From: a virus
Virus record (IMG/VR): IMGVR_UViG_3300012000_000043
Location: 1-41,713 of that record
Strand: one strand, 5' to 3'
DNA: 41,713 bases
Shown here: in pieces, positions 1 through 41,713 of the stretch
Layout: each line of letters starts with the position of its first letter
Position numbering within the stretch: position 1 is the first letter of the stretch
The notes under the pieces: generated by a model
What the model saw: only the letters and a program-made list of their open reading frames with translations
The model's database searches: none
What the model was told of the DNA's origin: nothing
Position numbers and translations under genes: made by a program

Positions 1-687
1 TCCCAGCCGTTCGTTGACTCAAAATTGGTTCAACTTGAAACGGCTGGAAGTTTGCAGAATGGTAAGAAAATTTGGGTATTGGCTAGAATAGTTGACAAGG
101 GTTCGGATATTCAAATCGCTGGCGACGATGTTGTGCGAAAATTTATCATGTTGTCAAATAGTCATGACGGTTCAACGGCCATTCGCGTGGGTTTTACGCC
201 GGTTAGGATTGTATGTGCTAACACTTTAAAGGCCGCTCACAATTCCGATGTTAGCCGGTTGTTAAGAATACGCCATACAAGGAATGCCCAAAGTGCTCTA
301 TTGGATATTCAAAACGCAGTTGACCTAATTAATCAGGAATTTTCTGCTACGGCTGAACTGTACCGATCAATGGCGGCCAAGCAAATAAACAGGAGTGACC
401 TCAAGGCGTACGTCAAGGTTGTGTTAGGCCATACTGACGCCGACGATCAATTGAGTACCCGCGCTAAGAATCAGATAGACCGGGTTATCAGCCTATTTGA
501 ATACGGACGCGGGAACAATCTACCCGGTGTTAAGGGTACTGTATGGGCGGCCTATAATGCTGTTACTGAATACTTGACTCATGAGGCTACCGATAACGCC
601 GACAAGCGATATTCCAGCCTATGGTTCGGGCAAAACTCAGCACGAAACGAACTGGCCTTGAATGAGGCCATGAAACTAGCGGCATAA
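1..687 (+). CDS. DUF932 (TIGR03299-like) phage/plasmid protein, C-terminal part
   Basis: This is the downstream 228 codons of a gene whose start lies at 41063 near the other end of the window. Joined across the circle it reads in frame as a 319-aa protein. The N-terminal part has the family hallmark GETPWHKLGT, and this part has the conserved VGFTPVRIVCANTL stretch at about residues 150-163. The family is common in phages and plasmids, and its molecular function is not established. It is first in a three-gene operon ending at a terminator near 1496-1525. The break here is an artefact of where the circle was opened, not a truncation. Family assignment is from remembered motifs. Confidence 0.85.
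   Translation, partial: SQPFVDSKLVQLETAGSLQNGKKIWVLARIVDKGSDIQIAGDDVVRKFIMLSNSHDGSTAIRVGFTPVRIVCANTLKAAHNSDVSRLLRIRHTRNAQSALLDIQNAVDLINQEFSATAELYRSMAAKQINRSDLKAYVKVVLGHTDADDQLSTRAKNQIDRVISLFEYGRGNNLPGVKGTVWAAYNAVTEYLTHEATDNADKRYSSLWFGQNSARNELALNEAMKLAA
3..376. repeat. Terminal direct repeat, left copy
   Basis: These 374 bases are identical to 41338-41711. The outermost bases differ (position 2 is C against T, position 377 is C against G), which is typical of ragged contig ends. The repeat lies wholly inside the DUF932 coding sequence, so it is best read as assembly overlap of a circular or circularly permuted genome, not as a dedicated terminal repeat. Confidence 0.95.
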
Positions 688-733
688 CAAATAAACCAAG
701 GCCATGGACGGCCATTTTAAAGGGGAAAATACA

Positions 734-1264
734 ATGGGTACTAGGTCAATTATAATTGTGACGGGTAACGGTTCAAGGGGCGAAAACACTTACAGGCTAT
801 ATAAGCATTGGGATGGTTACCCTTCTGGGAATCTTCCAATCATTGCCAAGGCATTGGAGCGATCGGCTGTACTGCTCAAGGCTGAAGAAAAATTCCCAGT
901 GAGATCACGCGCAAAATTGTCCCCTGAATGCCTAGCCGGGTTGATTGTAGGGGAATCGACGGGTCTTTACGGGATCGGCGCTAGGATTGAGGACATTTAC
1001 AGTGAGGGTTTTAGTCTCAAAACCCTTGGGGACCAATGCGACTTGGAATGGGTTTATGTTGTGGACTTGGAAAACCGGGTTGTGGAAGTTTTTGGCGGGT
1101 TCGGGGACGGGAAAACCATTGTAAATAAAGGAATGAGGGACCCGCGAAAAGACGCCGACGAACGTGATTTGCTTGAAATCAATGAGGCCATTGAATTGAT
1201 TGAACGCTCGGGTTTTCAGGTCAATGGGAAAAATAAAACAATCAAAATTGCTGTAAAGGCATAA
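734..1264 (+). CDS. Conserved phage protein of unknown function (MGTRS type)
   Basis: The protein is 176 aa and starts MGTRSIIIV, followed by YRLYKHWDGYPSG at about residues 21-33. This opening resembles a recurrent family of small phage and plasmid proteins with a TRS N-terminus and a WDGYPSG motif, of unknown role. An upstream in-frame ATG exists at 704. The start at 734 is preferred because AAAGGGGAAAA lies just before it, the same box used by the genes on either side. It is the second gene of the DUF932 operon. No signal peptide or membrane segment is visible, and the C-terminal half is charged with a predicted helix. Confidence 0.75.
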   Translation: MGTRSIIIVTGNGSRGENTYRLYKHWDGYPSGNLPIIAKALERSAVLLKAEEKFPVRSRAKLSPECLAGLIVGESTGLYGIGARIEDIYSEGFSLKTLGDQCDLEWVYVVDLENRVVEVFGGFGDGKTIVNKGMRDPRKDADERDLLEINEAIELIERSGFQVNGKNKTIKIAVKA

Positions 1265-1281
1265 CAGTAAAGGGGTAAACC

Positions 1282-1479
1282 ATGAAAATGCAAAATCAAA
1301 ACAAGTACACTGGCGTAAAGCATTCAATTGAGTTCGACTCTGAAGACATTGGTCAAGCAGTTAATCACATTGAAAAATTCCTTGAAACGGTCTATGGATT
1401 TGAAGTTTTCCTCAATTTTAAAACTCAATTTGATTTTTATGAGCCAAGCGAACCAAGGAAACCAAGGAAGAAAAAATAG
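1282..1479 (+). CDS. Small hypothetical protein with basic tail
   Basis: This 65-aa protein follows the previous gene after 17 bases, with the box TAAAGGGGTAAACC before its ATG. It has a hydrophilic start, a middle part rich in Phe, Ile and Val (FLETVYGFEVFLNF) and a strongly basic end (PRKPRKKK) that could bind nucleic acid. It is the last gene before a strong terminator, so it closes the DUF932 operon. I do not recognise the family. Its start signal and position support it as real. Confidence 0.65.
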   Translation: MKMQNQNKYTGVKHSIEFDSEDIGQAVNHIEKFLETVYGFEVFLNFKTQFDFYEPSEPRKPRKKK

Positions 1480-1495
1480 CCGTAAAGGCCATAAC

Positions 1496-1525
1496 AACCC
1501 CGCCAGTGAGCGGGGTTTTTTATTT
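1496..1525 (+). terminator. Rho-independent terminator of the DUF932 operon
   Basis: A perfect 8-bp stem, AACCCCGC / GCGGGGTT, with a 6-nt loop is followed by a run of six T and then ATTT. It sits 16 bases after the 65-aa gene. This is one of the clearest terminators in the window. Confidence 0.9.
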
Positions 1526-1666
1526 GGTAGGGTTGACGCCAGTGACAATCGTTGAATTGATTGGGGATTGTGGGAAAATAGAGGGTTTTAGGGTTATAAG
1601 GGGATTTAAGGCGCTGGCGCTGATGGGGCTAGAATGGCCGCTGGCGCGCGGGAATGTTGTGAGGGT

Positions 1667-1735
1667 TAGAATGGTATAGAATGGCATAGAATCGTTAAAA
1701 TGGTATAGAATGGTATGGAATTGTATAGAATGGAT
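1667..1735. repeat. Seven tandem 10-bp repeats, consensus TAGAATGGTA (iteron-like)
   Basis: Units begin at 1667, 1677, 1687, 1697, 1706, 1716 and 1726. Six are 10 bp long and one is 9 bp. Two match the consensus exactly and the rest differ by one to four bases. A further partial copy, TAGAATGG, lies at 1630-1637. The 10-bp period puts each unit on nearly the same face of the helix, as for protein-binding iterons. AT-rich DNA follows directly. Confidence 0.85.
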
Positions 1736-1830
1736 CGGTGTTTTAATAGAAAAATAAAATCCTTTAAAATAATCAACCACTTATAATGGCCATTAAATAA
1801 AGACAACAATATCAGCAACTTACCTAAGCC

Positions 1831-1858
1831 CGTTCAATTAACAAATGTATTTTGAACG
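1831..1858. promoter_or_regulatory. Inverted repeat CGTTCAA / TTGAACG
   Basis: A perfect 7-bp inverted repeat with a 14-base AT-rich centre. It is too widely spaced to be a strong hairpin but has the form of an operator for a dimeric protein. It is one of four inverted repeats upstream of the terminase genes. Confidence 0.4.
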
Positions 1859-1932
1859 CCCACTGTGTACGATTGTACTCACCATACAAGCGCCTGATTC
1901 CTTAATTGTATCATTAGGTTAGAACGTAATTG

Positions 1933-1964
1933 CAATTGGAACCCACTTAAAATCGTTCCAATTG
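1933..1964. promoter_or_regulatory. Perfect 10-bp inverted repeat CAATTGGAAC / GTTCCAATTG
   Basis: The two arms match over 10 bp and are separated by 12 bases. It could be an operator or form a hairpin. No T-run follows, so it is not a standard terminator. It is the longest perfect inverted repeat in this control region. Confidence 0.6.
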
Positions 1965-2042
1965 GGAATGGCTTGTAAACCGGCGAAATATATATTGAAT
2001 ACGGAACCCTCAATTGTATCAGTTACTTACGACCCCGCGCTT

Positions 2043-2077
2043 GTTACCGCGCTGGTCAACCGGAACGCCAGCGCAAC
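2043..2077 (+). promoter_or_regulatory. GC-rich hairpin in terminase leader
   Basis: Arms GCGCTGG (2049-2055) and CCAGCGC (2068-2074) pair perfectly over 7 bp, and GTT / AAC can add three pairs outside a 3-base bulge. It lies about 130 bases before the small terminase start and has no T-run. It may be an RNA leader structure or part of a packaging-recognition region. Confidence 0.45.
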
Positions 2078-2106
2078 TGCCTGTAACCATTCAGGAATCC
2101 AGAAAT

Positions 2107-2138
2107 GGGGGGGTGGGGGGTAAATTGCAAAAGCAATT
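2107..2138. promoter_or_regulatory. G-rich tract (G7-T-G6) followed by AATTGC / GCAATT hairpin
   Basis: Bases 2107-2120 read seven G, one T and six G. Immediately after, AATTGC and GCAATT (2123-2138) form a perfect 6-bp hairpin with an AAAA loop. A run of nine T at 2157-2165 follows further on. Such a guanine run is unique in this window. Its place directly before the small terminase gene makes a pac/cos or recombination role conceivable, but nothing proves it. Confidence 0.5.
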
Positions 2139-2205
2139 GCATTGCTCCCTTCCAAATTTTTTTTTAAACTTAATCCACACCTCATTCTTTAATCACGGAG
2201 CAATT

Positions 2206-3072
2206 ATGTCTGGCAGGCCAAGGCTAATCCCCACGGGGGCTGAAAACGACTTATACGATGAAACAAACCCCACCTCTTTAATCAACCTTCTCCCGACCAG
2301 ACTTGTTCCTATCTTCAGGCGCGTTAGAACTAAACTACCCCGTATGATGTATTACAGCGAACGTGAGCTTCGTATGTACCTCAAGCCTGATGAACGTGAT
2401 GACCGTCTAAGGCTTTCATTCTGGGACGAATATAATGCTTCCACCGCCTCCGGCAAAAAGATGTCGATGCACACCATTATGAACGGATGTTGCGGTTGGG
2501 AAGTATGGGTTAGCGTCTACGAACCCAATAACCACAAGATGTGTTGGATCTTCTGTCCTCCGGCAAGCTACGCCAATCAAATGAAGGTTATTTTACAGCA
2601 TGGCATGGACCGCCTCTTAGAGATCATGCAGCTTCCTTTAACCAATAAAGACGGATCAGTTAATACCAAGGTGGCCACACTTGTTCTCAAGGCTTGGCAG
2701 TTAGCTGACATGCGCGTCAAAGGCGGCATCATTCAAAAGATGCAAGTTGAACAAAAGACCCTTCAAATTAACAGTACAATGGAAGAAGCCAAAGCCTTGT
2801 CTGTTTCTGGCATGGACATTCACGAACTTGAAAGCCTAGAAAAGCGTATCGAAAGGGCCAAGCGTGACCAAATGCGTTACCTCAAAGAACTAACCCCCGC
2901 GCAACGTGAATCCCTTCACCGTGGCGGCGAAGTCCTTGAGGATCTTGAAAACTATACTAAAATAGGTGACAGGACCAATTTTCCTGCCATTCCAGACCTG
3001 CCAGACGTTCCAGACGTGGACGTAGATTTAGAGGCTGAATATGATGAAACACAACAAGAATGCCAAGGCTAA
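2206..3072 (+). CDS. Putative terminase small subunit
   Basis: The product is 288 aa and begins MSGRPRLIPTG. The ATG at 2206 is chosen over an in-frame codon at 2014 because GGAG sits 5 bases upstream and the extension is non-coding in character. Small subunits recognise the packaging site and recruit the large subunit, and the gene lies directly before the large subunit, overlapping it by 32 bases. Residues of about 190-245 form a charged, probably coiled-coil helix, and the C-terminus is very acidic with a Pro/Asp/Val repeat. The sequence is longer than many small subunits and no clear helix-turn-helix was recognised, so the call rests mainly on position. Confidence 0.6.
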   Translation: MSGRPRLIPTGAENDLYDETNPTSLINLLPTRLVPIFRRVRTKLPRMMYYSERELRMYLKPDERDDRLRLSFWDEYNASTASGKKMSMHTIMNGCCGWEVWVSVYEPNNHKMCWIFCPPASYANQMKVILQHGMDRLLEIMQLPLTNKDGSVNTKVATLVLKAWQLADMRVKGGIIQKMQVEQKTLQINSTMEEAKALSVSGMDIHELESLEKRIERAKRDQMRYLKELTPAQRESLHRGGEVLEDLENYTKIGDRTNFPAIPDLPDVPDVDVDLEAEYDETQQECQG

Positions 3073-4684
3073 GAAGGCCGATCAGCAATCTCAGGCATTA
3101 AGAAGAACAAAAATGTCTTCAGCCTTAGCTGCTAGGGCTGTCAACATGGACCCACTTACTTATCAACAGACTTTAGTTAAAGCCCGTATCGAAGAACTAA
3201 AATCTGATTTACCGCACCTCTATGGCTGGAAGTGGTATCCGTGGGCAAAAGAATTTTTTGAATCACGAAACAAGATCAACCTTCTTTGTGCAGCTAACCA
3301 GATTGGTAAATCATCTACTGCCATTCGCAAAAATATCGAATGGGCATGCAACAAAAAGCTTTGGTCAGAACTATGGGAAACAGAACCAAAACAATTTTGG
3401 TACTTTTACCCAAGTTCAGAAATTTGTACGTCCGAAGTCGAAAAAAAATGGATACCTGAGTTTTTGCCACGCGGAGACATGAAAAATCACGAACAATATG
3501 GTTGGGAAATTGAGTACAGTGGATCAGACGTTGTAGCACTACATTTTCGCAGTGGGTGTAGTATCGTGTTCAAAAGTTATGGTCAGAAAACTTTGAACTT
3601 GCAAAGTGCGACCGTCCACATGATTACAGCCGATGAGGAAATGCCAGAAGAACACTTAAACGAATTACTAGCAAGGCTTCGCGCAACAGGCCCCGGTTAT
3701 TTCAACCAAGTCTTTACAGCGACCCGCGGTTTACAAGTGTGGTATCGCGCAATGGAATGTATCGGCACTTCTGAGGAAGTATTTCCTCACGCTTGGAAGC
3801 GAAGCGTGTCAATGCGTGACTGTCAATATTATACTGACGGAACACCAAGCAAATGGACTGATGAAAAGATCAAAGAGGCTGAAAGTTTTTGCAGTACCAA
3901 ATCAGAAGTCCTAAAAAGAATTGAAGGCCGATTTGTTCGTGACGAAGGCCGAAGATATTTGGCTTTCGACCCTGACCACAACACCCTTACACCAATAGAA
4001 GTTCCCAAAGACTGGCGCTACTATGCTGGCGTGGATATTGGTTCTGGCGGCAAGGGCCGTTCCGCCGGGGCGGTTGTTATTGTCGCTGTAAACCCAGAAG
4101 CCACTTCTGGGCGTGTTGTAAAAACATGGCGGGGGGACTACGAAGAAACCACGGCTAAAGATATCTTGGACAGATATAGAGATTTGACAAAAGGTATAGT
4201 AATTACACAGGCTTGCTACGATTATCAGTCTAGGGAATTTGGACTCATAAGCATGCGTTCTGGCGAACCATTTATGCCTGCCGACAAGAACCGTGATTCC
4301 GGCGAACAGATTTTGAATACTCTTTTTCAAAGCCGCGCTTTAACCATTGACGACGGGGCCTATGATAATCGTAAACTGGTAACAGAATTAATGTCAGTCC
4401 CGGCTGGAACCAAAAACAGAAAATACCAAGATGATTTAACTGATGCACTACGTTATGTGGTCAAGCTAATTCCTTGGGATTTCCCCAAGATAGCCCCCGG
4501 TAGCGGCCTTGATAAGTTGGAGGAACGTGATGACGTACCAAACGCAGAATGGACCGAACAAGAATTTGTTGCATGGGAAATCCGACAAAGGCGCGGAGAA
4601 ATTGACGAATTTGAAAGAAAAGACGAAAACTGGGCGGCCTTCCGGGACGAAGTTGAAGCATGGAACGAAATGTATGGAAGTTGA
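3041..4684 (+). CDS. terL: Terminase large subunit
   Basis: The 547-aa protein is the DNA-packaging motor ATPase and headful nuclease that docks on the portal. The ATPase part shows a Walker A variant AANQIGKSS at residues 84-92, a Walker B segment HMITADEE at 193-200 and a coupling motif FTATRG at 225-230. The RNase H-like nuclease part shows its acidic residues in GVDIGSG (D332), ACYDYQS (D394) and DDLTDALRY (D464/D465/D468). The start overlaps the small subunit gene, with GAGG 6 bases upstream. Length and motif order fit a typical full-length terminase. Confidence 0.95.
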   Translation: MMKHNKNAKAKKADQQSQALRRTKMSSALAARAVNMDPLTYQQTLVKARIEELKSDLPHLYGWKWYPWAKEFFESRNKINLLCAANQIGKSSTAIRKNIEWACNKKLWSELWETEPKQFWYFYPSSEICTSEVEKKWIPEFLPRGDMKNHEQYGWEIEYSGSDVVALHFRSGCSIVFKSYGQKTLNLQSATVHMITADEEMPEEHLNELLARLRATGPGYFNQVFTATRGLQVWYRAMECIGTSEEVFPHAWKRSVSMRDCQYYTDGTPSKWTDEKIKEAESFCSTKSEVLKRIEGRFVRDEGRRYLAFDPDHNTLTPIEVPKDWRYYAGVDIGSGGKGRSAGAVVIVAVNPEATSGRVVKTWRGDYEETTAKDILDRYRDLTKGIVITQACYDYQSREFGLISMRSGEPFMPADKNRDSGEQILNTLFQSRALTIDDGAYDNRKLVTELMSVPAGTKNRKYQDDLTDALRYVVKLIPWDFPKIAPGSGLDKLEERDDVPNAEWTEQEFVAWEIRQRRGEIDEFERKDENWAAFRDEVEAWNEMYGS

Positions 4685-4997
4685 AGGCTTTAAAGTCGAT
4701 GAAATATTGAGTATTATAGAACGGTGCGACTCTCATAACGTGTCTGAGCTAAAGCTTGGCACCTTTGAGTTAAAATTTAAAACGGGCTACAAGGAAAATG
4801 TAAGCCTGCCAAATTTTATACAACATAGCAATCTGCCGGACAGCGATGCAAAATTTGAAACTCCTTCTCCAGTAGACAAGGAGCTTTTAGAGGATGTCCG
4901 TCTGTCTCAGTTAATGATCGACGACCCTTTTGGCTTTGAGAAGGAAATTCTAACCGCTGAAGCTAAAAGGAGCTTAAATGAAGGCGCACAAAATTGA
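4674..4997 (+). CDS. Small conserved protein between terminase and portal
   Basis: This 107-aa protein overlaps the terminase stop by 11 bases and the portal start by 20. It opens with a short predicted helix and the segment VSELKLGTFELKFK, which resembles small proteins seen next to terminase or portal genes in other podophages. Its function is unknown. The C-terminal half is acidic. The start at 4674 avoids a long overlap with terminase, and translational coupling is likely because the Shine-Dalgarno sequence is poor. Confidence 0.65.
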   Translation: MEVEGFKVDEILSIIERCDSHNVSELKLGTFELKFKTGYKENVSLPNFIQHSNLPDSDAKFETPSPVDKELLEDVRLSQLMIDDPFGFEKEILTAEAKRSLNEGAQN

Positions 4998-7071
4998 TGA
5001 ACTGAATAAACTTCACGAAGATTCCAAGTCACTAGACCGGGAAGCTATCGCTGAAATGCGTTCAAACATTTTGCTTGTCTCAGGCGAACACTACAGCCGA
5101 AGACTAAATGAACTTTGGCAAAGAACCCGCGTCAACGGCATGACGCAGGACCCTTATCAACTTCGCATTACAAAAAACTGGTTGCATCGTGCTCATCGTG
5201 TTTACGTCAATTCAATTATGACACAATCCCCAGACGTAACTATCACACCAAGAAACCAAACAGAATTACAAGATCAAAAATCCGCAGAACTTAATCTAGC
5301 CGTATATCAATACTTAAAAGACAAGCTAAAAATGGGCGCATTGTACCGTGATTTGTGCGGTGACTTCTGCGGCATTGGTGAAGCTTGCGTTAAAATTTTC
5401 TTTGATCCGACAAAAGGAAAATTAAAAGGCTACGAACAACAAATTGACGAAGCAACAGGACAGCCTGTTTTTGATGAAATGGGACAACCTGTTTCCGATG
5501 AATCTAAACCTGTTTTCACAGGTGAATTTGTTATTGAACGTGTCTTTGGACAAAATCTTTTCCGCGATCCCGGCTGTATGCAAATGAAAGATGCAAAATG
5601 GCTTGGCATAGAAAAGCTTGAGTCCACAAGAACTTTGAAAGAACGATATAAGAATGATCCTGATAAGCAAAAACTTATCACAGAATCTAGCGGCGAATTT
5701 GTAGTTTTTGACACAATGAAAAACGGATATGGCCGCGAAAAAGATCAAACACTACTTTTAGAATATTATTTCAAGCCTTCAATCGAATATCCTGAAGGAT
5801 ACTATTACATCACTACAAAAGCTGGAATTTTGGAAGAAGGTCCGCTGCCAAATAGCATTTTCCCGATTGTTTGGGTTGGCTTTGATGAGCACCCAACAAA
5901 ACCACGCGCAACAAGCTTGGTAAAAGTGGCTAGACCGTGGCAGGCAGAAATAAATAGAGCAAGTTCTCAGGCAGCACTTCACAGTATTACGATTGGTGAA
6001 GACAAAATCCTATATCAAGCTGGAACAAAAGTAGCTCAAGGCAGCCTTTTGCCCGGTGTTAGAGGGATCACCTATCAAGGTCAAGCGCCGCAGATACTTC
6101 CCGGACGTACTGGCGAACAATTCTTTGAATATATTCAGTTACAAGAGCAAGAAATGGGCCGCGCCCTGATGATTGACCTTGTTGACGAAGAAAAAATGAA
6201 TAATCTTGACCCCATGGCCATGATGTTTAGAAGCATGTCTCAAACCCAGAAATTTAGCATTTATGCTACCAAGTTTGGTGAATTTTTGGTGGATCTTGTC
6301 AAAGTTTTGCTAGAAACAGCCAAGTTTTACCTAGAAGGCGATGAACTTATCGCCGCCATTGGCCGCGCCGAAGTTATAAACATCCAAGAATTTAAAAGCA
6401 CGACTGAATTAAGTCATTCCATCCAAGTTTCTGAGCAAAACAACTCAATTGAAACTAAACTTGGCAAGCAATTGGTTCTTAATCACATATTGCAGTATGT
6501 CGGAACCAATTTGGAACGTGATGACATCGGAAAACTCATTCACGAAATGCCGTTTGGGAACTGGAAGGAGACATTCTCTGATTTCACGCTTGATTATCAG
6601 AATGTTAAGAATGATTTCCTTGCAATTGAACGCGGCGAAATGCCAATGGTCACAAATTCAGACAATTCTGATTACATTCTTAAACAAGTCGCTAAAAGAC
6701 AAAAAGAACGTGACTTTAAGCTTCTGGACCCGGCAGTTCAGGATCTTTATGCTCAATATCAGCAATTGCATGAACAAAAAATGGCTGAAGAAGCTCAAGC
6801 TGTCAAAGCAGCACAGTCTGAGTTCATACCTACGGGTGGCGCAATGGTCGCAGCCGACATGTATGTACCCGATGCCGACCCTAACAAAACTCCTAAGCGC
6901 GTTCGCGTCCCATACCAAGCTTTAGATTGGTTGTTAAAACAACTTGAACAGCAAGGCATGTCGATGCAAGCTATGGAGTCAATGAATCAAGCGCAAATGT
7001 CTGAAGTAGCACAAATGCTATTAGGGCAAGGCGCACAACAAGGACAGGCAAGTCCGGGAGTTATGACATGA
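4978..7071 (+). CDS. Portal protein
   Basis: The 697-aa protein forms the ring at the capsid vertex through which DNA enters and leaves. Position (after terminase, before scaffold and capsid), length and sequence fit the large portals of short-tailed phages. The N-terminal half has the characteristic ITKNWLHRAHRVYVNSIM segment, and residues of about 400-460 are helical. The last 120 residues are rich in Gln, Met and Ala, as expected for an internal C-terminal barrel or helix. It overlaps the preceding gene by 20 bases, with an AGGAG-type signal (AAAAGGAGC) before the ATG. Confidence 0.85.
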   Translation: MKAHKIDELNKLHEDSKSLDREAIAEMRSNILLVSGEHYSRRLNELWQRTRVNGMTQDPYQLRITKNWLHRAHRVYVNSIMTQSPDVTITPRNQTELQDQKSAELNLAVYQYLKDKLKMGALYRDLCGDFCGIGEACVKIFFDPTKGKLKGYEQQIDEATGQPVFDEMGQPVSDESKPVFTGEFVIERVFGQNLFRDPGCMQMKDAKWLGIEKLESTRTLKERYKNDPDKQKLITESSGEFVVFDTMKNGYGREKDQTLLLEYYFKPSIEYPEGYYYITTKAGILEEGPLPNSIFPIVWVGFDEHPTKPRATSLVKVARPWQAEINRASSQAALHSITIGEDKILYQAGTKVAQGSLLPGVRGITYQGQAPQILPGRTGEQFFEYIQLQEQEMGRALMIDLVDEEKMNNLDPMAMMFRSMSQTQKFSIYATKFGEFLVDLVKVLLETAKFYLEGDELIAAIGRAEVINIQEFKSTTELSHSIQVSEQNNSIETKLGKQLVLNHILQYVGTNLERDDIGKLIHEMPFGNWKETFSDFTLDYQNVKNDFLAIERGEMPMVTNSDNSDYILKQVAKRQKERDFKLLDPAVQDLYAQYQQLHEQKMAEEAQAVKAAQSEFIPTGGAMVAADMYVPDADPNKTPKRVRVPYQALDWLLKQLEQQGMSMQAMESMNQAQMSEVAQMLLGQGAQQGQASPGVMT

Positions 7072-8099
7072 TGTTAGGTGTAGAATCGGCAGTTCCAAGT
7101 TCACAACCAGTAGCAGCGTCCGCAGGCCAAGAATCGGCCCAAACGACAGCTACAACAGACGCAGCAACGGAATCAACGGAAGCAACAAGTACAGCGACCG
7201 AAACTCCCGAACCTGCGGCAGCGGCAGGCAAAAAAGCATTTGGTGGAATCGGTAAAAAAGAAGTCGTCAAAGAAGTACCAACTTACAACCCAAACTATAA
7301 GTTTAAGGTTTTAGACAAAGAGTATGAAATTGATGAATTTCTTCGTCCGGCAATTAAAGATGCCGACACCGAAAAGAAAATTCGTGAAATTTACGAAAAA
7401 GCATACGGACTTGATTCTGTCAAGGCTGACCGCCAAACTCTAAAGTCTGAACTGTATGAAACCAGAGAAAAAATGGCCGAAACAGAGAAAGCTTTGGAAA
7501 CTATTGGAAGTTTTGTCAGGGAAAAAGACTACGACTCATTTTTTGAGGCGCTGGAGATTCCCAAAACAGAAATAATGCAGTATGCTTTACAATTAGTACA
7601 GCGCGAGCAAATGCCGCCTGAGCAAAAGGCGCAATGGGAAGCAAGCCGCCAAGCCCAACAGCAAGCTAGGTACTACCAAGCTCAAAATGAGCAATTGATT
7701 GCCAGCCAGCAACAATTTGCCGTTCAGCAAAGAACATTTGAGCTTAATCAAGTCGTCGGAAGCCCTGATGTAAAAGTGGTTGCTGACGCATACAATCAAG
7801 GGATGGGCAGTCCCACGGCGTTCCAAGATTATGTAATTCAAATCGGTCAAGCTTACGCTGCGCGAGGACATGACATTCCAGCGCAACAGGCGGTCGCAGA
7901 AGCCATTAAGCATTTAAGAGCAATCAACCCAAGTCTGGGACAGGTTGCGGCTCAAAGCCAAGTGGTTCAGCCTTCTGCAAAGCCAGTGATACCGAATATT
8001 CAAGGTCGCGGAACAAGCGCAGTTAAATCAACAGTTAAGTCTCTTGATGACCTGCGTAAAAAAGCAAAAGACTTGGCAACAAACGAACCAATTTATTAA
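7068..8099 (+). CDS. Putative capsid scaffolding protein
   Basis: The 343-aa protein lies between portal and major capsid protein, the usual place for the scaffold that guides procapsid assembly. The first 60 residues are Ala/Thr/Glu/Ser-rich and disordered. Residues of about 100-150 and 175-230 are strongly helical, with a Gln/Ala-rich stretch. The end is basic (LDDLRKKAKDL), as expected for a coat-binding tail. The ATG overlaps the portal stop (ATGATG) with GGGAG upstream. There is no sign of a protease domain. Confidence 0.75.
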   Translation: MMLGVESAVPSSQPVAASAGQESAQTTATTDAATESTEATSTATETPEPAAAAGKKAFGGIGKKEVVKEVPTYNPNYKFKVLDKEYEIDEFLRPAIKDADTEKKIREIYEKAYGLDSVKADRQTLKSELYETREKMAETEKALETIGSFVREKDYDSFFEALEIPKTEIMQYALQLVQREQMPPEQKAQWEASRQAQQQARYYQAQNEQLIASQQQFAVQQRTFELNQVVGSPDVKVVADAYNQGMGSPTAFQDYVIQIGQAYAARGHDIPAQQAVAEAIKHLRAINPSLGQVAAQSQVVQPSAKPVIPNIQGRGTSAVKSTVKSLDDLRKKAKDLATNEPIY

Positions 8100-8117
8100 T
8101 AATTAGGAGTATAAAAA

Positions 8118-9365
8118 ATGGCTACTACAAGGCTGTTTCAGGATTTACTCAATGAGTATCTACCTAACAGAATGATTTATGAAGAATATATTAAACGCGA
8201 CTGGTTCCTTTCCAACCTTGAAATTGACAATGGCTGGCAAGGTTCCAAAATCGTCGTGCCGTTCAAAGGCGCGTCCGCGTCTTCCGTAGAATTTGGCCAA
8301 TTGGCTGGCGCTAACGACATTGCTTCTAGCAAATACGTTCGCGGTTCTATCGACGGTTACGTTGAAGTTTGGGGTTCTATCGTTCTTAATCACCGCGATC
8401 TTATGGATCACGAAGGCCGCATCCCTGAAGCTACCTTCTTGAAACTGATTCCCGGTGAAGTTGACGGAATGCTTGACACCATGAAACAAGTTGTTTCGAC
8501 ACAACTTGCAAGTGGAAGCCATTTCGCTAAATTGATGACTGATGGAACGGCTGGCGGTCAATTTGAAGTTGACCACATTGACCGATTCCAACTTGGTCAA
8601 AAACTTCAACTTGATGACGGCGATAGCGCACCGCTAACTGTTTACGTTACAGCTATTGACGTAAACGGCGCTTCTGTAGGAACAGGCAAAGTTACTGTTT
8701 CTGCGGCTCGCGATGGCGCTCCTGCTAACGTGTCTGCTTACACCGTTGCGGCTGGCGCAAAATGCTATCACCCCGGTGTTTTGGACAACGGTGCTTTCAC
8801 ATCTATTCGTGAAACACTTTTGAGCGCAGCAAACGGCGGTAGCGCAACCGTTCATGGACAGTCTAAGCTCGCGTACCCCATACTCCAAGCGGTTCAGATC
8901 GACGGATCTGCGGTGACGGCAAGCAATATTTTGGACAAGCTATTTGACGGCTATACTCTTGTTCGTCAAAAAGCTAAAGGCAACGCTAATACAATCGTTA
9001 TGAGCTTTAAACATCTAGGTCGCGTTATGAAGCTCCTAGAAACACAAAAAGGCCCATTCGTTGTAACTAAGCAACCTTCTGCTTCGCTATACGGCTGGAC
9101 TGAGATCGAAATTACTTCGGTCAAAGGAACTTTGAAACTTGTCGGACTTGTTGAGATGGACGACGATGTTATTTTCTATCTTGACCTTAAAACTATGGTA
9201 TTCCGCACCCGTGGTGGATTCCGTCGTCGCAAGGCTCCAGACGGAAAAGAGTATTATGAAAGCCGCGCAACAACTGGTTATAGTTACATTGTTGACCAAT
9301 GTTTATTCGGTGCTTTAGAAGTAAATGCGCCGGGACATAACGCAGTAATGCACAGCATTCCTTAA
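8118..9365 (+). CDS. Major capsid protein
   Basis: The 415-aa product follows the scaffold and has a strong signal (TAGGAGT) 8-9 bases before its ATG. It opens MATTRLFQDLLNEYLPNRMIY, then has WQGSKIVVPF and a long middle region alternating helix and strand, consistent with an HK97-type coat protein. Its length matches podophage coat proteins. Residues of about 165-225 look like an inserted beta domain (QLDDGDSAPLTVYVTAIDV). A strong hairpin follows the gene. The fold is inferred from position and pattern. Confidence 0.8.
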   Translation: MATTRLFQDLLNEYLPNRMIYEEYIKRDWFLSNLEIDNGWQGSKIVVPFKGASASSVEFGQLAGANDIASSKYVRGSIDGYVEVWGSIVLNHRDLMDHEGRIPEATFLKLIPGEVDGMLDTMKQVVSTQLASGSHFAKLMTDGTAGGQFEVDHIDRFQLGQKLQLDDGDSAPLTVYVTAIDVNGASVGTGKVTVSAARDGAPANVSAYTVAAGAKCYHPGVLDNGAFTSIRETLLSAANGGSATVHGQSKLAYPILQAVQIDGSAVTASNILDKLFDGYTLVRQKAKGNANTIVMSFKHLGRVMKLLETQKGPFVVTKQPSASLYGWTEIEITSVKGTLKLVGLVEMDDDVIFYLDLKTMVFRTRGGFRRRKAPDGKEYYESRATTGYSYIVDQCLFGALEVNAPGHNAVMHSIP

Positions 9366-9374
9366 TGCTATGAT

Positions 9375-9409
9375 TGGGGCGGTGCGGCTAGGATGGCCGC
9401 ACTTCCCCA
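9375..9409 (+). terminator. Strong hairpin after the capsid gene (attenuator or RNA stabiliser)
   Basis: An outer stem TGGGG / CCCCA (5 bp), a small internal loop and an inner stem GTGCGGC / GCCGCAC (7 bp) close a 7-base loop. Only TTTAT follows, so termination would be partial. It lies 10 bases after the capsid stop and could limit read-through to the fibre genes or protect capsid mRNA from decay. Confidence 0.6.
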
Positions 9410-9427
9410 TTTATAATGGAGTAAATC

Positions 9428-9652
9428 ATGGCTGATACTGGACATCTAAAAACTCAAGCTCACGAACTCATCAAGCAACACTGTGAATATGATGGGCAAG
9501 GAAGAATGACTGTAGTTTATACCGTTCAAGCTGAAGCTGAAGACGGAACGCCATGCAGTCGCGTTAGATATGCCTACGATGGACTAACAACTAGAGTTCT
9601 ATTTATGAAAGAAGAAACGGCTGTCTGGGATTCGTCTTGGGAGTTGTTTTAA
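9428..9652 (+). CDS. Small hypothetical virion-cluster protein
   Basis: This 74-aa protein has a good start signal (ATGGAGTAAATC) and sits between the capsid gene and the first fibre-like gene. Its composition suggests a compact alpha/beta domain, with YTVQAEAEDGTPCSRVRYAYDG forming probable strands. I do not recognise the family. By position it may be a head decoration or fibre-attachment protein. Confidence 0.65.
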   Translation: MADTGHLKTQAHELIKQHCEYDGQGRMTVVYTVQAEAEDGTPCSRVRYAYDGLTTRVLFMKEETAVWDSSWELF

Positions 9653-9670
9653 TATACTGGGAGATCAAGG

Positions 9671-11791
9671 ATGATCTTTAATCATCACCGGTTTCAAATT
9701 TGGAACCAGAACCAGCACCCGTTTGTTCATAATATGTCCGACTTTGGATATGCAAATCCAAATCTTCCGGGCATTACAAATATGCAAGGCGCACTAGATT
9801 ATTTAGTCGCTGTTATTTACCCAAATGCAAAACCAGCCGTACAAACTTACGCCGATCTTCCTTTGGTCGGAAACGTAATTGGTGATTACCGCGTCGTAAA
9901 TGACGGGGGCGACGGAAGAAGTGAAGGTTGGCGTTGGGAACAGCGTGAAGGCGAAGCCGCTCCTAGCTGGCACAAGATTTACGATGTAGATTGGTCGATG
10001 GACTCAATCTTAGCTAGCTGGCAAGGTCAAACATTAGGATTTTACGTCCAGAAAATCGGACATGACGATGCCGATGAAACTGGCACACCAATCACAGGCA
10101 TTTATGCTGGCCAAAGAATATTCGGCGGCGCTTCTGCCAATACAAATTTAACATTGTCAGCAAATTCTGGGGACGGCGCAGGCCCTCAGACCGGATTTGT
10201 TCAAGTAACAGATAGTTTTAGACCTACGCTTGATAATTCATTAAGCCTTGGAACAACCGATGAACGCTGGTCTTCTGTCTGGTCTTATGATCTTGTTGCT
10301 GGAACAATGGCGTTGTCAGGCGGATCTATTACAGATTCAAGTGGCGCAATTGACTTTGGATTATCAAATTTAAGCACTACCGGTTCTGTTACAACAGGAA
10401 CAATGGTTCTTTCGTCTGGTTCTATCGCCGATAGTTCTGGGGAAGTAGACTTTGGTTCTAGCGACATAAGAACAACCGGCGATGTTTATGCTGATAGCGT
10501 TGTTTTGTCTGGAACTTTAAATCTTCCATCAGGTTCTCAGGTTGCAGATTTTACTTTCACAAATGGAAACATAAACTGCGCCACACCAACAGTAACATTA
10601 AATGCACTCAATTTGAATACGACCGGATCTGTTACAGCCGGTCTTTTAAATGTCGATAATTTAAGTATTGATGGAAATACAATTTCCACTACGGCCTTAA
10701 ACCAAGATTTAATCCTGTCTGCTAACGGAACTGGAAAAATAAACGTAAGCAGTCAAATAATAACATCAAGCGCAATAAGCGTAACAAGTGCGCCCGTTTC
10801 CGTAACTGGAGCCGGAGCTTATCTTGATGTAGGAAACTTAAGAATAAGCAATTTTGTTATTGCTTCTCTTGGGGTCGGATCAAGCATTGTATTGCAGCCT
10901 AACGGCGGAAGTGTTGGTGTTTCTGGTCCAGTAAATCCAAATGGCGACAATATCCGCGACTTTGGAACAGTCTCATCAAGGTGGAGAAATTTATATTTAG
11001 CGACCAATTTGTCTGACGGAACAAATACGTTTACCGTTTCAGATTTAATGAAGTTAAAAGACGTAAACTTTAGAGACTCTGGAAGAACTCAGGCCGCTCA
11101 AATAGGCGATTCTCTTTTCTGGGATGGATCAAGGTGGCTTGCGTCCGCTCCAGACACAGAGATAGCTCACGCATCTTTAAGCGGATTAACAACTGGAGAT
11201 TCTGGTCACACCCAGTTTGCTTTATTGGCAGGAAGATCGGGTGGACAGTCTTTAATTGGTGGGACCGGATCGGGCGAAAGCATTACGCTTCAAAGCACAT
11301 CACATGCGGTTAAAGGATTTATTGTTGTAAGCGATACAGTTTCTCCTTTGACCGATGCGTCTTATTCCGGGTCATGGTCTGGGATTGATCTTGGTCGTTC
11401 GACCTATAGATTCAATGATGTATATACTGCCGGTGAATTTAAAGGTTTACGGGTTGAAAATGTAGGCACATTGCCTTCGTCTTCTTCGCAAAAAGTGGGA
11501 AGGCTGCTATACTATACATCCGACCAAAACTTGTACATTGATACTGGTTCCACCGTTAAACAAGTGGGTGGAAGCCGGGTATATTATGAGACTGTATGGG
11601 ATGGAACCCAGTCTGTTAAAGACATAACCGTTTCTGGGGTTGATGCCCGTTTTGCAATTTGGCAGCTAAAAGATAATACCAATGACTTTGATGTAATTTA
11701 TTGTAGTATAAAGGCAACGTCTTCAACAAACGTAAGAATAGACTTAGGTTCGCCACTTCCGGCGGGAACCTACCGGCTTGTAGGAGTTTAA
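9671..11791 (+). CDS. Large tail fibre-like structural protein
   Basis: The 706-aa protein has an N-terminal domain (about residues 1-150, with YADLPLVGNVIGDYRVVNDGG, a form often seen in fibre attachment regions) and then a long Ser/Thr/Gly/Asn-rich beta-repeat shaft. Two near-identical 32-residue modules lie at 211-242 and 243-274 (GTMxLSxGSIxDSSGxxDFG). A motif with LG...RW...vY recurs near residues 192-208, 425-440 and 570-590, as in many phage fibre shafts. No enzymatic motif is visible. It begins a cassette of five fibre-type genes. Confidence 0.7.
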   Translation: MIFNHHRFQIWNQNQHPFVHNMSDFGYANPNLPGITNMQGALDYLVAVIYPNAKPAVQTYADLPLVGNVIGDYRVVNDGGDGRSEGWRWEQREGEAAPSWHKIYDVDWSMDSILASWQGQTLGFYVQKIGHDDADETGTPITGIYAGQRIFGGASANTNLTLSANSGDGAGPQTGFVQVTDSFRPTLDNSLSLGTTDERWSSVWSYDLVAGTMALSGGSITDSSGAIDFGLSNLSTTGSVTTGTMVLSSGSIADSSGEVDFGSSDIRTTGDVYADSVVLSGTLNLPSGSQVADFTFTNGNINCATPTVTLNALNLNTTGSVTAGLLNVDNLSIDGNTISTTALNQDLILSANGTGKINVSSQIITSSAISVTSAPVSVTGAGAYLDVGNLRISNFVIASLGVGSSIVLQPNGGSVGVSGPVNPNGDNIRDFGTVSSRWRNLYLATNLSDGTNTFTVSDLMKLKDVNFRDSGRTQAAQIGDSLFWDGSRWLASAPDTEIAHASLSGLTTGDSGHTQFALLAGRSGGQSLIGGTGSGESITLQSTSHAVKGFIVVSDTVSPLTDASYSGSWSGIDLGRSTYRFNDVYTAGEFKGLRVENVGTLPSSSSQKVGRLLYYTSDQNLYIDTGSTVKQVGGSRVYYETVWDGTQSVKDITVSGVDARFAIWQLKDNTNDFDVIYCSIKATSSTNVRIDLGSPLPAGTYRLVGV

Positions 11792-11792
11792 G

Positions 11793-13526
11793 ATGGCAGG
11801 CACAAGAATTTATGGACCATTAATCAGGGCGCAGCTTGAATTGCTTGCGTCAGACCCATCAACTGCTTCGGGATTGATTTACTTCAATACCGGCGACAAG
11901 CTGATGAAGATGTATGATGGAACAGACTGGCAAAAGCTTGTAACTGAGTCTTCGGTTCAAGACTTATCTGTCTTGCCAATAATTACTCCAGCTAAAGGCG
12001 GACTTGGCGCTGATGCAAGTGCTTGGTCAGGATTTGTTCGCGCAAGCGCAGGTACTTTTAGCGCAAGCGACATTATATCATCCGATCTTCCAGTAGTTCC
12101 TCCTTCTAAGGGCGGAACTGGTATTGCAAACAATGACAATGCAACATTAACAAGGGTTGGAAATCACGACCTTCAATTAAATACATCGTCAAATACCGTT
12201 TTAATTCTTCCAACATCGGGAACGCTTTCAACACTTATTGGTGTTGAAACTTTATTAAACAAAAGCGTTTCAAGCACAGGAGCATTAACCGGGGCGTTAA
12301 AACTGCCTGTAGGAAACTCAACAACTGAAAGACCAACAGGAACAGCCGCAGCACTTAAAGGAATGGTCCGTTATAATGACACGGACGATTTGTTTGAAGG
12401 TTACAATGAAATTGCTGGATGGACTTCAATCGGTGGCGGAGGAACTACCGACAGAGTAACTCAAGCAAGTCATGGTTTTGTGGTTGGTGACGTTCTTTAT
12501 TTGAATGGAACGACATACACTAAAGCTATTGCTACGTCCGCGGCAGCGGCGGAAGTTATTGGCGTTGTAAGTCGCGTAATAGACGCAAGCACTTTTGAAG
12601 TAACATTGTCCGGTGAAATTTCAGGCCTTTCAGGTCTTACGGCTGGAGAAGTTTATTTCTTGTCTGCTTCTACGGCCGGACTTTTAACAACTACAGAACC
12701 GACAGTAGTTGGACAAGTTAGCGTCCCAGTAGGCGTGGCATCAAGCGCAACAAGCTTGTATGTAGCTCCTAAGCGCGGATCTGTTGTTGGATCTTCTAAC
12801 GCTAGAACACAGATTGCTTTAGCAAATAACGCCACAACAACAGTGCAAAACATTTCAGCTTATGATGCAGGTGAATTGACTGGTTGGGTTTCGATCACTG
12901 CGACAACACCATTAAGATTTTATGTCAGGGCTGTTTTCAGTAAAAACGGAGCGGCAAGTGATTACAACGTAAGCTACCAAACGTCTGGAGATACGCCTCC
13001 GACTTCGTTCTCAGTTACAGCAACAGCGGCAGGTTTGTTGCAAGTAACATTGCCAAGCATTACTGGATTTGCATCAGCAAGCATTAACTATGCCTTGAAT
13101 GCACCGGCAATTGGAACAAGTTTTCCATTAAGCATAAACGCATCAAGCATTTCAAATCTTGTTGGAACAGTTTCTCAATCTGGAGGAGTTCCAACTGGGT
13201 CTATAATTGAAACTGGATCAAATGCAAACGGAACATTTATAAAATTTGCTGACGGAACAATGATTTGTAGGGGCTTACTTAGCGTGACATCTGCAATATC
13301 TACCGGAAGTGGAAGTATATTTTATGGTACTACATCTTTTTCTTTTTCAACAGCGTTTTCATCGACACCAACGTGTACAGTTACTGGTATTCGTAGCGCA
13401 GCAACTATTTGGGTGACAGCATATTCAACCAACACTACTGGAACTAACGTTTATTTATTTAGCCCAGTTAGCTTGGCATCAGGTGCCGCTGATGTTCAGT
13501 ATATAGCTATTGGAAGATGGTTTTAA
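11793..13526 (+). CDS. Tail fibre protein with receptor-binding-type C-terminus
   Basis: The 577-aa product starts 2 bases after the previous stop. Residues 20-50 (ASGLIYFNTGDKLMKMYDGTDW) match a short beta motif common in fibres. A shaft of Gly/Thr/Ser repeats follows. The end, from about 470, holds NGTFIKFADGTMICRG and finishes YIAIGRWF. This pattern is typical of receptor-binding tips of many phage fibres and side-tail proteins. It probably trimerises and binds host surface sugars. Receptor identity cannot be inferred. Confidence 0.75.
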   Translation: MAGTRIYGPLIRAQLELLASDPSTASGLIYFNTGDKLMKMYDGTDWQKLVTESSVQDLSVLPIITPAKGGLGADASAWSGFVRASAGTFSASDIISSDLPVVPPSKGGTGIANNDNATLTRVGNHDLQLNTSSNTVLILPTSGTLSTLIGVETLLNKSVSSTGALTGALKLPVGNSTTERPTGTAAALKGMVRYNDTDDLFEGYNEIAGWTSIGGGGTTDRVTQASHGFVVGDVLYLNGTTYTKAIATSAAAAEVIGVVSRVIDASTFEVTLSGEISGLSGLTAGEVYFLSASTAGLLTTTEPTVVGQVSVPVGVASSATSLYVAPKRGSVVGSSNARTQIALANNATTTVQNISAYDAGELTGWVSITATTPLRFYVRAVFSKNGAASDYNVSYQTSGDTPPTSFSVTATAAGLLQVTLPSITGFASASINYALNAPAIGTSFPLSINASSISNLVGTVSQSGGVPTGSIIETGSNANGTFIKFADGTMICRGLLSVTSAISTGSGSIFYGTTSFSFSTAFSSTPTCTVTGIRSAATIWVTAYSTNTTGTNVYLFSPVSLASGAADVQYIAIGRWF

Positions 13527-13545
13527 TTAAATTAAGGAGTTTAAT

Positions 13546-14142
13546 ATGTCAAATAGCGCACTAGGCAGTCAATCAATATCACTGCTTACTTTACCTTCCG
13601 GAACACTTGTTGATTACGCTGGAACTGTTGAGCCTAGCGGATGGATGCTTTGTGATGGACGTGCTGTAAGTAGAACTGATTACGCATCTTTGTTTGCAGC
13701 AATCGGAACAGCTTATGGCATTGGTAACGGATCAACTACTTTCAATATTCCAGACTTTCGTGGTCGATTTGCAAGATATAATGACAATATGGGAACAGCA
13801 CAAGGAGCGGCAAGTAGGGATACCGGACGTGTTCACGGATCAGCACAAACTCAAGCAACAAAAACACCTACCGCAGCATTTACTGGAACAGCAACGGCTC
13901 TAGGCACTACAAACAAATCAGTCTCAACTGCCGGAGTAACTAATTTTCTAGGAACTTCTAGTGGCACGACCTATGCATCACCTGCAACTGGTAGCACAAC
14001 ATTTTTACCAAACGAACGTGGTGCTGGTGGTGCAACATTGACAGTGAACATAGATCATAGCCACTCTGTTTCAATATCTGGAGGTGGTGACATAGAAACC
14101 CGTCCTATCAACCTTTCATGCAACAAGCTGATTAAGATTTAA
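13546..14142 (+). CDS. Tail collar domain protein
   Basis: The 198-aa protein has a phage tail-collar (microcystin-dependent-like) domain at about residues 17-75: LPSGTLVDYAGTVEPSGWMLCDG and then TTFNIPDFRGRF. The middle is Ala/Thr/Gly-rich, and the end has HSHSVSISGG and ETRPINLSCNKLIKI, the standard C-terminus of this family. Such proteins form fibre tips or collars, often with metal bound by His residues. A good signal, AAGGAGT, precedes the ATG. Confidence 0.85.
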   Translation: MSNSALGSQSISLLTLPSGTLVDYAGTVEPSGWMLCDGRAVSRTDYASLFAAIGTAYGIGNGSTTFNIPDFRGRFARYNDNMGTAQGAASRDTGRVHGSAQTQATKTPTAAFTGTATALGTTNKSVSTAGVTNFLGTSSGTTYASPATGSTTFLPNERGAGGATLTVNIDHSHSVSISGGGDIETRPINLSCNKLIKI

Positions 14143-14151
14143 GGAGCAAAC

Positions 14152-14592
14152 ATGACACAGAAAGCATTATTACAATCAGCGGGGGATGGGAGTGCGGTTC
14201 CGGCTGGATATGTTGGGGAGGTTTTGAGTTATATTTTTAACACAAATCAAACAACAACCGCGACAAATCAAATTTCTTTATCTGACCAAACTATATCTGC
14301 CGGAAGATGGATTGTTTTTATGTCTGGTTGTTGGCAAGCAAGTAATGGAGGAACCGGATCAACAAACAACACAATTTCATTAAGAGTTGATGGTTCGTTG
14401 CGAACAACAAATGGAAAAGGGTCAGCATCTATTCATATAAATACAACAGGACCAACAAACGTAGCATTTCCAGCTTGCATTGATATTATTGAAAAGTCTT
14501 CGTCGTGGTCTATAGGTGTTACTCAAAATTTAACTTTTACTGCTGGTATTGTTGCTTCTAACGGAAGTCTAACATTAATAAGAATCGCCTAA
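14152..14592 (+). CDS. Fibre tip-like protein (VPAGYVGE motif)
   Basis: The 146-aa product starts 9 bases after the collar gene. Residues 9-22 hold SAGDGSAVPAGYVGEV, a linker commonly found just before the C-terminal domain of phage fibre proteins. The rest is a beta-rich domain ending LTLIRIA. As a free-standing gene it looks like a detached fibre tip that could assemble on the collar protein encoded before it. Function is inferred. Confidence 0.65.
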   Translation: MTQKALLQSAGDGSAVPAGYVGEVLSYIFNTNQTTTATNQISLSDQTISAGRWIVFMSGCWQASNGGTGSTNNTISLRVDGSLRTTNGKGSASIHINTTGPTNVAFPACIDIIEKSSSWSIGVTQNLTFTAGIVASNGSLTLIRIA

Positions 14593-14603
14593 CGCTAAAA
14601 CTA

Positions 14604-14620
14604 CTCTTAATCGTAAGAGG
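14604..14620 (+). promoter_or_regulatory. Hairpin overlapping the ribosome-binding site of the 129-aa gene
   Basis: CTCTTA and TAAGAG pair perfectly over 6 bp around an ATCG loop. The right arm contains most of the Shine-Dalgarno sequence (AAGAGG, 14615-14620) for the ATG at 14629. Folding would lower translation of this gene until ribosomes or a protein open it. Confidence 0.45.
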
Positions 14621-14628
14621 AACTTAAA

Positions 14629-15018
14629 ATGCAAATACTGTCAAAAACAGTCAAGAAGCCAGAGGATGGCGACAAGGGTTCGGTATGGTTCCCGGCGCTT
14701 GAGTTTGACCTTGAACTTTTGAATGACCACGCCCACAACGGCACTAATAGCACCGCGATTCCATCGCTTAATATAACCCCGGTCAAATTAAACATAGCCG
14801 CTGGTTCTTGGGTTGCAGCATTTTCACCGCACAATGGAATTTACAAGTCGGCTGTTTTGACTGTTCCAAACCCTCAAAAGACAGTAGATGATTGTGTTCT
14901 AATGTTTAAAGACTCTTTGGGCCGACAGCTTCACTTGGGCGTTGAAAAAGTGGCGTCCAACACATTCTATGTTTATATAAATGACCCGATTGATATAACC
15001 GTCTACTTCGTGGTTTAA
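14629..15018 (+). CDS. Hypothetical structural protein of the fibre cassette
   Basis: This 129-aa protein is beta-rich. It contains LLNDHAHNGTNSTAIPSLNI at about residues 30-49, a His/Asn-rich linker recalling fibre chaperone or tip proteins. It lies between the fibre-tip gene and the nozzle gene and is probably a virion component. A hairpin masks part of its ribosome-binding site. The family is not recognised beyond that. Confidence 0.6.
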   Translation: MQILSKTVKKPEDGDKGSVWFPALEFDLELLNDHAHNGTNSTAIPSLNITPVKLNIAAGSWVAAFSPHNGIYKSAVLTVPNPQKTVDDCVLMFKDSLGRQLHLGVEKVASNTFYVYINDPIDITVYFVV

Positions 15019-15019
15019 A

Positions 15020-17344
15020 ATGGCACAAAGTATAGAACTAGAAGATTTTTCTGGCGGCGTAACGGACTACTATCTTAACGCGCCTTTAAACAAGATGAAA
15101 TCTTGTGACAATCTTTTAATCAATCAATATCCAGGAATTGGTAAACCATTTACGCGCCCCGGAAGTGGTTTATACGATATTGATTACCCTCAAATACCGG
15201 CTGGAGCGCAGCGCATATCTACGGCGTTTCACTACAAAGATATCCTCCATATTCAAAGTAGCGACATTCTTTATTACTACAGTGAAACAGCTATTGGCGG
15301 TGAAAAGTGGGTTGAGGTAAAAGGTCCGCTTCCGACTCAAAATAAAGCATTTATTGGCGCTTCTACGGCAAGCGTTTTTACATACGACCATTGGAATTAT
15401 CACACGCTTGTTACTCATAGCGGATACCAGTATCCAAAGAAGATCATAATAAACGCGGCAGGAAAACCAGAAGTATTTGAGGCCGGACTTCCGGCAATAA
15501 ACTCAAGCCCAATTACATTTGCTCCAAACACAGGCCCAAGCAATTACCTTTATAAGTTTGTTTATAAACAACAATATACGGTTCTTGGGAATGTTGTATT
15601 TGAAGACCTTGGAACAACATCGGCCATTAAAACGGTCGCCAGCACATTGCCAATAACAATAAGCAACATACCGGTTCTATCAAACGGTACTGATTCAAAT
15701 TTTAGAACAAACGATATCAAAGTTGAAATATATAGGACTCAAAATAATCAACAAGTTTTTTACCGCGTCGGAGAAGTAACCAACGGAACTACTACGTTTG
15801 TAGACAATGTTTCTGACGCAAACCTTGTGAACAATTTACCTTTGTATACAACGGGTGGAATTGTAAACAACGATAGGCCGCCTAGATGCAAGGTTGTTCA
15901 TGTCATGGGCGACATTGCTTATTACGCCAATGTTAAGGACGCCACAAATCAAGAGCTTAATTTTAGAATCTACCACTCAATTCCCGGCGATGTTGACTCA
16001 GTTCCATCAACATTTTATGCAGACGTTGACGATGAGATAATCGCTGTTTCTTCCACAAAAAACAATGCCGTCGTTCTTTGCAGAAATTCTATATATCGGA
16101 TTGACGGTATATACGATGAGTTTGGGCTTGGCGGCATGAACTTGGAAAGAATCAGCGATACATCAGGGTGCGTAAGTCCACAAGGAGCCGTACAAGCTTT
16201 AGACGGTGTGTTTTGGCTTGGTCAGGACGGTGCTTATTTCACTGATGGATTTAAAGTTTTAAAATTAAACGGAGACTACGATAAGACGTATAAGGGCTTT
16301 ATTTTAAATGTTGATGAGGAACTTGACGACTCCAAAACATTTAAGATTCAAGGTAAATACGACAAGAAAAAGAATCGTATTTGGTGGGCAATCCAAAAGG
16401 GTGAAGCTTTTGAGAACGAAGTAAACGCCTGTTACATTTTGGATTTAAACTGGGGCATTAAAGAAAACGCCACATTCACTACAGCTTCCGGTGAATCATT
16501 TGCTCCAACGGCCATAGAATTTGTAAATGGCGAAATGATTCGATGTGATAAGCGCGGATACATATTTAAACATAAAGATACGCTTTATTCTGACCCAAAA
16601 ATAGACACATTTTCTTCCCCTTCAACGTGGGCAAGAGAAGCGATTATTTATGAGCTTGAAACTACATCCATTAACTTTGGTACGTCCACAACAAGAAAAT
16701 ATGTAACGCAGGTAAACGTAACCTGTGAATCTTCGACCAATCTTTCGCTTCTCATTGTGTCTAATAATGACGACAGCCGAAAGGTTGCCGACCTATTGCC
16801 AATAAGATACCGCGGCAATATACTCTGGGGCGCAAGCTCAAACCCTGATGTTTATTGGGGCGATCATCAGCTTGAATGGAATCGTCAGGGGCTTATATCT
16901 GAAAAGCGCCGGATGCCAGCAAAAAACCTACGGTGTAACTTTAAATCAATTAAGCTGACCAATGCTAAGGTTGCGATCATTAACTCTGAACTTCTTGGCA
17001 AAGCTTCGGTTAATTCGTTCTTAAAAAAGGTTACGCTGACTGAAAAAACAACATACGAATGGCCAACAAATTCAGTAGGTTACTACATAGCATTTGAATC
17101 AGACAATTATACTAGGGAATATTTGGTTACTGGTAGAAGCCAGTCTGATTTGCTTGAATATGATGAAATCACATATTCAGACCCGGATAACTTCTTGCCT
17201 GACGCAACCAATTTAAAATGGGTGTTACGCGGTTATCCAAAGGACGAAGTTCTCAATTTGCTTAATATGAGCCTTGTGTACGATGCCGCTGGTCCTACGC
17301 TTAATACATATAAGGTGGCCGATAGCGGGGAAGTTTCAACATGA
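15020..17344 (+). CDS. Tail nozzle-like protein (tail tubular protein B type)
   Basis: The 774-aa protein is close in length to the T7 gp12 nozzle. Its N-terminus, FSGGVTDYYLNAPLNKMKSCDNLL and then KPFTRPGSGLYD, resembles the start of nozzle and stabilisation proteins, which list a bound tail interface and an RPG motif. The body is beta-rich, with segments such as DDEIIAVSSTKNNAVVLC and SIYRIDGIYDEFG that suggest a propeller. It lies 2 bases after the preceding gene and overlaps the next by 4 bases. It would form the distal tail tube that opens for DNA ejection. Confidence 0.65.
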   Translation: MAQSIELEDFSGGVTDYYLNAPLNKMKSCDNLLINQYPGIGKPFTRPGSGLYDIDYPQIPAGAQRISTAFHYKDILHIQSSDILYYYSETAIGGEKWVEVKGPLPTQNKAFIGASTASVFTYDHWNYHTLVTHSGYQYPKKIIINAAGKPEVFEAGLPAINSSPITFAPNTGPSNYLYKFVYKQQYTVLGNVVFEDLGTTSAIKTVASTLPITISNIPVLSNGTDSNFRTNDIKVEIYRTQNNQQVFYRVGEVTNGTTTFVDNVSDANLVNNLPLYTTGGIVNNDRPPRCKVVHVMGDIAYYANVKDATNQELNFRIYHSIPGDVDSVPSTFYADVDDEIIAVSSTKNNAVVLCRNSIYRIDGIYDEFGLGGMNLERISDTSGCVSPQGAVQALDGVFWLGQDGAYFTDGFKVLKLNGDYDKTYKGFILNVDEELDDSKTFKIQGKYDKKKNRIWWAIQKGEAFENEVNACYILDLNWGIKENATFTTASGESFAPTAIEFVNGEMIRCDKRGYIFKHKDTLYSDPKIDTFSSPSTWAREAIIYELETTSINFGTSTTRKYVTQVNVTCESSTNLSLLIVSNNDDSRKVADLLPIRYRGNILWGASSNPDVYWGDHQLEWNRQGLISEKRRMPAKNLRCNFKSIKLTNAKVAIINSELLGKASVNSFLKKVTLTEKTTYEWPTNSVGYYIAFESDNYTREYLVTGRSQSDLLEYDEITYSDPDNFLPDATNLKWVLRGYPKDEVLNLLNMSLVYDAAGPTLNTYKVADSGEVST

Positions 17345-17661
17345 GAAAATTCCCGAAGCTATTAAGAACGCAAGTTGATGACCCTTACGTTCAAGAAAAT
17401 TTCAAGCGCCTTGGTGATTTTGCAAGGCAAGATGCCATAATTGGCTGTAATTTTCAGTTCTTATCATTGACAGTTCCAGCCGCAGGTGTTAATCAAAAAT
17501 TAGAACACAATTTGAATTTTAAGCCGCTTGATGTAATAATATTGAGTAATTCTACCAATGCCACGGTAGTCTTAAATTACAGCCTCTTTGATGAAACATT
17601 TATTAATCTAAATTCGTCAGGCCCGACGGTGTTACGCTTGCTGCTTGGGAGATATGAATGA
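17341..17661 (+). CDS. Small tail-associated protein
   Basis: The 106-aa protein overlaps the nozzle stop (ATGA) and the adaptor start. Residues 14-28 (DPYVQENFKRLGDFA) form a helix, and FxxLTVPAAGVNQKLEHNLNFKPLDVIILS forms beta strands. This arrangement is typical of small podophage proteins encoded beside the tail adaptor and thought to be fibre or nozzle accessories. Function is inferred from position. Confidence 0.6.
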   Translation: MRKFPKLLRTQVDDPYVQENFKRLGDFARQDAIIGCNFQFLSLTVPAAGVNQKLEHNLNFKPLDVIILSNSTNATVVLNYSLFDETFINLNSSGPTVLRLLLGRYE

Positions 17662-18356
17662 AATTTTGGACTTGGCAAGAAATCAAAGCAAAGGTTCTTC
17701 GGGATCTTGATTTGGAAGGCGAAACATTCATTCAGCCCGAAGAAATGCTTGGTTACGCTAATGAGGCTATTGATGAGGTTGAGCGTCAAATTCATACCCT
17801 GTATGAAGATTATTTCCTTAAAAAAACCGTCATTACCCTAGTCTCAGGCCAAGAGGCTTACGACATTCCAGACGACATTTATGCCCTTAAAATCAGACAA
17901 ATGGTTTACCGTAATGGCGCTCAAGTTTGGAAGTTAAACCGAATGAAGAACTGGACAAAATTCGGTGAATATGAATCTGAAAAAGCTGTATCCACAGGAA
18001 CTACACAGTATGGCTATTTTATAATCAACACCGCCCCGGGTCAGCCACAAATCATTCTTAGCCCGACACCAACAGAAGCCGGTCCTTTTGTGAATGTTTG
18101 GTACATCCGTAATGCCAATAACTTAGAATCCGAAACTGATGTATGTGATATTCCCGAAGCCGTAAACTATGTAATTTCATACATTAAAATGAAATGTATG
18201 GAAAAAGAACTACATCCAAATCTTCAAAAAGCTATCGCTGATGTAGAACAGCAACGGGAAGATACTCTTAAAACATTAGCAGACATGTACGCTGATAATG
18301 AAGATACAATTGAGCCTGACTATAGGCTTTACCATGATATGACCGGAGGTATTTAA
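17658..18356 (+). CDS. Head-tail adaptor (tail tubular protein A-like)
   Basis: The 232-aa protein has the pattern FIQPEEMLGYANEAIDEVERQI (about 25-46) and then a strand segment TLVSGQEAYDIPDDIYALKI (65-84), which I associate with podophage adaptors joining portal and nozzle. The C-terminal third is a long helix. It overlaps the previous gene by 4 bases and the next by 1. Unlike in T7, this adaptor gene comes after the nozzle gene. Confidence 0.7.
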   Translation: MKFWTWQEIKAKVLRDLDLEGETFIQPEEMLGYANEAIDEVERQIHTLYEDYFLKKTVITLVSGQEAYDIPDDIYALKIRQMVYRNGAQVWKLNRMKNWTKFGEYESEKAVSTGTTQYGYFIINTAPGQPQIILSPTPTEAGPFVNVWYIRNANNLESETDVCDIPEAVNYVISYIKMKCMEKELHPNLQKAIADVEQQREDTLKTLADMYADNEDTIEPDYRLYHDMTGGI

Positions 18357-19192
18357 TGGCCATTTCAGAAAGAAGACCCGGCGAATCAAATACAAGCTAT
18401 ATGCAACGGATTCAAAGGGAGCAAAAAAATAAACCTACAAGGGTTAATGTTGCTCCAAAGCCACTTGGAAATATACCTGATAAGCTTCCGGGAGAAACAG
18501 ATCAAGCGTACATGCAAAGAATTACCCAAAGCGTAACCGATAGGGTAAAAAAAGTTGGCGATTCATTGACGCCAATGAATGCTGGCCCATCAATGCCTCA
18601 ATTAAGCCCTTGGCTTTCTATAGAATCACTTGGTGAAAAAGGAAAATTAACTCCATCACTTATTACATCAAAAGCCATTCAAGAAGAAATGGACGCTTCA
18701 CCTTGGTATAAAATGGCACTTGAACGCCAAGGCATGGAAGAATCAAAACAAAGAGGCGCATCAGAACAACAAATGGCAACACAAGCCGCTCAAGCCCGTG
18801 GTTTATTGGCATCGCGCGGAGGTCTTAGAGGTGGCGCAGCCGAACGACTTGCTTCACAGTCGGCTGATAATCTTGCTTTAATGCGTCAAGGAATACTTGG
18901 ACAAGGCGCAGAAGCTAGGGCTGATCTTGGTCTTAAAGGACTTGGGCTTGCCTCTGATATTGTTGGTCGAAATGTTTCGGCAGAAAATGTGGCGCGTCAG
19001 CAAAATGTTGCGAATGTTTGGGCTGATTTGCAAAATCAAAATGCTAGAAACCTTGAAAAATATAGAGAAGAAATGAAAATGAAAGGCGCTGAAGAAACCT
19101 CTGAAGGCATTAGAAAAAGCGGTGGAGGAAAAGGATTTTTCCAAGATCCCGGTGGCTCAACACAAGCTTTCTTTAGAAACCTAACAAGATAA
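18356..19192 (+). CDS. Putative internal virion (ejection) protein, Gln/Ala-rich
   Basis: The 278-aa product is helical and rich in Gln, Ala and Arg. It opens with two related 17-residue units, RRPGESNTSYMQRIQRE (6-22) and KLPGETDQAYMQRITQS (43-59). The middle (130-215) contains Ala/Gly/Leu heptads such as ARGLLASRGGLRGGAAERLA that could insert in membranes or pack as an internal core. Such proteins follow adaptor genes in many podophages and are ejected with the DNA. Assignment is by position and composition. Confidence 0.55.
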   Translation: MAISERRPGESNTSYMQRIQREQKNKPTRVNVAPKPLGNIPDKLPGETDQAYMQRITQSVTDRVKKVGDSLTPMNAGPSMPQLSPWLSIESLGEKGKLTPSLITSKAIQEEMDASPWYKMALERQGMEESKQRGASEQQMATQAAQARGLLASRGGLRGGAAERLASQSADNLALMRQGILGQGAEARADLGLKGLGLASDIVGRNVSAENVARQQNVANVWADLQNQNARNLEKYREEMKMKGAEETSEGIRKSGGGKGFFQDPGGSTQAFFRNLTR

Positions 19193-19202
19193 GGATTTTT
19201 TT

Positions 19203-19517
19203 ATGCTTTCAATGTTAAAAAACAGTCCTTGGCTTAAAATGGGTTCGGCAGCAATGTCAAACGCAGCGGTAGCGCCACAAGCTCCAATGCAAGCACCGCA
19301 AGCTCAAAGTGCAATGCCAGACCAACAACTTTCAAGGTATAATGCCATGCGGTCAATGATGGCTGGAATGCCACAATCAGCCGGAGTTGGATCTTCCGCT
19401 GCACCAATGCCACAACAGTCTGAAGCAAATGCTTTTTACCAAATGATGCAAAAAAGAAGACCACAAGTTGGTGGAATATTATCAAGGGCCGCGTCCGGCG
19501 CATTTAGGGGGATATAA
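19203..19517 (+). CDS. Low-complexity Ala/Gln/Met/Pro-rich virion-cluster protein
   Basis: The 104-aa protein begins MLSMLKNSPWLKMG and is mostly low complexity (Ala, Pro, Gln, Met), with a short ordered end. It lies in the internal virion protein cluster and its stop overlaps the next start as TAATG. The SPWLKMG start recurs as SPWLDMG at the end of the next small protein, suggesting a shared short binding motif. Function unknown. Confidence 0.6.
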   Translation: MLSMLKNSPWLKMGSAAMSNAAVAPQAPMQAPQAQSAMPDQQLSRYNAMRSMMAGMPQSAGVGSSAAPMPQQSEANAFYQMMQKRRPQVGGILSRAASGAFRGI

Positions 19518-19672
19518 TGCCTTTTAAATCTAAGTCTCAAATGAGGTTTATGTACGCAAAGCATCCAAAGATTGCAAAGCGTTGGGCAAAAGAAACAGCT
19601 AACGAAAAAGACTTGCCAGAAAAGAAAAGTAAAAGCCCGTGGTTGGACATGGGAAAAAAGGAGAAAAAATAA
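19517..19672 (+). CDS. Small basic phage protein (SKSQMRFMYAKHP type)
   Basis: This 51-aa gene fits exactly between its neighbours, with TAATG overlaps at both ends. It starts MPFKSKSQMRFMYAKHPKIA, which matches a recurring short phage protein with the pattern KSxxQxRxMYA. Its role is unknown. It ends Lys-rich. The repeated TAATG coupling implies equal, coupled synthesis with the neighbouring virion proteins. Confidence 0.7.
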   Translation: MPFKSKSQMRFMYAKHPKIAKRWAKETANEKDLPEKKSKSPWLDMGKKEKK

Positions 19673-20016
19673 TGGACCCAATTACAATTGCTCTTATTGG
19701 CGCTGGCCTTGGGCTTGGAAAAGGAATGATGGATCAAGAAGCGGCTGACAAGCAAAGAAAAATGGCCGCTGTCACTGCCCGTTGGTCGCCTTGGACTGGC
19801 ATGAGTCCGCAAATGCCAAAAGACGCTAACGTGCTTGGTTCGACGCTTGAGGGTGCGCTTGCAGGAGCAATGTTAGGAAAACAGTTTGGTGCGATGAGTC
19901 CAGCGGATAAGCCACTAGACGTTCCACAATTGTCTCAGTCTGATTACATGGGATCAACTGGACAAGATGTTAAATGGCTTGGATATGATCCATTCCAAAG
20001 GCAAATAACTGGTTAA
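19672..20016 (+). CDS. Small internal virion protein with N-terminal hydrophobic helix
   Basis: The 114-aa protein starts at 19672, coupled to the previous stop as TAATG, with AAAAGGAG upstream. Residues 4-20 (ITIALIGAGLGLGKGMM) form a Gly-rich hydrophobic helix. A second glycine-rich segment, LEGALAGAMLGKQFG, lies at about 63-77. Both suit membrane insertion or pore formation during DNA ejection. It is in the internal-protein block. No family is recognised with certainty. Confidence 0.6.
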   Translation: MDPITIALIGAGLGLGKGMMDQEAADKQRKMAAVTARWSPWTGMSPQMPKDANVLGSTLEGALAGAMLGKQFGAMSPADKPLDVPQLSQSDYMGSTGQDVKWLGYDPFQRQITG

Positions 20017-20027
20017 GAGGTGCAAAA

Positions 20028-21224
20028 ATGGCTGAACTTGTAAACCCATACCTTTTGATGGGTCGAAGACCAATAAATCAAGATCCGTTTGCGGATTCTT
20101 TGGGTTTAAATGTTGCTATTGACCCTAATGCCGCTGCAAATCAACAACAGGTAATGGAACAGGCACCACAAATTCAACCATTGTCTCAACCCCCGGCACA
20201 ACCAGCACAAGATCAAGCAATGTCACAAGGGTATGGATATGCTGGTCCAACACAGGACGAAGAAGAACGTCAAATAATTGACAGGCTAAGACAGCAACAA
20301 CAAATGGCGCTGGAAGCTCAAGCAGGCGGGCTTAAATCGGCTGAACAAAGATTACAAGAGGCTTTAGCAAAACCTAAAGAAATTGATTGGTCACCGCTTG
20401 TTGCCTTGGTTGACAAGTGGTCCGGTGGAAATTTAATGCAAGCTTATCAGCGCCCAGAAGACAGAAACAAACAAATACAGCAATTGCAAGAAGCCGTCTT
20501 AAAAGCCCGTGGAGGTCTTAGTGACGCTGCAATTCGCGCAACAGAAAAAGAGCTTGGATTTTTGAATGCTAAGGAAGACAAAGCTTATAAACAAGCTAAC
20601 CTTGAATACACAAGGGAAGCTGCGGCAGCGGCAAAACAAAACCGCATGATGGCAAAAGAACAAGAAAGAATGGACAAGATTGCCACACAGATTGGAAAAG
20701 AAAAACCTTATGAATTTGTTTCAAAGTCAAATGCTTACGTCAACGCTTTAAACACTTATATGAACTTGGTTGACCAATATAAATTACAACCAATTACATC
20801 AGATGCAAAAAAGCTTCTTGAAAATGCTCTTGCCGAAGTATCTATTAAATACAAAGAAGCCGCAAACCTTGGAGCTTTGACAGGACCGGATATGGGGATT
20901 ATTAGGCAGGCACTTCCAGACGCAACGGCTCTTGGCGAATATGTTAAAAATAAAATTGGTTTTGGAACCGGGGCTGATGGAATAATGAAGGTCCTTCAGC
21001 AAGCTAAGTCTTCGGTTAAAAAAGACGTTGATATGGCCATAGGCGACCTTACAAGCAGGTATGGAAAACGCGGTGGACAAGAATATATTGATCCTCTAAA
21101 AAGAAACTTTGAACAAGTTTACAATTCATCTTCGGTTGCGCCACCGGCATTTGACAAGGACACGCTAAATGCCGAAATGGAAAGACGAAGAAAAGCAAAA
21201 GCAGCCGGAGGAATTAATCCGTGA
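20028..21224 (+). CDS. Putative internal virion protein, long helical
   Basis: The 398-aa product has a Gln/Pro-rich start, a long coiled-coil-like region from about 80 to 240 (for example EEERQIIDRLRQQQQMALEA) and a helical C-terminal domain. It lies between two other putative ejection proteins, and its stop overlaps the GTG start of the next gene. It could be part of the internal core or the trans-envelope channel. No lytic transglycosylase motif is visible. Confidence 0.6.
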   Translation: MAELVNPYLLMGRRPINQDPFADSLGLNVAIDPNAAANQQQVMEQAPQIQPLSQPPAQPAQDQAMSQGYGYAGPTQDEEERQIIDRLRQQQQMALEAQAGGLKSAEQRLQEALAKPKEIDWSPLVALVDKWSGGNLMQAYQRPEDRNKQIQQLQEAVLKARGGLSDAAIRATEKELGFLNAKEDKAYKQANLEYTREAAAAAKQNRMMAKEQERMDKIATQIGKEKPYEFVSKSNAYVNALNTYMNLVDQYKLQPITSDAKKLLENALAEVSIKYKEAANLGALTGPDMGIIRQALPDATALGEYVKNKIGFGTGADGIMKVLQQAKSSVKKDVDMAIGDLTSRYGKRGGQEYIDPLKRNFEQVYNSSSVAPPAFDKDTLNAEMERRRKAKAAGGINP

Positions 21225-23365
21225 ACGGTCAAAGAGATATAACAAGCTTATCAGACGAAGAACTTGCGGCTGAATTACAAAGGCTTAATCAACAACCAGC
21301 ACAACAAGAAATTCCTCATGTTTCTCAAGATTTGTCTTCTACAAAAAAAGACGTTAAAGAATTGAGTGACGAAGAACTGTTTAAAGAATGGAGCAAAGTC
21401 AACACCCCAGAAGTAAAAGACGAAGCTGCCGATATTAGTGCTTTTGACAGGGCTTTTGTTCAAAACTTTGGCGGTGAAACCGGCGATAAGATCAATTATC
21501 TAAAACAGCAATATCCTGACTACGAAATTTCTTCGGCACCCGGCCAAGGCATTCTTGGCGGCGATGATATAATTATTAGAAAGTCTGGAGAAAAAGAATT
21601 TAAAAAGCTTGACCCAAGTTCTTGGAAATCTAATTTAAACCCAATTGAAATGATCCAAGATGTTACCGATGCGGGATATGATCTTTTCTCAAGTGCTGCT
21701 TCAGGTGTTGCTGCCGGAGCCGCTGGACTTCCTTCTTCTTTCGTTGCAACCCCGGCTGGAGGGCTTGCCGCTGGAGCCGCTGCCGGTGGAGCCACATCAG
21801 CCGTCCTTGAGGGTTTGCGTCAAACAATTGGGAAATATCTTGGACCAAAGCAAGCCAACGACTACAACATGAAAGACGTGCTTTTGTCTGGAGCATTGGG
21901 TTCGGCTTCTCCGTTGTTGTTTGGAACCGGAACAACAAAAGAAGCATTAGCGTCAGCACTTAAAAATCCTCAAACAGTTTCTAAAGTGCTTGAAAAACAA
22001 TCGCTTGGTTACATAAAGCCAACAGCTAAAGCGGCTGGAAAAACATCGACAGCCATTGCCGAAGAAGTTTGGAGTCCAGTTCAAAAGGGAATTCTTTCTT
22101 CTGGGGCTGAAAAGGCTTTAGGTTCATTTGGTTTGGCACCGGCTCAGACAATAAAAAATGCAACAAAAGAACTTTCTAAACCCATGATTAATTTCATGTC
22201 TAAGTTTGTTAAAATCAATCCTAACGCAAAACAAACTAACCAAGAAATTGGTCGCGCACTTCTTCGTCAGGACGCGCTTATTGGTTTTGGTGACGTTGCC
22301 TCTAATACAATAAAAAAGAAAATAGATGATAGAGGAAAAGAACTATCAGAAATGTTTGCTAACGGCCTAGAAAAAATGGGCGTCAAATTTGATTATTCAG
22401 GATTTGGCGATGATTTAGCAAAACACGCAGAAATGGCACTTGCATCTGGCAACCAAGCCATAAGGGATGTTGGTGAAGCAGCAAAAGATTTGTACCAAAG
22501 ATTCTTTACTCCCGGAAAAATAAACAAAGAAACCGGACTTGCTGAAAAAGTTTTGTTGTCCCCAAAAGAGACGCAAATGCTTATTCAAGAAATGAAGAAC
22601 TTTACAAAGGCGGCAAGGAGCACCGTTTCTTGGGATAAGAAAGACGCCAATCAAAAGAACCTTTCAAAGTTTATAATTGACGCATCTAAACGTCTGGAAG
22701 ATCAGTTTTATGGAGTTTTAGAAAAACAAACAGAAAACAAAAATTTAAGAAAAGAATATTTTAGAAACAAAGAGTTTTTAAGAAAGCTTCTTCCTCAGTT
22801 TGATACAGAAGAAAAGGCAGCCCGAAACCTGTTCCAAATCAACAATCCAAATAAAGCCATACTTCGTCAAAGACTCAAACAGTTCGACCAAAAGTACATG
22901 GGTAAAGAACCAGTCAAGATTATGGATCTTGCTGAGATGGCTGATGTTGCCAAATTTTTAGGCGACCCAAGTTTGGAAGCTGTTTCTAGCGGCGGGGCAA
23001 CATCTACTGGTAAGATACTAAAAGCCGGTGAGTTTGGTGGAACGGCTGGTTGGCTTGCGGCTCAGGCTACAGGTTCGGTTGGACTTCAGCCACTTGCGGC
23101 TCAGGTTGGTAGAACGGCTGGCCAGTTCTTAGCAAGCCCGTCAACAGTCGCTAAAATATTGTCTGGCAAAACGGCAGTTAGCCGCGGTGTTGAGGCTGGC
23201 AAGAAAGCGGCTGTTAAAGCTCTTGAGCCTACAGGTTTACCGGCTCTTGGACGCGCAGCTTCGGCAAAAGCTCAACAGCTTCCAACATGGCTGCAACCAG
23301 CGGTATCGCAACAGGCATTAACGCAAGCAGGCGTAAGATCAATTTGGGATATGATGGGAGATTGA
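21221..23365 (+). CDS. Large internal virion (ejection) protein, GTG start
   Basis: The 714-aa product starts with GTG at 21221, preceded by GGAGGAA and overlapping the previous stop as GTGA. Two short repeats, LSDEELAAELQRL and LSDEELFKEWSKV, lie near residues 9-21 and 48-60. An Ala/Gly-rich segment at about 160-205 (SGVAAGAAGLPSSF and GGLAAGAAAGG) could enter membranes. The rest is mostly helical. Size and place suggest the main ejected channel protein. No muramidase motif is seen. Confidence 0.6.
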   Translation: MNGQRDITSLSDEELAAELQRLNQQPAQQEIPHVSQDLSSTKKDVKELSDEELFKEWSKVNTPEVKDEAADISAFDRAFVQNFGGETGDKINYLKQQYPDYEISSAPGQGILGGDDIIIRKSGEKEFKKLDPSSWKSNLNPIEMIQDVTDAGYDLFSSAASGVAAGAAGLPSSFVATPAGGLAAGAAAGGATSAVLEGLRQTIGKYLGPKQANDYNMKDVLLSGALGSASPLLFGTGTTKEALASALKNPQTVSKVLEKQSLGYIKPTAKAAGKTSTAIAEEVWSPVQKGILSSGAEKALGSFGLAPAQTIKNATKELSKPMINFMSKFVKINPNAKQTNQEIGRALLRQDALIGFGDVASNTIKKKIDDRGKELSEMFANGLEKMGVKFDYSGFGDDLAKHAEMALASGNQAIRDVGEAAKDLYQRFFTPGKINKETGLAEKVLLSPKETQMLIQEMKNFTKAARSTVSWDKKDANQKNLSKFIIDASKRLEDQFYGVLEKQTENKNLRKEYFRNKEFLRKLLPQFDTEEKAARNLFQINNPNKAILRQRLKQFDQKYMGKEPVKIMDLAEMADVAKFLGDPSLEAVSSGGATSTGKILKAGEFGGTAGWLAAQATGSVGLQPLAAQVGRTAGQFLASPSTVAKILSGKTAVSRGVEAGKKAAVKALEPTGLPALGRAASAKAQQLPTWLQPAVSQQALTQAGVRSIWDMMGD

Positions 23366-23366
23366 T

Positions 23367-23669
23367 ATGAAGATGGATATGAGTGCAAAACCTAGCGGCG
23401 AAGACATGCCAAAGTCAAATGACGGCGTGTATGACCAAGAACACCTTGAGGAAATGCTTGAAAGCTATCTTGAGGCCAAAAAAATAGAAGCCGATCCAAA
23501 GTTGTTTGCTATGATTAAAGACTACGCAATGAGCCGAAATAAAATGGTTGAAGAACTATTTAACACGCCTTCTAAGGCAGAAGCTCCCAAGTCTTTAAAA
23601 GACCTTAAAAAGAAATATGACGAAAAGGTCATGTCTGAAATGGACGGCGAATCTGAGGGTGAAGACTGA
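23367..23669 (+). CDS. Small acidic virion-cluster protein
   Basis: The 100-aa product is rich in Glu, Lys, Met and Asp, with helices around residues 25-60 (HLEEMLESYLEAKKI) and an acidic end. It starts 1 base after the previous stop and overlaps the next start by 1 base. Function unknown. It may be an assembly chaperone for the large internal protein encoded before it, by analogy of position only. Confidence 0.6.
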   Translation: MKMDMSAKPSGEDMPKSNDGVYDQEHLEEMLESYLEAKKIEADPKLFAMIKDYAMSRNKMVEELFNTPSKAEAPKSLKDLKKKYDEKVMSEMDGESEGED

Positions 23670-24241
23670 TGGAAGTCAGGCAGGTACGAATACAGGAGAT
23701 TAAACTGATTAAGACCGATGAACCGGCTCTTAATATCAGGTACATTGGTCGTTCAGACTCAATGGTAGCTCAAGATTCGGACCCTGTTTGGCAGATACTT
23801 CGTCAATATAGAAATGGCGATGTAATTATAAGTACCTACGCTTTAATGGGTGAATTTAAAGCTAAATGGACTGACCGCGTATCTTATTTTGATCCGGCTA
23901 TTCCGAATGACGCTTACCCGCTAGATGGAACCGTTTCAGTCACAGGCGAATTTACACCTTCTGGTCTTCGCGTTGCCGGACGTGTCACCGAAGTATTATT
24001 AAGCACAACAAGTTGGACAGCGTTGCCTCCCGGAGGTCCGCTTGCAAACAGAAATGCGATTAACATTCAAAATTATTCTGGCGACGAAATAAGATTAAAC
24101 TACGACCCGACAGTAGCAGGATTTAAAGGAATTATCCTGAATGACCAGTCAGAAAGAAATCTGGATATAAAGGACAGTATCAATTTGTATGCCAAGGCAA
24201 AAATTGGTGGAACCGTAATAATTGTGGATGAGATCAGCTAA
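23669..24241 (+). CDS. Beta-rich virion surface protein (decoration-like)
   Basis: The 190-aa protein ends in a domain with TSWTALPPGGPLANRNAINIQN and then DSINLYAKA, a beta-barrel pattern I associate with phage surface or head-fibre proteins. The first half is also strand-rich (VWQILRQYRNGDVIISTYALMG). It follows the internal proteins and precedes other surface-type proteins. The ATG overlaps the preceding stop (TGATGG). Confidence 0.55.
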   Translation: MEVRQVRIQEIKLIKTDEPALNIRYIGRSDSMVAQDSDPVWQILRQYRNGDVIISTYALMGEFKAKWTDRVSYFDPAIPNDAYPLDGTVSVTGEFTPSGLRVAGRVTEVLLSTTSWTALPPGGPLANRNAINIQNYSGDEIRLNYDPTVAGFKGIILNDQSERNLDIKDSINLYAKAKIGGTVIIVDEIS

Positions 24242-24411
24242 TGGGATTTGTTGTTCCAGTAACGGCAGGAAGTGATTGGCATTGTGGTTGGTCCACGATT
24301 CCGCAGGGAAATATTATCCGCATTATTGAAAATAGAATATCTGTCACATTTGGGCCGCTTGAGTTGGAAGGTACGCTTCTGCTTGAGGGTACGCTTATCT
24401 TAGAGGCTTAA
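24241..24411 (+). CDS. Tiny surface-protein-like ORF with LEGTL repeats
   Basis: This 56-aa gene starts in a TAATG overlap with the preceding gene and ends 1 base before the next ATG. Its C-terminus carries two repeats, LELEGTL and LLEGTL, a beta pattern found in phage fibre and head-surface proteins. Trp, Cys and His in the N-terminal part are unexplained. Perfect packing in the operon supports it as real. Confidence 0.65.
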   Translation: MGFVVPVTAGSDWHCGWSTIPQGNIIRIIENRISVTFGPLELEGTLLLEGTLILEA

Positions 24412-24412
24412 T

Positions 24413-25309
24413 ATGTCAAACAGTAAAATTCGTTGGTCTTCCATAGCAGAACCAGAAACCCCGCCAGCGGCGCGGGTATTTATGTGGTATGACGAAGGCG
24501 ATCAAATATTTAAAATAAAGCGCGATGACGGTGTTGCTGAACCTCTTATTGGCGGAAGCATTGTCACGAATACTGTTACTCTAAAGTGCCTTGTTCGTAA
24601 TATCACTGGCGCTACTATTCCTAAAAAATCTGCCGTTTACATCAATGGAGCAAGCGGAAACCGGCCAACCATTACTTATGCTCAAGCCGGAACCGAAGCT
24701 ACAAGCTCAAAAACTTTTGGCCTAACTGAATCAGACATTTTGCATAATGGTGTCGGATATGTCGTAGTCGAAGGCCAATTAAATAATGTAGACACTTCGA
24801 TGTTTACGGAAGGCCAGCTTCTTTGGCTTTCGCCATCGGTTCCCGGTGGATTAACAACAACAAAACCAAGCGCACCAAATCATATGGTTTTCATTGGGTA
24901 TGTTGTTCGCGCACATCCAACCGAAGGAACAATTGAAGTAAAGATCCAAAATGGATTTGAACTACAAGAACTTCACAATGTTGCCATTAACTCCGTAGCT
25001 GAAGGCGACGCTCTTGTCTATGAAGCTTCAACACAACTTTGGAAAAATAAACCAATCGTTGTTCCACCAAGCAATATTTACACCGTAGAATATTTCACGC
25101 TTGATTCTTTAAACATATCTTCTTCTTCAATAACATTATCTCATAATCCTACCGACGCATCGACCGTAACCCTTGATGTTATCAGCGGAAGCGCACAAGT
25201 TTACGGTGAAGACTATTTCGTAACTGCAAACGTGCTTTCTTGGGATGCCACACCACTTTATGGTATATTGAATGCAGGTGACAAACTTCGCGTCACTTAC
25301 ACCCGATAA
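24413..25309 (+). CDS. Phage surface/fibre-type structural protein
   Basis: The 298-aa protein contains a recognisable beta domain (about 55-180): VRNITGATIPKKSAVYINGASG, then GYVVVEGQLNNVDTS and LLWLSPSVPGGLT, ending QNGFELQELHNVAI. The same arrangement occurs in many phage fibre and capsid-fibre proteins of unknown detail. The C-terminal 80 residues form another strand-rich domain. It is probably a virion surface component paired with the following large fibre. Confidence 0.65.
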   Translation: MSNSKIRWSSIAEPETPPAARVFMWYDEGDQIFKIKRDDGVAEPLIGGSIVTNTVTLKCLVRNITGATIPKKSAVYINGASGNRPTITYAQAGTEATSSKTFGLTESDILHNGVGYVVVEGQLNNVDTSMFTEGQLLWLSPSVPGGLTTTKPSAPNHMVFIGYVVRAHPTEGTIEVKIQNGFELQELHNVAINSVAEGDALVYEASTQLWKNKPIVVPPSNIYTVEYFTLDSLNISSSSITLSHNPTDASTVTLDVISGSAQVYGEDYFVTANVLSWDATPLYGILNAGDKLRVTYTR

Positions 25310-25329
25310 AACCATAAAGGAGACAACTA

Positions 25330-27747
25330 ATGGCATTAGTGAAAGGTAAGTTCGTTGATAAAAATTTGCCGATTCAATCAAACAATGACCCGGTAGATCC
25401 AAATGATTTAGCCCGCAAGAGTTACGTCGATCAAAAAGCTGCCGACGAAGCTGCCGCTGCCGTTGCTGCGCTTGACCTGTCTGGAAAAGCTGATTTGGTT
25501 GATGGCAAGGTTCCTGATGAGCAAATAAATACTTCGGCATTTATTGAAGATCAAGTGATGGTTGGCGTTACAGACAAAGCGCCAAGCCAAAACGCAACGA
25601 TGCTTGCGATCAATGATCGTGTAAGTAAAGCTGGCGATGAGATGACTGGCAATCTCATCATGGGCAGTAATAAAATTACTCAACTTGGTATGCCAGAAGA
25701 CGGAACGGATGCTGCAAGCAAGGCTTACATTGATGGCCAAATTGGAAACCTTGAAGGTAATCCAGATGTAGCTGGTCTAGTAGGATCTCTTGCAAACGCT
25801 GTGTTTGGTGCTAAAGGACAGCCAAATGGTTTTGCTGAACTTGACGAAAATGGAAAAGTACCTGCCGCACAACTTCCAAGCTATGTAGATGACGTTGAAG
25901 AATATTCTGACTTGGCCTCTTTCCCTGCCGAAGGATCGGCTGGCAAGTTATATGTCGCGCAAGATACAAACAAAGTTTACCGCTGGTCTGGTACTGTTTA
26001 CATTGAAATCAGCGCAAGCCCCGGTTCAACTGACGCTGTTCCTGAAGGCTCAATAAACAAATACTACACAGACGCAAGAGCCGCCGCTGCCGCTCCAGTT
26101 CAATCCGTTGCTGGTAAAGTTGGCGCAGTAACTTTGGCCAAAGGTGACGTTGGATTATCGAATGTCGATAATACTTCCGATTTAGACAAGCCTATTTCTA
26201 CCGCTACTGCAACGGCATTGGCAGGGAAGCAAGCAAGCCTAGGCACCGGGACGACCAGCCAATATCTTCGTGGTGATTTGACATGGCAGACTATTAGCAC
26301 TTCTGCACCAATGGCTCAAATCAAACACGTTGCAAAAAGCGGAGTTGACGCTACGGCTGACGGTAGCCAAGAGAAGCCTTATTTGACCATTGCTGCTGCT
26401 ATGGCGTCGATTACCGATGCTACACCTAGCAAACGTTATGTCATTAAGATTGCTGCTGGCGCTTACTCTGAAGCAATTTCTATCAAAGCAAACGTCTTCT
26501 TGGTAGGCGAAAGCAAAGAGTCTGTAAGGATTACTGGCGCAGTTTCCATGAACGCAGACTTCAATCAAGCTTCTAGCCAAGATTGTCGTTCCGGCGCAAG
26601 CATGGTTTCGTTCTTATCTGCGGCTGACTTTAACTGGACAACCGTAACAAGTCCTGCCGGAAAACTTTACTTCAATGAAGTTGTTTTCGGATCGACTCTT
26701 GCTATGTATGGTTACAATAACGCGATTGCACAAGCCCAACTTGATAGCTGTATTTTGTTTGGAAACTTGACAATCAGCGGTATTAACGTAGGTGTTTTCA
26801 CAAACAACGTGTGTTATGGAAACATCACTCTCAACCAACATCCAAACGGCGGCATGGCTTCTATTTTGAACGCTGCTGGAGGATACTGTGCTGGAACAGT
26901 TCGTTTAAACACGACTGTAAGTGATTTCAATAGACGTTGCTCTGGTTTCTTGCGTGGAATGAACTGTGAAAATCTTATCATCGATGGCGCATCGTCTTAT
27001 GCCGACGTTGATTTGGTTTCTCAGGGAAAGTCTAGCACCCAAAAGCTTAACGGCGGAAATCTAGTAGCTCTGAACCCACGCATCAGCCATGACCTTGAGA
27101 CTCAAATGCTCAAGCCATTGGCGAACAATGCTCACAACAGTGGTGATTGGGGCAAGCAATGGTTCTTTAACTTCGCCTATGTCCACGCTTCGGCTGGTAC
27201 CGAAATGTACCTTACGACGACGATGGAAAGCTACGATCCAGCGGGCGACACCGCAGGTCGTCCAATCTACATCCAGCCAGACGGATATGGTCTAAAACCG
27301 AACGTAAGTGGTGGCGATGTTATTCTTGAAACCGCTGCGGTTTCTGGAACTGGTGTTCGCGGTAAGGTCAAGATTGATGCCCGTCATTTGGACATGAGTT
27401 CTAAGCAAATCAAGGCTCTTGCTGATGGCACAGACGCTCAAGACGCTGTTACCAAGGCACAGCTTGATGCGGCGATTGGCGCTGTTCCTGCCGGTCTAAG
27501 TGGTAAAAAAGAGACATTCACATTGTCGGCTGGCGACATCGCTAATGCCTACGTTGATTGCGCTCATTTGGCCGCTGCCGATACCATGATTGTCATGTCT
27601 GGCGGTGTTATGCACGTCGAAGGCGAAAGCTACACATTGTCCGTTGTTGGTGGAAAAACAAGAATAACCTTTATTGGCGATCTTGTTGCACCAAGTTCAA
27701 GCAAGCTGGAAGCTGGCGACAAAGTTTATATTCAATATCTTAAATAA
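25330..27747 (+). CDS. Large tail fibre or tailspike with beta-helix-like middle
   Basis: The 805-aa protein has an N-terminal attachment region with ELDENGKVPAAQLPSYVDDV (about 173-192), a repeat typical of fibre necks (LSNVDNTSDLDKPIS) and then DGSQEKPYLTIAAAMA (about 341-356), the start signature of a right-handed pectin-lyase-type helix. The Asn/Gly/Ser-rich middle fits such a helix. A LDMSSKQIKALADGTDAQDAVTK motif and a beta tip close the protein. It may act as a spike on surface polysaccharide. Active-site residues cannot be picked out safely. Confidence 0.75.
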   Translation: MALVKGKFVDKNLPIQSNNDPVDPNDLARKSYVDQKAADEAAAAVAALDLSGKADLVDGKVPDEQINTSAFIEDQVMVGVTDKAPSQNATMLAINDRVSKAGDEMTGNLIMGSNKITQLGMPEDGTDAASKAYIDGQIGNLEGNPDVAGLVGSLANAVFGAKGQPNGFAELDENGKVPAAQLPSYVDDVEEYSDLASFPAEGSAGKLYVAQDTNKVYRWSGTVYIEISASPGSTDAVPEGSINKYYTDARAAAAAPVQSVAGKVGAVTLAKGDVGLSNVDNTSDLDKPISTATATALAGKQASLGTGTTSQYLRGDLTWQTISTSAPMAQIKHVAKSGVDATADGSQEKPYLTIAAAMASITDATPSKRYVIKIAAGAYSEAISIKANVFLVGESKESVRITGAVSMNADFNQASSQDCRSGASMVSFLSAADFNWTTVTSPAGKLYFNEVVFGSTLAMYGYNNAIAQAQLDSCILFGNLTISGINVGVFTNNVCYGNITLNQHPNGGMASILNAAGGYCAGTVRLNTTVSDFNRRCSGFLRGMNCENLIIDGASSYADVDLVSQGKSSTQKLNGGNLVALNPRISHDLETQMLKPLANNAHNSGDWGKQWFFNFAYVHASAGTEMYLTTTMESYDPAGDTAGRPIYIQPDGYGLKPNVSGGDVILETAAVSGTGVRGKVKIDARHLDMSSKQIKALADGTDAQDAVTKAQLDAAIGAVPAGLSGKKETFTLSAGDIANAYVDCAHLAAADTMIVMSGGVMHVEGESYTLSVVGGKTRITFIGDLVAPSSSKLEAGDKVYIQYLK

Positions 27748-27757
27748 GGAGGCAAAT

Positions 27758-27832
27758 ATGCCATTACCACTACCGTTACCAAAGGAAGAAAAAGAGTTAC
27801 CTGAACGTGAAATTCCACCAATGGAACCATAA
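27758..27832 (+). CDS. 24-aa Pro/Glu-rich peptide
   Basis: The peptide starts MPLPLPLPKEE and ends EIPPMEP. It has an excellent start signal (AAGGAGGCAAAT) and its stop abuts the next start (TAAATG). Such tiny Pro-rich peptides are probably disordered. It could mainly serve to carry ribosomes into the lipoprotein gene. The strong signal makes translation likely, while function is unknown. Confidence 0.5.
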   Translation: MPLPLPLPKEEKELPEREIPPMEP

Positions 27833-28723
27833 ATGAAGATTACCCTTGTAAGTCTGTTATTGTTTCTTTCCTGCGGTCCAAAGAAGAAGGAGCTTCCTAT
27901 AGTTCCTTCCGAAAAAAAGGAACAGCTTGAGAAGGTTTACAATGATAGGCTTGCAAGGGCCTTCGACCTTTCAAGGCCACAAGATGGATGGCTTGAAATG
28001 GGTTGTGACGGAATGCTTTGGGCTGGTAAGTATTCATGTGGTGGAGGCAATCCCAATGTTGTAGCCGCTGAATATAAAGACCAGCCCGGACGTTTCAACA
28101 GAATGCCGCCACCCGGTTGTAGCGCCGAACAAGGAAATTCAAAGACTACATGGTCCCGCGATATGGGCATGGGTTTAATCATTCATTCTTGGTGCAAAAA
28201 AGACCTAGAACCTTTAAAAAGACACGCATCTTATGGTAAGGCTAACAATTGGATTATGGGCCACCCATTTGCAGACGGACGTGTTTTTTATGTACCAGCT
28301 ATTGTTGGAATTTTATACGAAGTCATCTATCACCTTGGTGGACCAGACTCAAATAGTAGACTTTGGCCAAGCCTTTATTCAAGCGGGCTTATCGACTATC
28401 AAGCTCATTTACAAATGCTTGATATTTGGCTCCGTGGTTCTGTTACTAACAGTATTAAAAATAGTGAATCAACACCGTTAGACGTTTCTCAGGAAATGTA
28501 TAACCGCGTTATAGAGCACTCCAGACGTGAGCCTGAATGCCCGTTTTACCAGTATATGGCCGCTGTCTATGAAACTGGGGACTTAAATAAAACTATAGAC
28601 CTTCTTCTCACGCAAGAGCACCCAAAATGCCAATATGTCCGGGGCGATCAGCCAGATAAGGTTGATTTGTCTGAATGGCTGTTTGTAGCAAAACTTAGCC
28701 TAGACAAGCTACCAAAGCAGTAG
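27833..28723 (+). CDS. Probable lipoprotein with glycosidase-like helical signature
   Basis: The 296-aa product begins MKITLVSLLLFLSCG, a short hydrophobic signal ending in a Cys that suggests a lipoprotein, though the lipobox (FLSC) is not ideal. The body holds TTWSRDMGMGLIIHSW (105-120), NNWIMG (138-143), GILYEVIYHLGG (159-170) and YQAHLQMLDIWLRG, a pattern like that of an unexplained phage and bacterial family that looks like an alpha/alpha-barrel. Several Cys residues point to an exported protein. It may act at the envelope in lysis or exclusion of other phages. No enzyme activity can be claimed. Confidence 0.65.
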   Translation: MKITLVSLLLFLSCGPKKKELPIVPSEKKEQLEKVYNDRLARAFDLSRPQDGWLEMGCDGMLWAGKYSCGGGNPNVVAAEYKDQPGRFNRMPPPGCSAEQGNSKTTWSRDMGMGLIIHSWCKKDLEPLKRHASYGKANNWIMGHPFADGRVFYVPAIVGILYEVIYHLGGPDSNSRLWPSLYSSGLIDYQAHLQMLDIWLRGSVTNSIKNSESTPLDVSQEMYNRVIEHSRREPECPFYQYMAAVYETGDLNKTIDLLLTQEHPKCQYVRGDQPDKVDLSEWLFVAKLSLDKLPKQ

Positions 28724-28754
28724 ATATTATAGCCGAAACAATTAGGAGGCTATT

Positions 28755-29156
28755 ATGTTGACTGTACCCTATGGAACACTACGCTCTGAGACATTCAGAA
28801 ATGCCATTGTAAAGCTTGGAACATGCCCAGACCTTGGAATGGACACAAGTTTAAAAGTGCTTGAAATAAGCAAAAAGCTTGAGGTTAAGCTTCGCGAATC
28901 TCAAGGCGAATGGGTTACTATGCTTAAACAGTATGTACCCGTTGAAAAAGGAACAAACTTCTTCGCTCTAAACAAAGAAAAAACAGACTTTGCTTGGAAA
29001 GACGGGGTTGACCCGGAAGAAGCTAAAAGGAAAATCATGGAGTTTACTTCCAAAGAAGTAACAGTAGACCATGAGCCTTTAGATATTAAAGACTTAAAGC
29101 CAGTCAAGCTATCTGCCATTGATATTGCGGTCTTAGACCCACTGCTAAAAAAATAA
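28755..29156 (+). CDS. Hypothetical protein (possibly DUF1617-like)
   Basis: The 133-aa product has a good signal (TTAGGAGGC). It opens MLTVPYGTLRSETFRNAIVKL and contains helices with charged faces (VLEISKKLEVKLRESQGEWV), reminiscent of DUF1617-type phage proteins encoded near lysis genes or the end of late operons. It lies between the lipoprotein and the holin-like gene. Identification is uncertain. Confidence 0.5.
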   Translation: MLTVPYGTLRSETFRNAIVKLGTCPDLGMDTSLKVLEISKKLEVKLRESQGEWVTMLKQYVPVEKGTNFFALNKEKTDFAWKDGVDPEEAKRKIMEFTSKEVTVDHEPLDIKDLKPVKLSAIDIAVLDPLLKK

Positions 29157-29175
29157 TTAGCGGTTGTTTTTTTTA
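29141..29175 (+). terminator. Weak terminator-like hairpin
   Basis: GCTAA and TTAGC can pair around an A-rich loop at the 3' end of the 133-aa gene, followed after GGTTG by a run of T. The stem is short, so it may act only as an attenuator before the holin-like gene. Confidence 0.3.
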
Positions 29176-29201
29176 TGCCGGTAATGGTGTAAAATTAGGC
29201 T

Positions 29202-29408
29202 ATGGACAAGATAATCAGTAGCTTAAATCAATTGTTACTGGCCGCCGTAATTGGCGTTGTGAGCTTGGGCGTTTCATTCATTGCCGACATGTCCCGTAAC
29301 ATTCAAGCAATGGCATCAAGCGTTCAAGAGCTTAATGTAAGAATGGCTCAAATTAGCGACATAGCTAAAGACCACGAAATTAGGATTAGACAAATCGAAA
29401 AGAGGTAG
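29202..29408 (+). CDS. Holin-like or spanin-like single-TM protein
   Basis: The 68-aa protein has one hydrophobic segment at about residues 10-30 (QLLLAAVIGVVSLGVSFIAD) and then a helical, probably coiled-coil tail with heptads (VQELNVRMAQISDIA) and a charged end. This form is common for phage holins and related lysis proteins. The only upstream signal is a weak AGG close to the ATG. TAAAAT at 29190-29195 is positioned so a transcript could start close to the ATG. The endolysin lies 5.5 kb away. Confidence 0.55.
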   Translation: MDKIISSLNQLLLAAVIGVVSLGVSFIADMSRNIQAMASSVQELNVRMAQISDIAKDHEIRIRQIEKR

Positions 29409-29411
29409 GCC

Positions 29412-29735
29412 ATGGCAGGCATTCAAGAATCAAAGGATGTGATTAAGTTTGTTTGTTCGCTTGTCAGCGCACTAGCTGAAGCTGGACGCGACGGCAAGCC
29501 TACCCTTAGCGATGCCCTTCAATTGCTTCCAGTCCTTAAAAAGCTTCCGGCTGCGGTTGAAAACATCAGCCTTATCCCGGAAGAAGCAAGCGACTATGAT
29601 GCGGAAGAACTTCAGGAATTAAGCAATCTAGTTAAGGAAGAACTAGATTTGCCAAACGATAAGGTTGAAGCTGCCGTTGAGCAAGTTCTTGACATGGTAG
29701 TAAAACTATATGCGCTGGTTAAAGCTAAAGAATAA
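29412..29735 (+). CDS. Hypothetical helical acidic protein
   Basis: The 107-aa product is predicted fully helical and acidic (PEEASDYDAEELQELSNLVKEEL). It starts 3 bases after the holin-like gene and is followed by a terminator. I recognise this kind of protein from phage late regions, where its role is unknown. The tight pairing with the holin-like gene suggests a joint function or co-regulation. Confidence 0.55.
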   Translation: MAGIQESKDVIKFVCSLVSALAEAGRDGKPTLSDALQLLPVLKKLPAAVENISLIPEEASDYDAEELQELSNLVKEELDLPNDKVEAAVEQVLDMVVKLYALVKAKE

Positions 29736-29739
29736 GGCT

Positions 29740-29793
29740 CTGGTCTTTTCTACCAGCCAAGCGGGAGCGACATGCCCCGCTTCCGTTTTTTAA
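29740..29793 (+). terminator. Double hairpin with T-run ending the late operon
   Basis: A first hairpin, CTGGT / ACCAG (29740-29756), is followed by a perfect 7-bp stem AAGCGGG / CCCGCTT (29759-29782) with a 10-base loop, then CCG and six T. It probably ends most late transcription, with some read-through to the VRR-NUC gene. Confidence 0.75.
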
Positions 29794-29800
29794 GGGATAT

Positions 29801-30142
29801 ATGAAAGAAAGCGACCTTCTCAGTTACGCACTAACAACCCTAAAACGGCATGACATTGTGGCTTGGCGTGTACCCAATGGTCCGGTTATGCACTCAGTTA
29901 ACGGCAATATGATACGAAAGAAAAGCCCTATTAAGGGTTTTCCTGACATCGCCGGGGTAATGCCAAATGGACGTTTCTTTGCAATAGAACTAAAAACAGA
30001 CAAAGGCCGTTTAAGTTCAGAACAAGTAGACTGGATTACCAAGCTTAACATGTCTGGCGCTATGGCCATTGTTTTAAGGTCAAAAGAAGAAATAGCCGAA
30101 TTTGTGGCTGGCGTATCAAAAATGAAAACCCCACTTAGATAA
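29801..30142 (+). CDS. VRR-NUC family nuclease
   Basis: The 113-aa protein has the PD-(D/E)XK core of the VRR-NUC family: GFPDIAGVMPNG (46-57) and AIELKTDKGRLSSEQ (61-75), with D49, E63 and K65 as likely catalytic residues. The length is that of a stand-alone phage VRR-NUC. These enzymes act on branched DNA and may resolve junctions during recombination or packaging. It sits after the late terminator with only weak ribosome-binding signals (AAGGGATAT). A C4/G4 hairpin without a T-run overlaps its stop codon. Confidence 0.85.
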   Translation: MKESDLLSYALTTLKRHDIVAWRVPNGPVMHSVNGNMIRKKSPIKGFPDIAGVMPNGRFFAIELKTDKGRLSSEQVDWITKLNMSGAMAIVLRSKEEIAEFVAGVSKMKTPLR

Positions 30143-30148
30143 GCGGGG
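30129..30148 (+). terminator. Possible weak terminator at end of VRR-NUC gene
   Basis: CCCC and GGGG arms enclose CTT / AAG with one mismatch and a 4-base loop. No T-run follows, so this may be an RNA end-protecting hairpin more than a terminator. Confidence 0.3.
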
Positions 30149-30189
30149 AGTCCGTAATAGGTTCTTCATTGGAGAATAGTTAATTAATT

Positions 30190-30217
30190 TTAACAAATTA
30201 ACGTCCCATGTTACAAT
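30190..30217 (+). promoter_or_regulatory. Sigma70-type promoter for LysR-like gene
   Basis: TTAACA (30190-30195, 5 of 6 to consensus) and TACAAT (30212-30217, 5 of 6) are separated by 16 bases. The expected start of transcription falls at about 30224, which is the A of the gene's ATG. No Shine-Dalgarno sequence lies between the -10 box and the ATG, so the mRNA may be leaderless. Confidence 0.55.
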
Positions 30218-30223
30218 GCCAAA

Positions 30224-30571
30224 ATGAAATTTCGTGGACTAGATGTTGATGATTTTATAGTCCTTGCCTTGCTTGCAAGCGGTGTATCCGTCACAGAAAT
30301 AGGCCGAAAGCTTCACATCACTCAACCAGCAATAAGCCAAAGGCTGTCCAAGATGAAAGATTTTCTTGGCGTACCTTTGGTTATTAGAAGTGGTCGCGGC
30401 GTAGTTTTAACGCCTTATGGAAGGTTTTTGAGCAACAGCGCCAAAGACATTTTACTCATCCTCATTCGCTCGCTCCCAGATCCAAGTGGCGATAGGCGGT
30501 GCGATAGTCTTATCCATGACATGTTCGGCAAAGCCAGCGATGGGACTACAGACAAAAGGAATGATGCCTAA
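30224..30571 (+). CDS. LysR-type DNA-binding domain regulator, stand-alone
   Basis: The 115-aa product carries a LysR-type winged helix-turn-helix over about residues 9-70, with SVTEIGRKLHITQPAISQRL holding the recognition helix and then GVPLVIRSGRGVVLTPYGR, the family's wing region. The normal effector-binding domain is absent, so this is a short DNA-binding protein. It is the only clear sequence-specific regulator of its type here. The last 40 residues are read antisense to the gene at 30452-31237. It may control the minus-strand block or late genes. Confidence 0.75.
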   Translation: MKFRGLDVDDFIVLALLASGVSVTEIGRKLHITQPAISQRLSKMKDFLGVPLVIRSGRGVVLTPYGRFLSNSAKDILLILIRSLPDPSGDRRCDSLIHDMFGKASDGTTDKRNDA

Positions 30572-31237
30572 TCCATCCGTCATAATTGTGCATGCTATTT
30601 CTACTGTCCAATAAGTTATAACCCCGGCTCCGCCATGGTGTTCCCAATACCAACCCCAAATTAAATGCCCGGAGAAATGGTCTTTATAATCAATCAGGGT
30701 GTATAACTCTGGTTCTATCATGACGACAATGGCGTGATTGAAAATGTAAAGGTCATGGAAATGAAAAAACTCACACATCACTTCGCCGATAGCGTCTTCT
30801 ATTTTAATGTGTAAATTTTCAATCCATTCAGACCAAGGTTCGTGGTCCCCCATTTCTTTCATGCCAAGTGCGGTTATTTGGTAATGTCCTTTGTAAAACA
30901 TCATGTATTCGTAGAAAATGTCATCAGCAAGCTTGTCATTGCCAGTGTGACGCAAAACACTATCGGCCCGACGAAGAAGCGCCTCAAGAGCCTCATCGGC
31001 TTTACGGGCTATTTCATAGCGGTCTTTAAAAGCTATTTTTAATTCATTGTTAATTTGTTCTACGTTTACGTTCTTCTTGGCCTCCCGGTAAGCTTGGTCT
31101 ACTTCTCTTTTATTTGTATAACCAAATTTTCTAGCAAACTTATAAACTTCTTTTGTCGGCTTGTCGTTCTCTGGGGCTTCGTGGGCAAGGGCTGTTTGGA
31201 AAAAAAATAAAGCCAAAACAAGTACAATCATTTGCAT
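30452..31237 (-). CDS. Secreted protein of unknown function
   Basis: The 261-aa protein begins with a classic signal peptide (MQMIVLVLALFFFQTALA, cleavage likely before HEAPEN). The mature part has a charged helical half and a C-terminal part rich in His, Trp and aromatic residues (HLIWGWYWEHHGGAG). A hydrophobic stretch, VEIACTIMTDGLGIIPFVCSPIAG, could cross or enter a membrane. It starts inside the end of the preceding 67-aa gene, with GGGAGGG upstream. I know no family. A role at the cell envelope is inferred. Its 3' end overlaps the LysR-like gene by 120 bases. Confidence 0.65.
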   Translation of the reverse strand: MQMIVLVLALFFFQTALAHEAPENDKPTKEVYKFARKFGYTNKREVDQAYREAKKNVNVEQINNELKIAFKDRYEIARKADEALEALLRRADSVLRHTGNDKLADDIFYEYMMFYKGHYQITALGMKEMGDHEPWSEWIENLHIKIEDAIGEVMCEFFHFHDLYIFNHAIVVMIEPELYTLIDYKDHFSGHLIWGWYWEHHGGAGVITYWTVEIACTIMTDGLGIIPFVCSPIAGFAEHVMDKTIAPPIATWIWERANEDE

Positions 31238-31431
31238 GGTTTACCCTCCCGCATCTTTTTAATTATTTCCTCAAGCTTCTTGGTGTCTCCACTTTTTCTG
31301 GCATCCTCTATTGCTAAAGAGCATTCTTTTATTTCGTCGGCTTTGTTGTCTTTAACCAAGCCTATAAGCAGCTTGGCAAGTTCAACCATTGCGGACAAAA
31401 TAGCGGGCAAATACGGCAACCAAATCGGCAT
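31228..31431 (-). CDS. Small membrane protein, holin-like
   Basis: The 67-aa product has a hydrophobic N-terminal helix (LPYLPAILSAMVELAKLLIGLV, about 5-26) and a charged helical tail ending KPCK. The signal CTGGAGGT lies 6 bases before the ATG. Its stop overlaps the start of the secreted-protein gene by 10 bases. Form and size fit a holin or a small envelope-acting protein, but the endolysin is not adjacent and is on the other strand. Confidence 0.6.
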   Translation of the reverse strand: MPIWLPYLPAILSAMVELAKLLIGLVKDNKADEIKECSLAIEDARKSGDTKKLEEIIKKMREGKPCK

Positions 31432-31471
31432 CGCATACCTCCAGTCTAAATTGTGTGGGCTTAAAACAATT

Positions 31472-31499
31472 TTACCACGACTCAGAAGAATCGTGGTAA
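31472..31499 (-). terminator. Hairpin TTACCACGA / TCGTGGTAA (attenuator candidate)
   Basis: A perfect 9-bp stem with a 10-base loop can be lengthened by AATT on each side around a 1-base bulge. On the minus strand it is followed by AATTGTTTT, a weak T-rich tail. It lies between the 26-aa peptide and the 67-aa membrane gene and could reduce read-through into the membrane cassette. Confidence 0.5.
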
Positions 31500-31523
31500 T
31501 AATTGGAAGAAATGAGATTTGAC

Positions 31524-31544
31524 TTAGGCGAAAAAATCGCCTAA
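31524..31544 (-). promoter_or_regulatory. Perfect hairpin TTAGGCGA / TCGCCTAA covering a stop codon
   Basis: An 8-bp perfect stem with a 5-base loop contains the stop codon of the 26-aa peptide in one arm. No T-run follows on either strand. With the neighbouring 9-bp hairpin it makes a tandem pair that could act in RNA processing or protection. Confidence 0.5.
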
Positions 31545-31604
31545 CAATCCTAATAATACCAGACCGCTAATTATGATGAAACAACAAAAGTACATAAATT
31601 CCAT
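31524..31604 (-). CDS. 26-aa single-TM peptide
   Basis: This peptide, MEFMYFCCFIIISGLVLLGL and then LGDFFA, is almost entirely a transmembrane helix. Its ATG overlaps the preceding stop as TAATG, and GGGGGA lies about 8 bases upstream, so translation is well supported. It could be a small inhibitor, an antiholin-like or toxin-like membrane peptide, or an accessory of the membrane proteins encoded next. Function is unknown. Confidence 0.5.
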   Translation of the reverse strand: MEFMYFCCFIIISGLVLLGLLGDFFA

Positions 31605-32116
31605 TATAGAGATCCCCCTTCAATTTTTTCTTTTAACTCACTGATTGGCCTAAGATTTCCTTGTGGAACAAAGAAAAGACTAGCGCCATTTTTTGTGGTC
31701 AGAAGAAACTTATCTTGCTTGGCTTCAAATCCATACATCCATCCGCGAACAAGGTATTCGTTGGATGTCGGGTTTCGTATCACCAAAACGAATGGAGCCT
31801 TGTCCTTGTCTTCGGGCTTAATAATCAGACGGCCAGTAAAATACTCCGTACCCCTAATTTCAATATTATTATTTAGGTCGAAAATTTGGCGCTTATTGTA
31901 CCAATCTTCCTTGGTAAATACGTTTTCTTTTGCCTCAGCACCAAGAGCCTTAGCTGCCGCAATTTCACATTTAAAGCCTAAAACGTGTCCTTTTTCACCG
32001 CCATTTCTTTTTCGCGGGTCCATTCCACAGTTCATGTCTTCAAAAGCCTGATTGCGACGCGCACCGATTTGTTCGGCATAAGCTTCTTCTTCGTCTGACA
32101 ATTTAACCTTAATCAT
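31604..32116 (-). CDS. Conserved phage protein, possibly PD-(D/E)XK nuclease-like
   Basis: The 170-aa product has the pattern GFKCEIAAAKALGA (47-60), FDLNNNIEIRGTEYFTGRLII (79-99) and KDKAPFVLVIRNP, then RGWMYGFEAKQ. I recognise the same order in many uncharacterised phage proteins. E51, D80, E86 and R88 are arranged somewhat like a restriction-endonuclease fold, but a clear catalytic Lys is not obvious. It lies in the recombination block, overlaps the upstream gene by 4 bases and is coupled to the 26-aa peptide. Confidence 0.6.
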   Translation of the reverse strand: MIKVKLSDEEEAYAEQIGARRNQAFEDMNCGMDPRKRNGGEKGHVLGFKCEIAAAKALGAEAKENVFTKEDWYNKRQIFDLNNNIEIRGTEYFTGRLIIKPEDKDKAPFVLVIRNPTSNEYLVRGWMYGFEAKQDKFLLTTKNGASLFFVPQGNLRPISELKEKIEGGSL

Positions 32117-32298
32117 AATTTTTCAATCATCACAAAGGGCTGGCCGCCGGGATGTTTGGCCACCATAGCAACAAAGTACCCCGGCGAATCAAAGTAAACT
32201 CCAGTAACATGATCTTTATAAACAGCTTCAACCTTGTCCGGGAAGTTTAAGGTGAAAAACTTAATTTGTTCTTTTTCATCTAAAACAACCCGTTTCAT
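32113..32298 (-). CDS. Small hypothetical protein
   Basis: The 61-aa product has the signal TTGGAGG before its start and overlaps the next gene by 4 bases. It has a beta-rich composition (VEAVYKDHVTGVYFDSPGYF). No family is recognised. Tight operon packing supports it as real. Confidence 0.6.
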   Translation of the reverse strand: MKRVVLDEKEQIKFFTLNFPDKVEAVYKDHVTGVYFDSPGYFVAMVAKHPGGQPFVMIEKL

Positions 32299-32328
32299 TC
32301 AGCCTCCAAAATTGGCAAAACGACGCAA

Positions 32329-32574
32329 TCAATTTTCATTGTTAAAGCCCCTCATTAGCAGGCTTTCTGAAATGTCAAATCCACATCCACGAATAAACAA
32401 ATAAAACTCATTTAAAACATCGCCAATATTTCGTTCGCTGAATTGCTTTGCGTATTCCCAATTATTATCAAGATCACGCACCTCAAAACGCCACATCATG
32501 CTGGTCGCTTTTAATGAGTTTTCTGGGCTGCCAGTCGTTTCCTTTGGGAAGTCCCCTAGATTCACCGTTTCCAT
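32329..32574 (-). CDS. Small hypothetical phage protein (start uncertain)
   Basis: The 81-aa reading starts at the ATG at 32574, with AAAGGA 7 bases upstream, but this gives a 92-base overlap with the preceding gene. An alternative ATG pair at 32499/32496 would give MMWRFEVRDLDNN with only a 14-17-base overlap but no ribosome-binding sequence. The core, WEYAKQFSERNIGDVLNEFYLFIRGCGF, looks like a real domain seen in small phage proteins. Function unknown. Confidence 0.5.
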   Translation of the reverse strand: METVNLGDFPKETTGSPENSLKATSMMWRFEVRDLDNNWEYAKQFSERNIGDVLNEFYLFIRGCGFDISESLLMRGFNNEN

Positions 32575-32758
32575 CAATCCATCCTTTAAAAAAAGCGTTC
32601 CAGTGACCAGCTATTTCGCCACGCGGGAACTTGTTTCTTATTCCATAAATCAAATTCTTAGATTTATTTGTGTAGCCGTCTTTCCAGAAATCTTCAAACT
32701 GCTTCCAGTTATCAAAGCGGTACAGCAAGCCTTTATTTTTTATAAAATAACTTGCCAC
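32483..32758 (-). CDS. Small hypothetical protein, GTG start
   Basis: The 91-aa product is read from GTG at 32758, which has GAGG 5 bases upstream overlapping the SSB stop. In-frame ATG codons further up (32785, 32851) would overlap the SSB gene more and lack a better signal. It is rich in Lys, Trp and Gly (WKQFEDFWKDGYTNKSKNLIYGI), suggestive of a small nucleic-acid-binding or inhibitor protein. No family is recognised. Confidence 0.5.
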   Translation of the reverse strand: MASYFIKNKGLLYRFDNWKQFEDFWKDGYTNKSKNLIYGIRNKFPRGEIAGHWNAFFKGWIDGNGESRGLPKGNDWQPRKLIKSDQHDVAF

Positions 32759-32765
32759 TACAACC

Positions 32766-33143
32766 TCAAAATGGAATAGATTCATCAACAACTGGAGCTT
32801 CTGAAGCTGGAGTTTTTTCAGCTTTAGGAACGATTCTCCAGTCATTAACAACCAAATTTACACTTACTTTAGGCTGTCCATCGGTTTTACCAAGGTATGG
32901 CTCACCCACATCAAGCTTGCCCGATACATAAACTTCTTCGCCCTTATTGCAGCGTTCAATAACCTTCATGTAGTTTTTGCCAAAAACGGTGCAACGAACC
33001 CAAGTGGTCTTTGGCTTATCACGCGTACCGCCAGCAACGGCCATGCTAAATTCAGCCCAGTTTGTAGCGCCGTCTTTAGACGTTTTAAGTTCTGCCGGTC
33101 TTCCGATGTATCCAGTAAAAGCACAGTTATTAATCCCTAGCAT
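32766..33143 (-). CDS. ssb: Single-stranded DNA-binding protein
   Basis: The 125-aa protein is an OB-fold SSB. It starts MLGINNCAFTGYIGRPAELK, with TWVRCTVFGK and GEEVYVSGKL downstream, and ends with the acidic tip DESIPF that recruits partner proteins. The ATG at 33143 has GGGAGG upstream and gives the standard N-terminus, so a longer reading from 33173 is not preferred. It protects single-stranded DNA in replication and in ERF-mediated annealing. It lies in an operon with ERF and the Gp157-like gene. Confidence 0.95.
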   Translation of the reverse strand: MLGINNCAFTGYIGRPAELKTSKDGATNWAEFSMAVAGGTRDKPKTTWVRCTVFGKNYMKVIERCNKGEEVYVSGKLDVGEPYLGKTDGQPKVSVNLVVNDWRIVPKAEKTPASEAPVVDESIPF

Positions 33144-33276
33144 TGTAAGCCTCCCTAATTGTTTCACACACAACTAAAATAACTAACCCTAAAATAAAAG
33201 CGCACCCTGTAAAAAAAGCACTCATGGTAATTTCGTTTTCCATGATGAATGACTCAAGTTCGTTATTTCCACCCAC
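33130..33276 (-). CDS. 48-aa single-TM protein, GTG start
   Basis: Read from GTG at 33276 with AAAGGAG upstream, the product has an acidic start (VGGNNELESFIMENE), a hydrophobic helix (FFTGCAFILGLVILVVC) and a short charged end. It overlaps the preceding gene stop by 14 bases and the SSB start by 14 bases, so it fits the packing of the operon exactly. Role unknown. It is an easy gene to miss because of its size and start codon. Confidence 0.5.
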   Translation of the reverse strand: MGGNNELESFIMENEITMSAFFTGCAFILGLVILVVCETIREAYNARD

Positions 33277-33445
33277 TATATCGTTCTCCTTTCAATATTT
33301 CGTCCGGTGTTTCTTTCACTGTAAACTCACGATTCGCTGCCAATAAAAGAGTTCTATCGTCATCGCGAAACATCAAAGCTATTTCGTCAGCATTTAAATA
33401 GATTTCGTTGTCATGCTCCGCGTCAGTTAGCTTTATGAACTTCAC
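33263..33445 (-). CDS. Small hypothetical protein
   Basis: The 60-aa product overlaps the ERF stop by 4 bases and starts MKFIKLTDAEHDNEIYLNAD. The composition (DDDRTLLLAANREFTVKETPDEI) suggests a small alpha/beta fold. It resembles short phage or bacterial proteins with a KL.d..g..iyln..eI pattern, but the function is not known. Confidence 0.6.
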   Translation of the reverse strand: MKFIKLTDAEHDNEIYLNADEIALMFRDDDRTLLLAANREFTVKETPDEILKGERYSGWK

Positions 33446-34125
33446 TTGTCATCCTCCGGGTCACGGTCTGGTCCTTCTGGATTGATAGCTTCCCACTCTT
33501 TTTCAACCGCTGCGGCAGTGTATGGTTTTCCATTCATGCGTTTACACAAAGCCTCAATCAATTGAACGTGTCCTTTCTTTTGAAGGTAAACTGTTAGCTT
33601 TTTGACGTGTTCGACGTTTGTAAGGCTGAATGTCTCAACAGGAGCGGAAGCGTTGGCTGGAGCCGTAGTTTTGGCCGGAGCCACAGTATTCGTAGGCCCC
33701 TTAGTTTTAGAATCAGTTTGAGCGGGGCGCATAGCACTTGCCGCATTACCGTCGTCATCGTCATCAGCACCAACCCCCGCTATTGATTGAATTGAATATC
33801 GTTTTAAATAAGTCGCACAGCTACCAGCCGCTTGCGGTGTGTTTTGCTGCGGAGTAAGCCCAAATTGGCTGCGAATCCATTGTCCGCTTTCGTGCATCAA
33901 AAGCGTTGTGCATGTAATAGTTGGTCCGTCGTTACCTAGTCCTTGAACAAAGCTCAAGCCATTCTCAGTAAACGGACCACGAATCTCATCAATGATGGCA
34001 GCAAGGTCAGCATACTTAGATTTGAAATGAGGATTGATGTTTCCTTTGTTAGCGTGACGAATCTTGGCTTGAGCTTTAGCTAAAGCTTTTGCAATGTCCG
34101 CTATCTGATCGCTTGTTTGTAACAT
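33442..34125 (-). CDS. erf: ERF-family single-strand annealing protein
   Basis: The 227-aa protein has the ERF signatures NPHFKSKYADLAAI (about 31-44) and GSCATYLKRYSIQSIAGVGADDDDDGNAA (about 100-128). After an Ala/Pro/Thr linker (about 130-165) a small C-terminal domain follows. ERF proteins anneal complementary single strands and circularise terminally redundant phage DNA, as in P22. Its place beside the SSB and Gp157-like genes fits recombination-dependent replication. The start overlaps the upstream stop by 1 base. Confidence 0.92.
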   Translation of the reverse strand: MLQTSDQIADIAKALAKAQAKIRHANKGNINPHFKSKYADLAAIIDEIRGPFTENGLSFVQGLGNDGPTITCTTLLMHESGQWIRSQFGLTPQQNTPQAAGSCATYLKRYSIQSIAGVGADDDDDGNAASAMRPAQTDSKTKGPTNTVAPAKTTAPANASAPVETFSLTNVEHVKKLTVYLQKKGHVQLIEALCKRMNGKPYTAAAVEKEWEAINPEGPDRDPEDDK

Positions 34126-34700
34126 TATTTGCCCCCTGTTTTTTCTTCGACGGTTAAATTTTCAAGCCTAACAAGATGTGCCCAAGAGAAATCCAAAGAC
34201 TTACTTTTCATATCGTCTTTTAGTTTTGCCGTATCTAGCACCCAGACTTCTTTTTTGGTTCTATATTCTTCTGGTACTAAACTTATTGCCTCATCGTCAA
34301 GAGCATGATCTGTAGACCACTTACGCTCAATGTCAACAACAAGCCTAGCAGGATTAAGACGTTTATAATAAGTTCGTTCGTTACCGCGGCCCTGTACTTC
34401 AGGAAATACATTCGCAAGGTAGATCGCATATTCTTTTAACCTTTCATATTTGTTTGACCAGCTTTTTGATTTGTCACGAAGCGCGTCTGCGCGTTCCTTC
34501 AGTGCGGCGGCTTGTCTTTTTGCCAGATCCATATAACCAAGTAAGCGGTCAACTTTTTCGTCTACCGATTTAATTTGAGCAAAATGCTGTTCGCACATAT
34601 CCAAAGTAATTTCATCGGCGGTATCAATTTGCTGTTCCATTAAGTGAAGAACGGACAGCATTTGTGCTAGTGTTTGTTTTTCTTCTTTGGCGGCGGACAT
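34125..34700 (-). CDS. Gp157-like protein
   Basis: The 191-aa protein resembles the siphovirus Gp157 family: an N-terminal helical half (about 20-100) with KERADALRDKSKSWSNKYERLKEYA, followed by a beta-rich end with RLVVDIERKW and VPEEYR. These proteins are often encoded beside recombination genes. Their activity is not well defined. It overlaps ERF by 1 base and the ribbon-helix-helix gene by 34 bases. Confidence 0.75.
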   Translation of the reverse strand: MSAAKEEKQTLAQMLSVLHLMEQQIDTADEITLDMCEQHFAQIKSVDEKVDRLLGYMDLAKRQAAALKERADALRDKSKSWSNKYERLKEYAIYLANVFPEVQGRGNERTYYKRLNPARLVVDIERKWSTDHALDDEAISLVPEEYRTKKEVWVLDTAKLKDDMKSKSLDFSWAHLVRLENLTVEEKTGGK

Positions 34701-34858
34701 GTTTTAAACTCCTTTCTATCTAAAAGATCCCGGATTGAAGCCCTTAAAGCCTGAGTAATACTTATGTCGCGATCTTCGCACCACCGTATTAGCTCCTTTT
34801 TCATCGCCCGTGGTAAAATACAATTGACCCTTTCGTAGTCTGTAGGCAGCGCGGCCAT
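34667..34858 (-). CDS. Ribbon-helix-helix-type DNA-binding protein
   Basis: The 63-aa product has the Arc/CopG-like pattern: a strand (VNCILPRAM), a helix (KKELIRWCEDR), then a turn and second helix (SITQALRASIRDLLDR). The end is basic. As first gene of the minus-strand recombination operon it may repress its own promoter near 34890-34918. The start has AAGGAGA upstream. Confidence 0.7.
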   Translation of the reverse strand: MAALPTDYERVNCILPRAMKKELIRWCEDRDISITQALRASIRDLLDRKEFKTCPPPKKKNKH

Positions 34859-34889
34859 TCATTGTCTCCTTTTTTTGATTGGGAGGAAA

Positions 34890-34918
34890 TTTTTACCATG
34901 TCAAAAAATCAAGTGCAA
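34890..34918 (-). promoter_or_regulatory. Possible promoter of the recombination operon
   Basis: On the minus strand TTGCAC is followed after 17 bases by TAAAAA preceded by TGG (extended -10). Transcription would begin about 20 bases before the ribbon-helix-helix gene. The -35 match is poor (3 of 6). It overlaps the start of the endolysin gene on the other strand. Confidence 0.3.
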
Positions 34919-35362
34919 GCAGTTAATCGTGATTACGCATTGCTGGCTCCCTTCTTTGCTAACGCTTTGAAATTAGCAATAAAAGAATGTCAGGACGAAG
35001 GTTATCCAATTGAAATGTTTGAAGGCTATCGAAGCCCAGAAAGACAAGATTACCTTTGGGAACAAGGCAGAACCAGAGAAGGGAAAATAGTCACACACTC
35101 ATCGGCGTGGAATAGCTGGCATCAATACGGACTTGCTGCCGATCTTGTTGGTAAAATTAATGGTAAATGGGATTGGTCTTTAGATTACGATAGAATCGAA
35201 CAGATTATGAAAGAACACGGTTTTGAATCATTAAAATTTGAGCGTGTTCATTTTCAAATGACTGGCGGCATGAAAATAAAAACAGCAAGGGAAATTGCTG
35301 AAAAACATGGCGTCCAAATTGTTTGGCAAAAAGTTGTTGAACTGTCAAAATTAGACAGCTAA
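34898..35362 (+). CDS. Endolysin, M15-family peptidase
   Basis: The 154-aa protein has the M15 (VanY / L-Ala-D-Glu peptidase-like) pattern: GYRSPERQ (43-50), SWHQYGLAADLVG (73-85) with H75 and D82 as zinc ligands, and FERVHFQM (114-121) with E115 and H118. It cuts peptide cross-links of peptidoglycan. GGGAGG lies before the ATG at 34898. No signal peptide is present, so export needs a holin. It lies alone in front of helicase genes, away from the holin-like genes. Confidence 0.88.
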   Translation: MSKNQVQAVNRDYALLAPFFANALKLAIKECQDEGYPIEMFEGYRSPERQDYLWEQGRTREGKIVTHSSAWNSWHQYGLAADLVGKINGKWDWSLDYDRIEQIMKEHGFESLKFERVHFQMTGGMKIKTAREIAEKHGVQIVWQKVVELSKLDS

Positions 35363-35390
35363 GTTCACCGCACAAATCACAAAAACAAAA

Positions 35391-35415
35391 ACCTTGGCGT
35401 TTAACCAAGGTCTTT
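35391..35415 (+). terminator. Hairpin after endolysin (possibly bidirectional)
   Basis: ACCTTGG and CCAAGGT form a perfect 7-bp stem with a 7-base loop. It is flanked by an A-rich run upstream and TCTTTGCTT downstream, so it is only moderately terminator-like. It could separate endolysin expression from the helicase operon. Confidence 0.5.
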
Positions 35416-35461
35416 GCTTCCCTACTAACTATAGTTTACTTGGTTTTTCAGGAGAAATTCA

Positions 35462-35863
35462 ATGAAAAAAATAGCAATCACATTGCGCGGAGAATTAACG
35501 CTAGACGACGAAAACAATGTTGTCGGATTTAATTTCATCGCTCCAAACGCACCGGAAAAAATAAGAGTCAAAAAAGAAAAAAAGACGGCCAGATCAGCCG
35601 CTACTTGGGAAGCATACGCCGATGCCTATAAACGTGTTTATGGCATTCTACCATTGCGTGACAGGCAAATGAATATGACGCTTTTAAAATTTGTTGAATC
35701 CCTTGGCGAAGCTGATGCCCCTGAGTTTTGCAAGTGGTATTTGTCCAAGAATGATTTCGATGTGGTTCAGCGCCGTCACAGTGTTGATTGGTTGTGGTAT
35801 AATCGTGAACGCTACTTCGCAGATTTCCGTGGCGCTAAAAAGAATCTAGGAAACGAACTTTGA
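35462..35863 (+). CDS. Putative replication accessory (helicase loader-like)
   Basis: The 133-aa product lies directly before the DnaB-like gene, and the helicase start codon overlaps its stop (TTGA). The C-terminal two thirds form a helical domain (WEAYADAYKRVYGILPLRDRQ and then FCKWYLSKNDFDVVQRRHS). Such domains occur in phage primosome or loader proteins, but I cannot assign the family firmly. AGGAG lies before the ATG. Coupling with the helicase is the main clue. Confidence 0.5.
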   Translation: MKKIAITLRGELTLDDENNVVGFNFIAPNAPEKIRVKKEKKTARSAATWEAYADAYKRVYGILPLRDRQMNMTLLKFVESLGEADAPEFCKWYLSKNDFDVVQRRHSVDWLWYNRERYFADFRGAKKNLGNEL

Positions 35864-37128
35864 CCACAGAAAATATACATGACGTGGTTCTGGGGTTGAT
35901 TTTAAAAGACCCTAAGAACCTAGACGAAGCTGTCACTTGTGGACTGAACGAAGACCACTTCGACGGCTGGCATAAACAGGTCTATGCCACTTTCTCAGAA
36001 ATGAGAAAAGAAAACATAGAGCCAAACTTTATGAACGCATGTATGAGGATGCCTAGCCTTGTAACAAATCTAGTCAACCTTATCGAAGTAAGCCCCGTTG
36101 GAGTTAACTTTGGTTGGTACTGTAACCAATTGATAACCGTTTCAGCCCTGAAGAAAAAGGCCATGGATTTACAAGCCATTGCCCAGTCTATGCTCAAAAT
36201 GACTTACGCCGAAAGCCCAGATCCAGTCATTAACCTTGTACACAAGGCATTAAGTGAAATACAGGATTTAAGCCGCTCAGACGACAAGGCTACCCGGTTT
36301 ACGGAGAAGCTATTAGACGACACGCTGAAGCGCATAGAATCGCGTATAACCGATTTTAAAGAGGGGAAACTGCGTGGCATTCAGACAGGTATTCCCAAGC
36401 TAGATGAGAACACCACAGGCTTTGTAGGCGGTCGTTTCTACATTATCGCCGCCCGGACATCGGTAGGTAAGACCACGTTCGCCAACTTCTTAGCTATGTC
36501 AGCCTTGTTACAAGATAAGAATGTCCTTATTTTCAGTAACGAAATGGATGGCGAAGACTTGGTTGAAAAGCTAATCAGTAAGCTAACGGCCATTGATTCT
36601 AAGCGGATACAAACAGGCGACTTGCACGATAGTACACTCACAAGAATTGTAGAAAAGGTTAATGAACTTGCCAAGTTAAGGCTAGGAATTAACCAGCACT
36701 ACGGCTGGAGATTAGAAACCCTAGAATCAGAAATCTACAAGCAACACCGCGCCGGTCGCTGCGACATTGTATTTGTGGATTATACCCAACAGGTTAAGTT
36801 TAGCAGTAAGACCAAGCATGAACAGGTTAGCGAAGTATCAGACCGTCTGAAACGGATTAGTCGCGAATTAAATATTCCCGTTGTCGGGTTGGCTCAGATT
36901 AACCGCGAAACAGAAAAAGGCGGCGTTAGCGTCATGCCCGGATTGGCCCAATTAAAAGATTCTGGAAGCCTTGAACAAGATGCCGACGTGGTTATGATCC
37001 TTCACAAAGAAAGAATTAGCGACGAATCTACGGTGTTAAATCTAGCTAAAAATCGTCATGGAAAAACAGGTATTATTAACCTCATTCACCACATATCTAT
37101 TCACGATTACAGCCAAGCGCCGGGCTAG
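35860..37128 (+). CDS. DnaB-like replicative helicase, TTG start
   Basis: The 422-aa protein has an N-terminal DnaB-type helical domain (about 5-110) and a RecA-like C-terminal domain with Walker A ARTSVGKTT (198-206), Walker B IVFVDYTQQ (303-311, D307), LAQINRE (344-350), SGSLEQDAD (368-376) and AKNRHGKTG (396-404). It would unwind the fork and organise host primase and polymerase. The reading begins with TTG at 35860, in a TTGA overlap with the preceding stop and AGGAAA upstream. The 3' end overlaps a minus-strand gene by 32 bases. Confidence 0.92.
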   Translation: MTTENIHDVVLGLILKDPKNLDEAVTCGLNEDHFDGWHKQVYATFSEMRKENIEPNFMNACMRMPSLVTNLVNLIEVSPVGVNFGWYCNQLITVSALKKKAMDLQAIAQSMLKMTYAESPDPVINLVHKALSEIQDLSRSDDKATRFTEKLLDDTLKRIESRITDFKEGKLRGIQTGIPKLDENTTGFVGGRFYIIAARTSVGKTTFANFLAMSALLQDKNVLIFSNEMDGEDLVEKLISKLTAIDSKRIQTGDLHDSTLTRIVEKVNELAKLRLGINQHYGWRLETLESEIYKQHRAGRCDIVFVDYTQQVKFSSKTKHEQVSEVSDRLKRISRELNIPVVGLAQINRETEKGGVSVMPGLAQLKDSGSLEQDADVVMILHKERISDESTVLNLAKNRHGKTGIINLIHHISIHDYSQAPG

Positions 37129-37672
37129 GCGATTCATATTCAGCCGAACGATAAGGCATATTGGTTTTAAGCATGACGTGGCTGCCGTCAAAGTCAGCAT
37201 TACTTTTCTCATGCCAAAGCAAATAGTTGTTGGGCTGCAAACAAAATTGACCGTTATTTAGTTTAATTAGGTGTAGGCATTTATGCTCATGCGCCACTTC
37301 TGCGGTCGTCCCAATGCCCGACCAGTCAAAGGTTGTTATGTACTGGCCTTCGACATTCTGAAGTTTGAGGCAGCGCACACGTTGATTATAAAGCCACTGG
37401 TAGGTGATTACTTCCATGTCATGGCTTGGGCAATCCCAAGGCTGAAGCTCATGGAGTTTGAATTGTGGAACCGCAATAGTGGGTTCCCTGAATGATGAAA
37501 TGGGAAGACGATAATATACCGCGCCGTTATTTAATTGGCAATGAAATAAAATCACGCGGCCCGGCAAAGAACACGCCCCGAAGATTCGGCACTCCATTGT
37601 ACCCGCAAGCGCGTTATTAGTCAAAGATGTGCGGTTGACGTGGGTGTAAATTATAGGGGTGTTGACGTTCAT
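37097..37672 (-). CDS. Conserved phage protein of unknown function
   Basis: The 191-aa product (IIYTHVNRTSLTNNALAGTMECRIFGACSLPGR) strongly recalls a phage family with the same opening and a middle containing VILFHCQLNNGAVYYRLPIS, and later KCLHLIKLNNGQFCLQPNN. The role is not known to me. Several conserved Cys and His residues are present. It is read toward the helicase gene, overlapping its end. Confidence 0.65.
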   Translation of the reverse strand: MNVNTPIIYTHVNRTSLTNNALAGTMECRIFGACSLPGRVILFHCQLNNGAVYYRLPISSFREPTIAVPQFKLHELQPWDCPSHDMEVITYQWLYNQRVRCLKLQNVEGQYITTFDWSGIGTTAEVAHEHKCLHLIKLNNGQFCLQPNNYLLWHEKSNADFDGSHVMLKTNMPYRSAEYESPSPALGCNRE

Positions 37673-37893
37673 TCATCTTCAACCTTAATCGTGAACTGAT
37701 TATCCTCATACCCTTTTATAGAGTCATGCCAATGTGTTTCTCCATTAGTCCTACTCTTATGACGCGCTATAAACTCATCTTTCATCATTTTGTTGACAAT
37801 TTTTTCGGCTCTATACGAATCGAAGATCGTTAATGAAGAAAAAATAATTGTGATTATACTAAACCCAATAGTTATCATTTCTGGAATGCTCAT
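37669..37893 (-). CDS. Small single-TM protein
   Basis: The 74-aa product has one hydrophobic segment (MITIGFSIITIIFSSLTIFD, about 6-25) followed by a basic then acidic cytoplasmic-type tail with His. The signal TGAGGTG lies before the ATG, and its stop overlaps the next start by 4 bases. It could be a holin-like or host-exclusion membrane protein. The function cannot be assigned. Confidence 0.6.
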   Translation of the reverse strand: MSIPEMITIGFSIITIIFSSLTIFDSYRAEKIVNKMMKDEFIARHKSRTNGETHWHDSIKGYEDNQFTIKVEDE

Positions 37894-37901
37894 TTTTCAC
37901 C

Positions 37902-38072
37902 TCAATCCGCTGGCCAGTAGGTGACAATTACATACCAAGCGTTTGGGTCCGCCACATTTATTAGCTGCGTTGGATCGCTGTAGCTGATGTAGGGATTAAA
38001 ACCCTGACTGTCTATATAGGCATCAGCGGCTTCTCGGGTTGAAAACTTCATGTAAACATTTTCGGACGGCAT
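37902..38072 (-). CDS. Small hypothetical protein
   Basis: The 56-aa product starts at 38072, with TGAGGT upstream. A longer reading to 38126 lacks a signal and overlaps the membrane gene. The opening MPSENVYMKFSTREAADAYI resembles short phage proteins carrying a compact alpha/beta fold. Function unknown. It is located between two membrane protein genes. Confidence 0.6.
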   Translation of the reverse strand: MPSENVYMKFSTREAADAYIDSQGFNPYISYSDPTQLINVADPNAWYVIVTYWPAD

Positions 38073-38074
38073 AG

Positions 38075-38302
38075 TTACCTCAAAATTAATCCAATGACGT
38101 AGCCTGCGGCAAAACTGGCGATCCACAACAGGCTAAGAATCGGGACCGGCACCATTACCGCTATCGCTATCGCTGGCAGCAAAGCAGACAGGGCAATGAG
38201 AAGGTTGCTATCTACATTGTCTCCTACAATAAATCCAGTAAAACCTCCGAAGAAGATAACGACCAACATTAAACACACTACTGCCAATACTAGCGTTTCC
38301 AT
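38075..38302 (-). CDS. Small multi-TM protein (holin candidate)
   Basis: The 75-aa product, read from the ATG at 38302 with GGGGG upstream, has two or three hydrophobic segments: LVLAVVCLMLVVIFFGGFTG, LLIALSALLPAIAIAVMV and LSLLWIASFAAGYVIG. Few charges separate them. Such arrangement fits a class I or II holin. It is the first gene in its minus-strand operon. It lies 3 kb from the endolysin on the opposite strand. Confidence 0.55.
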   Translation of the reverse strand: METLVLAVVCLMLVVIFFGGFTGFIVGDNVDSNLLIALSALLPAIAIAVMVPVPILSLLWIASFAAGYVIGLILR

Positions 38303-38837
38303 ATTTGCCCCCATTTGTTGTGGAAGTAATTAGTTTATCTAAATATGATCGGTTATTCTACAGTTCTACTTATATGTGTGTCTGAATATAGCGGGGTTTT
38401 AACCCTCTTACTTACTCGGACAAGGCCGAAAGGATTGCTGCGCTAGTGAAGCGGTCACTTGATTCTTCTCCTAGATTATGAGTAGGGCACTCAATGTATC
38501 ATGTAGATACGCTCAGTAACTTACTCATAACCAGCTTGTACTTCTACAAACTGCCGACCCCGTAACGGCCTAGACCAAATCAAGACACCATGTTTTTTCT
38601 CATGGTAATTTGCCATCCTCTTAAAGCTCCCTTCATTGCGGTCTTCACCACAACTATCAAGCAAGAGACAGGCAACACTTCATGCTGTTCGTCACAGCAA
38701 TCAAATTCAGGTCAGTGTATTTTAGACCTTGGTACCCAGTTTAAAGTCCGTGGGCGCAAACGACTTTCTTGTTTACATTTAACTTCTCAGGAAATAAAAC
38801 ATGAGTCAACAATCAAAAACTTATTGGAGAATTGGCC
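38303..38837. other. Hairpin-rich gene-free region
   Basis: About 500 bases between divergent operons hold no convincing gene and no tRNA that I can fold. It contains several stem-loops: AGTGA / TCACT (near 38445-38459), TTATGAGTA / TACTCATAA (38477-38485 and 38522-38530) enclosing GTATC / GATAC (38496-38510), and ACCATG / CATGGT (38587-38606). It may encode a structured RNA or hold the promoters of both flanking operons. A weak 25-aa ORF at 38801-38878 is noted separately. Confidence 0.6.
38477..38530 (+). ncRNA. Possible structured RNA: nested stem-loops
   Basis: A 9-bp outer inverted repeat (TTATGAGTA / TACTCATAA) encloses a 5-bp hairpin with a 5-base loop (GTATC / GATAC). The nested form is compatible with a small RNA, leader element or operator. 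No flanking terminator is obvious, so strand and function are uncertain. Confidence 0.3.
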
Positions 38838-39071
38838 ATGTTTCACAAGGCTTTGATAGAAAAACCCAAGTTTTATAAAAACAGAAAAGATCCGGCGGTT
38901 TATGGTTTCATTTGCCCAATGTGCCAATCAAGATGGGGTATGCAACCAGTTTACATTGACGTTAAAAGATGCGAAAATTGTCCACCGTTTACTTCTGGCG
39001 ATCAATTATATTGGAACCAAGCACAAAAATCAGCTTATCGGCGGCGGCGCGAAAAAGGAAAAAAGCTATGA
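38838..39071 (+). CDS. Small zinc-ribbon protein
   Basis: The 77-aa product starts at 38838 with GGAGA 7 bases upstream. Four cysteines, CPMC (26-29) and CENC (45-48), form a probable zinc ribbon, and the C-terminus is strongly basic (SAYRRRREKGKKL). This suits nucleic-acid binding or interaction with host transcription. Its stop overlaps the next start as ATGA. Confidence 0.65.
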   Translation: MFHKALIEKPKFYKNRKDPAVYGFICPMCQSRWGMQPVYIDVKRCENCPPFTSGDQLYWNQAQKSAYRRRREKGKKL

Positions 39072-39277
39072 AATGGTTAAAATCTTTAAAAAGCGATAGA
39101 AAAGAATGTTGTTGTTGTAAGACTTTAATAGAAAGGTTTAATACCGTTGATTATGCGTTACTTTCTATATTAAATCTATTAAAAGACTTAAAATCAGTTA
39201 AAGATTCTAAGGATTCTAAAGATTCTAATAAAACATTAACTAAGAAAAAGAGGCCCAAGCCCGTGCTCAAGGGCTAA
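39068..39277 (+). CDS. Small Cys- and Lys/Ser-rich protein
   Basis: The 69-aa product starts at 39068 in an ATGA overlap, with AAGGA upstream. It has a CCCC cluster near residues 14-17, a hydrophobic helix (YALLSILNLLKDL) and a tandem KDS repeat with a basic end (KKKRPKPVLKG). The KDS repeat is encoded by direct repeats of GATTCTAA(A/G) at about 39202-39227. Function unknown. Its end overlaps a minus-strand gene by 42 bases. Confidence 0.55.
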   Translation: MKWLKSLKSDRKECCCCKTLIERFNTVDYALLSILNLLKDLKSVKDSKDSKDSNKTLTKKKRPKPVLKG

Positions 39278-39541
39278 GACGATTGATTCTTCTTTGGACT
39301 GGGTTAGACCTTCCCCCGCCCCGGTAAAGTAAAGCACCGCGTGGCAGATTTCGTGAAGAAGCGTGGTCTTCCAGTTTGAGCCTTTAAGTATATAGATAGT
39401 TTTAGTTTCGCTATTGAACGCGCCAAGCAATTCATCGCTGCCGTCTTCTAGGTATTCGACAACTTTGACCGTTACCTTTTGTCCGCAGACACAGACAAAT
39501 CTAGGTGGCCGCTTTCGATTAAACGCTGATCGGCTTGCCAT
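39236..39541 (-). CDS. HEXXH metalloprotease-like protein
   Basis: The 101-aa product has LLHEICHAVL (61-70), a clear HEXXH zinc site (H63, E64, H67), followed by EESIVLALEHGLG, typical of small phage ImmA/SprT-like peptidase domains. An upstream CVCG pair may bind zinc. It might cleave a repressor or host factor. The start overlaps the phosphoesterase stop by 23 bases. Confidence 0.7.
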   Translation of the reverse strand: MASRSAFNRKRPPRFVCVCGQKVTVKVVEYLEDGSDELLGAFNSETKTIYILKGSNWKTTLLHEICHAVLYFTGAGEGLTQSKEESIVLALEHGLGPLFLS

Positions 39542-40259
39542 AAAGAATCGTCCTTCCGTTTTTAATTGGTAATAAATCTAAAGTTGTTTTGCCATGCTTA
39601 TCAACATGAAGAAGTGCCACGGCTTGCTGCCAACCCGAAGGAGTTGGCTGATGCGCGGTTTCTACTTCGTTGCTGATATGACCAAGTGAGCAAGCGTAGT
39701 GCTGGCCGTCAAAGATGTATTGAAGCCTATGGGTATGGCCAAAGACGACGTTGGTGCGGTACTTTTTTAGGCATTGTGCTGCGACGTGTTCATTGAAGTA
39801 AAACCCGTGAAAAAAGGTGCAATCACCTATTTGACAAGAGTTCCATTTGCTATAGGAATGCCAATGCCATTTGTGTACGCCGACTTTGTTTCGTAGGTCA
39901 ATGCCAAGCAATGTCTTCCAGTCGGGAACCAGACCATGAAGATCGCGGCAATGGCCTGCAATGTAGCGTGATAGACGGTTCTCGTGGTTACCCTCAAGTA
40001 AATGAATGTTGCTTCCTTCTTTGAGATTTCGTGACCATTCGTTAAGTATTTGTTTGAAGTCTTCAATATCTTCTGCCAGCAAGTTTCTTCGCGACGGATC
40101 TTTAGAGTAAGTGCTGATTTGAAAGGCATCTAAAAAATCGCCTAACATAACCATGCCTGACAATTGTGGAAGTTCTTTGATTAGTTTGGTGACAAGTTTT
40201 ACAGCCTTGATGTCGTGAAAAGGCACATGAATGTCTGGGACGATCAGATAGGTTTGCAT
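39519..40259 (-). CDS. Calcineurin-like metallophosphoesterase
   Basis: The 246-aa enzyme has all family motifs: DIHVP (9-13), GDFLD (40-44), GNHE (90-93), HG (151-152) and GHTHR (174-178). These bind two metal ions and hydrolyse phosphoesters. Stand-alone phage copies may act on nucleotides, DNA ends or signalling molecules. The substrate cannot be told from sequence. A GAGG signal precedes the ATG. Confidence 0.9.
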   Translation of the reverse strand: MQTYLIVPDIHVPFHDIKAVKLVTKLIKELPQLSGMVMLGDFLDAFQISTYSKDPSRRNLLAEDIEDFKQILNEWSRNLKEGSNIHLLEGNHENRLSRYIAGHCRDLHGLVPDWKTLLGIDLRNKVGVHKWHWHSYSKWNSCQIGDCTFFHGFYFNEHVAAQCLKKYRTNVVFGHTHRLQYIFDGQHYACSLGHISNEVETAHQPTPSGWQQAVALLHVDKHGKTTLDLLPIKNGRTILYGKPISV

Positions 40260-40321
40260 GATCGGAGCCTCGCGTTATTTGTGTGCGTTGCTCAAGTTTA
40301 ACACATCATGCAAGGAATACG

Positions 40322-40507
40322 TTAGTCGTCTAAGATGTCGATTATGCCTTCGTCGATGAGATCCTCAATTGCTTCGCGCATGGATGATTCTTGGACCTTG
40401 GCCTTTAGGTGAATCGTCGCGCTGGAGATCATTTCCATGATGCGAACTAGGTCGTCTTCTAAGATCATAAACCAGCGCCCGTGACTCATTTCCAATTCCA
40501 ATCTCAT
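40322..40507 (-). CDS. Small acidic hypothetical protein
   Basis: The 61-aa product is helical and acidic (EDDLVRIMEMISSATIHLKAK and EAIEDLIDEGIIDILDD). No good ribosome-binding sequence lies before its ATG. TATGAT sits about 10 bases upstream on the minus strand, with TCAACA 18 bases further, so the mRNA leader may be very short. It is the first gene of the phosphoesterase operon and may be a small DNA mimic or regulator. No family is recognised. Confidence 0.5.
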   Translation of the reverse strand: MRLELEMSHGRWFMILEDDLVRIMEMISSATIHLKAKVQESSMREAIEDLIDEGIIDILDD

Positions 40508-40516
40508 TTTATTAAA

Positions 40517-40575
40517 ATCATAGAATCTTTTTAAAATGATTGTTGATTCTATTAATCTTTTAAAATGGCAACTGA
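40517..40575. repeat. Two direct repeats with AATCTTTTAAAATG core
   Basis: Copies near 40517 (AATCATAGAATCTTTTTAAA, ending ...TTGA) and 40548 (ATTCTATTAATCTTTTAAAA, ending ...CTGA) share the core and spacing. A third copy is at about 40905 (TTAATAGAATCTTTAAAATA, ending ...TTGA), and a weaker fourth lies at 1744-1782 in the other control region. The TAGAAT part is shared with the 10-bp array at 1667-1735. Confidence 0.5.
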
Positions 40576-40611
40576 TTAAAAAGCGTTAGCTTTCAGTCAT
40601 ACCATTCTGCC

Positions 40612-40664
40612 GGGGAAATTGGAAATTCAATTTCAATTTTGAATTTTGGAATTTCAAAATCCCC
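40612..40664. repeat. Long imperfect inverted repeat
   Basis: GGGGAAATTGGAAATTC and GAATTTCAAAATCCCC (with small mismatches) form the arms of a roughly 53-base AT-rich palindrome. It has the look of a replication-origin or cruciform element. There is no T-run suited to termination of a known transcript. Confidence 0.45.
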
Positions 40665-40837
40665 AAAATAGCCTTATAGGGGTTTTTGTCTAAGGGTGAA
40701 AAGCTAAGTGGGCGATTTTATTGGAGTGCGTTGTAAGTCTATGATTTGATTTGAGAATCTGCGCTGTTTTTTTAGGGTTTTTTCCTAGTTCAATGGAAGG
40801 CGCTGAATTGATTGAAGTATACATAACTATTTTTCCC

Positions 40838-40863
40838 TAAAAACAACCCAAGGCGCGGGTTGT
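40838..40863 (-). terminator. Minus-strand terminator-like hairpin
   Basis: On the minus strand ACAACCC / GGGTTGT (7-bp perfect stem, 7-base loop) is followed by TTTTAGGG, giving five T after the GGGTTG. It would stop antisense transcription coming from the DUF932 gene. No minus-strand gene needs it, so its purpose is unclear. Confidence 0.4.
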
Positions 40864-41015
40864 GGGCATAGAATCGCATAACATTCATACAATGTCAACA
40901 ATTTTTTAATAGAATCTTTAAAATAGTCCATTGATTTTAAGGGTTTTTAATTGGCCTTTAATTTGCATAGAAATAATTAGTAAAGTTTTAAAATACTTTA
41001 CCGAATAGACTGGTA

Positions 41016-41032
41016 GGGAAAATGGTTTTCCC
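41016..41032. promoter_or_regulatory. Perfect inverted repeat GGGAAAA / TTTTCCC (operator candidate)
   Basis: Seven-base arms around a 3-base centre, 30 bases before the DUF932 start. An imperfect palindrome, AAAGTTTTAAAATACTTT (40982-40999), lies just upstream. Both could be binding sites controlling this operon. Confidence 0.45.
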
Positions 41033-41062
41033 AATCAAAACAACCTTTAAAGGGGAATAGTT

Positions 41063-41713
41063 ATGGCACATCAAGTCGAATCTATGTTCTATGTAGGCGA
41101 AACACCTTGGCATAAATTGGGTACAGTGTTACCGGAGGCGCCGACAATCAGGGAAGCCATTGTCGCTGCTGGCCTTGATTGGACGGTTAGCACTAGGGCA
41201 CTTTACTTGAACCAAGGCGACAAAATGGTAGCAGTGGATGATGCTAAGGCCATTGTTAGGGATTCTGATAACTCTTGCCTTGGGGTTGTGGGTAGCCGTT
41301 ATGTACCACTTCAGAACGATGTTAGTTTTGATTTTTTCCAGCCGTTCGTTGACTCAAAATTGGTTCAACTTGAAACGGCTGGAAGTTTGCAGAATGGTAA
41401 GAAAATTTGGGTATTGGCTAGAATAGTTGACAAGGGTTCGGATATTCAAATCGCTGGCGACGATGTTGTGCGAAAATTTATCATGTTGTCAAATAGTCAT
41501 GACGGTTCAACGGCCATTCGCGTGGGTTTTACGCCGGTTAGGATTGTATGTGCTAACACTTTAAAGGCCGCTCACAATTCCGATGTTAGCCGGTTGTTAA
41601 GAATACGCCATACAAGGAATGCCCAAAGTGCTCTATTGGATATTCAAAACGCAGTTGACCTAATTAATCAGGAATTTTCTGCTACGGCTGAACTGTACCG
41701 ATCAATGGCGGGC
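41063..41713 (+). CDS. DUF932 (TIGR03299-like) phage/plasmid protein, N-terminal part
   Basis: The ATG at 41063 has AAAGGGG 7 bases upstream. The reading frame is open to the end of the window (217 codons) and continues in the copy at the start of the window, giving 319 aa. The N-terminus MAHQVESMFYVGETPWHKLG matches the family start, and VVGSRYVPLQN follows near residue 75. From 41338 on, this duplicates 3-376. The family's function is unknown. Phage members are often near replication or early genes. Confidence 0.88.
   Translation, partial: MAHQVESMFYVGETPWHKLGTVLPEAPTIREAIVAAGLDWTVSTRALYLNQGDKMVAVDDAKAIVRDSDNSCLGVVGSRYVPLQNDVSFDFFQPFVDSKLVQLETAGSLQNGKKIWVLARIVDKGSDIQIAGDDVVRKFIMLSNSHDGSTAIRVGFTPVRIVCANTLKAAHNSDVSRLLRIRHTRNAQSALLDIQNAVDLINQEFSATAELYRSMAG
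41338..41711. repeat. Terminal direct repeat, right copy
   Basis: Identical to 3-376 over 374 bases. It shows that the sequence is circular or circularly permuted, with a unit length near 41,335 bp. Confidence 0.95.

Follow-up and report, generated by a model that had tools for sequence, protein, structure and literature searches.

A phased array of 10-bp direct repeats upstream of the terminase genes of an uncultured phage as a possible iteron-like replication origin

Results

Seven direct repeats of about 10 bp, set in helical phase in a non-coding gap upstream of the terminase genes, may form a lineage-specific, iteron-like origin of replication comparable to oriR of phage SPP1, a reading to which we assign a probability of roughly 0.4. 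The sequence studied, called the window throughout, corresponds to a 41,713-bp virus record in IMG/VR from an uncultured phage; its ends overlap by 378 bp, of which 376 are identical, closing it into a circle of 41,335 bp. The contrast between the replication module of this phage and those of its relatives is the most useful result of the analysis, turning a loose resemblance into a testable question.

The array and its gene setting

The array is placed in a 726-bp non-coding gap, with a 65-aa open reading frame and its terminator on one side and, about 470-540 bp downstream of the array, the candidate small-terminase gene (terS, starting at 2206) on the other.

1..687, plus strand: C-terminal part of a DUF932/TIGR03299 gene, which starts at 41063 and crosses the circle junction
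1496..1517, plus strand: intrinsic terminator 3' of the 65-aa reading frame, DUF932 operon
1551..1750, plus strand: C-depleted, G-rich segment holding the array (73 G, 14 C)
1630..1637, plus strand: lone eighth core copy, exact TAGAATGG, 37 bp upstream of the array, with flanks alignable with those of the relative L004
1667..1735, plus strand: seven direct repeats of about 10 bp, consensus TAGAATGGTA, starting at 1667, 1677, 1687, 1696, 1706, 1716 and 1726
1741..1800, unstranded: AT-rich, easily melted segment adjoining the array, candidate unwinding element
2206..3072, plus strand: candidate terminase small subunit, 288 aa, assigned from its position and conserved linkage to TerL
3041..4684, plus strand: terminase large subunit, TerL (phrog_2, 2.5e-15)

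The terS candidate had no convincing match in Pfam or PHROG, and Rfam returned no match. A minus-strand reading frame at 1520-1780 was rejected as a gene, its translation being of low complexity.

The seven helical-phase repeats of the original prediction were confirmed at exactly the position claimed. TRF reported 1667-1733 with a period of 10, 6.8 copies, the consensus TAGAATGGTA and a score of 92, as well as a period-29 version scoring 101; these are the highest scores in the window, and the array is the sole one of its type in the genome. The units, in order TAGAATGG, TAGAATGG, TAGAATCG, TAAAATGG, TAGAATGG, TGGAATTG and TAGAATGG, are spaced by 10, 10, 9, 10, 10 and 10 bp, with core positions T1, A4, A5, T6 and G8 constant in 7/7 units and the remaining positions varying. 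The 10-bp self-match of the array was 40/55 compared to a maximum of 34 in simulated genomes, and none of 200 order-2 Markov genomes reached the array when the self-match maximum was taken over periods 6-30. The array is therefore a real feature, and it shows the multiple direct repeats in helical phase that are expected of an iteron origin. Arrays of comparable grade (period 9-12, at least 4.5 copies, score of at least 80) numbered 6 in 1.57 Mb of fetched viral DNA, about one per 260 kb, from which about 0.16 would be expected in a genome of this size; the array is rare, yet not unheard of.

Composition and stability of the surrounding DNA

The AT-rich DNA predicted beside the array was also borne out, as 1741-1800 ranks third among the least stable 60-bp segments of the whole map and would supply the adjacent unwinding element of an iteron origin. 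Of the four least stable 60-bp sites, two more fall in 40506-41062, a stretch of AT-rich intergenic DNA upstream of the DUF932 gene that carries TAGAAT/TAAAAT pairs. The segment holding the array, 1551-1750, is the most skewed and C-depleted 200 bp of the map, and the minus strand of the array folds no better than shuffled sequences. A change in skew near the array, proposed earlier as a sign of replication start, did not appear in support of an origin: the cumulative extremes of GC skew, at 30.4 and 38.8 kb, track gene orientation, for which reason GC skew was dropped as an origin test, and third-position skew gave no pattern pointing to the array.

What relatives keep in the gap upstream of terS

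A search with TerL in IMG/VR yielded 16 loci at 70-74% identity, and an alignment search for TerL relatives brought the number to 57 loci altogether; no TerL relatives were found in GTDB genomes, using two peptide patterns, or among the named phages of INPHARED. The phased 10-bp array was not present in the terS gaps of the relatives at 70-75% TerL identity, an outcome that the original prediction had listed as speaking against it. The sole relative with a counterpart, faint and unphased, is L004, which shares the palindrome flank of the window; its tract here is poor in C (60 G, 9 C), shows no 10-bp phase and gave a weak local alignment with the window segment (63% over 105 columns, E 0.03). 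Scanning with the palindrome-flank pattern returned the contig of L004 only, leaving L004 as the closest relative of the gap to compare. Where the gap is not conserved, the relatives carry unrelated short repeats. Two other elements of the gap recur:

1832..1857, unstranded: conserved palindrome (C)GTTCAATTAACAnATGTnnnnTGAAC(G), common to the terS-upstream gaps of relatives
2107..2120, plus strand: conserved G-tract GGGGGGGTGGGGGG, then TTGCATTGC.CCC, candidate packaging site

In close relatives the palindrome follows the pattern GTTCAATwAACAnnTGTnnnnTGAAC. It is also found in L196, L199, L200, L201 and L202, where similarity in TerL is distant or not detected, and L200 (45 bp x3) and L199 (32 bp x2.3) have other direct repeats on one side of it, at a distance of a few hundred bp. 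The G-tract takes the form G6-8 N G4-6, with TTGCATTGC.CCC after it in the close clade, and is present between -1350 and -850 from TerL in 13/30 loci, including every close-clade locus that holds the region, compared to only 6 occurrences elsewhere on the same strand in 319 kb. From these comparisons, the conserved elements of the gap are the palindrome and the G-tract, not the array, and together they suggest a role in packaging or late-gene control.

Besides the window (2107-2150), the loci carrying the G-tract are L004, L006, L007, L011, L012, L015, L017, L056, L061, L063, L065, L081 and L094. It keeps a fixed position upstream of terS and is present down to about 40% TerL identity, making it a candidate cos or pac element in a lineage without a named phage. 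Fur-box-like sequences (GATAATGAGAATCATTCTC) are found beside it in the terS-upstream gap of L012 (4877-4921) and L056 (about 600-740).

Replication module and candidate binding proteins

The original prediction had stated that no initiator was recognizable in this genome. A DnaB-like helicase and, directly before it, a homolog of the C-terminal part of O-type initiators were found, and the statement holds for the N-terminal part, which is missing.

34667..34858, minus strand: 63-aa ribbon-helix-helix-like (RHH) protein (Pfam RHH_1 0.037, below cut-off)
35462..35863, plus strand: 133-aa homolog of the O-type initiator C-terminal part, gene directly before the helicase
35860..37128, plus strand: DnaB-like replicative helicase (Pfam DnaB_C 7.7e-63, phrog_19 6.1e-75)

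The 133-aa protein matches residues 208-293 of 333 in phrog_11527 and, in Pseudomonas phage O proteins, again the C-terminal part; no relatives of it were found in IMG/VR. Both the N-terminal part of an initiator and in-gene repeats are absent from this syntenic slot, and no tandem repeats were detected in 34700-37200, where an O-type origin would have them inside the initiator gene. An HMM of the relatives' initiators, used to search for the N-terminal part, gave as its best profile match a 61-aa reading frame at 40322-40507 (minus strand, 40325-40585) with an E of 0.0024, which we regard as weak.

Three independent relatives, G001, G002 and G003, share with the window the gene order RHH, VanY, initiator, helicase (in G002 the RHH protein was recognized by eye), and each has an initiator-type gene, of 294, 279 and 267 aa, respectively, directly before a DnaB-like helicase. 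The initiators of G001 and G002 match the PHROG families replication initiation protein, O-like initiator and DnaD-like helicase loader, and that of G003 matches phrog_11527, the family also matched by the 133-aa protein of the window. All three genes contain direct repeats with a period of 11 bp, AGAACCATCGG x5.6, GACCACAAACG x4.7 and CCCTTCATGCA x2.8, that have nothing in common with one another in sequence, and the O gene of Pseudomonas phage LESphi3 likewise has repeats inside it. By analogy, these in-gene repeats are probably the origins of the relatives. Since they too share no sequence, the lack of conservation of the array is weak evidence against its being an origin. The initiator-gene repeats of the relatives did not recur in their terS gaps. 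Across a wider set, 30/48 helicase loci have a tandem array within 1.8 kb before the helicase, some of these being simple hexamer runs. The initiator-type genes of the uncultured relatives L108, L110 and L109 have in-gene direct repeats with an 11-bp period and wholly different unit sequences.

Of the proteins put forward as binders of the array, neither DUF932 nor the RHH protein was singled out by the comparison, as the RHH-like protein is conserved in relatives that do not have the array and no counterpart of DUF932 was detected in those array-less relatives. A partition NTPase (ParM/ParA), as would accompany the RHH protein of a ParR/parC-like centromere, was not found among the part of all reading frames that was searched, and the RHH-like gene is about 8 kb from the array. 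A 115-aa protein encoded at 30224-30571, where the late gene block ends, has as its sole domain a LysR-type HTH (Pfam HTH_1, 7.6e-14).

Similar arrays elsewhere

No named phage or plasmid matched the array in BLAST, a search in which low-complexity filtering may mask repeats. A two-unit array pattern returned 26 stretches from IMG/VR, several of them the same sequence copied, a number that is about chance by a rough estimate; none of the 26 encodes a relative of the window proteins tested. With a three-unit pattern, the one case in GTDB was a rumen bacterium whose TAGAATGGAA array is perfect, in an unrelated context. The phage contig L026 has a three-unit TAGAATGGCA array at about 3200-3270, on the opposite strand at the start of an apparent small-terminase gene, which we take as unrelated, the resemblance being perhaps coincidence. 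A similar array after an operon in L023 was also set aside as unrelated.

Discussion

Alternative readings of the array

Given the position of the array between two transcription units and after a terminator, it could instead be an operator array, at which a phage regulator binds TARAAT-type sites both here and upstream of DUF932 and controls an early-to-late switch or terS transcription. Bearing on this, ATAGAATCTTTAAAATAG at 40909..40926 on the plus strand, upstream of the DUF932 gene, is identical to array units 3-4 (1686-1703) at 16/18 positions, a match reached by 2/200 shuffles; in addition, TAGAAT is one base off the -10 consensus and the phage encodes an RHH-type protein. However, sigma-70-like promoters in the region are not above chance (2 found compared to 2.7 expected in shuffles), relatives without the array still conserve the RHH protein, the array is 470-540 bp or so upstream of terS, and tandem TARAAT pairs outside the array occur at about chance level genome-wide, for which reason a genome-wide regulon of such pairs was dropped. 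We consider regulation by this route rather unlikely. Slippage in a fast-evolving, C-poor spacer, running from the terminator to the conserved elements, would give a neutral or nearly neutral tandem repeat, and the location of the array in the non-conserved part of the gap, where relatives have unrelated short repeats, is consistent with this, as are the C-poor tract of L004 (60 G to 9 C), which is without a phased array, and the similar TAGAATGGAA array in one unrelated bacterial genome. Slippage does not readily account for a core that is constant across the seven units amid variation at the remaining positions, an almost constant phase with a single 9-bp step, or the separate eighth core copy, and we judge this origin of the array to be improbable, a little more so than an operator.

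Placement directly upstream of terS also raises the question of packaging, in which case the array would be part of a pac/cos element within the region recognized by TerS, like the direct repeats near terS in SPP1. In that phage, pac takes in direct repeats and promoters as well as the beginning of the small-terminase gene (PMC4737164), and a G-tract of this gap is conserved near terS in the 13/30 TerL loci described above. It is the G-tract at 2107, about 370 bp from the array, that holds the conserved position beside terS expected of a pac or cos site, whereas the array is absent in relatives; moreover, the DNA-binding domains of SF6 TerS do not read pac repeats specifically (PMC4737164). 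A packaging function for the array itself is quite improbable. Least probable of all, and in our view very much so, is a Rho-utilization (rut) site for leftward transcripts, suggested by a minus strand that is C-rich, G-poor and unstructured with regular pyrimidine-C steps. The plus strand here is the most C-depleted of the genome, the minus strand folds no better than shuffles, and L004 has the same skew at the same place, but no leftward gene or promoter to be served is known and the composition is possibly incidental.

The array as an origin

An iteron-type origin remains the leading single reading, at the probability given above, although not on the grounds given in the original prediction. 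The array is not conserved and no skew supports it. Counted in its favor are the rarity of the array as the sole one of its type, the unstable segment adjoining it, and the absence from the window of the in-gene repeats that G001-G003 have. Counted against it are the absence of the array in relatives, the lack of a skew signal, the conserved elements in the gap that resemble packaging or late-control sites, the operator-like recurrence of the array sequence upstream of DUF932, and the fact that the initiator-gene repeats of the relatives are not repeated in the terS gap. Because the in-gene repeats are missing and a single phased array stands beside an easily melted segment, the origin reading is kept, with the origin placed outside the initiator gene.

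In this proposed origin, a DNA-binding protein of the phage would occupy the seven sites, all facing one side of the helix, either by itself or together with the 133-aa homolog of the initiator C-terminal part; the AT-rich segment 1741-1800 would melt after binding of the array and serve as the loading site of the DnaB-like helicase. We infer these steps of binding, melting and loading; the array, the unstable segment and the missing initiator N-terminal part and in-gene repeats are observed. The array would in this way replace an origin that the relatives probably carry inside the initiator gene. A more specific version, which we regard as doubtful, is that the O-type initiator was cut to its C-terminal part and the origin lies at the lineage-specific 10-bp iteron array by the packaging genes, served by a different DNA-binding protein, in effect an origin and an initiator split in trans. 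If true, the phage would illustrate the separation and rewiring of an origin and its initiator; were the array not the origin, replication would begin at some other site, in a phage without a repeat-bearing initiator gene.

Comparison with known systems

Plasmid iterons are usually 17-22 bp. The array resembles plasmid iteron origins in having phased direct repeats beside AT-rich DNA, and differs from them in its 10-bp unit and in that a Rep protein was not found. An origin inside the initiator gene is the textbook picture for lambda-type phages, and the lambda/P22-type arrangement is approached by G001-G003 and LESphi3, with their in-gene repeats, and by the window through the C-terminal homolog in the syntenic slot; in contrast, the repeats of the window are about 7.5 kb along the circle from the initiator-slot gene, upstream of terS. 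Direct repeats upstream of the small-terminase gene are a likeness to pac of SPP1/SF6 (PMC4737164), but the array lies some 470-540 bp away from terS and is not conserved; in the gap of this family it is the G-tract that is conserved.

The comparison with SPP1 replication is the one closest to the reading preferred here. SPP1 has oriL inside the initiator gene 38 and a second origin, oriR, about 13 kb away, each consisting of direct repeats and an AT-rich region (PMC6316719). The two systems differ in that gp38 is intact and binds repeats within its own gene, whereas the homolog in the window is without the N-terminal part and its gene is repeat-free. The likeness is to oriR: in both phages, direct repeats and an AT-rich segment are found away from the initiator gene, and the helicase of the window is related to G40P of SPP1, with 28% identity.
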